64,000 bases of DNA from Echinarachnius parma (taxonomy: Eukaryota; Echinodermata; Echinoidea; Clypeasteroida; Echinarachniidae). The stretch lies in assembly GCA_037951105.1 (NCBI GenBank), contig JBAMJV010002963.1, forward strand, positions 1 through 64,000. Direction: 5' to 3'. Below the pieces are notes generated by a model. The model saw only the letters and a program-made list of their open reading frames with translations, was not told the origin of the DNA and did no database searches. Both the position numbers and the translations under genes were made by a program. This document shows, in pieces, positions 1 to 64,000 of this stretch. Every line of letters starts with the position of its first letter. Within the stretch, counting starts at the first letter, position 1.

Positions 1-38
1 ACGACGGACGGACGACGGACGACGGACGACGGACGAAA
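1..38. repeat. (GACGGAC)n tandem at window edge, with a following hairpin
   Basis: ACGACGGACGGACGACGGAC and further units, then a palindrome TTGAGCCTTTGGCTCAGGTGAG at about 58-80 (given here as 58-80, core GAGCC/GGCTC). It resembles the ACGGACGG tail of the 40610-41852 element, so it may be the end of a related copy lying to the left. Confidence 0.6.
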
Positions 39-840
39 AGCGATCACAATAGCTCACTTGAGCCTTTGGCTCAGGTGAGCTAAAAAGTGATGCCAAAGAT
101 AATAATACAAAATATTTAGAAAAAAAAGTTTCTGGCAAGACGTCCCCACACATTTTGCCTTAATTTTATATCGTAATAAACATGCTATTGAAAAACTCAC
201 TCAGGACTAGATTCAGGTAAGGAGTGAATAAATAATCGAAATAGTTAATTGTGTGTAGCGCACTGTATTCCCTATTCCACTTTTAGGGTACAATCTAGAG
301 GGAGTTATGCCTTATCTATACGCTAAAAGATATAAGATACAACATAACAGTCTTTAATTTCATTCTAGGAAAAGTAAAGTTGCATAATAATGCAAACAAA
401 ATGTCAAGTTGTCTATACAAATCAGGCAGATAGAGAAAAAAAAACATTTGTATCGGAATTTAAAGGATTTTGTATGTTTTTATCAAATTTTAGTAAATAC
501 CGCCCTCATATGATGACCTTTTGAAATTATACTTATTGCAAACAGACGAGCCCTACTAGTTCCACATATGTGCCAAATATGAGAGCGATTGGTTCTAAAA
601 TAAAGAAATTAAAGAGGGAGCAATATGTACCGATTTGTGCACTACACAAAATGGCCATCATATGCCTTACAATTGCATATGACGCATGGTGATTACGTAA
701 TACAAAATTTCATTTTGTACATTATATTCAAAGGATAATAGCATTTCTGATTTGAATATACTTTCAGAAATACACATAATACGTTTAAGCTCATTATCAT
801 GATTCTCATGGTGAAAGAAATAAACTATACTAACATAGGC

Positions 841-1592
841 GCCGGAAGTGGGGGGGCAGGGGGGGCGGCCGCCCCCCCAATCCAAATAGTGGGGGGGCAA
901 AACGCGTTTTTGCCCCCCCAAAAAGCCCCCCCCCTCAAAAAAAAATGAAGAAACAAAGAAAGAAAGAAAGAAAAAGGAAAAGAACAAATTAAATGTATCA
1001 GCCAATACTTGTTAATTCTAACGTTTAAAAAACTGAGTATTCATCCATATAAAATTTTGATGTTGGATCATACAAATGTGGCATATGGTTTATGTTTTTA
1101 TGCCCCAGTTTGCATAATTTTAAGTATAAAAATGCAAAATTTTCCCCGTGGGAGGGGGATACCCCCTCCCAAACCCTCCCCCCTCTGGCTCTTCCACTAC
1201 CCTCGGTCGCTTCGCTCCCTCTGGACTCATTTTTGTCTCTAAGCTATGTTGTTGGATCATGTTTTTATGCACCAGATCGCACAATTTCAAGTCCCAAAAT
1301 CCAAAAGCCCCCTTGACCGTAGGAGGGTGGGGGGGGGGGGGGGGGGGGGGGGTTCCTAACCCTGCATAGGCGTACCCCAGGGGGGGGGGGGTTTGGTGGT
1401 TCAAACCCCCCCCCCCCCTTGACCCAAAATCGGCTGTTTTGGGGGGGTTTGAACCCCCCCTTTTAAAATTTTAGCCGGCATCGAGAATACTTTTAAGAGA
1501 GAGGTTTTCAACTTTGAAGGTAATTGGTCTCGGTCTGGAAAATTTCGAAAGTACTTTGTAGTTTGTCTCGACTTCGAAAATTGTCTACGAAC

Positions 1593-1640
<48 letters not shown>

Positions 1641-1990
1641 ACTGAGAGAGGTTTTCTACTTTGAAGGTACAATTGGTCTCGGTCTCGAAAATTTTGAGAG
1701 TACTTGGTCTCGGCTTCGAAAATTTTCTACGGACCCCCCCCCCCCCCCCCCCCCCACTGAGAGAGGTTTTCAACTTTGAAGGTACTTGGTCTCGGTCTCG
1801 AAAATTTTGAAAGTACTTGGTCTCGGCTTGGAATTTTTTTACAAAATAACCCCCCCCCCCCTTAAAAAAATCCTGGGTACGCCACTGCAACCCTGTAAGT
1901 GTGGTCGGGCATGAGCCCCTAAACACATAAATCGTGAGCCCCCTTCGGTTTTTGCCACCCCCAATCCAAACTGCTTCCGGCGCGCCTGTA
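841..1990. repeat. Island of long G and C homopolymers with a triplicated phrase
   Basis: Holds C runs of 47 (1594-1640) and about 22 (1735-1756), a G run of about 22 (1331-1352), and shorter ones. The phrase GAGAGGTTTTCAACTTTGAA then GGTA...TTGGTCTCGGTCT and GAAAATTTTGA...GTACTTGG occurs three times (about 1498-1590, 1645-1733, 1761-1850), each separated by a C run. Bracketed by GGCGCCGGAAG (839) and CTTCCGGCGCGCC (1975-1987). Non-coding. Confidence 0.75.
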
Positions 1991-2436
1991 TACTAATGTA
2001 CATTGTTTTTTGACCGTTTTGTTTACGGATATTCCAATGATTTTTCATATGCAAATTTGATGACGTCATAATTATATGAAGCGAATCAACTTTGACCATG
2101 AAACTTTTCCTGTGTCTTAGGCATATATTGAAATATGTATCAGCAAAATTTAGTTGATAAAGACCTAGCCATTATCAAATGAGAGCACTTAACGCAATCT
2201 CAATTTTCACCAACCCTAAGAAATGCAGCAAAAAATGAAAAAGTGCTATTTTTACATACCTCCAAAAAAGTAGTAAAAAAACATAGTGTATATGAGTTTT
2301 TTTTCTTGTTAACATTTTGTTTCTAACATTAGACATATCAATGGACAAAATGACACCCAAGTCGGAGGATCATAGGGGGGGTCCCCGGTAGACCCCTCTG
2401 GCCCACGGACTAATCTTACAAGATGGTCCATTTACA

Positions 2437-2622
2437 GTCAAACCTGTCTTAGTGGCCACCTGTCTATAGCAGCCAACCTGTCTATAGTGGCTAGAAAAAG
2501 TAATCCCCTGCAGAGAAAAACACCGTTATGGAATCTGCATATATACTTTAGTTGTCACCTGTCTACAGTGGCACTATTATTGGCTCCCTTGGGTGGTCAC
2601 TATACACAGGTTGACTGATTTC
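2437..2622. repeat. Repeat 'CAAACCTGTCTATAGTGGCC'
   Basis: CAGTCAAACCTGTCTTAGTG then CACCTGTCTATAG units, CCCTGCAGAGAAAAACACCG, and an inverted end CACTATACACAGGTTGACTG. Related copies at 7886-8000, 14448-14545 and 50847-50940; a similar design with other bases at 32748-32932 (CGAAACGTCATTATAACGAG). Confidence 0.6.
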
Positions 2623-2764
2623 TATTGGGGACTAAAATTGGCTTGTACATGAGAAGGGAAAATATCTAGAATACAATTCGAGAAATCACAGGTACTTTGT
2701 ACAGAAGGAATCTTTGATAACAATTTACTACAGTGGAATCTTGTTAGAGTTCTGATATAACAAA

Positions 2765-2940
2765 ACCAATGCAGGAATTAATTTGGTATTTTAGGGGGTT
2801 ACTTTTTCAATCTGATGGATATCACAAAATATTTCACATATTACCCTACGGTAATTTAAGGGGCTATCTACTTATTTCAGGGGGCAATTTTGGAAAATTA
2901 GGGGGCAAAATAGCCCTCGGCCCCGTATATTTCCGAACAA
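2765..2940. repeat. Repeat 'GGGGGTTACTTTTTCAATCTGATGG', forward copy
   Basis: CAGGAATTAATTTGGTATTT then TAGGGGGTTACTTTTTCAAT, and an end CCCTCGGCCCCGTATATTTC. Copies at 39945-40095 (inverted) and 63520-63678 (inverted); more distant ones at 11005-11160 and 20087-20400, which share GGGGGCTACTTTT and CCCCGTGTATTTTTTTC. Confidence 0.75.
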
Positions 2941-2944
2941 AACC

Positions 2945-3754
2945 CTCTCTGTTACCAGCTCTTTATAATACCCGATAGGTGACCTTATACCACAAAACGA
3001 CCAATAAGTCGGGGAAAATGGTTATGCTGATTTAGAATTAAAATGGTATATAATTTGCCATATTCAGACTAAGGCAAACCCTCTGAAAATGAGTGCCAAA
3101 GATTTTGAAAATGGCTGAAGCAGTTTGAAAACAGACGGTAGATTAAGACACCTTCATTCATGAAAAACAAAAATCCTGAATCTCTTATTTTAAACCAAGT
3201 TCGAATATTTCATCTAATAACAGAGAAACTATATCTGCGACATAATGGGCGTGTTGTGGTGTAAGGTCACATATTACAAGATAATTTTCAACGGTCCCAA
3301 AGACCTCATTATAAAGAGGTTCTACTGTATCGAGAAAATCAAATATTGGTCCAAGAAACTAAAAAGACTTAAGAAATAAAAACAAAATTATACAATTATA
3401 CATTTTTATATTTGATATGACTTTAATTATTCTTTATTATATACAAAATATAAGTTTAAGCCAAATATCATCAGTAAAAACATTTGATTATCCATAAAAA
3501 TGGTAAGAAAAATATAGCATCACTGCATTTGAATAATATTTTTCAGCCTTATTAATTAGCTCTAGTCCTACAGTACATTTAATGATGCATTCATTTATAT
3601 GACAGAGTACAGGAAATGCATGAGATAATTTGTAATTAATATCATGCATAATAGCAATATCTCCATGGGCGTCATAATTTCCCACTCCCTCCCCCATCCT
3701 GGGAAGGTTAAGAAAAATAAATTGTTTGTATATCTTCTCAAGTTGAGCATATGT
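2945..3754. other. No gene seen
   Basis: AT-rich sequence without a supported open frame or a recognised repeat. An open frame at 3488-3697 has no family resemblance and ordinary non-coding composition. Confidence 0.5.
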
Positions 3755-4002
3755 GACAGACTAGCAAAGCCGGTACTTGTCGGTAATTCATGTTGTGAAG
3801 AAATGGGTATTTTAAGTTCACACAATGTGTGTAAAAAACCTATGATTGTACAATTGAAACAATCATATCTTCCCCAATTATTGACCAATTAGTTAGAACA
3901 AAGCATCAAATGAAAGCTTGTGATGAGGCCTTTATAATGGTATAACAATCTACATTTTGATATTTACTGACAAGTGCCGGGTTTTGCTATAGCGGTCACA
4001 TA
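3755..4002. mobile_element. Family E MITE ('GGGTTTTGCTATAGC')
   Basis: AGCAAAGCCGGTACTTGTCG at the left and GACAAGTGCCGGGTTTTGCT at the right, with CAATTATTGACCAATTAGTT inside. Related copies: 8550-8792 and 8892-9072. Confidence 0.68.
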
Positions 4003-4318
4003 TATGTAGTTCACAATTAAGCACATCAATGAAATTTAAAGGAATGCATTTTTTACATAATAAGTTGGAATACCTGCATGAACTTGTTTTCTTTTGAAAA
4101 TATTTATTCTAGTACTAACATTCTGCAAAAATATATATTTATATATAATATACATGTAGGTCAATAAGTACTAAATTTGTATTAACACAATATCAATGAT
4201 TTTTGTTTTTATATACATGTATATGTTGTACTCTATCTATGATCCCATATCTACATTGTATAATTTATTTATTTGTACCATTAGATAAGCATCATCTTTC
4301 TAGAGTTGTGACAGTTAT

Positions 4319-4539
4319 GCCCAGCGCAGACAGAGCCGACTCGACCCGATCCGACTGGTTTTCAGCCTGATTAAATCAGTATGCGCTGCCTCAGGACTCG
4401 GTTCTGCCAGTCAAGTGCCAGTCGGAGATCATTCGAGGCCGATTCAACACGTTGGTTCGGCTCCGACTTAGCGAAACTGACTCTAGCCTGTATGAAAACC
4501 AGTCGGATCGGTCGAGTCTGCTCTGTCTGCGCCGGGCTT
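4319..4539. mobile_element. Palindromic MITE with GACCCGATCCGAC arms
   Basis: Left arm GCCCAGCGCAGACAGAGCCG then ACTCGACCCGATCCGACTGG; right arm is its reverse complement ending TGCGCCGGGC. About 220 bp with 50-bp arms. Confidence 0.75.
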
Positions 4540-5049
4540 AGGCTCGCTTTATTCCACACGAGTAGAATGGTCAACTACGGTGACGTCACAGAAGCACATT
4601 GCTCTTCTCGTTATGCATCGTTATGCGTCAGTTTAAAATTGTGAGAAATCGCCAAAGATGACTTTGCAATTTAGCAATGAAATCAAGTATAGTTAGCCCA
4701 CTGCTAACGAATGATTACCAAGTATCTCAACCATGCACATCTCACTTTAGTTCAAAGTTGTTCATCAGATCGGAATCTGATCGTGTAGCTTATCAATACC
4801 CGAGCATAGATGCCTGTTTTCTTCTTGATAACCAAAGTATATATGTGCTACCATTTCCAATTCATTCAGATGCACACATACAAGTTAATTATCTTTCATT
4901 GGTTGTTTGTGATGTTACTGCCAGATGGCCGATCTTCCACATTCAAATACGGCCTGCTTAAATGTCACAATTTAGGAAAGACAACTAGTGCTTTTTGAGG
5001 GATACATTCAATCACATTTATTTTTGTGGATATGGGTGACATTAGATGA

Positions 5050-5220
5050 GTACCGTATTTGCTGGTGTATTAACCGCACCTTTTTTCAACAACAAAAAAA
5101 AAAAAAAAAGGGGGTGCGGTTAATACACGACCGTATTAACCACACTTTTTAATTTTAAATTTTTTTTTTAGGAGTGCGGTTAATACACCGGAGCGGTTAA
5201 TACACCGACAAATACGGTAT
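5050..5220. mobile_element. MITE 'TACCGTATTTG...GTGTATTAACCGC'
   Basis: Left TACCGTATTTGCTGGTGTAT then TAACCGCACC; right GCGGTTAATACACCGACAAATACGGTA. Internal copies of the GGTGCGGTTAATACAC motif are also inverted, so the end motif occurs about five times in 170 bp. Confidence 0.72.
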
Positions 5221-5997
5221 GTGTATTTCAAAATTGTTTGTTTTCTTTCATAATCTTTTATGGAACAATAGTACCATTACAAACAACACACAGTCATGTT
5301 TTTTATCATATCACCCCGCCTCATTAGGAACTTGGAATAAACAGAATGAGTATGAAATATAGAAATAACATACATGATTCCATTTACATTTACCTACTGT
5401 AGATTTACATGTATATAGTACTATAGTGGCGTTGGAAGTAGTTCTAACCTGAATACATGTTCAAGATTTTAAAAACATTAAAGTTATCACAAATCGACGA
5501 TAAATAATGAATACCTACAGGCATTTAATGCCTTGTACCTAAACACAAGTCAAAATAACATCCATACAGATGACATATACTAGATGCAATGAACAAATAA
5601 TGGGGGGGAAAAGACATTTTCGAGAGCACAAAAGGCAAGGTTAACTCTTACAAATATTTAAGTACTAGCAGTATGGATTGATTTTGACTAAAAATGCCGA
5701 GTACCATCATATATCCAACATTAAAATGCAAACTTTATTTCATTTGATCAACGTCTACACACATGGATGAATACATAATGTGATGGAAAACAGTTACCAT
5801 CCACACGTTTGGAAAAGTGTAAAAAGCAACACACTGCACTTTATCAGTTATAAACTAAATCATGGATTTGCTTTTATATCAATATGTTTATATTAGTTAA
5901 CCATCAGGTCAGTGGCAATCATTTCTTCCATATTGTATGCCATTAATCATTTGGAGTAATTTGGAGTGCTTCAGTCACAACAAAAATGAAATGACTT

Positions 5998-6592
5998 TTG
6001 AGAACAGGAACTAGATGGATCTTTGACTGCGCGCATTCTAAAGTGATGCCTCTGCAATTGCAGGATTTCTATATCGAGCATAAATTGACTTGCACTGAAT
6101 CCATTTTCTTAATTCAAGTTTGATTGTAAATCAGTCAACTGGTTCTCGATATAGTGATAACAAACTTTTTTTTGCTTGACCTTCAACCTCATGACCCCAA
6201 AATCTAACCAGTTCATTGGCTCATCAAGACACATGATGGCAATGTATTGACAGGTTTTTTTTGGTTTAGATACATTGCAATTCAAAGTTATTTTTGCATT
6301 TATAAAGAGTTCTGTGACCATTCACCTTGATCTTATGATCCCAAATCTTGATGTTCACTGGTTCTCCAGATATTGTGATTACAAGCTATTTAATTTGACC
6401 TTCAACCTCACGACCCCGAAATCTTAACAGTTCTAAGTTCATAAGTTCTAGTTCTCCCAAACACATACATGTACCAAGTTTGATTGTAATCTGTTGCAAT
6501 TACAAGCTATTTCTACATACATAATGAGCCGTGACCTTTGACAACCCCAAAACATAATGCCTCCGGCCACTTCACTGGCGGAGGAGGCATAA
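5998..6592. repeat. Diverged copy of the 'TGACCTTTGACCTCATGACCCC' repeat element
   Basis: ACTAGATGGATCTTTGACTG at the left; several units containing TTCAACCTCATGACCCCAAA; closes with CATAATGCCTCCGGCCACTT and GGAGGCATAAAAAC. Same end sequences as 40610-41852. Confidence 0.75.
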
Positions 6593-7160
6593 AAACACGT
6601 TTGTAAGTGAAATATATGTATATCAGTCTAATGAAAATAATGCCACACATCCAACCAACTTTACTCTTTAGTACTGTTTGACCTCGATAGAGAAAGATTT
6701 AGAACAATAATATCAGCAATGTGTATTAAAGCTACAGTACATGCACCATAACAATTGTTTGGTTTATTAAAGCAAACATAATGTATGGATTCATAAAACA
6801 CCATGAATACATGTACTTTGATGAAAATGTATCATGTTACATTTACTGTTGTATGAATAATAATGTACATGTATGGTCATATAATATGTTCACATACTGT
6901 GTCTACATTTTTGGTAAACTTTCTTGATAAGACATTTAGTACAAATCACAATAATTTATGATTTACATTTGAAATGTTGGTATACTTTCTTGACTTATGA
7001 CATTAAGTACAAATCACAGAGTACATTTTAACTGGAGCTGTTGGTTTGAAGAAGAACGGTTAATCAGTTCCCTTCAAGATTCTGACATTCCCACAGACTT
7101 TGTACACAGCCCACCCAGTTCTCGTAGGCAAGGGGTTAACATCAGCCTCTTCTGGTCCAG

Positions 7161-7470
7161 GGGGGTGTTTCACAAAGATCCTAAGTTGAACTTAACTCTA
7201 AGTTGGACTTAAAAAGTATGGAAAGCTGTTTTCTTTGAAAACAAATTCTAAAAGTTCTTTAAAAAGGCATTAAATGTTGTTTCAATTCATAATTTGTTTT
7301 TCTCTTATCAAAGAGATTTCCTGTTCTTCATGTAAAATTTATGAAAAGTCTAAAATACTTGTATCATTGCTTTTTAGTATATTTTGTTCCAAGGCTACAA
7401 ATGGCTTACCATACTTTTTAAGTCCAACTTATAGTTAAGTTCAACTTAGGATCTCTGTGAAACACCCCCC
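7161..7470. mobile_element. Family A MITE ('GGGTGTTTCACAAAGATCCTAAG')
   Basis: Inverted termini of about 65 bp: GGGGGTGTTTCACAAAGATC through AAGTTGAACTTAACTCTAAG to TTGGACTTAAAAAGTATGG, mirrored at the right end. About 310 bp, AT-rich centre, no coding potential. Other copies are 25892-26207 and 46328-46647. Confidence 0.82.
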
Positions 7471-8549
7471 TGATGGTATTTCGGATCTCAAAATGTCCTC
7501 TCCTTGAACGCACACAGACAATGGCAATGGAATGGTGTACTACAGCTCTCAACTTGAGTTGTAAATTTAAAAGTTCATCAAGATTGCCGCCTCTCGGCTC
7601 AATTCAGAACCTCTGTCAAGAGAAAGATAGGGAGGGTTTGAAGAGAGAATGAGACGAGTAAAGACACAACCAATGTAGGGATTGATATTAATAACACTAC
7701 CCTGCATGCTGACCCCCCGGCTAAATTTTGTTTACTTTGAACCAGCAACAATTGATACAAATTCATATATTTTGGTGGCTGGAACAGCACCAACATTCGT
7801 CCATGTCAAGATTCATTCATATTCACAGTTATTACTTTTGATTAATATTTAATAAAGCAATATTGAATAACATACATGTACAATCAAACCTGTCATAGCG
7901 GCCACCTTCCTATAGTGGCCACCAAAAGTGTTGCCCTGCAGAGAAAAACGGTGTTATGGAACCTATTGAGGTCACTTATCTACCTACAGTGGCCTATGAT
8001 CTTGTTTCCCAGTTTGAGAAGAAAGTGTTATTTGGGGGTGTGTAAATTTTTGTTTCAGGCCACCAAAAATTGAGGAAATTATTTTTCTGGTCCATCCAGA
8101 AAAAGATTTGTGTGGGCCCCTGACCAAAGGATAACATAGACATATACTTTCAAAACATAAATTTATATTGCATCACAACACTTATTTCTCACGAGTTAAG
8201 ATATTTCTTCCATGCTGAAATATTTAGCCAAAGCTTTTCGCGACTACAGAATGCTTGGGAAACAAAACTGACACAAAAGCAACTCAAACATTACGGTTTA
8301 AACAGAACTAAGCACATTTTTTAACTTCACAAAATGTTCAACACACAAATCTAAATGGTTTGAACAGCTAGGACAAACAGGACAAACTAATACTATTTCT
8401 TCAATGGCTAAGTTCTAGCACCTCTAGTCGTATATATTTCATATTTGGTATCACTATTAAAGAGCAAATTTATAATCAATGCTTTTGAGACCATTGTTCT
8501 CTGCCCTTGAAATACTGCTCATTGACTTGGAGCATCACATACATATATG

Positions 8550-8792
8550 ACCAGCTATAGCAAAACCCTGCACTTGTCTGTAATTCATGTTTTGAAGAAA
8601 TGGGCATTTTAAGTAAATAATGTGTGTAAAAGACTTGTAGAATTGAAACAATCATATCTTCGCCAATTATTGACCAATTGGTTAGAACAAAGGATCAAAT
8701 GAAAGCTTGTGATGAGGCCTTTCTAATGGTATGAAAATCTATGTTTTGATTTTTACAGACAGGTGCCGGGTTTTGCTATAGCCGGTCACATT
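8550..8792. mobile_element. Family E MITE
   Basis: AGCTATAGCAAAACCCTGCA to AGGTGCCGGGTTTTGCTATA; inner text GAAAGCTTGTGATGAGGCCT matches 3755-4002. Confidence 0.7.
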
Positions 8793-8891
8793 TGGTATCA
8801 CTTTTAAAGAGCAATAATCAATGTTTTTTAGACCATTATTCCCTGCCTTTTAAATACTGCTTATTGACTTGGAGCATCACATATAGGTTAC

Positions 8892-9072
8892 CAGCTATAT
8901 AGCAAAACCCGGCACTTGTCGGTTAAAATCAAAATGTCGATGTTCACACCATTAGAAAGGCCTCATCGCAAGCTTTCATTTGATGCTTTGTTCTAATTGG
9001 TCAATAATTGGCGGAGATACGATTGTTACAATTTTACAATCATAGGTATTTTACACACATTGTGTGAACTTA
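8892..9072. mobile_element. Family E MITE, inverted and truncated
   Basis: GCAAAACCCGGCACTTGTCG, then GGCCTCATCGCAAGCTTTC and AATTGGTCAATAATTGGCGG, the reverse orientation of 8550-8792; broken off where the 9073 element begins. Confidence 0.65.
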
Positions 9073-9645
9073 AACTGCCGCACCCGCGTAAACGCCGCAC
9101 CCCGACTTTGGGCATTGAAATTGAAAAAAAAAAATGTGGGAGAAAAGTGCGCTAGGAAAACTGGCGACAAAAAAAGCGGGAATAACGGCGGGAAACAAGA
9201 AAATCGGCTGGGAAAATGTGCCAAATTTTAGCATGAAATCGGTACTACAGAGAACCAGGTACTGTGATGTACGTACGTGCAAATGCAATGCATTCATAAC
9301 GCACGTAGCTAGATCGATGACAGCTAGGCGAGCGCGGCGCTGGCAGTGTGCATTTGTTTCGTAACTTTGAAGTTAAAAACGTATCAGATTTCGCAAATAT
9401 CAGCAAAAAAAGGTGAGAAACCATTCTAGGCCAGGGTAAACGTAGACAATTTGGCTATATAATGTGTTATCACGCAATACAATACAGTGCAATACAACCA
9501 ATAGTCCCACACCTGCTGAAATGTGTTGTTTTGAGACCAGTCAAGAGTGACATTTTGACTGTCTCCGCGTACACGCCGCACCCCGACTTTGCAGGTTTTT
9601 TTCGAGGAAAAAGTATGCGGCGATTACGCCGGTATTTACGGTAGT
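9073..9645. mobile_element. Element with CGCCGCACCCCGACTTT motifs
   Basis: The phrase ACGCCGCACCCCGACTTTG appears near both 9090 and 9570, and the right border ends GGCGATTACGCCGGTATTTA then CGGTA. Apparently inserted into, or next to, the family E copy ending at 9072. Boundaries are approximate; no coding potential that I recognise. Confidence 0.5.
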
Positions 9646-9869
9646 GTGAAAGGAGCAGGGCAGCATAGAAAGTATCATCACAAGACTGATTCTTATTACC
9701 CTTTCATTTCTAGATGCTGGAGCATGGCGTTAACATGATGAATGATCAAAGTCCACATGTGTCATGTACTAGAAAAATAACAAGAAGTCAAATAATACGT
9801 ATATGAATGTGTAGACAAAATGGAGTGTTCCATTATGGATGTATTTACACAAGCAGAATGTTCATTTAA

Positions 9870-10285
9870 AGGGGACCACCAGGCAAAGAACAACACATAA
9901 TTATATGTTTTGGTACCGTTTTGTGATATCAAATAGATACCCAACATTTTGCAAAGGGTTGTGTAATTCATAAACAAAGCAATTAATTACCACTACTTAC
10001 AGAACCACTATTATTTCCTGGTTCCGTATGGGCCAAACATTTGCGAGTGCGCCAATGCTATCCACGCATACGTTTGGAGACAATAGAATCCCGGACGATT
10101 CGTTCGCTCTGAACATAGTAGTCTTCGTACATGCAGACCCATGAACACATGCTTTAGAATGGTGATGCGTTTTCCAATGATATATTTTTTCTGAAAACAT
10201 ATTTTTGTGAACTTGTTGATGGAATGGACTACTAAAGATGTTACCTTTCATTTATAACAATATTGTTTTGGGTTGGCGGTACCCT
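9870..10285. mobile_element. Family D MITE ('GGGGACCACCAGGC'), full copy
   Basis: Begins AGGGGACCACCAGGCAAAG after TTAA and ends GGTTGGCGGTACCCT before TTAA. Inner phrases TGATATCAAATAGAT and CATTACCACCACTTACGGAACC-like text recur at 19318-19658 and 43979-44368. TTAA borders again suggest a piggyBac/Kolobok-type source. Confidence 0.7.
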
Positions 10286-10289
10286 TTAA

Positions 10290-11000
10290 GAAGAACACTA
10301 TGTAAATTGAATGAGACATGTAATTTTTAGATTACAAACTTTGATATGCAACAAACGTGTATTCAAGCTATATTCATCCTGCTCAGCCAGGTTCTAGACA
10401 GGTTCTTGTTCAGATACTGTATAGGCAAATGAATCATGTTTCAGTTGACAGAGAAAGCCACATCATACTATCCAAATGCAAACATGCATGCTAATTAGGC
10501 AAGACAAAGACATTCATAATTATTGAATAGTGATTATGTTTTTTTAATAGCCTACTGACATTTGTTGGCATTTACCAAATAGAATTCAAGTTATAAAGTA
10601 TTTTCAACGTATTGCATACTATTTTCAGAACAAGAACACAGACAGCATCATGACAACAAGCAGTTCTACACTTCTAAACATATAATGTATATATGCACAT
10701 GTACATCAAATACAGGTTATAAAGCAGGATAATCATGCGAACAGTGAGTTTAAAAGTTGAAGCACTAAAACATGTAGCAAACGTTACACAAACAAGTTTT
10801 ACATTTAGCGTGCAATGCTTCATTTTGTTGACAGTCTAGATGACAATTAACCTAGACATTTTACAGCTGAACAACGGTTTTGGGACACCTCAACAACAAA
10901 AACAGAAAAATATTGAGTAGTGTATTAAAAATCATGATGAACAGACCACAATGAAGCTATATGAAACCTGTCTGCTACAGAATTGCACCACACAATCTCA
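10290..11000. other. No gene seen
   Basis: AT-rich; no repeat copies or splice-bounded frames recognised. It may be part of the CUEDC1 3' transcript or simply flank. Confidence 0.5.
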
Positions 11001-11004
11001 GGGG

Positions 11005-11160
11005 GAAAAAATAATATTTATTTTTCGGGGGCTACTTTTCAAGATTGCCTGCATGAAAATAACACTATTTGTTTTGCATTGAACCCTATGCAAATTTATG
11101 GGGGCTCTTTTTAGCATTTTGGGGGCGAATTCTCCCCGAGCCCCGTGTATTTTTTTCACT
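11005..11160. repeat. Repeat 'CGGGGGCTACTTTT', forward copy
   Basis: TTTTTCGGGGGCTACTTTTC at the left and GAGCCCCGTGTATTTTTTTC at the right; diverged member of the 2765 family, adjacent to the candidate CUEDC1 exon. Confidence 0.6.
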
Positions 11161-11184
11161 GCACGATCTCCATTGTTCTTATAC

Positions 11185-11323
11185 CTGATGATGTGAGCGA
11201 CGATCCTGGTGATGATTCCTGGGGGTCTGGTCTGGGCCGGAGTCTACCTCTGGGAGCTCTTCATAAATCCTATCGCCAGGACGACGAACAGAGCCTGGTC
11301 CAGGGCCAGGGTCTGCCTCATAT
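11185..11323 (-). CDS. Candidate alternative 3' exon of CUEDC1
   Basis: On the minus strand an open frame of 46 codons, reading YEADPGPGPGSVRRPGDRIY then EELPEVDSGPDQ, lies between a possible acceptor (CATAAAG|ATATG) and a good donor (CATCAG|GTATAAG). Its phase fits the weak internal donor in the last CUEDC1 exon. The protein-like composition sits in an otherwise non-coding, repeat-filled stretch. The acceptor has a poor pyrimidine tract, and the plus strand is also open here, so this is tentative. Confidence 0.35.
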
Positions 11324-11479
11324 CTTTATGAGCCCATTGGTCAAGGAATATAAATCTTGAGTTATGATGCTGAATGTTGTTGGACCCCCTCTGTCTATCT
11401 TCACATCCATCGGTGTGTGTTCTATTTTTTGCAGGTGCATGGCAACACACAATTCTGCACACACTAGCCCGTATTCACA

Positions 11480-11692
11480 AAGGAGGTTTGTACAAACCCC
11501 GGTTCAAACCGCAGTTTACATCTATGGAATGCCAATTGTAAACTGATGGAGAGAGAATGTGTACCATCAACATTGTTAACAAGTAAGGAATTTACATTCT
11601 CTCTCCATCAGTTTACAATTGGCATTCCATAGATGTAAACCGCGGTTTGAACCGGGGTTTGTACAAACCTTCTTTGTGAATACGGGCCATAG
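11480..11692. mobile_element. Hairpin MITE ('GCCCGTATTCACAAAG')
   Basis: Left arm GCCCGTATTCACAAAGGAGG through GGTTTGTACAAACCCCGGTT to CATTCTCTCTCC-complement; the right arm is a near-perfect reverse complement ending TTTGTGAATACGGGC. Arms are about 90 bp with a loop of about 30 bp. Confidence 0.78.
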
Positions 11693-11695
11693 GGG

Positions 11696-11856
11696 CTATC
11701 TACAAAGTATGTATGCACGAGAGGGGGGGGGGGGTTCACACTAATGCGTACTATGTATTCAAATACATGCATAAAAAGTGCGTACGGGGGGGGGGGGGAG
11801 GGGGGTCAATTTCAGACAATAATTTGTGTACATACTTTGTAGATGGCCCCATATAG
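11696..11856. mobile_element. MITE 'GGGGCTATCTACAAAGTATG' with G tracts
   Basis: GGGGCTATCTACAAAGTATG at the left and ACATACTTTGTAGATGGCCCC at the right, with two long G runs inside. A second copy in the opposite orientation is at 45841-46016. Confidence 0.72.
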
Positions 11857-12299
11857 CTCTTACATAATCATCAAGCTTGCATAATTAGATTTTCTTTAAT
11901 GTAATCAATTTTGTAATTGTTTCTTTACTAATTATGCATTTGAACCAATCTTATTTTAGCCTATGAATAACTGCTTTTTGCTTTGAAAATGCTAATTGTA
12001 TGCAGGGATATTCTTCATTAACAACTTTTCAACATGTATATAAGGTTGCGATAGCCACATTTTTCTTTATGTATTTGTTTGTTCTTTCTATACATGATTA
12101 TCTAACAAATTAGAAGTTCCTTTTCTGCCCCTACACTTGTCTACTCAGTCACTTCAAATGAGTTCCCATGTGACAGCCTAGTACCATCCCCCCCCCCCCT
12201 CCCCCAACTGCAACTAGGCACTGATCACTGATGCCTATATAAAATCCAAAACAAAAATGCAAATTCCTGCTGAAGTAACACACTATAAAAACAAATTGA

Positions 12300-12379
12300 T
12301 TATTTATAAGGATACTTCTGGGGGCCCCTTTTCTTCTTGTTGAATTTTCCAGCAAGAAATGACAGCTTGGTCTTGGAGG
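12300..12379 (-). CDS. CUEDC1: CUEDC1 coding exon 7 (C-terminus)
   Basis: A strong polypyrimidine tract and TTTTTTAG acceptor precede CCTCCAAGACC. Read in the phase left by exon 6, the junction gives HMGKSSKTKLSFLAG and then a basic tail ending KYPYK and a TAA stop. Human CUEDC1 has ATRRKLFELARAF at this place, so a basic helix followed by a Lys/Arg-rich tail is expected. A weak internal donor (CAGAA|GTATCC) could instead splice to a candidate exon at 11185-11323. Confidence 0.75.
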
Positions 12380-15300
12380 CTAAAAAAGAGAAATTTCACG
12401 GAGAAAACCAGTTATATACTCATATTCATAACACAAACACAAGTAAAGATACTGGTAATTTGAATTTGTATCTGGAAGTCACCTAACTATGGAAACCAGG
12501 GGCGGATCTAGCCTTTTGCTAAGGGGGGGGGGGGGGGGGGGTTTGACCCCAGCGGCGAAGTCCGAGCCGCTACGCGGCGAGTGGGGGGAGAGTCCGAGAG
12601 GGGGGTGTCCCCCCTCTCAGCGATTTTTGTTGTTGCTATTTTGAACCCCCGTAAGTGATGTTTTCCCCTAACACCCCCTCCCCCCGTAGATCCGCCACTG
12701 ACAACCCCCTTTGTGTCTTGTTGATAGAAAGTGAAACCCTTTTCAAAATGATAAATGCACATTGTATTATTAACCGATTGCCTATGGGAACCTGTGGCCC
12801 ATTTCATAAAACTTATGCAATTGTTGTAAGTGTCCAATTATTGTAACTACCATGGCGACAGCTGCAATGCTCAATGCTGATTGGTTGTTGACCTACCAGT
12901 TACAATAATTGGACACTTACAACAATTGAAAAGAGTTTCATGAAACGGGCCACAGGGGTGTATTCACTATGTGTGGATTGCAAATCAAGCACGGAATAGG
13001 TTAATATAATTCCACTATCACTCCAAAGCATGATGCAAACTGTTTAGATTGATATCAATAACAACAATGTGCAACTACATGTGTAAGCTGTAATTGATGT
13101 AACCAATGCAAAGTTATGTCACAAAAATTGTTTGCACGTAAACTATGATGCAGGATCTGCAAAGACCTTTGACCAAAAAAGTGATCATTGACCACCATTC
13201 CCTTTGACCAAACAAGTGATCATTGACCACCATTCCCTTTGACCAAACAAGTGATCATTGACCACCATTCCCTTTGACCAAACTAGTGATCATTGACCAC
13301 CATTCCCTTTGACCAAACAAGTGATCATTGACCACCATTCCCTTTGACCAAACTAGTGATCATTGACCACCATTCCCTTTGACCAAACTAGTGATCATTG
13401 ACCACCATTCCCTTTGACCAAACTAGTGATCATTGACCACCATTCCCTTTGACCAAACTAGTGATCATTGACCACCATTCTGTCCGAAGGTCCTCAAAGT
13501 GCACCTGTGTGGTCTACATATAACATAATTCAGTGGAGTAGCTATGGGGATGGAAATTGAATATGACAAACAATAACATATGAGAACATTTGTGAAAAAT
13601 AAAGACCAAAAATTAAGGTGTGTGCCCCCCCCCCCCCCCCCCCCCCCCATAATTTGCATAATTTGGGGGGGCCCCTATTCCGTCCGACCGCACTATGCCC
13701 CTGCCAGAATTCATTATCTAAAATATAATCAAAACTTACATTTGCCCATATGGTTGAGTTTATTTCTGAATTCAATTTCTTCCCTGGTCATTGGCGTCTC
13801 ATACTCATTGGAAATCTTGATATCGGCAAGACTGCTGCTGCTGTTGTTATTGCTCCTGAAATTGGCTGGTCTGGCTGGGGGCTCGGGGCCAGGGGTGGAA
13901 GGCAGTGGGCGGTTGGTCATGTCCACTGAGGTCCTGGATGACCGCTTGGCCTGAGCAGAGGCTGCACTCTGACCGGTCTGTGAGGAATGTGGTGAAGCAG
14001 CCGTGCCTCCCCTCCGGCTAGTATCATGCAGAGCTTCTTCGTAATCTGCCAAGTTAAATTCAATTAAAGGTATAGTTGAGTTTTGGTATAGAGGGCTGGG
14101 CAAAATAATGAAAAACTTTGTGTCAAATTTGAAATATTTTGTTTTAAATGATTGAACCAATGAGTTTTTTACAGAGCACCCTCTTGAGTTTTAATGGCTT
14201 TTTTTTTATAACAGGCTTTTTACTAAGTCATTTGTAAGTTGTATTCCTTTCAAGCATGGTGGAGTTATAAATGATACAGTAGTTTGTAATGTACTGGTGC
14301 AGGTTTTGTTTACTAAAATTCAGTTTGACCAAAACTGTACTCTCTTTACCAAAACTCAACTATCCCTTTAAAAAGGAGACCATTGAATACTTCTTCTATT
14401 TTATTTTTTAAAAAACCTTTGTACCCTGGTTTACATGTTGTACAGTTAAACCTGTCTTAAATAGTGGCCACCTGTCTACAGTAGTTATCCTGCCTATTAT
14501 AGCCACTAAAAATATCCTTTGCAGATTTACTTTGGTTAAAAGCATTCTGTTCAAATTCAGCCAACTAGGGTGAACTTGGTAGCTTATAAATGTTAATTCA
14601 GATAACCACCCTAGTTACTGACTAAAAAATCATTGTGTTAATTGCTCAATTGGCTCTGGCATCTAAAATATACTTAAAATTGTAATAAGACATGTTGTAT
14701 GAAATGGACCCTGATTCTGAGCATTGTGACTAGAGTGGAGTTAATGGGAAGGGCCGAATGCATAAACAGTAGCAATTGCTTCAAGCACAAGCAAGAGTTC
14801 AAGTAGGGATGTTAGACGCTCGCATTACGATCCTGAAATCGGGGAGATATGTGCGGTACAGTCATAAGGTTCAGATATACACACGATCTTAAAAAATTCA
14901 TTAAAAATCGATCTCAGCATGAATGAGAAAATTGAATAAGAATTACTGTAGTTTAGATTTATATTCCAATGTTGAGACCATTTTCTTCACAAGTAGAATC
15001 GTAGAAATTATCAAAATAGCGCAGCAAAGATGAGCTAAAATGTGGTCATTGAACCATCCGGTGTGTTTGACACGCATCGTAGCGGCATGGCATCACTCTC
15101 GGGCTACTCTGGGCAAAACATCCAATGTTTACATCGAAATCTTGAGGTGATCCCGGGGCCTGACCACGCCGAAACTTCGGTATGCCATTCATAAATATAC
15201 AGGCTGAATCCATGCGCGTTGAAAACTTTCATACCCCAAAGCTTCATGTAGCCTTGCGCGATGAAAAAAAGTTCGTTATTTTAGCGATTTTTTTCATAAG

Positions 15301-18300
15301 AAAATTAACTTTTTTGTGTTTTTCAATACTTGGAGATTGATCATCAATATTTTATCTATCTCTGAACCAAAAATGAAGAGATAAATCGTCCAGGATCATG
15401 TCAAGATAATCGTGAATTTCCGATGAAAACAAATCAAGATTCAGGATTCTCCGTCAGAGTAGTCACTCACTGCGAACTCCGTTCATGAGCCCTCCAACAC
15501 TGTACATTAACCGAGCGAACCAACCAAAGTTTTTCCAGCCAGAAACCACTTTTACTTCATGAAACTGTATTTTTTCTCTGCTACAGGTGTTTGACGTAAG
15601 TTTTTCATGATTGATCACTCCATTATTAAGTTCATAATCGATGATTTTGACAGAAAACGAAGTGAATATTTTGATTTTGCGTGCTCTGAAATCACGGGGA
15701 GTAAGTGCAAATGAAGAAAGAGCGTGATGTCACCGTCTTGCACATAGGCCACGTGCGTTGCGAGCGGGGAATTTCCATACGAAATTCGGGGGAATTGGCT
15801 CTTACGACTGGCGTAGAAACTCCCTCGTATTTTTTTCTTCTTTTTTCTTCTTTATTTTCCTTTATCTTTCTGGATTTTCTTTGTTTCTCTTTGTTCGTTT
15901 TCATGGCAATACTGCATTTCATAAGATTATTGGTATGAAAAGATATATCTGCCATTACTTAGGAATGCAAGGTGTTTCAGATCACAATTTTGCAATGAGA
16001 AAGGTGATACTTTGTTTATATTCTTTAATTTTCTTAGTTTTTCTTTGTTTTTCCTTGTTTTTCTTTGTTTGTTACCATGGTAACAGGACATTTGATGAAA
16101 TTAATTGTATCAAAATATTTGTTTGCCATTATTTCGGGATGCAAGGTGCTTAATTATACTATTTTGTGATGAAAAAGGTGATATTTAATTTATTTTCTTT
16201 TATTTTCTTTGTTTTTGTTTCCATGGCAACGCTATTGATAATTTTAAGTTTGTAAGAATTTTTTGTTGAAGTTGAAGAAGAATTAATAAGGATGTCATAT
16301 TTCAATTTTCAACTGAAAACAAGAATTATTTTTGGAGATATGGCACATCAAACTTTATTTGAAATTGTATATTGTATACTTTTCTCAAGACTTTTGTAAC
16401 CCCCGGTGCCATGCTTCTACAGTGAAACCCTATACAAAATGTTCAGGAAACACCCCAAAAAAATATTAATGAAAAAATCATATCTCGAGAACCGATTAAT
16501 GTAATTACTTCATTTTTTTTTGCATCTTGAACGATAAATTCTGTTCTTCACAAAGACTGCAAAATTGTCCTGATATAATGCATTTGAATTTTCAGCCTAA
16601 CATCCCTAGTTCAAGCAATTGCTTAAATACCTATGCATAATATTTTGCTTGTGCTCAAACCTTTGCTTGCCCTACCCAAGCAATTGTTTACACATTGAAC
16701 AAAAGAATCGTTCCGGTTGTGCGAACATCGCTCTAATAGTACAAAGGTGGGTTTGTAGTGTATCAAAGTGTCTCGATTACTTTTCATCATAAACTGCTCT
16801 TGCAGTTTCTAACCAGGCAGCATTTTCCTTCCCACATAATAATTAAAAATAGTTATGAAATCGAATAAAAAGAAACAACAAAATGACATTCTATAAACAG
16901 ATACCCTACCACATACAAAAGGATAATCGTGTTATTAGTGAATACATTAGGAAAGGTCTGTGTAATAATTTATGCTAGATTTTTTTTTTTTAATTGTGTA
17001 CATGAGAAAATATGACGTCTTATTGTTAAAAAAAGAAGGGAAAACAGCAAGGAACATCAGAGTTTCCTGTGCTAGTTAAAAATAGTAGCTGCTACAAGCT
17101 GAGAAAGTAAAAACCAGTGCAGATGGACAAAAAACAAACAAATCATTAACAAGAGTGCCTACAAAGATATACATGTAAGTGTCAACAATGACAGTCATTT
17201 AATTAAATAGGAAATTGCAACATGTAGCCTCTGGAAGCTGCATGAACACCTCATCATCCTGAATGTGATGGTAACTTATTTTTAACACTTAAAGTGCCAG
17301 GGATGTTACTGCTCTACGGCATCTGTATGTATTGTAACTCGCAAAAATGCGAGCTTGGCAGCTCTGGCATACCGATTCAAGTAAAAGGCTAGCACAAGCA
17401 ATTGCTACTTTGTATGCATTCTGGGTTGTGCTGAAGCTGTGTCAAGAACTAGCACAAGCAATTGTTACATACCGCTTTCCAATGCAGACATGAATTCTGG
17501 GTTGTGTTGAAGCTGCGTCAAGAACTCCTCGTTCTGCAGCATGAGTGCTATCCTCTCATCCTCCACTATCTGCTGGGTCTCTACATCATGCTGGTCCACC
17601 GACCGTCGCCGGGTCTTGTTGGCATCAAGCCTCTCCTTGATACCCCTGGAGATCTGCTGTGCCTCTCTCGCCAATTCCTACAAATAATTTTGTTTAATAC
17701 GTAATAATAATATGAACATTTATATAGCGCAGCTACTATATACTCTACTGCGCTGAAATAATTATTTAATTATTATTACCCATGGTCAGCAGGTACATTT
17801 CAAACCCACACAATGATATTGCGTACTTTCTCAACTCCCCGGGGACCATACTAGCCGAGCTGCCACTAATATGTACATTCAGGGTTCATACACTTATTTT
17901 CAAATCAAACCGCATGTGACTTTCCGGGACCTTTACATGACTTTTCACCCATTATTTGACTACTTTTAGTACTTTTTGCAACACATTGGTGGTGAAAAGG
18001 TCGGCCTTCGATAGTCTATTTCGATTCAATGACTTTCCATTTTCCATGTGATAATTTAAAAATTTGTCCTGACTTTCAAGGCCTGGACAACACAAAATTC
18101 AAATTTCATGACTTTCCAAGTAAAATAAAGATTTCTCACATTTTAGTGGCCCGAAACCTGGTGATCCCTACAATGAGAAACTTTGTAATATGCTTGCCTG
18201 TTCGGGCAAGTGGCCCGGCCAAAGCCGATTTCTTATGGGCCCTGGATCAGTTCTTATTTCAGACACAGAACAGTGAAACGGATCTAGTATTATTGTATAG

Positions 18301-21300
18301 TATTATATAGTATTATCTACTGGATAATTATAACTGTACAAAGAGTTACCAAATATCACTTTGCATTTCCGCTCATTACTCAGTCATATGACATTTATTT
18401 ACTCAGTAGACATCACTCAGTGAACATATCAGATCACAAAAATATACATTTTATCAGCAATTCATAATATTTTGCACATGTAAACAAAGTTACTAGATCC
18501 CTTTAATTCACCAAGTTGTCCCATCCATACTCACTTGTTGCCTTGATTGAGCCGCTGGACTAGAAGAGCTTTCTGACAAAGACAGTCCCAAGAAGTCTGA
18601 GGGCAGGTTATCCGACCCTCGTTCATAACCAGCACTCTGTCTTCTACTGGCAGTGGAGTTAGCGGAGGGGGAGGTTGACGGAAAGCGGGATGGTGGGAGG
18701 GTTGGGGTCGGAGGTGACTCTATAGGGTAGTAGGGCAGACTATCCAGGCTGGAAGAGCTTGTCTGGGAATTCGGGACACTGCGTGTACGGCTCCTGGTAG
18801 TGGGTGTTCCAGCATTGTACTGCAAAGCAATTTAAAACACACCTCAATATTCACATGTTTACTGACCATACATGTAAGTATGATGGTGATGTCATGTGCA
18901 ACTTTAATATATCAATCACACCAATTTGAAAATAAAATTATGAATTTCATGATTCGCAGACCAGCCGAGTGATTCAGAATATTCTGAAGAACACTGAACA
19001 TGTCTTAGCTTAGAAATTACTCATTGGCTAAGACTTATTTTCTCTCGTTTTCAAACCCTTTCATTTTCATCGCTGAAAAAATGTAACATGTAAGTTCGCG
19101 CACTAATTTTCTTATTCATTTGTCAGCAAACAATGTAATCATTTATGCAAACTGCATGTATACACATTAATGTTAAATCTGTAGGCTGAAAGTTATTTAC
19201 CTGCGAGAAAGGGCTATCTGGCTCTGGGGGTGAGTAGGGCGGAGGTTGATCCATCCCACCATTAGCAGGGAACTACAAGGCAAGGACAACAACAATTATT
19301 ATTATTATTATGAAAATATTATGTGTAATTCTTAAACAATGCAATTAATTACCACCATTTACAGAACCATTATGGCCTCATGGTTCTGTACGCGCCAAAC
19401 GTTTGGAAGTGCGCCAATTATATTCACGCGTACGTTTAGAAACAATAGATTCACGGACGATGCGATCATCCTAGACAAAACGTGGTCTCCGTATGCACAC
19501 CCATGAACACATCTCGTAGTATGCATGGTGATGCGTTTTTGAATTAAATGTAATTTTCTGGAAACATATTCTTTCTGAAATTTTCGGTGGAATGGACTGC
19601 TTAAAATGTTACAGGTCTGTTATTTATAAGAATACTATTTTCTGGGTGGTGGTACCCTTTAATCTCCAGCAATGACTAACCTGTGTTCCTGGTTGTGAGA
19701 GAGATGCTGGCTGTTGCAGTGCAGGTGCAAAGTCAGGAATGTCTGCGTTTAGTTTTAGAAGCTGGTCGATCGTCTCGTCCACTTTTCCCCCATTGGACCT
19801 AAGAACCGTTTCTATGACAACGCGGTCCATTTTGGGAAACATTCTCTGCATGAAACACACAGATTGAAAAATATCAATCAAAACTTGCTGTAAATGCAAT
19901 AATGGCTAACATCATTTTTGTGACCAATTTCAGTTATAGGGCCCCCTTTAAATATATTCATGATTATGGAGACATTGGAAAAATCAAAACCAATTTCATT
20001 CTATACTATTACCACAAGCCAAACAACAAGGTAAAATAGAAGTGTGAAAGCTCCAAGTGATTTTGGTTGAAATTGTATTTATCAGCGAAAAAATATTTTT
20101 TTTATTTCGGGGGCTCCTTTTTGGGGGCTACTTTTCCAACTTTCAGGGGCTACTTTTATCATCTCGGGGGCTACAAATTTCCGGGCTCTTTTTCGAATTT
20201 CAGGGGCTACTATTAAGCTCTAATGCTGTAAGTGATCATCTTATTAAGCATTTGATCACGATCCAAGCAGAAAATCCAACAAAAATCCCCAAAATAAAAA
20301 AAAAAATTTTTTTTTTTAGGGGGCTACTTTTTTTTTCGGGGGCTCTTTTGGGCATTTCGGGGGCGAATTCGCCCGCCGCCCCCGTGTATTTTTTTCGCTG
20401 GTATTGATAAAGTTAATGGATCAATTTTATTTGTCTCTTTTTTTCACACCGTTATTTACGGGCAATTTTCAAACTAATGATTTCACTTGCCTGAACGAAC
20501 AAGTAGAAATAGAGGTTAGTGTAGAGGATTGAGTCTAATGCTTTTGTGTTTGTAAATACAGTGAATACTACAGTGTACATTGAGCATTGTAATTATTTCA
20601 CTTATAACTTTAATCAATTGATGAGCAACTGTAAGCTTTTCTAGGGTTTTCCCTTTTTTTTCATTTTTAAAAAGCTACTTCATGCAAGTTTATATAATAC
20701 AGAAATTTCCTGGATTGAAGGTCAATCAAATGAAAAACAAATCTTTTTTGTGTACACACATTCTTTGAAATTTGCTCAGTCAGAACAAATGTTTTTTGTG
20801 GTGAATATCCAGTCTGGCATGTATCCGTATGTGTCTGTCGTGCAAGACAGTAATCAGGGAAGGGCTCGACACTAGCACTTGCCCGGGGCAAGTAAAAATT
20901 TATGTCGGGCAAGTAAAATTCATAAAAATGGTCTAGTTTGGTTGCCCGATTGGGCAACTAAAATTTTTGTTCAAATACGAGAAAATATTATTTCTTATAA
21001 TTTGTATCTCATCTCATCTAGAAAAAAAAAGAAGAAATTTGGCAAGAAGAAGAGCTACCTAGCACAGATCATTTGTCTTTATTTTCACATTGTTTTCTCG
21101 GGCAAGTAAATTTCCTGTTTGGGCGAGTACAATTTTAAAAATAATGATTTCACTTGCCCAAACGGGCAAGTAGAAAATAAAGTTAGTGTAGAGGTTTGCA
21201 GTAATAAGAGCGAGGGAGAGGGAGAGAGACAAAATACAAACAAGTACAGGAGAAACGGACTGAACAAAGAATTATTATGCTCTTCATACTGCATTGTGCA

Positions 21301-22963
21301 TGGATTATAAAGATGGAATATGGATATATATATTATTAGACAAAACATAGATTGACAGGTATAAACTCCACAATAAAAAGCTACTAATAAAATATGGTTG
21401 TCGTGCTAGAATGCAACAAAACTCAATAGCAATTATATTAGATCCTTGGAAGGATGAAAATGTGACAGAATATATTTCACACAGGCACCATTTAGGAGGG
21501 GTGTATAATTTGTAACAATTTTCTACCAAAATAGCATACAACAAGAACAAGGTATGAGGGAACCACTAGAATTCCAATTGGATATTGAGGATTTGGACAA
21601 TGTTACTAGATCCATTTAACAACTGGAGCCTGCCATATACATGTAGACCAAATACATTCAAATTGTGACATGTTTTGAAGGAAACAAGCAAATGGTTTGG
21701 GGGGAAGATAGATTCCAACACCAGTCGTGATAATTTCATGCTTAAAAACAAAAAATGTTATCACTGGAAGTGATTTAAATTTCACCATCCTTGATCAAAC
21801 AAAGGTATACCGACTTGTAGAAATCTACCCACCTAAAAGTCTGTCATACAATGCAGCTCAATTGCATTCCAGCTTTTGTGCCTGTGCAGGTCTCACCAGA
21901 TGTAACTATTTTATGTATTAATTTCTTTAAATTCATATTATTTAATTCAAATCAAAGCAATTTATAAACAATTTTAAAGGGGTAGTTTAGTTTTGGTAGA
22001 GAGGGCGCTGCACATCACAATTTTTTTGTGAGGTAATGACAAACTGAGTTTCGAATTTGAGAGAACATGCAATTTTAATGGCAGAATAAACTTTATTTGG
22101 TCAAAATCGACCCAGAAACGGCTGAAATATCAATAAATATATCTGATCTTATAATTATTTGGGGCCCAAATAATTAGATGATTTTTAGAAAAAAAATTTA
22201 AAATGCTTGCACTGTTTCAAACATTTTCAAAAGCATTTTTTAAATAGTTGTTGATGATCTCGCTATTTAATCATTATAGCAATAAAACATCACATGCATA
22301 ATTTTGTATGAAAAATGGTTGAAACCAATGCCTTTTTAAAAAGCGCCCTCTTGTGTTTTAATGGCTCTTTTTGAATGATAACAGGCTTTTTACTTCGTCG
22401 TTTGTAATTTTGTATACCTTACGAGCATGGTGGAGTTATAACTATTTGTTTATAATGTTACTGTGCATGTTTTGGCTACTAAAGTTCAGCCTTACCAAAA
22501 CTAAACTACCCCTTTAATCAAATGGAATAAATTCAATTCAAAATTGTAGAAACCCTGATTTACAAAGGTAAACAAGTAGAAATCTACCCACCTGAAAGTC
22601 TGACATAGCTTGACTGAATTCCAGCTGTCGTTGTTGCTGTGCAGGTCTCACAGGTCCAGGTCCAGGTCCAGGTCTAGGCCCAGGAACTCCTTGAGGTACT
22701 CCTGCCATGGCTGGGACTGGTTGCATGCCAAACCCAGGCTGCCCAGGATAAGTAGTGAATGCAGGGAAGGGTCCTGGCTGACCCATAGGTTGGAACACTG
22801 GCTGGACCATGGGCTGGGCCATGGGCTGGGCAGGGTACGGTTGATGCATACCACCAGGGGATCCTGTCACATATTGGATTGTGCTGACTGGAGTTGCTAC
22901 TATGGGAGGGTTGGAAGTCGACTTCTTCTTGTTGTTTTTCTTGCCTCTGGAGCTGGATGCCAT
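12300..22963 (-). CDS. CUEDC1: CUE domain-containing protein 1 (whole coding span, 7 coding exons)
   Basis: CUEDC1 is an adaptor-like protein with a ubiquitin-binding CUE domain. Seven minus-strand exons (22592-22963, 19681-19845, 19201-19272, 18535-18819, 17473-17677, 13740-14045, 12300-12379) join in phase with GT-AG borders to give about 494 residues; the human protein is shorter (about 386). In order: a basic Ser/Lys-rich start, a Pro/Gln/Gly-rich stretch to about residue 110, and a CUE domain at about 114-157 with the MFP motif (126-128) and the di-leucine (153-154) that contact ubiquitin in this family. Then come a PPPY motif (189-192), a Ser/Pro-rich region, a helical block ending IALMLQNEEFLTQLQ, a Pro/Ser-rich linker, and the conserved FRNKLNHMGK block followed by a basic tail. 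The block order and C-terminal motifs match vertebrate CUEDC1. The C-terminal exon is the least certain part, and upstream non-coding exons were not firmly found. Confidence 0.9.
12495..12705. repeat. 'GGGGCGGATCTAGCC' repeat with G tract
   Basis: CAGGGGCGGATCTAGCCTTT at the left and CCGTAGATCCGCCACTGAC at the right, like the SINE/MITE tails that end 'GTGGCGGATCTA', with a run of about 18 G and CGGCGAAGTCCGAGCCGC inside. It overlaps a non-coding open frame. Confidence 0.6.
12797..12954. mobile_element. MITE 'TGGCCCATTTCATAAAAC'
   Basis: About 158 bp; left TGGCCCATTTCATAAAACTT, right TTTCATGAAACGGGCCA, and inner arms ACAATTGTTGTAAGTGTCC-type text mirrored as GGACACTTACAACAATTG. Non-coding. 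Confidence 0.72.
13163..13480. repeat. 35-bp minisatellite, about 9 copies
   Basis: Unit CCTTTGACCAAACAAGTGAT then CATTGACCACCATTC. Copies are nearly identical; the main variation is AAACAAGTG versus AAACTAGTG (the latter in copies 4 and 6-9), with AAAAAAGTG in the first. Lies in CUEDC1 intron 6, about 260 bp below the exon 6 donor. Confidence 0.93.
13740..14045 (-). CDS. CUEDC1: CUEDC1 coding exon 6
   Basis: Encodes the rest of codon 367 through codon 468, plus one base. Begins DYEEALHDTSRRGGTAAS, continues through a Ser/Arg/Pro-rich stretch, and ends REEIEFRNKLNHMGK, matching the conserved FRDKLKHMGK block of vertebrate CUEDC1. Acceptor TAACTTGGCAG, donor GCAAAT|GTAAGT. A family-B MITE (14065-14370) lies 20 bp upstream of the acceptor, close enough to overlap the branch-point region. 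Confidence 0.92.
14065..14370. mobile_element. Family B MITE, internally deleted
   Basis: TTAAAGGTATAGTTGAGTTT to AAAACTCAACTATCCCTTTA, about 300 bp, roughly half the usual length. It begins 20 bp upstream of a CUEDC1 acceptor (exon end 14045). Confidence 0.72.
14804..16608. mobile_element. 1.8-kb non-autonomous DNA transposon, hAT-like
   Basis: Bounded by TAGGGATGTTAG and its exact complement CTAACATCCCTA (12-bp TIRs), with GTTCAAG repeated on both sides (14797-14803 and 16609-16615). TAGGGATG-type ends and 7-8 bp duplications suit hAT elements. The interior has no transposase frame but holds degenerate repeats around CCATGGCAA and TTTCTTTGTTTTTC (15830-16250). It sits in CUEDC1 intron 5. 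Confidence 0.8.
17473..17677 (-). CDS. CUEDC1: CUEDC1 coding exon 5 (conserved helical block)
   Basis: Encodes residues 299-366 plus one base of codon 367. Starts ELAREAQQISRGIKERL and ends IALMLQNEEFLTQLQHNPEF, closely resembling the IALFLQNEEF block of vertebrate CUEDC1. It looks strongly helical and charged. Acceptor TTATTTGTAG, donor AGCG|GTATGT, phase 1 at its 3' end. Confidence 0.92.
18333..18505. mobile_element. Family C MITE fragment in CUEDC1 intron 4
   Basis: Keeps the right half, with TGCTCATTACTCAG-like text and AAAGTTACTAGATCCCTTTA next to TTAA. The left end is lost. Confidence 0.6.
18535..18819 (-). CDS. CUEDC1: CUEDC1 coding exon 4 (Ser/Pro-rich linker)
   Basis: Encodes 95 residues (204-298) between acceptor ATTGCTTTGCAG and donor CAACAA|GTGAGT, phase 0 at both ends. 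Very rich in Ser, Pro, Thr and Arg (for example SRFPSTSPSANSTASRRQS), so probably disordered and a likely phosphorylation region. It also holds an acidic/hydrophobic patch, LPSDFLGLSLSES. A family-C MITE ends about 30 bp past the donor. Confidence 0.87.
19201..19272 (-). CDS. CUEDC1: CUEDC1 coding exon 3 (PPPY motif)
   Basis: A 24-codon exon (residues 180-203) with acceptor CCTTGTAG and donor TCGCAG|GTAAAT, phase 0 at both ends. It contains QPPPYSPPEP, a PPxY motif of the kind bound by WW domains of NEDD4-type ubiquitin ligases. Because its length is a multiple of three, it could be skipped without a frame change. Confidence 0.85.
19318..19658. mobile_element. Family D MITE, left-truncated, next to a CUEDC1 donor
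   Basis: Matches the right three quarters of 9870-10285 (ATGCAATTAATTACCACC, TGAACACATCT, GGTGGTACCCTTTAA). It ends about 22 bp from the donor of coding exon 2. Confidence 0.65.
19681..19845 (-). CDS. CUEDC1: CUEDC1 coding exon 2 (CUE domain core)
   Basis: Encodes residues 125-179. It begins RMFPKMDRVVIETVLRSNGG and carries the CUE signatures: MFP near the start and DQLLKL in the third helix. The acceptor is TTTCATGCAG and the donor ACACAG|GTTAGT, both phase 0. A TTAA-flanked MITE relic ends only about 20 bp beyond the donor. Confidence 0.93.
20087..20402. repeat. Repeat 'CGGGGGCTACTTTT', tandem-like copy
   Basis: Several GGGGGCTAC/GGGGCTCTTTT units on both sides of a short A/T-rich spacer, ending CGCCCCCGTGTATTTTTTTC. 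Non-coding. Confidence 0.6.
20875..21175. repeat. Repeat 'GGGCAAGTAAA'
   Basis: GCACTTGCCCGGGGCAAGTA, TCGGGCAAGTAAAATTC, GGTTGCCCGATTGGGCAACT and TTGCCCAAACGGGCAAGTAG: the motif occurs in both orientations. Related text at 44985-45180, and short matches at 18195-18215 and 20505. Confidence 0.6.
21975..22516. mobile_element. Family B MITE in CUEDC1 intron 1
   Basis: TTAAAGGGGTAGTTTAGTTT at the left and AACTACCCCTTTAA at the right, with the family inner block AAGCGCCCTCTTGTG. Its right end is about 75 bp from the donor of the first coding exon. Confidence 0.72.
22592..22963 (-). CDS. CUEDC1: CUEDC1 coding exon 1
   Basis: Encodes residues 1-124. The start at 22963 begins MASSSRGKKNNKKK in a good context (ATGG). 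An in-frame ATG lies upstream at 23020, but the sequence between looks untranslated and has possible 3' splice sites just before 22963, so the inner start is preferred. The exon is rich in Pro, Gln, Met and Gly, with an imprecise GPGPG run, and ends LEFSQAMSDFQ, the first helix of the CUE domain. The donor is CAG|GTGGGT, phase 0. Confidence 0.88.
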
Positions 22964-25890
22964 ATTGATTGATTTCTCTGGCCGTCTACAGGTCCAGATG
23001 ACAGTTACCGTACACCACACTAAATAATTGTTTGTAACTCCAATGTTATTTCATGATATCCTTGACCTTGGGCACACACCTTTAATAATGCATCTAAATT
23101 CCAAGTTCCTTTCAATAACAAGGCAAATGTGACAAGCTATTTGGAATGCATGCACTGACGACAAAGACACTATACTATTGCTGGGCGTTAAAATCAATTG
23201 TACCTCTGATGAAAGTTCAGATGTTGTTGTGCTTATCATCTTTCAATGAACTCCCATTCCATGATGCACATGCTGGATACTTTCAGACTAATTTTGAAGA
23301 CCTGTGGAAAATATGAGGGGAAAAGCAGAAAATATGAGTCTTTATTGTAGTGCTCACTCAAGCGACATGTACATGTCGGAATTGGATAATAACTTATAGC
23401 TTAATAATAATGGAAAATGACATGTTTCCACCACTTTAAAAGCCTTGTGACTTGTTTATAGCCCCACCTATTAATATTTGTGATTGCAGTGGCTTGGCAA
23501 ATGATGTCATTTCAGGCTGAAGTTGCAACAGGTACACATTAATGTTGGTACAGGACAAAATGGAAATTGCATAAATATCTCAAAGCAATTTATATAATAT
23601 TGCATCTTTGATGAAAACTTCACCAATATCTAGTAAAAAAGTCAGTTGGTATTAAACAGTGTGATATTTTCACCCAATTTTCATACTGGGTGATATTTTA
23701 GTTACATTTTTTTTTCATTTTGACTGCGCTACTTTACACAATACTTCGCAGTTTGTACTTAGCATGAAAAGCAATGACCTTTGGTCCAACAATGTACACC
23801 AAATAAAGGCTTTTCAGTAGACCATGAACAAAAAAACTAGCATTGTTCGAGGAACAGTCTACGATTTATTATTCCGAGCAGTATTAATACACAAAACTGC
23901 TGCCTGCCATTTAAATGCTAACTGCATGGTTGTACAATACATACATGTACATTAGTCTACCTTTTGTGACACAAATGGGACACATGTATTGTTGGAATCG
24001 TGATGTTGTAGAGAAAGATATTATATACCCAAATTAAGAGATTACTACATATACTGTACAAGTTAAGTGGTTTTGTAAAAAAAAAAGACAAATGAACATT
24101 CTAAACATTAGCATGTTTTATGGTTTATTTCAGTCTATCCTTGCAATATATTCACTCTTGATTTGTTAGACATAAATCAAGCAAAATATATAAAGTAACA
24201 GTTAATTTTTGTTTTTAGAGTGAAGGTTAGATAATTCAACATCAATAACTTGTGCTAGGGTAACAGAGGAATACATTAAGCGCTGAAGAACCTCTCACTG
24301 TGTACATGTACAGGGACTACAGTATATCTGTTTTACGCTTCGACCAGTGAAAATGTACATGTATGTCTGTCTGTGTCTGTCTGTGTCTGTCTAGAGGAAA
24401 TTGGTATATTTTAGAGTAGGCCACTGCATATCTTTCATTCCATTTCATTTGAGCATTTATTCCGATTCAAATTAAAATTGAAAAATACATGATTTCAAAG
24501 ATTCATATATATACAATAAAAACCATTAAACAAAAATTACAAAAGCATTACGAATATTTACATGAACGGCATAACAAAATAACACACACATAGAAGAAGA
24601 GAAATGAAAGCAAGATTTACAATTATGAACCATTCAAACAATTTGTTAAAAGAAATATTAATTAATAATTTCAGAAAGGGGGGACAATTAAAAGCCATAA
24701 AGAGGCTTGATAAGTTTCGTGCACACCAGATTATTAATTTTTTCATAAGTTATAACTTTAAAAGTATGGCAAATCAAATGGTCTTTATAAAATAATCATA
24801 ACATAATACCTAAACAATTACTAATATAGAAACAACAATTGAGGTTTTATAATAGGTAAAACATTAACATACATAATTAATATTGAGTACTTTAATTAAA
24901 TATCTTCAGCATGTCTTGATTTTATTCACAAAGTAACTAGATAATTAACATGGGTATAATGATTTTTAGGTTGAGAAATATACATTATTCAAGAAATATA
25001 AATGTATGGTATAATTTGTATACAATAAAATGTGGAATTTGTTCACTTTTTTGTTTTTAATATACGCAAGCTAAAAGTGAACTAATATATATATACAGCT
25101 TCGGTTTTTTCCTATATTTAAATAATTGCACAGAATAATCATAAATTATTGAAAAGGAAGAAATAGTAGCGTAGCTGTAAACAATGTTCCTCCCTTAGCG
25201 CCTCCAAATGAAAAAAAGGCAAATATATATTATATATTAGGTTGGTTGCATGTAATTTTGTTAGTTTATATATTGACAGTCAACGTTGTCTGAATCTTGC
25301 CAGTTGTTCTATATCTGGGCAAGATGAGTATAATCCTGTTTGATCTTTGTTTATGAATGCCCTTTAAAACATTATTTGATTCAATGTTCAGGTCCCAGAC
25401 TTTTTAATTTTGTATTTTATAAACAGCCTTGAAATTTATCTTCAGAATTAGATCAACAATTTTCCAGGAAATGTGACAAGAGTGGCTGCTGATTAAGTCA
25501 TCAATGGATTTCCAGGACTCCCCCAAATTATGATGCTCTGTCCTTTCAGACATTGAATTTGATTAATTTTGAGGCCTCTTCCCAACAATTTTTTGTTTTT
25601 AAAAATTGATAATAAGTACTGAGGGTTATGTATAAAATCAGTAAACTTTAAAACATAATATATTGTTATAAAATGCAAATGTAGTGAAGCTATTAAACTG
25701 TGGCTCGATACGTACCGACCTGAATTAATTGGGGCAAGTTAACATTCTTCTGCCAAAAATATAGCTTAGTTGTTATTTTTGTAAATTTAGAAAGAAAAAA
25801 AAGGGTATACAACAATGTATGATTGTTAAAAGTTATATACAATTTTGTTTTTCAATGTTCAGCTCTCACCAAAATGTTAAACACTGGTTC
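22964..25890. other. CUEDC1 upstream intron or flank, no coding sequence seen
   Basis: AT-rich stretch with only the 24362 microsatellite recognised. 5' UTR of CUEDC1 must begin just above 22963, and a 3' splice site (TGGACCTGTAG) lies about 30 bp upstream of the start codon. Confidence 0.45.
24362..24393. repeat. GTCTGTCT microsatellite
   Basis: (TGTCTGTC)-type tandem, about four units of TGTCTGTCTG. Confidence 0.85.
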
Positions 25891-25891
25891 T

Positions 25892-26207
25892 GGGGGGTGT
25901 TTCACAAAGAGCCTAAGTTGAACTTAACTGTAAGTTGGACTTAAATATAATGGAAAGCCTGTTAGTTTCTTTGAAAATTTGTTGCAAAATTTATTTTAAA
26001 AGACATAAAATGTTGATTCAAATCATTAATATTTTCTATTATCAAGGAGATTACATGTTCTTGATCTAATATTTATGGGAAATCTAAAATACTTAGATTT
26101 TTTGCTTTTGAATATATTTTATTTCAAGGCTACACATGGCTTACCATACTTTTTAAGTCCAACTTAGAGTTAAGTTCAACCGTTAGGATCTTTGTGAAAC
26201 ACCCCCC
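25892..26207. mobile_element. Family A MITE
   Basis: Same termini and length as 7161-7470 (GGTGTTTCACAAAGAGCCTA at the left, GTGAAACACCCCCC at the right). Confidence 0.82.
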
Positions 26208-26614
26208 AGGTCTCAATGCCACTAGAATATATGCTGTCTGAAATGGTCTAGTTGGTGGCTGATGTCGGGCCACTGGTTATGATGATGATAAAGATATTGA
26301 ATGTTGATGCACAAGTCATGCTTTGTTGGTCATCATCATGCAGGACATGAGAAAAACAATGTAAATTGCAAGCCCTGTATTTTGAATGTTGGTGGCTCCC
26401 ATGACCACCAATGCATGACTGTCAGGTAGCCAAATGGATCTGCTGGTGGCCAAAATGTTGGATCAATTTAATATCACCATCATCATTAGTGGCTCATTAG
26501 TGGCCAGACTGGCCACCCATTTGACAATTTCATATGAACCAATAGTATATCTACATGTAGTGGTCATTGGCACCATGCAGAGCCACAGCCCACAACTAAA
26601 TTCTAGTATTAATA

Positions 26615-26839
26615 GCCCGGTCACATATCAACGGATTGCGCAAACGGATGTCAAACGGAGAGCTAAATTTTCCATCCGTTCTATACGTTTCTTGTCCGTT
26701 CCTTGTCCGGTGATGTACGTTGTTCTATGTTTTGTACATGAAGCAATGGAGACGACTTTCATCACCGGATAATTTAATTTCGCAAATTGTCTATTCGTTA
26801 GGCATACGTTTCCGATATCCGTTGATATCTGACCGGGCC
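26615..26839. mobile_element. Palindromic MITE 'GCCCGGTCACATATCAACGGA'
   Basis: Left GCCCGGTCACATATCAACGG, right CCGTTGATATCTGACCGGGC; about 225 bp, with inner ACGGATG/CATACGTTTCCG echoes. Confidence 0.72.
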
Positions 26840-27239
26840 ATAAAGGACATTGAAACCCAAGCAATTGAGCAAAATTTTGTTTTCATACTTCATAGGCTCT
26901 AAGAGATTAGGAGGAATAATCTCTGAAAGTTATAGCTCATAATTTGGCAAGAAACAAGAAAACTATGGCTCTTTGAAGAAGTTAATTTATTTCTATGGAG
27001 AACTCAAATTGTATATATGTTTTCATTGTTTTGTACAAAAATATTCAATAAGTTTTTCTTCATACTCACACTTTTCCATTCCCCAAACTCATTTGAGTCA
27101 CTAAATAAAAATAAATGCCTATTTCGAAAGACTGAGCCATAGTTTTCTTATTTCTTGACCGATCGTGCTCAAACTTTCAGAGACTGTTCTTCCTATTACT
27201 GAATAGTGCAAACAATAGTGCAATGAATTGTCAAAAGTA

Positions 27240-27792
27240 GTGCTGTAACTGACCTTGATGATCGGATCGTTTGATCGGATCGGCAAAATTTTATCGATCT
27301 TCGAAATCGGATCGATGATCGGGATCGGATGATCGGCTATAAAAAAATTTAAAAAAAATTAATTTAAAAAAATAAATTTAAAAATTTTTTTTAAAAAAAT
27401 CGTTTTTTTTTTCTTTGGAAAGTGATCCCCAAAAAACACAATTTGTGAATATAAATGAATACCAAAGCGAATATCCATATTAATAAGCCCAAGGTAATCT
27501 TGTACGGGTATGCTTTCATTTCAAACTGATTACCTCTTCTTTTACAAAATTACTCACGCCGATTTTGAGCTTAGTCCCATGTGATTAATTTGGCGTAACC
27601 TTTCAGAAACACATGGGACTAAGCTCAAAATCGGCGCGAATAATTTTGTAAAAGGAGAGGTAATCAGTTTTAAATGAAAGCATACCCATACAAGATTACC
27701 TTGGGCTTATTAATATGGATATATGTTGCTTTGGTATTCATTTATATTACCAAAATATGTTTTTGGGGATCATTTTCCAAAGAAAAAAAAAC

Positions 27793-27833
<41 letters not shown>

Positions 27834-27960
27834 CGATCCGATCTTCCGATTTTTTCTGCATGATCGGAAATCTGCAAAAACGGTCCGATCATGTATGATC
27901 GGATCGTGATCGGCATGCCGATCCGATGATCGGTTACAGCACTAGTCAAAAGTTTCATCA
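27240..27960. mobile_element. Palindromic 'AGTGCTGTAAC' element, intact copy
   Basis: About 700 bp between AGTGCTGTAACTGACC and GGTTACAGCACT. Arms are rich in GATCGGATCG; a T run of about 33 bases lies at 27797-27830 and the centre is a near-perfect inverted repeat (CGCCGATTTTGAGCTTAGTC and its complement). No coding potential. It serves as the empty-site reference for the nested insertion at 47939. Confidence 0.8.
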
Positions 27961-28207
27961 TCCAAAGCCGGTCTGCACTGCAGCTGGTTTTTTACGTGCA
28001 CCACTTAAGATTCGTCTTAGTATGACTGCACTTGTCCAGCACGAGCACCAGCACACTGAGTCACTGACACCTTTAATAAGCTTCAAGATCGAAGGACACA
28101 GGTCTACATGTATATCCCAAAAGAACCTCTAGTCTAGCAGTTCTCACATTTCATACACATACACACACAAAAAAACATACTTGGCCTACTATGACAACAT
28201 ACATGGC

Positions 28208-28631
28208 ATATTATGACCAAGGAGGTATAATTGGTTATACCCACATCTACAAAGTATATGGTCCACTTAGGTGGACCATTTAACACGCAATATATGGTAA
28301 TACACGGGAGATTACCATACTGCCTATTCATACACTGTACCGTTCATCAGTTGAACGTTGTGTGTTAGGATGCATCGGTAATGAAAACAGACAGGAAATA
28401 ATCCTTTTTTTTCTACATTTTGCAATCTTCAAAACAACAAAGTCGGTAATTATTATCAAAGTATATGACTTAAGGGATCACATAAACAAAAGTTTTTTTG
28501 CATTTGCTGGTAAATTTAGGGAGAAATCGGCCGACAAAAAATTGTTTATGTTTTGGATAGTGCAGCAGGCGGAAGAGGTTGATCTCCACACAATGCTACT
28601 GTAATGTACCTATGTGTGGTTATACCTCCTT
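28208..28631. mobile_element. MITE 'CAAGGAGGTATAA'
   Basis: Left CAAGGAGGTATAATTGGTTA, right TGTGTGGTTATACCTCCTTG; about 425 bp. A related single end, CAAGGAGGTATATCATTGGT, lies at 53751-53770. Confidence 0.65.
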
Positions 28632-28696
28632 GTTATGACTAAACATCTGGACTGTGTAGATTGACGTTACAAACTTCCAAAGGCAAAGCCAAATTA

Positions 28697-28733
28697 TTCT
28701 TCTTCTTCTTCTTCTTCTTCTTCTTCTTCTTCC
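28697..28733. repeat. (TTC)n microsatellite
   Basis: Uninterrupted TTC repeat of about 12 units. Confidence 0.95.
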
Positions 28734-29567
28734 AATTTCAGTACAGTAGAGTATTATCATACTATAGATTACTATTATTAGACATGCTAGATCTCGATCT
28801 TGCTGTTGTGATTTGCAAATTTTTACTTTTTCAATAGTATATTATCAGTATCAGCACATCTACAAAGTATTGTAAATTTGTCCTGGTAGGACGAGTGCTA
28901 TCAGTAGACATATATTTCATTTGTAATTGTATATATTGTACTGTTTTTGTGAAAATATATTAATAACTTGAAGTTCAAAGTGAAAAAGGGTGAAAAAGGG
29001 AGAAAAGGGGGAGAAAAGGGAGAAAACAATTAGAAGAAAGGAGAAGGAGAGGGGGAGAAAAGGGAGGAGAAAAGGGGAGAGTTAAATCAAATGAAATGAT
29101 ACATCAATCATCATTGAATGGCATGTTGGTATATAATATATACTTTCAAAAATGCGTTGTTGTTCTAAATGGCATCAGAATCTTTAATAAATATATCAGC
29201 TGTTTGGACCATGTACTTTAGTAGATGTGACAATATGGCCCTTTCCTGTAAGAGAACATAATCCATAAAGAATCAAACACTCAGAATGCATAATGCTCCA
29301 GAAAATCTGAAATCGGGAATGCCCCAACGATCATAACAAAAGCCGGGTATTGCAACATTGACATTATTATTGGCATTGCCATTGGATCGTTGTGCAGGTG
29401 TAGAGAAAAATACACATTATACTAAACAGATTCCTCCGTCTTCAGCGTCTGAACAGATGGATTTCCTCTGATAACATGGAATAAATATCACTACAAACAT
29501 CAGCGCCTGAAATAGATTACTCACACCATTCATCAAAACATTAAAAAAAAGAATCAATTGTAAATCA

Positions 29568-29640
29568 ACTCACATTTGTGGATGCGCTTGCTCTCGGCTC
29601 ACAGTCTAGTCGCAGCTGATAGCTGTACAGTACTAGTGTG
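29568..29640 (-). other. Possible non-coding first exon of CUEDC1
   Basis: Minus-strand sequence with a good donor (CACAAAT|GTGAGT) and a locally higher GC content than its surroundings, 6.6 kb upstream of the first coding exon. No open frame joins it to the coding exons, so it could only be 5' UTR. The evidence is the donor and position alone. Confidence 0.18.
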
Positions 29641-30409
29641 TGCGATCGTGCACAAATTTGCACACATGCTACCGTACCGAGCGGTGGTTTATCATGTTTA
29701 TCGTGGGCTGGGGTAGTTCAGCACTGCATGTACCCCAAGCTTCCAAGGTGTACCCCCTATTAACGGCACCTGTCATACTTCGATGCACCTGTCCCGTCCT
29801 CATTACCTCGCTCGTTTGCAAAGGCGACCTTCATGTATGTGCGTTTATATATTATTATGATGTATTTATGCTCTTTTGTTATTTGTACCCTGTGAACCTG
29901 GTAATTTCCTTTCTTTTGAAACCCCATTTGCATATTTTAACCATAAAAATCAAATCAAAATAAATAGAAACAATTTTTCTAAATTTCTTATTATCCTCAT
30001 TGCTTTGGGCACCATTCTTTCTCAAAAAACGAGAAAAGTCAGAAGAATTTATGTGAAAGTTATTTTCAGTCAATGTCAAATTATTATCGATAATTAGTAG
30101 GCTATGACATTTGACCAGAAAACCCCAATTATGTACCTCTTTACTATGAGAAAAAAGACAAAGCTAAGAAAACATCCTCTTCATTTCATGGTTACCATGG
30201 CAATGATCAATGGGGTTATAACAAAATGTTTGAAATAAATTTTTAGGAAAAGCCACCAACATATGGTGAAAATCAAACAAAAAATGTCAACCCAAAATAT
30301 GGGCTTTACAGGATTTAAGTTCAAGATAAATTTCTCCAGCCTTTGTGCGCATTGAAGACTTTAGTTTCCCCCCCCCCCCCCCCCAAAAAAAAATAAATAA
30401 ATAAATAAT

Positions 30410-31020
30410 AAAGGTACACATGAGTATTAGTATTTCCCGGAATGCCCCTTGACATTTGAAAGTTCATTGACTAAAACATGTAAAATGAGAATTATTCCCT
30501 TTCAAATGCTCATTGGTCAAACTTAACTTTAGTAACCAAAACCTGCATCAGTACGGTACAAACTAATAGTTATAACTCCACCATGCTCGAAAGGTACATT
30601 TACAAACGACTAAGTAAACACCCTGTTATCATTTTTAAAAGAGCTGTTACAACTCAAGAGGGCGCTCTCTAAAAACTCAGTGGTTTTAGCCATTTTTTCA
30701 TACAAAATTGTGCATTTAATGTTTTGTTAAAATAATGATTCAATAGAGATATCATCAACAACTATTTAAAAACCTATTTAGATTTTTTTCAAAGTAGTCT
30801 ATAAGCATTTCTTAAATTTTTCTAAAAAGTCAAAATGTCCCCGGCCGGTAGACTTATAAATAAAATATCTTGAAATCAAATTGTTCAACTATGAGAGCAT
30901 TTGAAAGGGAATGATTCTCATTTTACATGTTTTATTCAAGGAACTTTCAAATGGAATTAAAACCAACCAATTTAGGGTCAAGGGGCATTTCGGGAAGTAC
31001 CGATACTCAAGTGTACCTTT
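30410..31020. mobile_element. MITE with AAAGGTACAC ends
   Basis: Inverted termini of about 45 bp: AAAGGTACACATGAGTATTA at the left and its counterpart ending GTACTCAAGTGTACCTTT-like at the right, both continuing through GAATGCCCCTTGAC/GGTCAAGGGGCATTTC. The inside resembles family B (AGGGCGCTCTCTAAAAAC), and the sequence just outside, ACTCAACTATCCCTTTAA, is a family B end, so this is a compound of related elements. Confidence 0.65.
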
Positions 31021-31770
31021 AAGTTTGACCAAAACTCAACTATCCCTTTAAATAAATAAATAAAAATTGGCACGACTACAGGAATTAAAAGTAAATAAAA
31101 TTGCTGCCCTCATGGAACATAACTCGTGGATCTTTATGTTACAGGGCCCTGGCCTGTCTACAGCGTCTAGATGGCCTAATTTTCACAATTAGGCTCTCTA
31201 GAAGTAATTTTTCCTCAAGAAAAAGAATTTGGCAGTCATTTCCCATGAAATCAATCAATTTTGGGGTAATTAGTAAATATCTAATTGTCCTGGGAATGCC
31301 CCTTTTAAATCGCCAAAATGTGACGTCATCTAAAGAACTTCGCCCCGTACACGACGCCTATCTAAATTCTGTAGATGACGTAAACCGATGAATTGTCAAT
31401 CACATGTCAATCACGCTGCTGATTTTGGACCCTAAATGTGGGCGGGGCGTAAACTGGCAGCTAAGTGAGATTTGGCATCAGAAAATTAGCCTAAAATCAC
31501 TGTGTTTTCATGGAGTTTTTTTCGGCAGACCTAGTTTACAAGTCATCAACTATGGAATACTGTAAGTGCCAAAGTACGTTGTATTCTTTAGTTCCTTTAA
31601 GATGCGTGTGTGTGTGTGGGGGGGGGGGGGGTGGGCAGGGCCAGGAAGGGGTAATCCCCTTTTCCTTATTGCTGACCCTTGGAGCCCACACATTGGAAGC
31701 CTTTGCCCTCTTCCCTGAGGCTAACTCCCAGATAATCTACTGAACACTTATCTCATTCTGTTTCAACAGG

Positions 31771-32143
31771 GACTTAGTTAGTAACATTGTCCAAATCCTC
31801 AAAATCCAATTGAAATTCTAGTGGTTCCCTTATACCTTGTTGTATTCTTATTAACAAAAAAAGCGTTGGACAGGTTTCGGTTTTTCAAATTTCCCTTTCG
31901 TTAACAAGATATTTATGATTGAAGTGTTCAGATGTCAAATTATCCAATGGATCGCCAGAACCGTGTACAAAGTGAGTGCAATGAGTTAGTGAATGTCAAT
32001 TTGCAATATTGCTCATTACTCGGCCATATAAAGTCCATTTAACTTTTCACACAACACCCAGTGGACATATCAGATAACAATATACATTGTATCAACCACT
32101 CATCGCTTTTTGCACATGTCAACAAAGTTACTAGATCCCTTTA
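31771..32143. mobile_element. Family C MITE
   Basis: AGGGACTTAGTTAGTAACAT to AAAGTTACTAGATCCCTTTAA. Internal phrase GCTCATTACTCGGCCATATA is shared with the copies at 18333-18505, 53987-54286 and 54736-55124. Confidence 0.7.
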
Positions 32144-32357
32144 AGAGTTTGCACTCATTTCTGCTAGATATTTGAGCCTATTCACACAAGATATTTTGCA
32201 TTTGGATGCCAGCCTCTGAGAAAATGTGTACGAGTATTCAATAAGGTCAAATTGCTGTAGTATTGAGATTTCTAAAATGTATGTCACTTTATGATGAGGC
32301 ATGGAGAAATTAAGTCACGTTTGTACTATGAACCCAAAAGCATAAGTTCACACATAT

Positions 32358-32607
32358 ACACATACTTGCCAACATTTGAATTTTGGAAAGAGGGACAAAA
32401 TTGGCCGAGGGTCCAAAGTCGCAGCATAATTGCACAAGTGTGCGGGAAGTGCACATTGCAAGCACAAAGTCCTTTGCGACAGGGGTCCAGGCCTTGACGT
32501 TTTTGAGTATTAAATGCATTCTCGACCCATTTTTCATAATTCTTCCAAAATTACTAGGTAAGATTTGGTCAGATGTTGTCTCTATACATTTAATAAAGTA
32601 AAGTAAA

Positions 32608-32646
<39 letters not shown>

Positions 32647-32742
32647 TTAACTTAAAAATCGGGACGTCCCGATTTTACACTTCTAAAACATTCAAAAAAC
32701 GGGACAATTCCGATAAAAACGGGACAGTTGGCAAGTATGATA
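32358..32742. mobile_element. MITE 'CATACTTGCCAACATTTGAA'
   Basis: Left CATACTTGCCAACATTTGAA, right GACAGTTGGCAAGTATG; contains a run of about 35 A (32609-32643) and paired GGGACGTCCCG text. A second copy is at 37563-38017. Confidence 0.72.
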
Positions 32743-34320
32743 TACATACAGCGAAACGTCATTATAACGAGCTCTGTTAAGACGAGGTATAAGATATAAA
32801 GAGGTGAATTTACAACAGGTCTGAGTTTTATGTACTTCATTGTTTTTAAGCCATGATTTAAAGAGATTTCTGTTATAATAAGGTAAATCAAATGGTCCAA
32901 AGATGCTCGTTATAACATTGTTTCACTGTACACAACCGTAGAATAACACCATAGAATTTACACACAGGACATCATGTGGTTAAATTACAACAGAGGATAC
33001 AATATATTTATTTGACAAAGTGAATCTTCCATATACAAGTGCATACATTTTATACATTCAATTTCTACACTAAAATAGATGCCAGTAAGATACAGAAGTC
33101 ATCATATCAGACGTAATGTAACTCCACGCTTGCATGATATACCATACATACTAGAAATTAAATTAAGTAGGCCTAATCTGGTCCTTTGGAACTTACATAA
33201 GTTGGGGCTGCAATTTTTATATTTGTACCATTTATTCTATACAAATCCTAGTCCTACGTACACCATACACTCAATCTGCCATAAGTCAAAGCTATAAACT
33301 CCATCACAGATTAAATATATGGACCATCAGATAACATTCAAACCACAGAATGCATACATTATTGCCATATTCAATGAAAGTAAAATAATGCATCCGAGCC
33401 ACCCTTCATCATGCATTACCATTTGAAGAGCTCATAAATATTGCCCTAATTTACAACAATGATACTGGAATGTTCCACTTCTGTCACTTTGAGCAAAAAC
33501 CAAAAAACATGGGCAAAGAAAATCAATAATAATAAATATCACAAACAACTTGTAGTTATATTTCTCATATTAACTAGCCATACAATTAATAATAAAATCA
33601 ACAATCCACTTCTAAAATAATCATACCAAACTAATAACAATATCAAATATAGATAGGGTAATAAGGAAATCATGCGTAACTTAATTCATAAGCAGTATAT
33701 GGCAAAAAGGAGGACATAAATGAGGTTAAATTTCCATACAAAGTGTTTAAATAATGTCTCTGAGGCAAGACTAACATTATCAGTCCAATATTACAGTTTC
33801 TAAAATATGATTATAGAGCATTACATGGATAATTAATTTTGTTGTATTATCTTATAAAAGATTTAATGATTTATAATGATCATATTTCATACATGAGAGG
33901 TATTTCTACAAAAAGTACTTAGTTACAACTTACTTCATAAGCCAGAATTACTCAAAGTTATAATTATTTAATAAAAGTACTTCTGAATGCATCAGTAATG
34001 TGATAAAATAGAAAATATTTCAACTTAAGAATGATTTATCTTTCTCCAAATAATTTTCACCTGATATTGATTATCTTCCAGCAAAACACATCTTTCAAGT
34101 AAAACAAACCACAGTAAGCCATTCCTAATCAAATAATTAGGATGTTGTCTTTCTATTTCAGTGTCATTTGAAAGTAGCTCCATTAATCTAAAAGAATGAA
34201 CAAAATGACCAGGTCACCGATGACAAGTATGAAAAGGGAATAGGCAGCAAGTTAATCCGGAGTTATCAAATTAATCTTCCTCAATTATAATTGTTGTGAA
34301 TTATGCCTAGTTTTGCTTAG

Positions 34321-34461
34321 GCATCAAGACAAAGGGTCGCCTGACATTCCAGTCATAGTACAACTGATCACCAGTAATGTCCTGGATGATCCAGGATGCA
34401 ATATTACTGGTGACCGGTTATACTACGACTGGAATATTAAGATTCATTTTGTCTGGATGCA
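34321..34461. repeat. Long imperfect hairpin in the PITP 3' flank
   Basis: The inner part, 34346-34435, has 33-base arms (ATTCCAGTC.TAGTA.AAC and onward) differing at four transitions. Three of these become G-U pairs if the minus strand is transcribed, and only one stays a mismatch. The loop itself holds TCCTGGATGATCCAGGA. Weaker pairing extends the arms to about 58 bases. It could be a MITE relic or a transcribed stem-loop. Confidence 0.65.
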
Positions 34462-35570
34462 TTCGCAGAGGGATTTGGATAAATAATGAAGACAAAGGGC
34501 TAGTCAAATGCCACGTGTGAGACATGATTTAATCAGGTACTGGCAATTTCTGTGCCTGGACTTAAGTTGTGCCACTGATGAGAATTCGGGCCTATAGCTT
34601 TTGAATATGTGGTTATTTTTTACCCACTGTTGTGTTAAATGCTGTCATTCATGTTTATAATTACATATCGACTACATTCTGCATTACTTGAAGGGACGGA
34701 CAATCTTTTGATCAAAAACATTTCCTTTAGAATTAACATCTGTGAAGCCAAACAAGTATACATTCTTCTATTGTAGATAATACATTAAAAAAGTAGTCAT
34801 TGCTATTTCAAACTACTATTTCGCAAGCTTCTGCGTAAATATGGCCGATGGATATTTATTACACAGAAAGTTAACAAATCATTGCACTCATGTCTCCCTC
34901 TAAAGCACTAAGCATTCTTAGTTTCTTACCCCATTCAATACACCTTATTCATACAGTTATATAAATGAAGCAGCAGCAGAAAGATAAAGCAGTTATACTT
35001 GCCTCAATAGGAAGCAAATTTAGGGACAGATATAAATGACATAATTTTTCTTCCTAAAAAACGATTGAACATCTTCTCTCCTCCCTACACATTTATTTTG
35101 ACTATTTAAACTCAACTTAGGAATTGCATGTCTCGTTGAACAATTTCAAATGTGCCATTCTCTCTCACGACTTAATTTTTAAAAGTTTTCAGATTCATAG
35201 ACACATAGATAATAACAGTCTGAATGTAATAACATACATCAACTTGCACAATCGTAGCCCAAAATATTATTATATGGGATATTGTTTATACTCCTTTCTT
35301 TTCTTCCAGAGCAGTATTGTAGCAATGCTAGGAAACCATTTAATTTTTACTATTGTTGCCAACTGTATTTCTTAATATCATACACACTTTCCTTTTATCT
35401 TCAAGTTAACATGATATTTATTAGCAAAGTGTGTCAAAAAGACATTTGTACTAATGGTGAGATGATGAGTATCGCAGATCTCAAATAAATTGACAATCAC
35501 ATATATCCTAACCACAGAAGAGTAATCACACAAGTCAAAGCAAAACTGCCCCAATGTTACCAATATATGA

Positions 35571-35767
35571 CAAGATATGATTGAAAAAGAGCAAAGAAAA
35601 TGGGATTCCAACGGGATTCGAACCCGAGACCTCCGGATTGCTAGACCAGTGCTCTTACCGACTGAGCTATAGAGCAATTTTCATTGCTCGTGTGGTCAGA
35701 AGCTATTATAAACCTGATATAAACTGAAGGAATCCCATTTTCTTTGCTCTTTTTCAATCCTATCATA
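35571..35767. repeat. Inverted repeat enclosing the tRNA-like sequence
   Basis: Left arm 35571-35609 and right arm 35729-35767 are near-perfect reverse complements (core GAGCAAAGAAAATGGGATTC); the inner loop carries the tRNA-like promoter. The arm-plus-tRNA arrangement suggests head-to-head SINE copies or a snapback element. Confidence 0.7.
35610..35678 (-). repeat. tRNA-like sequence (tRNA-derived SINE or tRNA-Ala pseudogene)
   Basis: The minus strand has a perfect A box (TAGCTCAGTCGG) and B box (GGTTCGAATCC) at tRNA spacing. The anticodon loop CTAGCAA would read AGC (Ala). The D stem pairs, but the acceptor stem (GCTCTAT against the 3' end) does not pair, and the T and anticodon stems have mismatches. 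It is therefore not a normal tRNA gene. It sits exactly inside the loop of a 36-bp inverted repeat (35571-35609 and 35729-35767). Confidence 0.6.
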
Positions 35768-36176
35768 TATTTCTGGTCAGTTTCTCTATAATGTTTGAAT
35801 TAATTTAATATATTACAAGCATAAAAATGTGTCTTTCCACCCAGCCCCCACCCTATCTTCTTTTCCCCAACAACGACAAAAATAAAATACCACCCACACA
35901 GGAACAAAAAAGGTCTGCTTCTATATCCATAATTTATAGACACATTTTGCATGAGAATAACACAGTACACCATAGGAGAATAAAGAATATAAAGGACCGG
36001 GACAGGCACGCCTGCTACATCACGCTACACGTACTGTAGGTACTGAAATGAAAGTGGGAAGGCAGCACGATTCGTATAATCTGGACATGATTGGATGATT
36101 AAGTCGTGTCTTCTGGTACAGGCTCTCCATAACACACACACAGGACTGAAGACAAGAACACAAACTGCCAGCAAAA

Positions 36177-36230
36177 TCACTTCTTTTCATCGTTGGCCGA
36201 AAACCCTTTGGTTTCACCAGTTTTTCGCTC
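36177..36230 (-). CDS. PITPNA/PITPNB-like: PITP coding exon 10 (C-terminus and stop)
   Basis: Encodes [17 protein letters not shown] and a TGA stop. The short basic, Gly/Ser-containing tail corresponds to mammalian MRQKDPVKGMTADD, the lid-like C-terminus. Acceptor CACTACAG. The 3' UTR continues to lower coordinates for an unknown distance. Confidence 0.9.
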   Translation of the reverse strand, partial: ERKTGETKGFSANDEKK

Positions 36231-38749
36231 CTGTAGTGTACAAAAAAAAAAAGAGGAAAAAACAAGTGGTTGATAGTAAGGAACATGAAATAATAAAATA
36301 AAAATCCCCTTCTTTTCTAGAACTAGAGCTATTGAACTGGGCACATTTTAAAATAAGTGAACAGTGAACAAATATAATTAAGATGATCTATTACACGAGT
36401 TATGACAAGTTAAGGACAAGTTTGCATGATACCACGTGACCTTTGAATCTTAATAACATCATCAGCTTACCATGGTGTAGCATGGTCAAACTGATTTGGA
36501 TAGGGCACACTATTTGTATAATCTTTATCTTTCAAAGGATTACCCCCAAGTTATTTTCTGATATGTCAAATTATTGGGGGGGGGGGGGGGGGGGGGTGGC
36601 ACATACCCCCCCCCCCCCCCCATCATTACAGTTGTGCTGATCTACTTCATTTGAATAATGACTTTCAACAACTTGAATAAATTTATCTAAGGAGATCAAA
36701 TTAAATTCCATGACTGTCCATCACCCATGAGATAATGTTACAATTTTCCCCGACTTTCAAGGCCTGGAATTTAACAAAAAGTCAAATTCCATGACTTTCC
36801 AAGGTTACCTGTGTGAACACTGGTATAAAAAACCTACCTTTTCCAAGTCGTCTTTGGTTTTGTCTTCTAACGCCCGTATGTCCTCCATCGTCATGCCATG
36901 ATACTTGTCTAGCCAGCAGAAGACTTGGCGATGGAACAGCGCGAATAACCTCTTCTCTTGCTGCAACAAATAGGAAGCAAGACACAACACAATAATCATT
37001 AATAATAATGGTATTTTATTCAACAAAATGTCACATTCACAGCTACTTGAAGCTGAATTGCAGTGTCATTTGCAACAATATTTACAAACATCAAAATAAC
37101 ATTAATGAACTCACAAGGTATAAAGAAACGTTAATATATATACAATAATTAGAGAAATAAATCATAATACACATGAATAGTATCACGAATTAGCCATGAA
37201 TACTAACGAAAGACAATAAATTATATTGTTGTTGATCGATACATGCATTTTTTGCTTTGTGGCCCAGTTGAGGAAGTAAAAGCAAGATTGTTTCCATTTT
37301 GGTGGCCCCAAACACAGAAGAACATTAGAAAATCGGTTATAAACCCATAAAAAAAATTCCATAGTTCAAGTTTCAGTGTTCATATCTCCCTTGTCCCTAT
37401 ATCATCTTACATGAATTTCTTATAATTGACAAGCCTGTTTATTCCCCTTTACATTGACACCCCATTTGTAATGGTTATGCCATTAGGGAATGTGCATTAC
37501 ACCTGAATATGGGGCCAAGTCAAGATCGAAGTGTTACAAAATGCATAACACAGCCCATCTCATACCTGCCAACATTTGAAAATGAAAAATCTTACTCTCA
37601 TGTAAGCGAAGCGCGCATCGCGAGCGCGAAGCACGAAGTCCTTTGCGGCCGGGGTCCAGCTCTAGGGTTCTAGATGCTATCTTAGCCTTATTTTTAAACA
37701 TATATGACCACACTGAATGAGCAATACTTCAATGATAAAGATCATGAATATTTTGGCTTAATGAGCTTTATGTATGTATGAGCTATATGTATGTGTGTAT
37801 ATATATGCACATGCATATTTAATTTTTGAAAAGAAAAAAAGAAAAAAAATAAAAAATAAAAAAATCGATATATTTTATTTTTTATTTTTTATTTTTTAAT
37901 TTTTATTTATTTTATTTTATTTTTTCCGACTTAAAAATCGTACTCGTCCGATTTCTAACCCTTTTTGAGTAAAAAATCGGACTAAATACGACAAAATCGG
38001 ACTGGTTGGCAGGCGTGCCATCTGCAAACAAATGCAGAATTCACTTTGACAATAATGTTTTACTGTGCAACATTACACTTTTGACATGGCTCCATATTCA
38101 GGTTTACTGCTCATTTCATGATTACATATTAATCATTACAAACGAGGCATCAATGTAAAGGGGAATAAACAGGCTTGTCAATTCAATCAAATTCAAGTAG
38201 GATTATTTAATAACAAGATAGATATCAATGCTCAAACTTGAATTGCCAAACTGTTTTTGAAGGGTTTATTTTGATGCTGATAGATTAAGCATATTTAATG
38301 ACATTTTTTGGCCACAAGCAAATTCTTAATGGCCACACTTATACTTTCAGCTAATCTATAAACACATTACATAATTGTTTAGAATGTGCTTAACAACAGA
38401 ACATGAGAATTCACATAAATAATCAAATACCAATCACATTAAAGCAGAATGAAAGTGATTTAAATAATCATCAAAAAGTAGGACAGTTTTTCTCCTGACA
38501 ATGAACAGTCAGCCTGATTAAAAGGTCGAGTCATTCCCACCTCCCTACCGCTCCCTACAATAAATTAATACCAACGCTATAGTCCCTTCACTCTTCATGA
38601 CAACAAGCCCCAAAAGAATACCATAAGTCCTATCCAGCACTACCACAGTCCTTCTTAGGACTAATCATTCCCTCCCCTTACCACGTGGTGCTATCGAAAA
38701 CTAATATCTGATATTCTGATATCAATGATTGTATTAATATCATCATCAA

Positions 38750-38798
<49 letters not shown>

Positions 38799-41700
38799 GT
38801 CATCATCGTCATCATCGTCATCATCGTCATCATCTTTGTTGGTTGTCATCATCATCAGGCCTGGGATGAATACCTTTATTTATCACCATTCACCATCACC
38901 ATCACCATCACCATCGCCATCGCCATCGCCATCGCCATCGCCATCGCCATCACCATCGCCATCACCATCACCATCACCATCATCATCATCATCATCAACA
39001 TTAACATTATTAACATCATTATTGTCTCTGCAACGGTGGGCCAATTATGAGTATTAAAGCTTGTTGCCAGTTACAAAACTAAGAGGTAGCCATGAATCAA
39101 TTGTGCAAGTACTTACATTCATCACAATCTTCTCCACTTTGCCTTGTAGACCCCACCATTTGAACTTGAAGTAGACCAACTTATATGCACACATTAGAGG
39201 TTGTTGCGTATCCTGTAAGAAACACACACAATTATTTCATTAGTGCTGTATAGTATAATATGTAGCATTTATAGTGCCCCGTCTATCTAGGTCCACTATT
39301 CAGAGGCGCATGACGATTATCCTTGGTCGTCAGGTAAAGTTCAAACCCCTCAATTTTCTTGTGCACTTGACAAGAAATATCAACTCCATGTGGAGCATTT
39401 TAGCCAGAACTGCTCTATAAGAGCGCTAGAGCCGATTAAGGTTAAGGGTCTTGGTGGCTCACTGGTTAAGGCAAAATGTATGAATTACAGCAATATTTAA
39501 TCTCGTCATATATACATTGAGAAGGTATGACAAAAGGGGCACACCATCTTTAAAGGGATCTATTAATGCAACAAATGAAAAGGGGTTGATAACATTTGTT
39601 TTTCTGTGATCTGGTTTGCAATCGAGTGATGTGTCAACAAGTCATGTTAAATGAATGTCATATATGGCTGAGTAATGAGCAAAAAATGCAGTGCTATTTG
39701 CTAACCCATTGTCATAAGTCTGTACACATTTGAAACGATCTCTGGGATTTTTCAAATTAAATTATAAATATCTCAATAGCGAAGAGAAAATGTAAAATAC
39801 CAAAGCGGGTTTCATACCTCTATTACTAAAAGGAAAGCAACCAGGCAATAAAAGAACCACTAAAGATGCAAGTGTATTTGGTCGATTCAGATGAAGATCA
39901 CTTTGAATATAAATACACAAATACAGGGTAAACAATATACATGGGCTGAGGGTGATTTTGCGCCCTAATTTTCAAAATAGCCCCCTAAATTCAGTAGCTA
40001 GCCCCTAAAATTACCATAGGGTAACATGTTAAATATTTTGTGATATCCATCAGATTGAAAAAGTAGCCCCCTAAAATAAAAACAATTAATTCCTGCATTG
40101 CACAAATAACGAGGAAGCATTAAACTGTCCCTGACAGCAGCTGACTGACTTACCCTCCACTTGGGACCTAGAGGACCCCTGCCTGTCTTCTCTGAGTGGT
40201 ACTTGGTTGGGTCTTCATCCTTCTTGTAGTCCTGCAAAACAACGGTAAGTCACGTAAGATATTGTTATAAAGAGGAATGAAGATTGTCCGTTGAGAAAGA
40301 TAAGGGTGCAAAGTCACTTTCATTACAGTTAAAAGTTAGGAAGTCTTTTAGAAACAAAATTTAACTCTTTTTTTTATTTTTGAATAAATATTTCCAAAAG
40401 TAGAAATAATTATTATTTGGAAACTACGTATCACAGGGAGAAGACTCCAACGTGCCATATAGTATGCATAAATCAATTAACTAAAAATAATAGGGCTAAG
40501 ATTGCAACAACATCATTTTAGTTGCCAACTAGTGTTAACTTAGTAGGTTATAAATGATCACCCAGAAAACCACCGATAGTGACTAAGAAAACTTTGTGTT
40601 GCATACACAAACTAGATGGATCTTCGACTGCGTGCAGTCGAAAATGATGCCTCCGGCATTACGCGATAATATCAAGCCCAAATCAACATGTACACTGAAT
40701 TAATTCTGTCAACTCAATTTTGATGGTACTCTGTCTTTTAGATCTTGACGTATCACAATTATGAGCTAGTATAAGTGACCTTGACCTTTGCCCTCATGAC
40801 CCCAAAATCTAATGACTACAATTGCTCCCTAAGATACATTCAGGTATCAAGTTGGATTGAAATCTGATATTCAGTTCTTGATATTTCCAATCACAAGCTA
40901 CTTTTACATATAATGAGCCCTGTGACTTTTGACCTCATGACCACAAAATCTAATCAGTTCATTGGCTCCCCAAGAAACATACATGTACCTTGTTTGGTCA
41001 GAATCCGTCAATCCGTTCTAGAGATAATGCGATCACAAGCTATTTAGGCATATATAATGAGCTCTGCGACCTTTGACCTCATGACCCCAAAAACTAATCA
41101 GATCATTGGCCTCCTAAGTTACATACATGTACCAAGTTTGGTCAGAATCCGTCAATCCTTTCTTGAGATAACGCGATCACGAGCTATTTTTGCATATATA
41201 ATGAGCTCTGTGACCTTTGACTTTTACCTCATGACCCCAAAATCTAATCAGATCATCGGCCTCTTAAGTTACATACATGTACCAAGTTTGGTCAGAATCT
41301 GTCAATCGGTTCTTGAGATAACGCGATCACAAGCTATTTAGGCATATATAATGAGCTCTGCGACCTTTGACCTCTTGACCCCAAAATCTAATCAGACCAT
41401 TGGCCTTCTAAGTTACATACATGTACCAAGTTTGGTCAGAATCCGTCAATCCGTTCTCGAAATAACGCGATCACAAGCTTATTTTGCATATAATGAGCTC
41501 TTTGACCTTTGACCTCATGACCCCAAAATCTAATCAGATCATCGGCTCCCCAAGATACATACATGTACCAAGTTTGGTCAGAATCCGTCAATTCGTTCTT
41601 GAGATAACGCGATCACGAGCTATTTTTGCATATATAATGAGCTCTCTGATCTTTGACCTTTGACCTCATGACCCAAAAATCTAATCAGATCATCGGCCCC

Positions 41701-44700
41701 CCAAGATACATACATGTACCAAGTTTGGTCAGAATCCGTCAATCCGTTCTTGAGATCACGAGAACGGGACGTACGGACGGAAGTATGTACGGACGGACGG
41801 ACGGACAACCCGAAAACATAATGACTCCGGCAACTTCGTTACGGAGGCATAAAAAAGACTTAAAATATGGACCCAGAAGAGCAGAAATATAAATGAATGC
41901 ACTTACACTAGAGCTGACTGGATCATTTGCGATATCAATATACACCACTTCCCTCATCTTCAGCTGTTCAGGAGTCAGGTTGTGTGCCTAGAGAGAATAC
42001 AAGAGACAATTTGAAAGACCTGATGAGTGAAGTCTCTTGTAAATATAGACTTGAAATAGCTGCATGTTGCATGCATCAAAACTGTGAAGGATATTTGCCC
42101 AGAACAGCCGGTGACATGAGCATCATCATGCCACTGGCCAGTGCGCTGTGTGGTGCGGTCTTAGGTTTTAAACATGCAGCACGAGTGGTTGATTAATGGA
42201 CATAAATTCTGACCCATTCCCATTCCCATTCCCATTCTGACCCATTCCTATTTTCATTCAAACTGTTAGATCCCTTCGGTTCCCAAGCCCCTAGCTTTTG
42301 AGTTGACTGCGATACACCCCTTTAAAAAAATAATTAAAGAACCCACCCAATCACCCTGGTATTTTACCAGCTGCACTCCTAATCTTAACTCAAATTTGTG
42401 AAATTTTTGGAAGTTTGCGTAGATCATAAGTTACTCTTTTTGTACAGTTGTTTTATCATTCCATTCTTTCTATTTCTTTGAATGAACAAATTAACTATGC
42501 ATTGTAAATACTTCCAATTTGTTCAAAATTGCAAGAAAAACAAATCCAAACGACACACCAAAGTACTACTCTTACGTTTTCTGACTGGCCACTGTCCTGT
42601 ATATGCCACGTCTCGATCCTCAACTCAAAGTCTGTCTTCATATAGTTTGGATTCTGAAAAACAAAGTCAATAATATTCAGATCATACATGTAAACTAAAT
42701 ACAAAGCAGAACTAAAAGCCTTTGAGAGTTCTTATCTATCCTACACCAAGAACTTTCCAACCCTGAACATTTTACTGGCTAAAATGCAACATCATCGATT
42801 AAGATTTTGTCCAGCTTCACAACCTATATTTGGGCTGCACACTAATTGTTTGCTAGTGGCATGTTTGCCCTGTAAGAATATTTTCCTCAAATTCGTTGCG
42901 GTCTAAAACCGAAATCTACTGGCCCATTTCAGCTTTCAGCTCTACAAAATCCCAATCCTTTCAATGATCAAAACTGTGATTACAAATAAGGCAATATTTC
43001 TCTTTCTGTCAATGCCAATTTGAACATATAGTTGCCCAATCTGGCTACACAAAATATTGCTATTTTGTCTCCTTGTCAATCTATGAACAAGATAGAATTT
43101 TACTACATCACATATGCCTGGTATTAAAGTACTCACCGTTATGACAGTACAGCAGTATGGGTAAGCATTATGTGCTATCTCTGTTACTTCAAGAGATCCA
43201 GTTGGAGCAACAGCTCTGATCAAGCGAGGAACTTTCCTGAAAGACACAAGTTATTATAATGTCTAATATAATTATGGAAATAAAAATGTCATGCTAATTC
43301 TAGTTGCTGTAAGTTTTAAAGTGAAACATTACATAGAGATTACTTTGAGATAGGGCTGAGTCCAAACGGATATCCGTCCGATATCCGACCGTGTAGGTCG
43401 GTTACCGGATTCAAATTCTCGGATACGGGTATACGGAAAAAACAAATAAATAAATAAAAATCAATTTCTTTTTTCTTATCCCTATTCTATAGATTCGGTC
43501 AGAAAATGGCACGTTGAACCCTGCTAATCTATTGCTAAAGTAAAGGTATTTTACATGTATCATGGTAAGAGGATTAATGAATAGATTAGTGGTAGAGCCA
43601 AATTTAGAAGAATCATTTGTGATGAGATATCCGAAGGCTTTCATCTTGACACCGGTTTGTAGACTAACATGGCACTGCCCTGCTGATTCCAATCGAAAAA
43701 ACGGACGGATATCGGATATATCCGAAGAAAAAAAATAATTAAAAAATGAAATAAAAATAAATAAATTTAAAAAAAATTAATTTAAAACATTTTTGGTTAC
43801 CCGTTCGGTTAAACGGTTTTTGCCGTCGGTTAACCGGTTGTCAAAATACCCGACTTACTACAGCCTTACTTTGAAACCTTTACTGATTATGATAGCCACA
43901 TTTTCTTTCCTGTCAAGGAGGGGAATCTCTTTTGACACACTTTCCCCTTGAAGACAACTTGTTTTTGGCACAACATACCTGGGGACCACCAGGCAAAAAA
44001 AACAACAAATCATTTTCTGTTTTGGTACTGTTGTGTGATATCAAATAGATGCCCAACATTTTACAATGGGTTAATAAACAATACAATTCATTACCACCAC
44101 TTACGGAACCAACATGGACTCATGGTTCTGTATGCGCCAATTATAATCACTCATACATTTGAAGACAATAGGATCACGGATTATGCATTCGTCCTCGATA
44201 ATAGGTAGTCTTTGTCTGCAGACGCATGAACACATATATGCTTTATATATGGTCATGAATGCGTTTTCCAATTATATAATTTGTCTGGAAACATATTTTT
44301 GTGAACCTGTTGGTGGAATGGACTACTAAAACTATAACATTTTATTCGTTTAAAAAAGAATATTATTTTTGGGTGGCGTGTATTTGATAACACGCCAACT
44401 AATTGTGTATGGCATGTAACTGGCCATGTTCTCTGTATTCCACTGTAGATGTGATTATATACTCCACACTCTAAGAGTGAGTACTTACGATTCTAAGTGG
44501 TAGATCTTATGTGTGTATTGTCCCGCTTCTTCCACCGTCTCCCCTTTCTGGTTGGTCACCGGTCTCGTGTAGGGGCGGTTCTCAATGACCTCCACTCCAT
44601 CACCGCCTCCAGTCACTCCTTTGCTCGCCTCCGCCACCGAGTAGAGCTGACCAATTTGGTACTGGACGGTGCAAGGAAACAAAATGAAATTATGCTTTAA

Positions 44701-47700
44701 CACAAGTCACAAGTCAACTATGTATTTTCAAGCATTTACTGTATTTGAATGGGTTGAAATGGAATCATGACAAACGATTTCTCAATCTCCACTCCATCAC
44801 CACCTCCCGTCACTCCTTTGCTCGCCTCCCCAACCGAGTAGAGCTGACCAATTTGGTACTGGAAGGTGCAAAGAAAACAAAATTATGCTTCACAAGTCAC
44901 CCTGTTTATTTTCAAGCGTGTATTTGAAAGGGTTGAAATGGAAACATGAGTCATGACCAAGCCTCCACACTAACTTTCTCTACTGGCCTATTCGGGCAAG
45001 TCAAATCATAAATATTCAAACTTTACTTGCCCAAACAGACAATTTACTTGCCCGCTTACTTCTAGATGAGATTTTCATGTAAGGAACTAAATTCTATTCT
45101 CGTACAGTAGTTGAAGAGAAATTTAAATTGCCACATCGGGCAAGCAAACTAGACCATTTATGAAATTTTACTTGCCCGACATCAACTTTGTTGACTATTT
45201 GATGTACATTTTTGTCATATTTTTTATATTAATTTTTCTATTTATTTTTTCTACCTGCTCAGCTTCACCCCTGGAAAACCCTGCCAGAAGCTATTGTCTT
45301 GACTTCTCTGACCTCACAATACCATTCCATCAGTCAGCTAGATGAACAAAAGACATTTTTGGATAAGCCAGCTCATTCCTTTATATGGTTTCTGTTATTT
45401 TGATAATTCCTTATCTGTATTTCTTAGTTGAAGGATCAATTCACAATTAATTCACATTCATGTTATTTGCTTTTCAATTTTCTTCAATGCATAATTCTAC
45501 ATTTCTTTAGTGCTAAAAATAGGACCATTGTGTCAAATGGATTCTATACAGCTTTTGATACAGACCTACATTATCCTTTATCACGTCCAGACAATATTTG
45601 ACCACGATAAATACACTTCAACATTTGATAAGGATAAAAATACTAACAGAGATAAGGACATTCATAAACAAAACAGTTCAATGTGACCTACGATGTACAC
45701 TCACAGAGAGTTACGGTGGACATTGCTATTCAAAGTGTATTCAATCCATGTAATGTACAAAGTCTAACAAATGTATCACCCATGTATCCCACAGTGGTAT
45801 ATTATATTCAGTCTGAGCCTTAATTGTTTTGCTTGCTAGGGGGCCATCTACAAAGTTTGTACGCAAATTATTGTCCGAAAATGACCCCCCCCCCCCCCCC
45901 CCCCTCCCCCCCTGTACACACTTTGTATGCATGTGGATGAATGTAGAGTATGCATCAGTTTGAACCCCCCCCCCCCCCCCCCTCTTGTGCATACATACTT
46001 TGTAGATAGCCCCTAGAGCAATCATACTTGAAAAAAAAAATTACGCCAAATAATGTACTTCCATTAATATAATTTTGCAAAGGGAGAAACAGCACCTGTA
46101 CTCATTAAAAAAAAGTTCCCGACATTGATGCACATCAAATATTGCACAGCGCTCATTCAATATGTTAATAGTGAGTTGGATATTAATTCTATGTAAAGTG
46201 TGTGAAGTGTTCTGTTGCGTGTTGGTATTACGTCTCCTTGTTGCTTGTCATACAGTGTAGATAAGTTGTGCAAACAGATTATGAACAATCACAGAATGAG
46301 CAATCAAACTCGATCAATCTCGGACTAGGGGGGTGTTTCACACAGATCCTAAGTTGAACTTAATAACTCTAAGTTGGACTTAAAATTTATGGAAAGTCAT
46401 TTGTAGCCTTAAAATAAAATATATTCAAAAGCAAAAATGCAAAATATTGTAGAATTTGTATACGTTTTACATCGATAACATGAAATCCCCTTGATAATAG
46501 AACATATCAATGATTTTAATCAACATTTATTTGTATGGCTTTTAGAAGAAATTTTACAAAATTGTTTCAAAGAAACTAGAGGCTTTCCATAATTTCTAAG
46601 TCCAACTTAGAGTTAAGTTTAACTTAAGATCTTTGTGAAACACCCCCAGGGTAATTGTTCCTACTTTTATAACATGTTTTTGTACAGATTTACATTGCAG
46701 AAACTCAAATAACTAAACTATGATTATTAAGCCAGAGAAAAACCTCTTTCATCCAGTTAAGTCATCTATTTGTAAACTATTTGTTTGGCTTTAAATGGCT
46801 TAAAATCATTACTTCATCTAAAATTGCTTCCATTTTTATAAAATACTAATCACTCAGACATGTGTTGGGCCAGAGATTAAATCAGCACAATCATGCTGAT
46901 TCACTGACCCACCTATAAACCTCCCACGCCAGGGCACGGTAAAGCTAATGACAGCAAGTTAGTGGATGCAGATATAATGCTCAGAAACCAATAGAATCAC
47001 AGCCAGAGTCATAATGGTTTTTTTTTTTCTACTTATAAATTTCATTGAAAGCGCAGTGATGGCTATTTATTTGTTCAAACTTAATTTTGGTGGCCATCAT
47101 TTCCAATAGAATGTCTTCTATTTGAGACAAACCAGACATGGATATCAGTAGATGTCTGGTCGATGACTGAATCAGTGTAATCAAGCCGATTCAATGAAAC
47201 CCTGCAACAATACAGTATTGGTCAAAATTAACTATCCCCCCTAACGTTTGTGTGCAGTAATCCATATTGATTTGTACACATCAATAGGGATTACTGCAGA
47301 TTACTGCAGTAAACTGGATAGTTTATTTTGAGTGATACTGTAGGTTTAGTCTGAATGAAATTCTTCATAGTAATCTGCATTAATTAGCTTTAATAAGGAA
47401 TAAAACAGAAATGAATAAACTTACCTCCTCTACTGTCAGGGGAAGGAGAATTCGACTGTAGAGATAAAAACAAAGAACAGTATAAGTGTACAGCATAGCA
47501 GCATTTAATTCAAAATTGTTTCTGATCACCAAATTACTATGCACATCTGAAGAGGGCTTTAAGCTTGTTTTTTTTTATTCAGGTGGCCAAATGACACGTC
47601 AAATACTCCCATCATAGACTTGTGCGTTGTAGATCTTAATTTAGTGCTGTAACCGATCATCGGATCGGCATGCCGATCACGATCTGATCATACATGATCG

Positions 47701-47752
47701 GACCGTTTTTGCCGATTTCCGATCATGCAGAAAAAATCGGAAGATCGGATCG

Positions 47753-47796
<44 letters not shown>

Positions 47797-49942
47797 GTTT
47801 TTTTTCTTTGGAAAATGATCCCAAAAAACATATTTTGGGAATATAAATGAATACCAAAGCAACATATATCCATATTAATAAGCCCAAGGTAATCTTGTAT
47901 GGGTATGCTTTCATTTAAAACTGATTACCTCTCCTTGAGGGCAGGTCCAAGCTAATGTCCCCCTTGATGGTGAACATTCATCTTCATTTTAGCTTTACAA
48001 ATTTGGTATCATTTCAAAGCTAAAAGTCTGAAGTTTAGATTTTTAGTACAGAAATTTGCATAATATGCATATTTAACGAGTAGTGAGCATCGAATTTGCA
48101 TATTTCAAATATTAGCGTGACGTACGGGACATTGTATTTCTATTTTTAATTTTAATTTTATCAATCAAGCTTTAATTTCATATATGGGGACTAGTAAAAC
48201 TAATCACTAGCAATAGTTGACCAAATTTTTAAGTTTCAAAATTAATTAATTATGCTAATAAGGGCGTGTCCAAACTGCAATGTCCCGTACGTCACAAAAA
48301 TGAACACCTTTTTTTATATTTTAGTATGAAACACTGAATTTTTTTCTTTCATATTTTGTGAAGTTCTAATTTATCATACTCTTGACTGGCTAGCTAAGTT
48401 TTATGAAAACAGCATTTTTCGTTTTGATTTTATTAGCTAATTAAGACATGTGACGTACGGGACAAAAGTGTGACGTACGGGACATTTTCAGTGTTAAAGC
48501 AATGGCAAGCCAGGTGAAAATTATTTGTTTTGTGTTTTACCACTGATTATCATAATAATTCTTGCTTAGATACTCTTAAAAATTTCAGAATAAATAGGTC
48601 TTACCTTTAGGAGTTACCTCTAAAAGTAATTACATAATTACCACATCATACTTCGCGTTATAGCTACATACTGATGAAAAATGTGTCTGGAGGGGGAAAT
48701 TTGAAATACCTCATAATTACCTTTAAATAATTATTTAAAATACTAGACAGTCAATTTGAGTAGGGAAACTGCATGTCAATGAAGGAAATATAGTATTACA
48801 TTGGTTCAGTACACCGAGACCTTCAAACAGGTTCAAAAACTGCAAGAAAGTGCTAAAAAGGCACACAATATTTTTAGTTTTTCTTCTAAATAGTCCCATG
48901 TGTAGGATTTCATGTAAGTTGCCAAATTTATGATGATTCTGTTTAATTTTCTCATATTAAAATCTTTTTTGTCAATATTGAAAGTAATTTACATCAGATA
49001 GATGTATCCCACATCTTTTGAAGCCAAATCAAATATTAATTCTTAATTAGTAATTAGCATAATTAATGCAAATTATCGGATTTCAGAGCTTCAATTTGTT
49101 AAAGTCTTATTATAATGTATTGCGGAAGCTGTTTTTGAGTTTTAAATCATCACAATATTGAATAAATACAATTAGAACAAATATATTGCAAAATGGACCC
49201 AAAGATTTAAAAATAAAAGCAGGAAAATGACAAATAAAACATGAGGGAAAAATGTCCCGTACGTCACATGTCCGTACGTCACGCGCATACCTATTTTCTT
49301 TCATTAATTATCAAGGGATAAAAGGTCATAATTTTTTTTTTTTTTTTTGCAGTGCGTATATTAATGGTTACTAAATGCATATATCAGGAATAAGTTGTTA
49401 TCTGCCATGTAGATTCAGAGAGTTTTCACAATACACATTTTTTTTTTAAGTCATAATTTCTCTGGTCCCGTACGTCACGCTGCATATTTATTAGCATAAT
49501 TCAATTTTAACGAGCATTTTGAATATTTTTTTTTGCATTTTAGGAAGGGACTACAAGTAGCTTTCCAAAGCACCAAAAAAATTCCAGATCATAGCTCCTT
49601 CCTTTGAATAATATTCAATTGAAAGCTGTGAATGTCCCGTACGTCACAAGTCAAATAGCTTGGACCTGCCCTTTTACAAAATTATTCGCGCCGATTTTGA
49701 GCTTAGTCCCATGTGTTTCTGAAAGGTTACGCCAAATTAATCACATGGGACTAAGCTCAAAATCGGCGTGAGTAATTTTGTAAAAGAAGAGGTAATCAGT
49801 TTGAAATGAAAGCATACCCGTACAAGATTACCTTGGGCTTATTAATATGGATATATGTTGCTTTGGTATTCATTTATATTCCCGAATTGTGTTTTTTGGG
49901 GATCATTTTCCAAAAAAAAAAAACGATTTTTTTTTTTTTTTT

Positions 49943-49991
<49 letters not shown>

Positions 49992-52054
49992 GCCGATCAT
50001 CCGATCCCGATCATCCATCCGATTTCGAAGATCGATAAAATTTTGCCGATCCGATCAAACGATCCGATCATCAAGGTCAGTTACAGCACTATCTTAATTC
50101 TTTGGTGATCAATACAAGAGTTTCTACTTTCTAGTGACCATTGGCACCCAGGCCACTGCTAAGGCTGTCATGTACATGTTCATTCTTTTTCATCTCAGAC
50201 TCAGGAGCTGGTTATGATCTACTTTAAGCCCTCCGCACACTACACGACCCGACCCGATCCGACGAACCATTCAGTATCTGAACAATACTACATCCATGTA
50301 ATACGCGCGCATGGCTTTAGTTCAGATACTCAGTTGTTCGTCGGATCGGACTCGGATCGTGTAGTGTGCGGTGGGCTTTAAATTATCTTCAGAAGTGTCT
50401 TTAAATAGACAAGTAGTATGCATGTAAATCGCTAAACTGAGTATTTGGTAAGGGTGCTCTTTGTACTTCGGTGAACATATGTGGCCACCTTGCTCAACCA
50501 AATTATGCAAAATATATGATTAGGGTTGAAATATAGCATGATTTCCGAAGGTTTTTATTTCATGACAGTACAGCCCTTGATGTGACTGTCAGTTGATTTA
50601 GGTTTGGGCCCACTAGAAGTTGACAAATCTTGTTTTTACTTGCCCAACTGGGCCACAAGGCAAAAAGGTTAATTTCTAGCATTGTTATAATAAACCCATA
50701 ATTTGTCTAATATTGGAAATCATAAATACAATATAGTTTTGGCTACTTCCTGATCGAGTGTAAACCTGTGTACAGTGAACACCTACATGGGAAATAAAAA
50801 TAGTGACCATTTTGTGACAGATGAATGTGATACTATTACATAACATTGCTTTTCTCTACAGGGTATCACTTTTGGTGGCCACTAAAGGCAGGTTGGCTCC
50901 TGTAAACAGGCGACTGCTAAAAACAAGTTTGACTGCACATTCTTTGCAGATGATGACTTATATCTCAGTCATACAGTCGCTAAATACAAAGTATCCCAAG
51001 GCTATTAGCTAATCATGAATACAATGCGGTCTTACACAATGTTCAATTGTTCAGCTACAATTAATTTAGGTCAATGGCAACATCAACAAAGTTACCTCAT
51101 TTAAAGTATATAAGATTATTCCGAAAGTGACATTTGAGAATTCAATCAGACCAATATCATTGCACGATTCTTCTAAATGATGTGCGACAGTTAAAAAAAA
51201 AAAAATATCTAAGTTCAACTTCAAGCATTTTTGTCAAAATATTAAGTTTAAAATGAGTTACACTTGTCTTATTCTTAATTCTTATTATTTGGGAAATGGA
51301 ATTGTGTGAAGTCAATCCCTATGAATTTTGATGAAGATATCAAAGACACAAACACAGGAATTTTAATTCACATATATATACGAATAGACTATTTTAACTG
51401 ATCTTCAAATGAAAAAGAGAAGTTAATGTACAAATGACACATAATTTTATTTTTATTTTTAAAAGCAAATTAACGTAAACAAAACAGAAAATGAGACAAA
51501 ACAAAACATTCAATTCAAGATTGTTGACGTTGTGGAGTTGCAAATTGCAATAGCGCCCCATAGATGTAAATGATCCTAGTTTACATGTAACATGTAATTT
51601 AGACTTTAGTTTGGATGTAGCCCACGGCCACCCACGCCCGATCCGATCCCGCGCCCACGGTCACGGGCAAGGCCCGGTATAAGATTCTGCCAGTCACAGA
51701 CACTGGTCACTGGGTGACTGGCTACTGGACTAATATATCAATGTTCATTTTAAGCGGATATCCTGTAGTGGTTCCGGAGATCACTTATGCGCACAAAATG
51801 TCGCGCGAATTGTACTCTTCGTCGTTGATACACTTCCAGTGTTTGAAGAATATGCAAAATGTCTAATTCATCGAGTATTCTTAGACTTAGTCATCGGGCG
51901 TGTACCAGTATAAGTTTGGTAGCGAATGAAGTTTATTATGTAAACATTTAAACAAGAATGAAAATATAAACATCGCACAATTCATAATATTATATTAATT
52001 TAGCAATAAATGCACAGGAATAGATGAAACTTACAATTCTTTCAAGAGTGGCAT
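36177..52054 (-). CDS. PITPNA/PITPNB-like: Class I phosphatidylinositol transfer protein (whole coding span, 10 exons)
   Basis: Soluble START-like protein that moves phosphatidylinositol and phosphatidylcholine between membranes and supplies PI for phosphoinositide signalling. Ten minus-strand exons join in phase with GT-AG borders into a complete 277-residue protein (mammalian forms are 270-271). It begins [17 protein letters not shown] and keeps the family landmarks: SVAEAS and THKIYHL (T67, K69), E94 and N98, the PI head-group residues equivalent to mammalian T59, K61, E86 and N90; C103 in [22 protein letters not shown] with the Trp pair (206-207) used for membrane docking; and [11 protein letters not shown]. 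An insertion of about nine residues before THKIYHL (around residues 47-64) accounts for most of the extra length. The absence of further domains after the lipid-transfer domain and the C-terminal helix make it class I rather than RdgB type. Single-copy A versus B assignment is not meaningful in an invertebrate. Confidence 0.96.
36838..36960 (-). CDS. PITPNA/PITPNB-like: PITP coding exon 9
   Basis: Residues 220-260, [20 protein letters not shown] then [32 protein letters not shown] and the charged C-terminal helix match mammalian FHRQLFCWLDKW...TMDDIRRMEEETK. Acceptor TTTGTTGCAG, donor GAAAAG|GTAGGT. Confidence 0.97.
37563..38017. mobile_element. MITE 'CATACCTGCCAACATTTGAA' in PITP intron 8
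   Basis: Left CATACCTGCCAACATTTGAA with GTCCTTTGCGGCCGGGGTCC inside, right GACTGGTTGGCAGGCGTG. Centre is T/A-rich (TTTTATTTTTTATTTTTT). Confidence 0.72.
38745..39020. repeat. CAT-CGT-CAC-CGC trinucleotide/hexanucleotide microsatellite in PITP intron 8
   Basis: Long (CAT)n run with interspersed CGT, a unique spacer at 38834-38886, then (CATCAC/CATCGC)n and again CAT repeats. About 100 bp above the exon 8 donor. The poly-Ser reading frames in it are not coding. Confidence 0.93.
39117..39212 (-). CDS. PITPNA/PITPNB-like: PITP coding exon 8
   Basis: Residues 188-219, [20 protein letters not shown] then [12 protein letters not shown]. The MCAYKL and KFKWWGLQ blocks are nearly invariant in class I PITPs; W206-W207 match the membrane-docking Trp pair. 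Acceptor TTTCTTACAG, donor ATGAAT|GTAAGT. Confidence 0.97.
39945..40095. repeat. Repeat of the 2765 family, inverted, in PITP intron 7
   Basis: GGGCTGAGGGTGATTTTGCG at the left, TAGCCCCCTAAAATAAAAAC and ATTAATTCCTGCATT at the right; nearly identical to 63520-63678. Confidence 0.75.
40154..40231 (-). CDS. PITPNA/PITPNB-like: PITP coding exon 7
   Basis: Residues 162-187, [20 protein letters not shown] then [15 protein letters not shown] is a class I signature around the phosphorylatable Ser-166 region of mammalian PITP. Acceptor GTTTTGCAG, donor TGGAGG|GTAAGT. A repeat of the 'gggggctactttt' family starts about 60 bp past the donor. Confidence 0.95.
40610..41852. repeat. Tandem array of about 145-bp units in PITP intron 6
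   Basis: The unit GACCTTTGACCTCATGACCC-CAAAATCTAATCAGATCAT then TACATACATGTACCAAGTTT and GGTCAGAATCCGTCAATCC recurs with starts near 40910, 41060, 41208, 41354, 41496 and 41639. The array opens with ACTAGATGGATCTTCGACTG and closes with ACGGACGGACGGACAA and CTTCGTTACGGAGGCATAAA. A short, more diverged copy of the same element is at 5998-6592. Confidence 0.82.
41907..41987 (-). CDS. PITPNA/PITPNB-like: PITP coding exon 6
   Basis: Residues 135-161, [20 protein letters not shown] then NDPVSSS, matching the VYIDIAD block of the family. Acceptor TCTCTCTAG, donor TCTAGT|GTAAGT; phase 0 at both ends. The tandem 145-bp repeat array (40770-41860) ends about 50 bp beyond the donor. Confidence 0.95.
42210..42252. 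repeat. CATTCC short tandem
   Basis: CATTCCCATTCCCATTCCCA then TTCTGACCCATTCC. Confidence 0.6.
42576..42653 (-). CDS. PITPNA/PITPNB-like: PITP coding exon 5
   Basis: Residues 109-134, [20 protein letters not shown] then SGQSEN, matching the family block NEYMKEDFLIKIETWH. Acceptor TTTTTCAG, donor GAAAAC|GTAAGA; phase 0 at both ends. Confidence 0.95.
43137..43236 (-). CDS. PITPNA/PITPNB-like: PITP coding exon 4
   Basis: Completes Ser-75 and encodes residues 76-108: [20 protein letters not shown] followed by [13 protein letters not shown]. Holds E94 and N98 (head-group contacts) and C103 (the mammalian Cys-95 position). Acceptor GTCTTTCAG, donor ATAACG|GTGAGT. Confidence 0.96.
43350..43872. 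mobile_element. Repeat element with ATATCCG/CGGATAT arms in PITP intron 3
   Basis: Left AAGGGCTGAGTCC-like start with ATATCCGTCCGATATCCGAC and GGTCGGTTACCGGAT; right GGATATCGGATATATCCGAA, AACCGGTTGTCAAAATACCC and ACTACAGCCTTA. Ends suggest an AAGGCTGTAGT/…-type border resembling the AGTGCTGTAAC elements in general design. Boundaries approximate. Confidence 0.5.
43979..44368. mobile_element. Family D MITE in PITP intron 3
   Basis: GGGGACCACCAGGCAAAAAA at the left, TGATATCAAATAGATGCCCA inside, and TTTTTGGGTGGCG at the right; the terminal TACCCTTTAA has decayed. Ends about 120 bp from the exon 3 donor. Confidence 0.65.
44489..44661 (-). CDS. PITPNA/PITPNB-like: PITP coding exon 3
   Basis: Residues 18-74 plus two bases. 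[20 protein letters not shown], then the insertion-bearing loop and [13 protein letters not shown]67 and K69 are the equivalents of the PI-contacting T59/K61 of mammalian PITP alpha. Acceptor ACCGTCCAG, donor GAATC|GTAAGT. The 5' half of this exon and adjoining intron is duplicated about 197 bp upstream (see 44781-44965). Confidence 0.96.
44781..44965 (-). pseudogene. Tandem partial duplicate of PITP exon 3
   Basis: Intron 2 holds a second copy of the acceptor and the first 24 or so codons of exon 3, plus about 100 bp of the adjoining intron, 197 bp from the original. Its acceptor (CACCTTCCAG) is intact and it reads [20 protein letters not shown] then DGVE in frame, with one Ala-to-Gly change, before running into copied intron sequence. 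There is no donor at the matching place, so it looks like a pseudoexon; splicing into it would add a premature stop. Confidence 0.88.
44985..45180. repeat. Repeat 'GGGCAAGTAAA' in PITP intron 2
   Basis: TATTCGGGCAAGTCAAATCA, ACTTGCCCAAACAGAC, ATCGGGCAAGCAAACTAGAC and ATTTTACTTGCCCGACATC; same family as 20875-21175, opposite order. Confidence 0.6.
45841..46016. mobile_element. MITE 'GGGGCTATCTACAAAGTATG' with C tracts
   Basis: Opposite-orientation copy of 11696-11856: GGGCCATCTACAAAGTTTGT at the left, TACTTTGTAGATAGCCCC at the right, and C runs of about 28 and 17 where the other copy has G runs. Confidence 0.72.
46328..46647. mobile_element. Family A MITE in PITP intron 2
   Basis: GGGGGGTGTTTCACACAGAT to TTTGTGAAACACCCCC, about 320 bp; centre aligned but in opposite orientation relative to the other copies. 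Confidence 0.82.
47425..47455 (-). CDS. PITPNA/PITPNB-like: PITP coding exon 2
   Basis: A 31-base micro-exon encoding the end of codon 7 and [10 protein letters not shown], the first beta strand of the fold. Acceptor TCTCTACAG, donor GAGGAG|GTAAGT, phase 0 at its 3' end. It is 4.6 kb from exon 1, across an intron that holds two nested transposons. Confidence 0.94.
47644..50094. mobile_element. Palindromic 'AGTGCTGTAAC' element, split by a nested insertion
   Basis: Ends AGTGCTGTAACCGATCATC and its partner GTCAGTTACAGCACT, with GATCGGATCGG-rich subterminal zones, a poly-A/poly-T block in each arm, and a central inverted repeat around CACATGGGACTAAGCTC. The same element is intact at 27240-27960. 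Here the two halves are 47644-47938 and 49672-50094. Confidence 0.82.
47939..49671. mobile_element. 1.73-kb non-autonomous transposon with eight internal GTGACGTACGGGAC motifs
   Basis: Begins GGGCAGGTCCAAGCTA and ends with its exact reverse complement (16-bp TIRs). It interrupts a palindromic element whose empty site can be read from the copy at 27240-27960 (CTCTCCTTTTACAAAATTA), proving insertion. The target duplication is short (2 to 4 bp around TT). Inside, the motif GTGACGTACGGGAC occurs forward at 48117, 48450 and 48470, and reversed at 48282, 49254, 49465, 49634 and, one base short, 49270. No transposase-sized open frame is present. Superfamily not recognised. Confidence 0.85.
50227..50378. 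mobile_element. Palindromic MITE with CACACTACACGA arms
   Basis: Left arm AGCCCTCCGCACACTACACG then ACCCGACCCGATCCGACGAA; right arm mirrors it and ends GTAGTGTGCGGTGGGCT. Shares the CCCGATCCGAC core with 4319-4539, although the outer ends differ. Confidence 0.72.
50400..52030. other. PITP intron 1, 5' part, no gene seen
   Basis: AT-rich, with one 'TGTAAACAGGCGACTG'-type repeat fragment at 50847-50940 and a short GC-rich patch (CCGATCCGATCCCGCGCCCA, about 51640). No exon recognised. Confidence 0.45.
52035..52054 (-). CDS. PITPNA/PITPNB-like: PITP coding exon 1 (start codon)
   Basis: Twenty coding bases: MPLLKE plus two bases of the Phe-7 codon, then donor AATT|GTAAGT. It joins exon 2 to give [17 protein letters not shown], close to the mammalian start MVLLKEYRV with the same intron position. 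The 5' UTR must lie just above 52054. Confidence 0.93.
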
Positions 52055-52330
52055 CGTACCGGTATCAGCTACCGCTGTTTCAACACATGGAAGATATGTA
52101 TGATATGCTGAGTTTTACGATATCCTCCTAATCGAGGAAACATAGCCTTATAACAGGTCAAATCTGTTTTTAATTTATTTTTGTTTGTGGGAGGGGTCTC
52201 TCGCCAGTCTCTTGACGGTATAGTTGTTTTGCTATGATTTGTCCCTGGCCCCATTAATCACTTTGAATCGGCCGTGTGTACGACTGATACTTCACAATTG
52301 CGTGAAGGGGGGGGGGGGGGGGGGGTAATT
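52055..52330 (-). promoter_or_regulatory. Likely PITP 5' UTR and promoter region
   Basis: The region directly above the PITP start codon must hold the 5' UTR and transcription start unless an upstream exon exists. There is no clear TATA box. A run of 17 G lies at about 52309-52325. The call rests on position only. Confidence 0.3.
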
Positions 52331-52950
52331 TTCCCGGGGAAATGAAAATATGTTATAATTCACATACTGTACATAATTATTATTTTCAAGACATTCGCGA
52401 GATGAGAAATATATATTTTTGGTCAGTTTCTCCCTGTTTTAAATGATTTTTACAAACAAGCTACACAAACCTGAATGATGAGAAGTCAACTTACCAAGTT
52501 AAAGGGATGCCTGTAAAGTGTCTAACTCCACGAAAAATTACTTGGAGCTTCCTCGTTTCTCCAGTCTACCCCGAGTCTACCGTGTTGTTTAGCTTATGGT
52601 ATAAAGAGAAGAATAGAATAGGGTTAGATTTTTTCAAATGCCCCTTTAGTATGACGATATCTATCATCCAGCTCAAAAGCGTTAATTAACGGTCATAAAC
52701 GTCCGTTGTAAAATCTGACGCATATTTTCGCTTTTTTAACCAGGAAAGCAGTGTTCTTTTTCAATGAAACTTTCACACATCACTCGGACATAATTATCTT
52801 ACAATCTCAAATGTCATTTTGGGCAATATCTGACACTTTACAGGTGCACCTGTAATGATTTCTCATTCTTCGGGTTTGTATCAGATTTATAATAGCTAAT
52901 TCTGACCATCAGGAACATTGAAGAGGGTTTGGAACGAACGACCGACAGAT

Positions 52951-53098
52951 TAGTCCAGATTGGACTGTGGGGAATTTATTTTATCCCTGTTCGCTCTTGC
53001 CCGCTAGTTGGCTGCTCACCCCAACTCGGGGTAGCAGCCATCTAGCGGGCAAGAGCGAACAGGGATAAAATAAATTCCCCCCAGTCCAATCTGGACTA
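52951..53098. mobile_element. 148-bp near-perfect hairpin MITE with 9-bp target duplication
   Basis: Starts TAGTCCAGATTGGACTG, ends with the complement, and is almost wholly self-complementary (arms of about 65-70 bp; GGCAAGAGCGAACAGGGATA is part of one arm; short loop near CAACTCGGGG). CCGACAGAT is repeated directly at 52942-52950 and 53099-53107. A 9-bp duplication with long inverted repeats is typical of Mutator-like (MULE) MITEs. Confidence 0.85.
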
Positions 53099-53986
53099 CC
53101 GACAGATGGGCTCCTATATAGCTCAGTCGGTTCAGGGGGCAAATATCCCTTTGCCCCCGTGTATTTTTTTTTATTGTTTGTACAGGCATAGCTCACGGTG
53201 GTCGGACTTATTGGGGACACACTTAGTGAGGGACACGCCTTTTTCTTCTCTTTTTTTTTAAATTCCGCATACTGCAAACAAACTCTAGTACAAGCATTGA
53301 CAAGTGGGATATACTGTTGCAGGCACATGGTGGTTACCATTGGGGGGGGGGGGGGGGGGGGGGGGTCACTCTCCCACCCGTGTCATCAACCTCTGAAATG
53401 GACCCCTAACGTCGAAAACTTGTGCACCTGAAAAGGTACCCTTTTTATGGGGTTTTTCTAAAGAGTGGTGAAAACCACCCCTTTTAACCCTAAGAAGGCC
53501 GGGGGGGCCATAATGCCCCCCCCCCCCCCCCCCCCCTCTCCGCAATTGTTGTTATTGCTTCAAAACGCGGTAAGTGACGCGCCGCTGCTTGGTGACTTTT
53601 CTTTTGGGTCTTGGGCATATTTAAAAAAAAAATTCGAAAATCGGACCGACCGTTACGAAGTCACGTGACCTTTTGTCTATGCATGTCAGCCCGAAAATCG
53701 CTCAATTTCGTGATTTGTGTACAAAACATATGGAAATATCAGTTTTCGTACAAGGAGGTATATCATTGGTTATTTGGTCTTGTTTACATTTTATATGTTT
53801 GTTTTGGGGTTCAAAATAGTTGAATTATAGTTAGAAATAAAATAAACAACAACAACAATAAAATACATAAGTTTAAAAAAAAAATAAAAATACATAAGAA
53901 ATTATAAAAACAATAGAAAACATAAGGAAGAACCTGGCTCTTCCAACAAAAAATTTCTTCAAATAGCCCGGCCTTTTTAGGGTTAA

Positions 53987-54286
53987 AGGGATCTAGTATT
54001 TGTTGACATGTGCAAAAAGTGAGGAGTGGTTGATACAATGTATATTGTTGTTATCTGATATGTCCACTGGGTGTTGTGTGAACATTTCACGTTAAATGGA
54101 CTTTTTATGGCTGAGTAATGAGCAAAAATGCAAAGTGACATTCACTAACTCATTGCACTCACTTTGTACACGGTTCTGACGATCCATTGGATAATTTGAC
54201 ATCTGAACACTTCAATCGTAAATATCTTTTTAACGAAAGGAACAATTGGATTTTGAGGATTTGGTCAATGTTACTATAAAGTCCCT
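53987..54286. mobile_element. Family C MITE (TTAA-flanked, AGGGATCTAGTA ends)
   Basis: Starts AGGGATCTAGTATTTG just after TTAA (53983-53986) and ends TACTATAAAGTCCCT before TTAA. The same family occurs at 54736-55124 and 31771-32143, with truncated copies at 18333-18505, 21400-21617 and 57226-57480. TTAA targets suggest a piggyBac- or Kolobok-type source. Confidence 0.75.
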
Positions 54287-54290
54287 TTAA

Positions 54291-55141
54291 AGGGATAGTT
54301 GAGTGTTGGTATAGGGGGGCACTTCACAAAATATTGTTTGTGAGATAATGAAAAACTGACTGTCAAATTTGAAATAACATACAATTTTAATGACAGAATA
54401 AACTTTATTTGAACAAAATCGGTTCAGAAACGGCTGAAATATCCATAAACAATTATTTGTATCAAAAATTCTTCTTCAAATCTGAATAGGTTTCGAAAAG
54501 TTGTTGATGATAATCTATACAAACATTAAATGCACAACATTTGTATGAAAAATGGCTACTAAACCAATTATTTTTTAGAGAGCGCCCTCTTGAGTTGTAA
54601 CGGCTCTTTTTTGAATGATAACAGGGGTTTTACTTTCGTCGATTGTAATTGTGTATACTTTTCGAGCATGGTGAAGTTATAACTATTATGTTTGTACCGT
54701 AATGGTGCAGGTTTTGGTTACTAAAGTTAAGTTAAAGGGATCTAGTAACTTTGTTGAGATGTGCAAAAACTGATGAATGGTTGATGCAATGTATACTGTT
54801 GTTATCTCATATGTCCTCAGGGTATTGTGTGAAAATTTCAGGTCAAATGGACAATGTATGGCCAAGTAATGAGCGAAAATGCAAAGTGATATTGGGTGAT
54901 ATTCACCAACTCACTGCATTCACTTTGTACAGGGAATGAAATCTCGCCCGGAGATTTTCTTATCTAAATACTTCAATCATACATATCTTTGTAATGAAAG
55001 GGAAATTTGAAAAACCGAAAGCTGTCCCATGATTTTATTGTTAATACGAATACAACAAGGTATAAAGGAACCGCTAGAATTACAATTTTATTTTTGAGGA
55101 TTTGGACAATGTTACTAAGTCCCTTTAAGTTAACTATCCCT
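54291..55141. mobile_element. Family B MITE interrupted by a nested family C MITE
   Basis: Left end AGGGATAGTTGAGTGTTGG after TTAA; right end AACTATCCCT before TTAA (55142-55145). Within it, TTAA at 54732-54735 and 55125-55128 flank a full family C element. Family B is about 540 bp when intact. Confidence 0.75.
54736..55124. mobile_element. Family C MITE nested in family B
   Basis: AGGGATCTAGTAACTTTG to GTTACTAAGTCCCT with TTAA duplicated at both borders, inserted near the right end of a family B element. Gives the relative age: C moved after B at this site. Confidence 0.75.
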
Positions 55142-55149
55142 TTAAGGAA

Positions 55150-56435
55150 AACGTCGACGACGCCGTATAGTTGAAAATTATACCCTTTCGACGAGTTTTT
55201 TTGGACGCGGGTGCGTATAGCCAGTCATGTTGGGAGTGAACCCCCCTTCGGGGGTGGTTATAGGGTGTGTGCGCCTAATTTTGGTGCCCGAGGTGGGCCC
55301 GGGTGAAATATATATACGCCGGTATACCTAATGTTTGTTCTTATTTGTAAAAAAGATTATATTCCTATGTTTTTAATTGTTTGTCAATGTATGAGGGGAG
55401 CGTGCCTCCCGTGCCATACCTGGCGCTACACCACTGGCTACACCACTGTGGGCTTATTATTTAATATTGGCACATACCGTATAATTGACCCCTCCCCCGT
55501 TTTCCACCGTGGTATGATAAATAAAGATACTTGTGATAAAGACTATTTTTTCACGCTAAGGAGGTTTGCTCAGTAATTTTATCAATGACGGTATTTTATG
55601 GGTGTATATATTCTATCGATATATCGAATATGATGGTGGTATTTTTTGAAGTCATTTGTAAAACTCCCATATCCCATGGTATTCTGTACTAGCATGTTTG
55701 TTTGTTTTTTGTTAATTGCACTTTCGAAGTCAAGAAACAAATAGGCCTACTGCAAAAAAATAAGAGTGAAACGGGAAATTGACTTAATTGCAGAATATTT
55801 TTAAGCAATATCGTTATGATTTGCTTATTCATGCATGATTTTATAAATAATATTCTACCTCATAGATTTATTGATTACTTTTATTGATCATCCGTATGAA
55901 ACGCGAAATAAAAATAAATGTAATATTTATAAGCGTTATCAAATTAAAACAAACGTTGGAAAACAATCTATCACATATTCAGGGCCACTACCGATGACTT
56001 TTTGAGGGAAAATTATAGACGGAAACGCTTTTGACAAGCACTAAAACAGAATATTTGCAGCGAGTATATTTAAATAAATATACATTTATTTATTTATCAA
56101 TAACTTATTAATTATTATTATTAACATTTTATATACATGTATGAATATATTAGGATCTGTTTTTAATTGATACAAATTCCAATGTGTATAGTGTAAATAC
56201 GTTAGTTCAGCTGACATGTATTTTGTTTGTGCAATTCATAAATTAGTTCGGGCATGGCCTACTTACTATCCATGGTTCGGGCCCCTCGATTCTGAACACT
56301 GCTATTTTGTTAGCCCCTTTTGTCAATTCTTTCTATTGTATTGTTGTAAATATTGACTGATTATTATTGACAATTTCATTTCATATCATTTCATTTCATT
56401 TCATTGTTGGAAAACTATTATTATTATTATTATTT

Positions 56436-56466
<31 letters not shown>

Positions 56467-56600
56467 CATCATCATCATCATCATTATTCGGCATTTCATT
56501 CAATACTCGAGTACTTGACGCATTGTTGTTGCATTAAAATAAAAAATAAAATATATATTTAAAAAAAGTACCCCTGGCTAGCATTCTCAAGTTGCCGCGG
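55150..56600. other. Intergenic, no gene seen
   Basis: Starts with a CG-rich patch (AACGTCGACGACGCCGTATA) and then becomes AT-rich; apart from the ATT microsatellite no feature is recognised. Confidence 0.45.
56413..56486. repeat. (ATT)n/(ATC)n microsatellite
   Basis: Runs of TTA/ATT, one interruption (TTTGTA), then ATC units. Confidence 0.93.
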
Positions 56601-56601
56601 C

Positions 56602-57140
56602 AGTAACAGTTGAGTTTGGGTATAGAGGGCGCTACACAAAATCATTTTGTTGTGAGATAATGAAAACTGAGTGTCAAATTTGAAAGAGCATGTTTTACCA
56701 TTGTCATGACAGAATAAACTTTATTTGATCAAAATCTGTTCAGAAATGGCTGAAAATGCCTGAAATATCCATAAACATAACCATTTGTATTAATTGTGTA
56801 TGGGCCCCACAATTATTATTCGATAATTTTGAACCAGCCGTTACAATTTGTTTTTTAATGCTTCCTCTTTTCAAAAATTTACAAAAGAGGTATTTCAACA
56901 AATCATCACATGCACAATATTTTATTTCTGATTGTTAAAACCAATAAGTTATTAGAGAGCGCCCTCTTGAGTTTTGACGGCTCTTTTAAAAAAAATGATA
57001 ACAGGCTTTTTACTTAGCCATTTGTAATTTTGTATTCATTTCTGAGCATGGTGTAATGTAATGGTGCAGGTTTTGGTAACTAAAATTCAGTTTGACCAAA
57101 ACTGTACTCTCTTTACCAAAACTCAACTATCCATTTAATT
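56602..57140. mobile_element. Family B MITE, degraded left end
   Basis: Same family as 59592-60154: GGTATAGAGGGCGCTACACA near the left and ACCAAAACTCAACTATCC at the right, with inner AGAGCGCCCTCTTGAG. Left terminus has mutated (CAGTAACAGTTGAG). Confidence 0.7.
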
Positions 57141-57225
57141 TATAGTCCCCGTAGGTCAGTCATAGACCGTCTCTGCCCTCGACTTCGGGAAGCCACCAGT
57201 GGCTTCATTACATAAAATGTTCAAA

Positions 57226-57480
57226 GGATCTAGTAACATATTGTCCAAATCCACAAAATTTAGTAAGTAGAAAAAACTACTAGAGTTCCAAGTAATACTT
57301 AGTCTTAGAACTCTAGTGGTCTCTCATGCCTTGTATTTGTATTACCTGGTTATAGAAGCATGATGGAACAGATTTTTTTTTTTTAATTATTCTTTTTGTT
57401 GTAAAGATATTTACGATTGAAGTGTTCTGATTTTTAATTATCCACTGGAAAGTAATAACAGTGTACAAAGTGTACAAAGC
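57226..57480. mobile_element. Family C MITE fragment
   Basis: AAGGATCTAGTAACATATTG then CAAATCCACAAAATT and ACTCTAGTGGTCTCTCATGCC, followed by GTTGTAAAGATATTTACG, matching one arm of family C. The other arm is missing. Confidence 0.55.
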
Positions 57481-57654
57481 ATGATGAGCACTGGGTTCGT
57501 TGCTTCACTCCCTCGCTGAAGATGGTCGAAATGACGTAGCGCACCCCACCCCCTCACAATGCGAGAGGAAATCGTAAAATGCACACAAAAAGTACCCCCA
57601 CCCCAAGGCTCAAACAACTCCTTTATATGTACTCTTTCATAACAAAGGATTATT

Positions 57655-57732
57655 TCCAGATTTCATCTTGAAAACAATATTTATATGGTATAACTTATTG
57701 TTTTCAAGATGAAATCTGGAAAATAATAGGTA
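57655..57732. repeat. 30-bp-arm hairpin
   Basis: CCAGATTTCATCTTGAAAAC at 57657-57676 is mirrored by GTTTTCAAGATGAAATCTGG at about 57700-57720 with a 23-base AT-rich loop; about 30 bp in each arm. Confidence 0.75.
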
Positions 57733-58399
57733 TATTATAATGTGCAAATATCATTTGCAATCGGTTGACTGAGAACAAATCAAAGACTATGAAGTGAACA
57801 CATTTCAAAATTCGCAAATCGAGAAATTTAAAATTCCTTGTTTTACAATCACTATTTTATTTTATTTTTATTTGAACATATTTCTACAGGATGACATGGT
57901 CTGTATACACATTTATTCAACTTATTGAGCCCTTTAAGAATCACAATGGCCGGAATTCCATTCACTATTGTTCCAAAAACCATAATAAATGCATTCAACC
58001 AAAAAAGTATGCGCTGTTTCATACCCATGCATGGTCATGCATAAGTTATTGTGATTTTTTAATCAGGTCTTTTATCTGTGCTCAGTCAGCCATGAAGTAA
58101 AATTAGTTATTTTAGGCCTATTTGGCAAACAATTTGTTATTAATGTTAAAAATCTCATACTGTAATTGCAGTATAGGCTACTGTATACGTATATATATTG
58201 TTTGTAAAGGCACATTAAAATTACAACCTTTTTGTGAATTGCAAGTCAAAATAGGTGGACCTTTTCTGAATTGGGGGTTGGGGAGTGCGTACGCACCCAA
58301 CGCACCCCCCCCCCCCCCCCCCCCCCCCCCCCCACCCCCTGGATACGGGCCTGCAGCATACTAATTTTATGCAGGAAAAAAAAAAAAAAAAATGAAAGC

Positions 58400-59585
58400 A
58401 GAAGTTTAACAGTTTTAGCGGGAAAATATAATATTGTCCCAAAGAATAAAACAAATATATACATTTTATTAAAAAATCATACTATCAAATGCTATTAATT
58501 AAATCTTTCTGTGAGTCACTTTATATTGTCGCTCATGTTGCATCGTCAGTCACGTTACATTGTTCACATGCACTAATGATATATGATGTTCCCAGGCAAT
58601 ATTATGATCCTAATCATTTCAGTGCAGGACATCTATATTATTATATAGGCCTTGTAATATGAGGAAAGCGTAGTTTACCCCGTTCACTCTCAACAAACGA
58701 ACAAAAAATAGGGAGAAAAGTGTTTTTTGTTGTTGTCAGTTTCCACAATGTGTACTGGAATGTGCTGTTGAACATCAGTATCTGATATGCCTACAAATCA
58801 CTATCATGTGAAGGGTTAGACACGTCTTCACACAAATAAAATCCGGATAACTAAGTTTTTTTCTCAGATTTAAATTTATAAAAATAATATACCCTTGATT
58901 TGGTGGTAATTATATTTTTTCAGAAATTTAATGGACAACACATTTGAGCATCAAAAATGGCTCCATGGCATTTTCTTAAAAATCATCAAAAAGGCCCACA
59001 CTTCAGGTTTAATAATGATGAAGTAACAATAACAACAAATGTCAAAGTCTTGAAATATTATCAATTGGACCAAACCTCCATGGAATAGTCAAACTATGTG
59101 TGTGTTTGTATAGATAGTTGTACTCCGCATTATACAGCTCCCTGAAATGTTACATTTGTTTCCTCCAGAAAACAAAACATAATAATACGCGAAAAGTATC
59201 GTGCTGCATAATTATGACGAGTGCTTGAGAACAAAGCTTCGGGTAAATATACAGAAACAATAACAACTGCAACAAAACTATGCGAATAAAAGGGTCCATG
59301 GTGTGCTTCTGTATGATTGCATGAAATATATTATATAATATGAGGAACGCAATTTTGTTTCATTTTATATATGAACACAAAATGATGTCTTTTAAATACT
59401 ATACTGATTATTTTGGAAATAATTATCACACTTTTCTCCCTTTTCTCTATCATTTCCATTGTTTTAGCAGATGTATTGTAATCCCTATTATCACTAAATG
59501 GTAATCAATTCACACCCTTCATGGCTTCGATCAGTAATATTATACAGGTGGTGGAGGGAATATTACATGAATTTCCCGACAACAA
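58400..59585. other. Intergenic, no gene seen
   Basis: AT-rich between a C run of about 29 bases (58305-58333) and the family B MITE; no repeat or coding signal recognised. Confidence 0.45.
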
Positions 59586-59591
59586 AGTTAA

Positions 59592-60154
59592 AGGGATAGT
59601 TGAGTTTTGGTAAACAGAGTACAGTTTTGATCAAACTGAATTTTAGTAACCAAAACCTGCGCCATTACATTACAAACTAATAGATATAACTCCACCATGC
59701 TCAAAAGGAATACAAAATTACAAATGACAAAGTAAAAAGGCTGTTATCATAAAAAAAAAGAGTCGTTAAAACTCAGTAGGGCGCTCTCTATACTAACTCA
59801 TTGGTTTCAACCATTTTAAATAAAAATATTGTGCATGTGATGTTTTGTTGAAATAATGATTAGATAGAGAGATAATCAACAACTATTTAAAAACCTCTTT
59901 TGTTAAGTTTTGAAAAGAGGAAGCATTTAAAACAAATGTTAACGGCTGGTTCAAAATTATCGAATAATTGTGGGGCCCCACAAATATTACAAATGGTTAT
60001 GTTTATGGATATTTCAGCCATTTCTGAACCGATTTTGATCAAATAAAGTTTATTCTGTCATTACAATTTTATGCTCTTTCAAATTTGACACTCAGTTTTT
60101 CTCACAAAAAATATTTTGTGTAGCGCCCTCTATACCAAAACTCAACTATCCCTT
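59592..60154. mobile_element. Family B MITE
   Basis: AGGGATAGTTGAGTTTTGG at the left (after TTAA at 59588-59591) and CCAAAACTCAACTATCCCT at the right, with the inner block AGGGCGCTCTCTA shared by all family members. Non-coding; lies about 1.1 kb upstream of CLTC. Confidence 0.75.
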
Positions 60155-60255
60155 TGATATATATATGCCAAAAGTAACACAAATTGACACTTTCAGCCTC
60201 TCTGAACTCTGATTAGAAAATGTGGTTTTTCGAAGTGATAAGTTGACAAGTCATT

Positions 60256-60320
60256 GTGACGTCACAATAGAACCCCCTCTCTCTCTCCCCCGTCTCTTTC
60301 ATTGTGACGTCATAATACAA
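60256..60320. promoter_or_regulatory. Two CRE-like TGACGTCA sites upstream of CLTC
   Basis: Two full palindromic TGACGTCA octamers (about 60258-60265 and 60304-60311) flank a CT-rich run, followed by CAGCGCGCGCC. TGACGTCA is the established ATF/CREB-binding core. They lie about 1 kb upstream of the CLTC start codon. Function is unproven. Confidence 0.3.
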
Positions 60321-60699
60321 TCTCTCTTGCAGCGCGCGCCATTATAACACCTGCCGTGTAATATAAAAAAATATTATGGTAATCATGTGACGGCGTTGAG
60401 CCAATCAATTACCCGTAATTTACTAAGTCATATAATATAATTATATGTTAACTGACTGATTGATTGATTGATCATTCAAGTGAATATGAAGTTGCAAAAA
60501 TAAGAGAGGAGAATGTTACGCAACCAATTTGAACAGTCACGCATGCATATAGTTCAACATAAACTTACATAACTATATTATAATACTGGTTCAACCTAGG
60601 CTAAGTATTTTCTTACCCGCTTGATAGTAAATTACGAATCAACGTATCTGTCTAGTGATACTTATCTGAAATGTTCTCACTGACGTTTTCACCTCTGAC

Positions 60700-60875
60700 T
60701 TTTTTCGACTAATTTTTGTTTCTCTGACATTTTTTCCAGACATTTTAGTCTCTGACATTTTTTCTACTGACATTTAAATTGTCTCTGACATTTTTTCCTC
60801 TGTCATTTCTTCCACTGACATTTTTACCTCAATGTCAGACTCAGAGTCCAGAGTCTGACATTTTTACATGGACCC
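60700..60875. repeat. Degenerate 'CTCTGACATTTTTTC' tandem
   Basis: Seven or so copies of TCTGACATTTTTTC with small changes (for example GTCTCTGACATTTTTTCC and CACTGACATTTTTACC), about 20-25 bp apart, ending with the inverted ATGTCAGACTCAGAGTCC. Confidence 0.7.
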
Positions 60876-60959
60876 GACCCTAACTGGGACCGAAATATGA
60901 TGAAACAATTGGATGGATACACCAAGCTTTAAACAAAAAAAGCATACAAAATACTATGG

Positions 60960-61281
60960 AGATAATAATTAATATGTGGCAACCCTTTCACATTTCCCCG
61001 CATCTCGAGATCGAAATCGATCGATCGAGATAGGATGGAGAACTCGCGAGCTGGCTGAGCTAGCTGAGCAGATATCTATAGCTGAGAGAATTCATGTGAC
61101 GTGCGCATGGATATTACTTTTCCACCGGTTCTACTTTATCATCTTGCTCATCAGCTCATGTCGGCCTGCTTGTGTGGCTACCACCCACTTGCCAATGAGT
61201 ACATTTTTTTGAAATTTTGCGTTTCCACATCTTGCAGAGACTAAAGTAGAATATTCAGTACAAGTGGTAAAAACAGGCAAA
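60960..61281 (+). promoter_or_regulatory. Likely CLTC 5' UTR and core promoter region
   Basis: Sequence directly upstream of the clathrin start codon. It is relatively GC-rich with clustered CG dinucleotides (CATCTCGAGATCG, CGATCGATCGAG, ACTCGCGAGCT), unlike the AT-rich flanks. There is no clear TATA box. A CTTGCAG at about 61232-61238 could be a 3' splice site if a non-coding exon lies further up. Confidence 0.35.
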
Positions 61282-61323
61282 ATGTCGCAAGTTCTTCCCA
61301 TACGTTTCCAGGAGCATTTGCAG
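61282..61323 (+). CDS. CLTC: Clathrin heavy chain, first coding exon (partial gene)
   Basis: Fourteen codons, MSQVLPIRFQEHLQ, followed by a strong donor CAG|GTGAGT. Vertebrate clathrin heavy chain begins MAQILPIRFQEHLQ and is interrupted at this position, so both the sequence and the splice site agree. It encodes the first strand of the N-terminal beta-propeller, the cargo- and adaptor-binding end of the triskelion leg. No continuation (an exon with NLGIN...STLTMESDKF-like coding) is seen in the remaining 2.7 kb, so the rest of the gene lies beyond the right edge. Confidence 0.93.
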
Positions 61324-62164
61324 GTGAGTAGTTATATTTTATCACTATTATCGACAAGTGACGTGTACTGTACTGTAATTGAGTCTTATGCATAATATCG
61401 ACCATACATTCAGTGCAGTGTGTGTGCATGCAATATGCATGCATGCATGGGTACCGGCCGTAAGTGCCGGTGGGTGTGTACGTGTACATGTGTGTGTGCT
61501 GTGTATCCGGTATGGTAAAGATGTAGTGGCAGGCGTACCGTTACTCGTTAGTTTATCTTGTCTAATTATGGTCTACACGCCCTCTAACAAAAATAAGCAC
61601 GGGGGTTTTGCATTTTCTGAAATCATTAATTTGATTAAAGGATTGTAAGGGAACAAGGCGTTATCGAAATGCAACATACTGCAAGAGATAATTATCGGGG
61701 GTGGTGCATTGCCATTATTTTAATTAAGTCAAGAAAGTGTTGCAATCATTCATGAATCAATCGGCATGAAACGCAAAGACATGGTTGCGATTAATCGCAA
61801 TTCGCAAGTACGCTCTGTTGATCGTAATGTTGGTATTCCGATGTTTTGTCCGATATACCAAAATATTTCTTTATCGATATCATAAGTTTAACATAAACTT
61901 GTGTAGATTGATAAATTTAACAATTTCTTAATCTTTTAACATGTCGGCGCTTTCTATTCGTTACATTTCCCAATAGCCGTATTTGTGCAAGGCAATTTCC
62001 ATGTACATCACGATCGTGTGTAACTTACGGATGCGCAGTCTGATGGTGTGAAAAACACAGTTTTACTTTGTTTTATTCTCATTTTTCTAATATCAAGCGA
62101 TATATGACGAAAAAACAATAATTACACTCACCAATTTCACGGGTTCCACTAGGCACTACATCAC

Positions 62165-62345
62165 ATCATTACACGGCTGCTCTCTTTGACGGCATTCCGT
62201 CCACTTCACCCGGTTTCGCGATGTCATTCTCTACCAATGTGTGCCCATGAATTGGCATAGACATGTCTAAAAGAACCAATGCGCTATACAATTTGCATAG
62301 AGCATCAGTTCTTTTAGTCATGTATGGTAAGTCGTGGGCACGTCT
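62165..62345. mobile_element. MITE 'GGGCACGTCTT...AAAAGAACC', copy 1
   Basis: CATGTCTAAAAGAACCAATG then GTTCTTTTAGTCATGTATGG and GTCGTGGGCACGTCTTAGAG; palindromic about the ACAATTTGCATAGA centre. Copy 2 is at 63778-63902. Confidence 0.6.
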
Positions 62346-62496
62346 TAGAGAGTGCCAATTGCCAAAGCCTAAGCCTAGGCAAAGACGCGAAAGATGCCCT
62401 GAAAACGATAGATTTATCGATCTATGTCTTATGCCATGGGCATTTCCACGGTAACTCGCGTTACACTTTATAAGGCAAAAAAAAAAAAATTTGTTT

Positions 62497-62736
62497 GATT
62501 GGCGTAACGGGCAACCAAAAATTAGGGTAGGTCGGTAGGGATTTTTTTTTCTTCGCACAAATACACAAAAACACACACATAACACATCGCAATTGCAAAT
62601 TCTATTGCAATTTTTGATTGATTTATTTATTTTTTATTATTATTTAAAAAAAAAAAAAAAATCAGAAAAAACCTCTAGTCTAGGGTCGGCGTGCATTAGC
62701 GCCGGTATTTTTAGGGGCGGGCGGGTTACGCCAATC
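62497..62736. mobile_element. 240-bp MITE 'GATTGGCGTAAC' in CLTC intron 1
   Basis: GATTGGCGTAAC at the left and GTTACGCCAATC at the right (12-bp TIRs); T-run and A-run inside. It is inserted among the GTAACTCGCGTTAC motifs. Confidence 0.65.
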
Positions 62737-63519
62737 CAACCATTTATTTTTCATGGCCTTATGGTACATTGACAACTTCAATGTGCTGTAACTTCATTAT
62801 TTTATAGAACTGTAGGCTGATTTTATCACCAAGAATTAAGTAGATGTGTACTAACTAGAAAGCATAAAACAGACTGACAGAGCTACCTAGTTTTAGGACC
62901 CTTTGCGGAAGAATCCTGTTCGGTAACTCGCGTTACAAAAAAAAATGGACAAAATTCAGTAACCACTAAAACGTGTAAAGCACCATCTAAATATTGATCC
63001 TAGTCAAATATTTTATGTGCTAATTTGACATTTGCATATTATAGGTCCTATGAGTAAGTATTGACAAAATTTCCAAACGATTTGGGAATAAATTGTAGGA
63101 TGCAGAAAAATCGGTAACTTGCGTTACGGTAACTCACGTTACAGTTTGTCCGGAGGTTTTGATTCCTACAAAAATATACTTTAGAGCACTCAAAAGACTT
63201 AAATTTTAATCTGAAAAGGTACTGTGATTATCAGTCATCCAATTTGGTGCCTTAAATTTATAATAAAAATACCTGAAAATATAGAAAATATGAAGATTTT
63301 CCTGAAATGTGCACAGGGTAGTCCCATGCATGGAGTTTTGTGTATGGTTTCCGTTTCTCCTTTAAGGAGACACCTGAGAATTAAAAAAAATCACGTGAAC
63401 TGAAAGATATAATTATAGGATCATGTTTTATGAAAAAATAATCCAGAAAAAATAAATAGGATTTGAAATAGAGCCAATTGTTTTTTTCAGTTCATGTCCA
63501 CTTCAGGGTAGGAAATATA

Positions 63520-63678
63520 CGGGGGCTGAGGGCGATTTTGCCCCCTAATTTTCAAAAAAGCCCCCTGAAATCTATAGGTAGCCCCTAAAATTATGTAGGG
63601 TATTATGTAAAACATTTCTGGATATCCATCAGATTGGAAAAGTAGCCCCCTAAAATAAAAAATTAATTCCTGCATTGG
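63520..63678. repeat. Repeat of the 2765 family, inverted, in CLTC intron 1
   Basis: ACGGGGGCTGAGGGCGATTT at the left and TAGCCCCCTAAAATAAAAAA then TTAATTCCTGCATTG at the right. Confidence 0.75.
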
Positions 63679-63777
63679 TCCACTTTCCTGTGGAAATGTC
63701 CATATCATGATGGTTGTCGAAGGAGACTTGACATGCTTGTAGTTGTACCCAATACATGCATGTGTATTTTGCACATA

Positions 63778-63902
63778 CGGCATTCTCTTCGAAGACGTGC
63801 CCACGACTTGGCATGCGTGACTAAAAGAACCACTGCTATACAAATTGCATAGAACATGGGTTCTTTTAGAAAATGCGTGGGCACGTCTTCGGAGAGAATA
63901 CA
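63778..63902. mobile_element. MITE 'GGGCACGTCTT...AAAAGAACC', copy 2
   Basis: CATTCTCTTCGAAGACGTGC at the left and GTGGGCACGTCTTCGGAGAG at the right, with GACTAAAAGAACC and GGTTCTTTTAGAAA inside; nearly perfect palindrome. Confidence 0.65.
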
Positions 63903-64000
63903 GCACATACACTAGTTTGCAACACAAGTACCAGAGATATGGTAGAATTCTGTGCTGCCTCCTAGTCCTACATTCCAATGTACTACTAGCTCTACCGTAC

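Follow-up and report, generated by a model that had tools for sequence, protein, structure and literature searches.

A high-copy family of non-coding TIR transposons in Echinarachnius parma carries a conserved subterminal array of a 14-bp motif

Results

The element and its insertion site

The window, that is, the whole stretch of 64,000 nucleotides from Echinarachnius parma that was analyzed here (contig JBAMJV010002963.1, positions 1 to 64,000), contains an element of 1733 bp bounded by exact 16-bp terminal inverted repeats (TIRs; Table 1). A preliminary description made from the sequence alone had claimed such an element without a transposase-sized frame, and both points were borne out, the longest stop-to-stop frame inside the element being 73 aa.

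The element is inserted in a foldback, and a second copy of this foldback within the same window lacks the insert. Comparison of the two gives CTCC-TTTT-ACA for the empty site and CTCC-TTGA-(element)-TTTT-ACA for the filled one, so that the target site duplication (TSD) of the window copy is imperfect, with TTGA on the left and TTTT on the right. Since the empty foldback has TTTT at the junction, we take the element to have inserted with duplication of 4 bp, the left duplicate probably being altered afterwards. Both foldbacks have the TIR TAGTGCTGTAAC, long runs of A/T and a hairpin in their interior, and their 8-bp TSDs (TCTTAATT and CTTTTGAC) are hAT-like.

Two other observations were made in the window. 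The stretch GGGCGTGTCCAAACTG at 48262-48277, near motif site 2, resembles the TIR with 4 mismatches in 16 and might be a buried old end, or might resemble it by chance, as three further places in the window outside the element have an equal score. A 170-aa frame on the minus strand (22538-23050), rich in P, Q and G, had no match in Pfam or PDB; it may resemble the start of an animal CUE-domain protein.

Table 1. Coordinates of the element, its motif sites and its surroundings in the window.
Feature	Position	Strand	Evidence or remark
Non-autonomous TIR transposon, subfamily A copy	47939..49671	+	TIRs, motifs, own-genome copies at 96-99%
Left TIR GGGCAGGTCCAAGCTA	47939..47954	+	exact inverted ends; 281+278 exact genome copies, reversed control 0
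Right TIR	49656..49671	-	exact inverted ends; genome copies
Left target duplication TTGA, interpreted as an altered TTTT	47935..47938	.	paralogous empty site
Right target duplication TTTT	49672..49675	.	empty site; 4-bp TSD in family
Half-site ATGTCCC (subfamily B: TTGTCCC), adjoins left TIR	47955..47961	-	A/B alignment
Motif site 1	48117..48130	+	exact match
Motif site 2	48282..48295	-	exact match
Motif site 3, inner pair	48450..48463	+	exact match
Motif site 4, inner pair	48470..48483	+	exact match
Motif site 5, inner pair	49254..49267	-	exact match
Motif site 6, one base short in the window, whole in family majority	49270..49282	-	
Motif site 7	49465..49478	-	exact match
Motif site 8, 25 bases from right end	49634..49647	-	exact match
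Conserved block TCAAAATTAATTAATTATGC, without motif, left end, 20/20 A vs B	48236..48255	+	
Conserved block GAAGTTCTAATTTA, without motif, left end, 14/14 A vs B	48360..48373	+	
Foldback hosting the insertion: TIR TAGTGCTGTAAC, 8-bp TSD TCTTAATT, hAT-like by TSD	47642..50091	.	
Second foldback copy without insert, the empty site	27238..27944	-	comparison within window

The motif array

The motif GTGACGTACGGGAC occurs in seven exact copies in the 64-kb window, every one within the element, while 0.05 matches are expected from shuffles (up to 2 mismatches allowed in both cases); the array had been called improbable by chance, and this figure agrees. The eighth copy is clipped to 13 bases, but the majority sequence derived from 37 full-length copies has it complete and thus contains eight exact sites. 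The counts given earlier (three forward and five reversed, one of them one base short) match at all positions, and the claim that forward copies lie on the left and reversed ones on the right holds for seven sites and fails for the one at 48282, which is on the minus strand in the left half. The sites lie about 179, 344, 512 and 532 bases from the left end and 25, 194, 390 and 406 from the right end. With its site at 344 reversed, the left array departs from an exact mirror image of the right one. The intervals are 165 and 168 on the left and 169 and 196 (the latter to the inner pair) on the right.

A young family in the genome

The genome of the organism itself (1.2 Gb, 14,790 contigs) was searched with the ends and the motif. 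Exact 16-bp ends were found 281+278 = 559 times, while the reversed control gave 0, and the motif 1017+1003 = 2020 times as against 6+7 = 13 for its reversed control. Among the first 100 listed of the 2020 motif places, 96 lie inside, or at most 4 kb from, a listed exact TIR. When preceded by a purine, a context that is absent from the eight sites, the motif is near chance (10 matches vs 4 in the control).

A DNA search of the genome returned 614 candidates, the best 40 of which were scored at 96-99% identity, a choice that biases the scored copies towards young ones, and 39 genomic places were read with their flanks. The 37 full-length copies, including that of the window, differ from their own majority sequence by 0.3-1.2%, and a recent burst is therefore indicated. 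The two 4-bp TSD copies agree exactly in 46 of the 56 insertions counted as distinct, and differ by one base in seven and by two bases in three, the window copy being one of the three; this count is taken from 59 rows after dropping L045 (no left TIR) and L012 and L034 (flanks that duplicate those of other copies), and L097 was left out. The pooled target sites are palindromic (TRT-WNNW-AYA). Inverted ends, a constant TSD, an empty site, multiple copies and no coding capacity were thus all found, as is typical of a non-autonomous TIR (cut-and-paste) transposon, and the family is a young, high-copy, non-coding one.

The element had no match in a plasmid collection; TIR-plus-motif and motif-pair patterns gave 0 matches in viral contigs, and motif pairs 0 in prokaryote genomes. 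Among the matches listed in a search of literature text with three decamers, titles and abstract openings do not concern transposons; an earlier publication is possible.

Constancy of the array among copies

The search with TIR and motif and the alignment of copies, which had been proposed as a check, showed that the copies read share their ends and for the most part keep the number, order and orientation of the motifs. In the copies read, the array mostly accompanies the TIRs. Among 71 distinct right ends read, 66 have the first two sites (at most one mismatch per site), and in 64 of these 66 the second site is 169-170 bases from the first. Since a motif near the tip helped to separate right from left ends, position 25 is constant in part because of the way in which ends were sorted, while the constancy of the 169-170 interval is independent of how right ends were assigned. 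Of 58 A-type left ends, 30 have exactly 179+, 344-, 512+ and 532+ and seven more 179+, 344-, 513+ and 533+; in the remainder sites are shifted or absent. Ends were counted as distinct by their 14-base flank, and one end (L088) was left unclassified. Many copies, including those of the window, L030, L032, L033, L037, L043 and L044, lack one or more exact sites and are nonetheless present in the genome; such losses may precede or follow insertion.

The inner motif pairs can grow to at least three tandem units (L100/L102, L101, L103, L104 and C7151:56995-57047). The unit is 20 bp on the left and 16 bp on the right, and some copies have lost one.

The array in divergent subfamilies

A second subfamily, B, of about 1.93 kb aligns well to subfamily A only in the end regions; in the center, a forced alignment gives 302/709 identical bases. 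B nevertheless carries all eight sites, with order and orientation unchanged. When a B copy (L092) is compared with the A majority, 112/112 motif bases are identical, whereas the other columns agree at 311/499 in the left 560 bp and 192/374 in the right 430 bp (51-62% identity). The right-end distances 25, 194, 390 and 406 are common to the A majority, L092, L093 and L090, while in the other B copies read the inner right pair is one base off; left-end distances in B copies are 0-4 bases apart from those of A. At the right end, A and L092 show a net shift of zero in all four intervals. By a rough estimate calibrated on 4 and 10 events in 35 young sequences (without L012 and L034), 16.5 indels would be expected on the right and 42 on the left at the A-B distance.

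A closer relative, A' (L099), likewise has 112/112 motif bases in common with A, as against 1327/1598 other bases (83%). Bases in CpG are kept in 35/35 cases within motifs and in 14/25 elsewhere, and all five gaps are interior (positions 699-1262). A and A' have a common non-coding interior (586/745 aligned bases identical). Some A' copies (L082, L095, L097) have lost sites. In a more distant relative, C (L104), whose right end is about 68% identical to B, the first two right-end sites lie 25 and 195 bases from the end; this relative also has the shared block TTCTCTGGTCCCGTACGTCACG. Judged from these alignments, the array belongs to the element and, because the motif survives the divergence of the remaining bases, is probably a functional part of it.

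Four B-derived copies (C6995, C12094, C5843, C2797) keep B 1-891, or nearly so, and 1269-1938, with tandem units of about 180-185 bp between these parts. C4224, C7633, C7533 and C2602 partially match the same arrangement.

Variation among young copies

Changes among young A copies were counted in 37 sequences, and segregating sites were tabulated in 36 (without L012). Non-CpG changes number 4/2821 in motif bases and 397/58994 in other bases; the corresponding CpG figures are 11/1283 and 28/925. For segregating sites, motif against rest, this gives p = 0.009 for non-CpG and p = 0.055 for CpG positions, and p = 0.002 in a stratified combination; the test that ignores CpG context was not significant (p = 0.14), and a placement test gave p = 0.066. 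No segregating sites were found among the 32 TIR bases.

Search for an autonomous relative

The preliminary description had suggested looking for a longer autonomous relative with a transposase. Genome patterns, a search with a P-like protein and Pfam scans of frames, with 100 of the 559 TIR places listed, revealed neither such a relative nor a transposase linked to these ends. Of 20 regions taken from these first 100 places, 19 run from TIR to TIR and one (L097) is open-ended. B elements account for five of the 20, and L089 and L090 among them have additional interior; A or A' elements with inserts, such as a LINE in L079, make up most of the remainder. L078 and L084 differ in their flanks but share, at one and the same position, an insert containing 156-bp tandem repeats, which suggests that the interrupted element itself moved. 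None of 20 frames from the fetched regions matches a transposase family in Pfam. Patterns that avoid the A and B interiors or contexts gave 1, 7, 4 and 3 matches genome-wide, and another gave 10 vs 4 in the control; those matches that could be judged appear to be variant copies of A, A', B or the small subfamily C. Among the best 40 of 611 candidates in a search with B, long B-like places were found on C2122 (16458-22735), C5843 (58827-65408) and C2602 (19138-23291); together with the low-copy C elements, these are the best candidates for an autonomous copy.

Subfamily C has the TIR GGGCAGGTCCGAGCTA, which occurs at five places in the genome, and is known from its right end and interior. Its 1.35-kb interior was seen only on C8286, C10098 and C14480 (98-99% alike) among the best 40 of 533 candidates, and eight frames from the part of C that was read had no Pfam match. 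The C-type interior (L104:195-1480) has a G+C-rich stretch and a splice-donor-like GTAAG, and may belong to a longer element.

On C6134:70465-74495 (L100, L102), a B element is flanked by two minus-strand frames. One matches the Pfam family TNP-like_RNaseH_N, a P-element-type RNase H, and the other has no match. The P-like frame, which has 56 matches in the genome, sits just outside the right end of the B element, and five P-like contigs (C701, C779, C916, C1050, C1057) have no exact TIR among the first 100 of 559 TIR places. With a TSD of 4 bp, a frame outside the B end and five contigs without a TIR among the places listed, a P-like transposase was provisionally not adopted as the partner.

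Discussion

Role of the array and alternative explanations

We regard the element as a non-autonomous cut-and-paste transposon whose subterminal array probably binds a mobilizing protein, a reading to which we give a probability of roughly 0.68. As A and A' share a non-coding interior, the array has been retained in lineages that make no protein, and such retention points to a cis role in mobilization rather than to the promoter or operator of a lost gene. Most likely, these subterminal sites are bound by a transposase that is supplied in trans. Of the earlier proposal that a transposase binds these internal sites, the functional part is supported by the comparisons above, while the transposase as binder is what we infer from them.

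In the proposed mechanism, the transposase of an autonomous relative, or an accessory DNA-binding protein, would be supplied in trans, bind the sites in both subterminal regions and bring the ends together. Cleavage would take place at the GGGCAGG tips, and joining with a 4-bp stagger at the palindromic target. Loss of sites or of their spacing would reduce mobilization, and the array would stay intact. The intervals of 165-196 bp come close to one nucleosome, which is suggestive; that the transpososome of an undescribed 4-bp-TSD superfamily assembles on nucleosome-sized loops, so that the array acts as a ruler that reads chromatin, is a bolder idea that we consider quite unlikely.

A sequence-specific protein of the host, such as an ATF/CREB factor, could sit on the array and help or restrain mobilization or open chromatin. 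The motif contains TGACGT, which is half of an ATF/CREB site, and the other AT-rich conserved blocks could likewise be host sites. However, one would expect a site of this kind at other places in the genome as well, and the 14-mer, which outnumbers its reversed control about 150-fold, is concentrated at the TIRs in the places listed and near chance with a purine in front, which speaks against this explanation and leaves it unlikely. The array might instead be the promoter or operator of an autonomous ancestor, passed on to deletion derivatives and still present because of its recent origin and not through selection. In known elements, arrays of this type can also have a regulatory function, and A and B could stem from two autonomous lineages. 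We nonetheless think this very unlikely in view of the non-coding interior common to A and A', with 17% differences outside the motifs and 0/112 within them, and of the fewer motif changes also seen among young copies. That the motif was duplicated by chance within one element is scarcely credible: the tandem units of the inner pairs do expand, so that some motif copies arise by local duplication, but the same array is found in A, A' and B, and its first right-end sites in C, and the copies refute a local accident.

Relation to known superfamilies

Of the known superfamilies, Sola-like or PHIS-like groups are compatible with the features seen. Ends or target sites speak against several others. 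CACTA elements have CACTA-type termini, with a TSD of 3 bp in En/Spm, Ginger elements have termini of the TG...CA type, Kolobok has a TTAA target and the P element an 8-bp TSD. The GGGCAGG termini found here speak against CACTA/EnSpm membership, the GGG termini against Ginger and IS481EU (the latter with TGT...ACA termini), the variable WNNW TSDs against Kolobok and piggyBac (the latter likewise with a TTAA target), and the 4-bp TSD against both the P element and hAT, the TSDs of which are 5-8 bp. MuDR has TSDs of 4-10 bp, and the 4 bp found here are at the edge of this range, so that TSD length alone does not speak against MuDR.

TWA is the TSD within PIF/Harbinger and kin. Sola elements have 4-bp TSDs, TIRs of 11-1124 bp and variable termini (PMC10741241), and a Sola2 family has the AT-rich 4-bp TSD AWWT (PMC3627910). 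The 4-bp TSD observed here (46/56 exact) is similar, but Sola membership rests on a DDD transposase, which was not seen here, and these Sola passages mention no spaced array like the present one. PHIS termini begin with GG or GGG, usually GGG in NuwaI (PMC4482050), as do the GGGCAGG termini here, which resemble those of Harbinger, NuwaI, Pangu and kin. In contrast, the named PHIS groups have shorter, sequence-specific TSDs (ANT, CWG and C-TNA-G, besides TWA), as opposed to 4-bp WNNW. PHIS stays compatible because of its GG/GGG termini and one statement of TSDs of 0-4 bp overall (PMC10045372).

Subterminal site arrays in DNA transposons are a known kind of system. CACTA elements, such as maize En/Spm with its TnpA binding sites, share with the present family the subterminal motif arrays; they differ in termini (GGG here) and TSD (4 bp here), and no coding relative was found here. 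Sleeping Beauty and mPing either carry direct repeats close to the tips or lack a specific motif in common, and their TSDs differ from the present one. They resemble the present element in having mobility-related sites beyond the tips. According to PMC9921582, TnpA of Spm is a precedent for a protein acting at subterminal sites, and interior sequences past the tips draw the transposase or adjust mobility in Sleeping Beauty and mPing; the CMC group has TSDs of 2-4 bp (PMC4482050). The hAT elements Hermes and Tol2 have, like the present element, asymmetric subterminal repeats, and the sequence that their ends require extends well past the TIR (PMC10368747). The Hermes repeats described there are 4-bp AAG(T/C), 17 and 14 in number and crowded towards the tips, as against a 14-bp word at fixed intervals here. 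Such repeats need not be essential, as Hermes retained about 70% of its activity with changed inner left-end repeats (PMC10368747). What sets the present variant apart is the long exact word with its nearly base-precise and nearly nucleosomal spacing.

Significance

Non-coding elements of this kind reveal by comparison alone which bases mobilization requires. Whereas as many as about half of the other bases differ, the word and its distances hardly vary, and the result is an unusually clear map of a transposon end. The constancy of the spacing also makes it possible to test directly if the distance between sites, which may be nucleosome-sized, affects the pairing of the ends, and if the transposase is found, the long, multi-copy specific site could serve as a recognition system.
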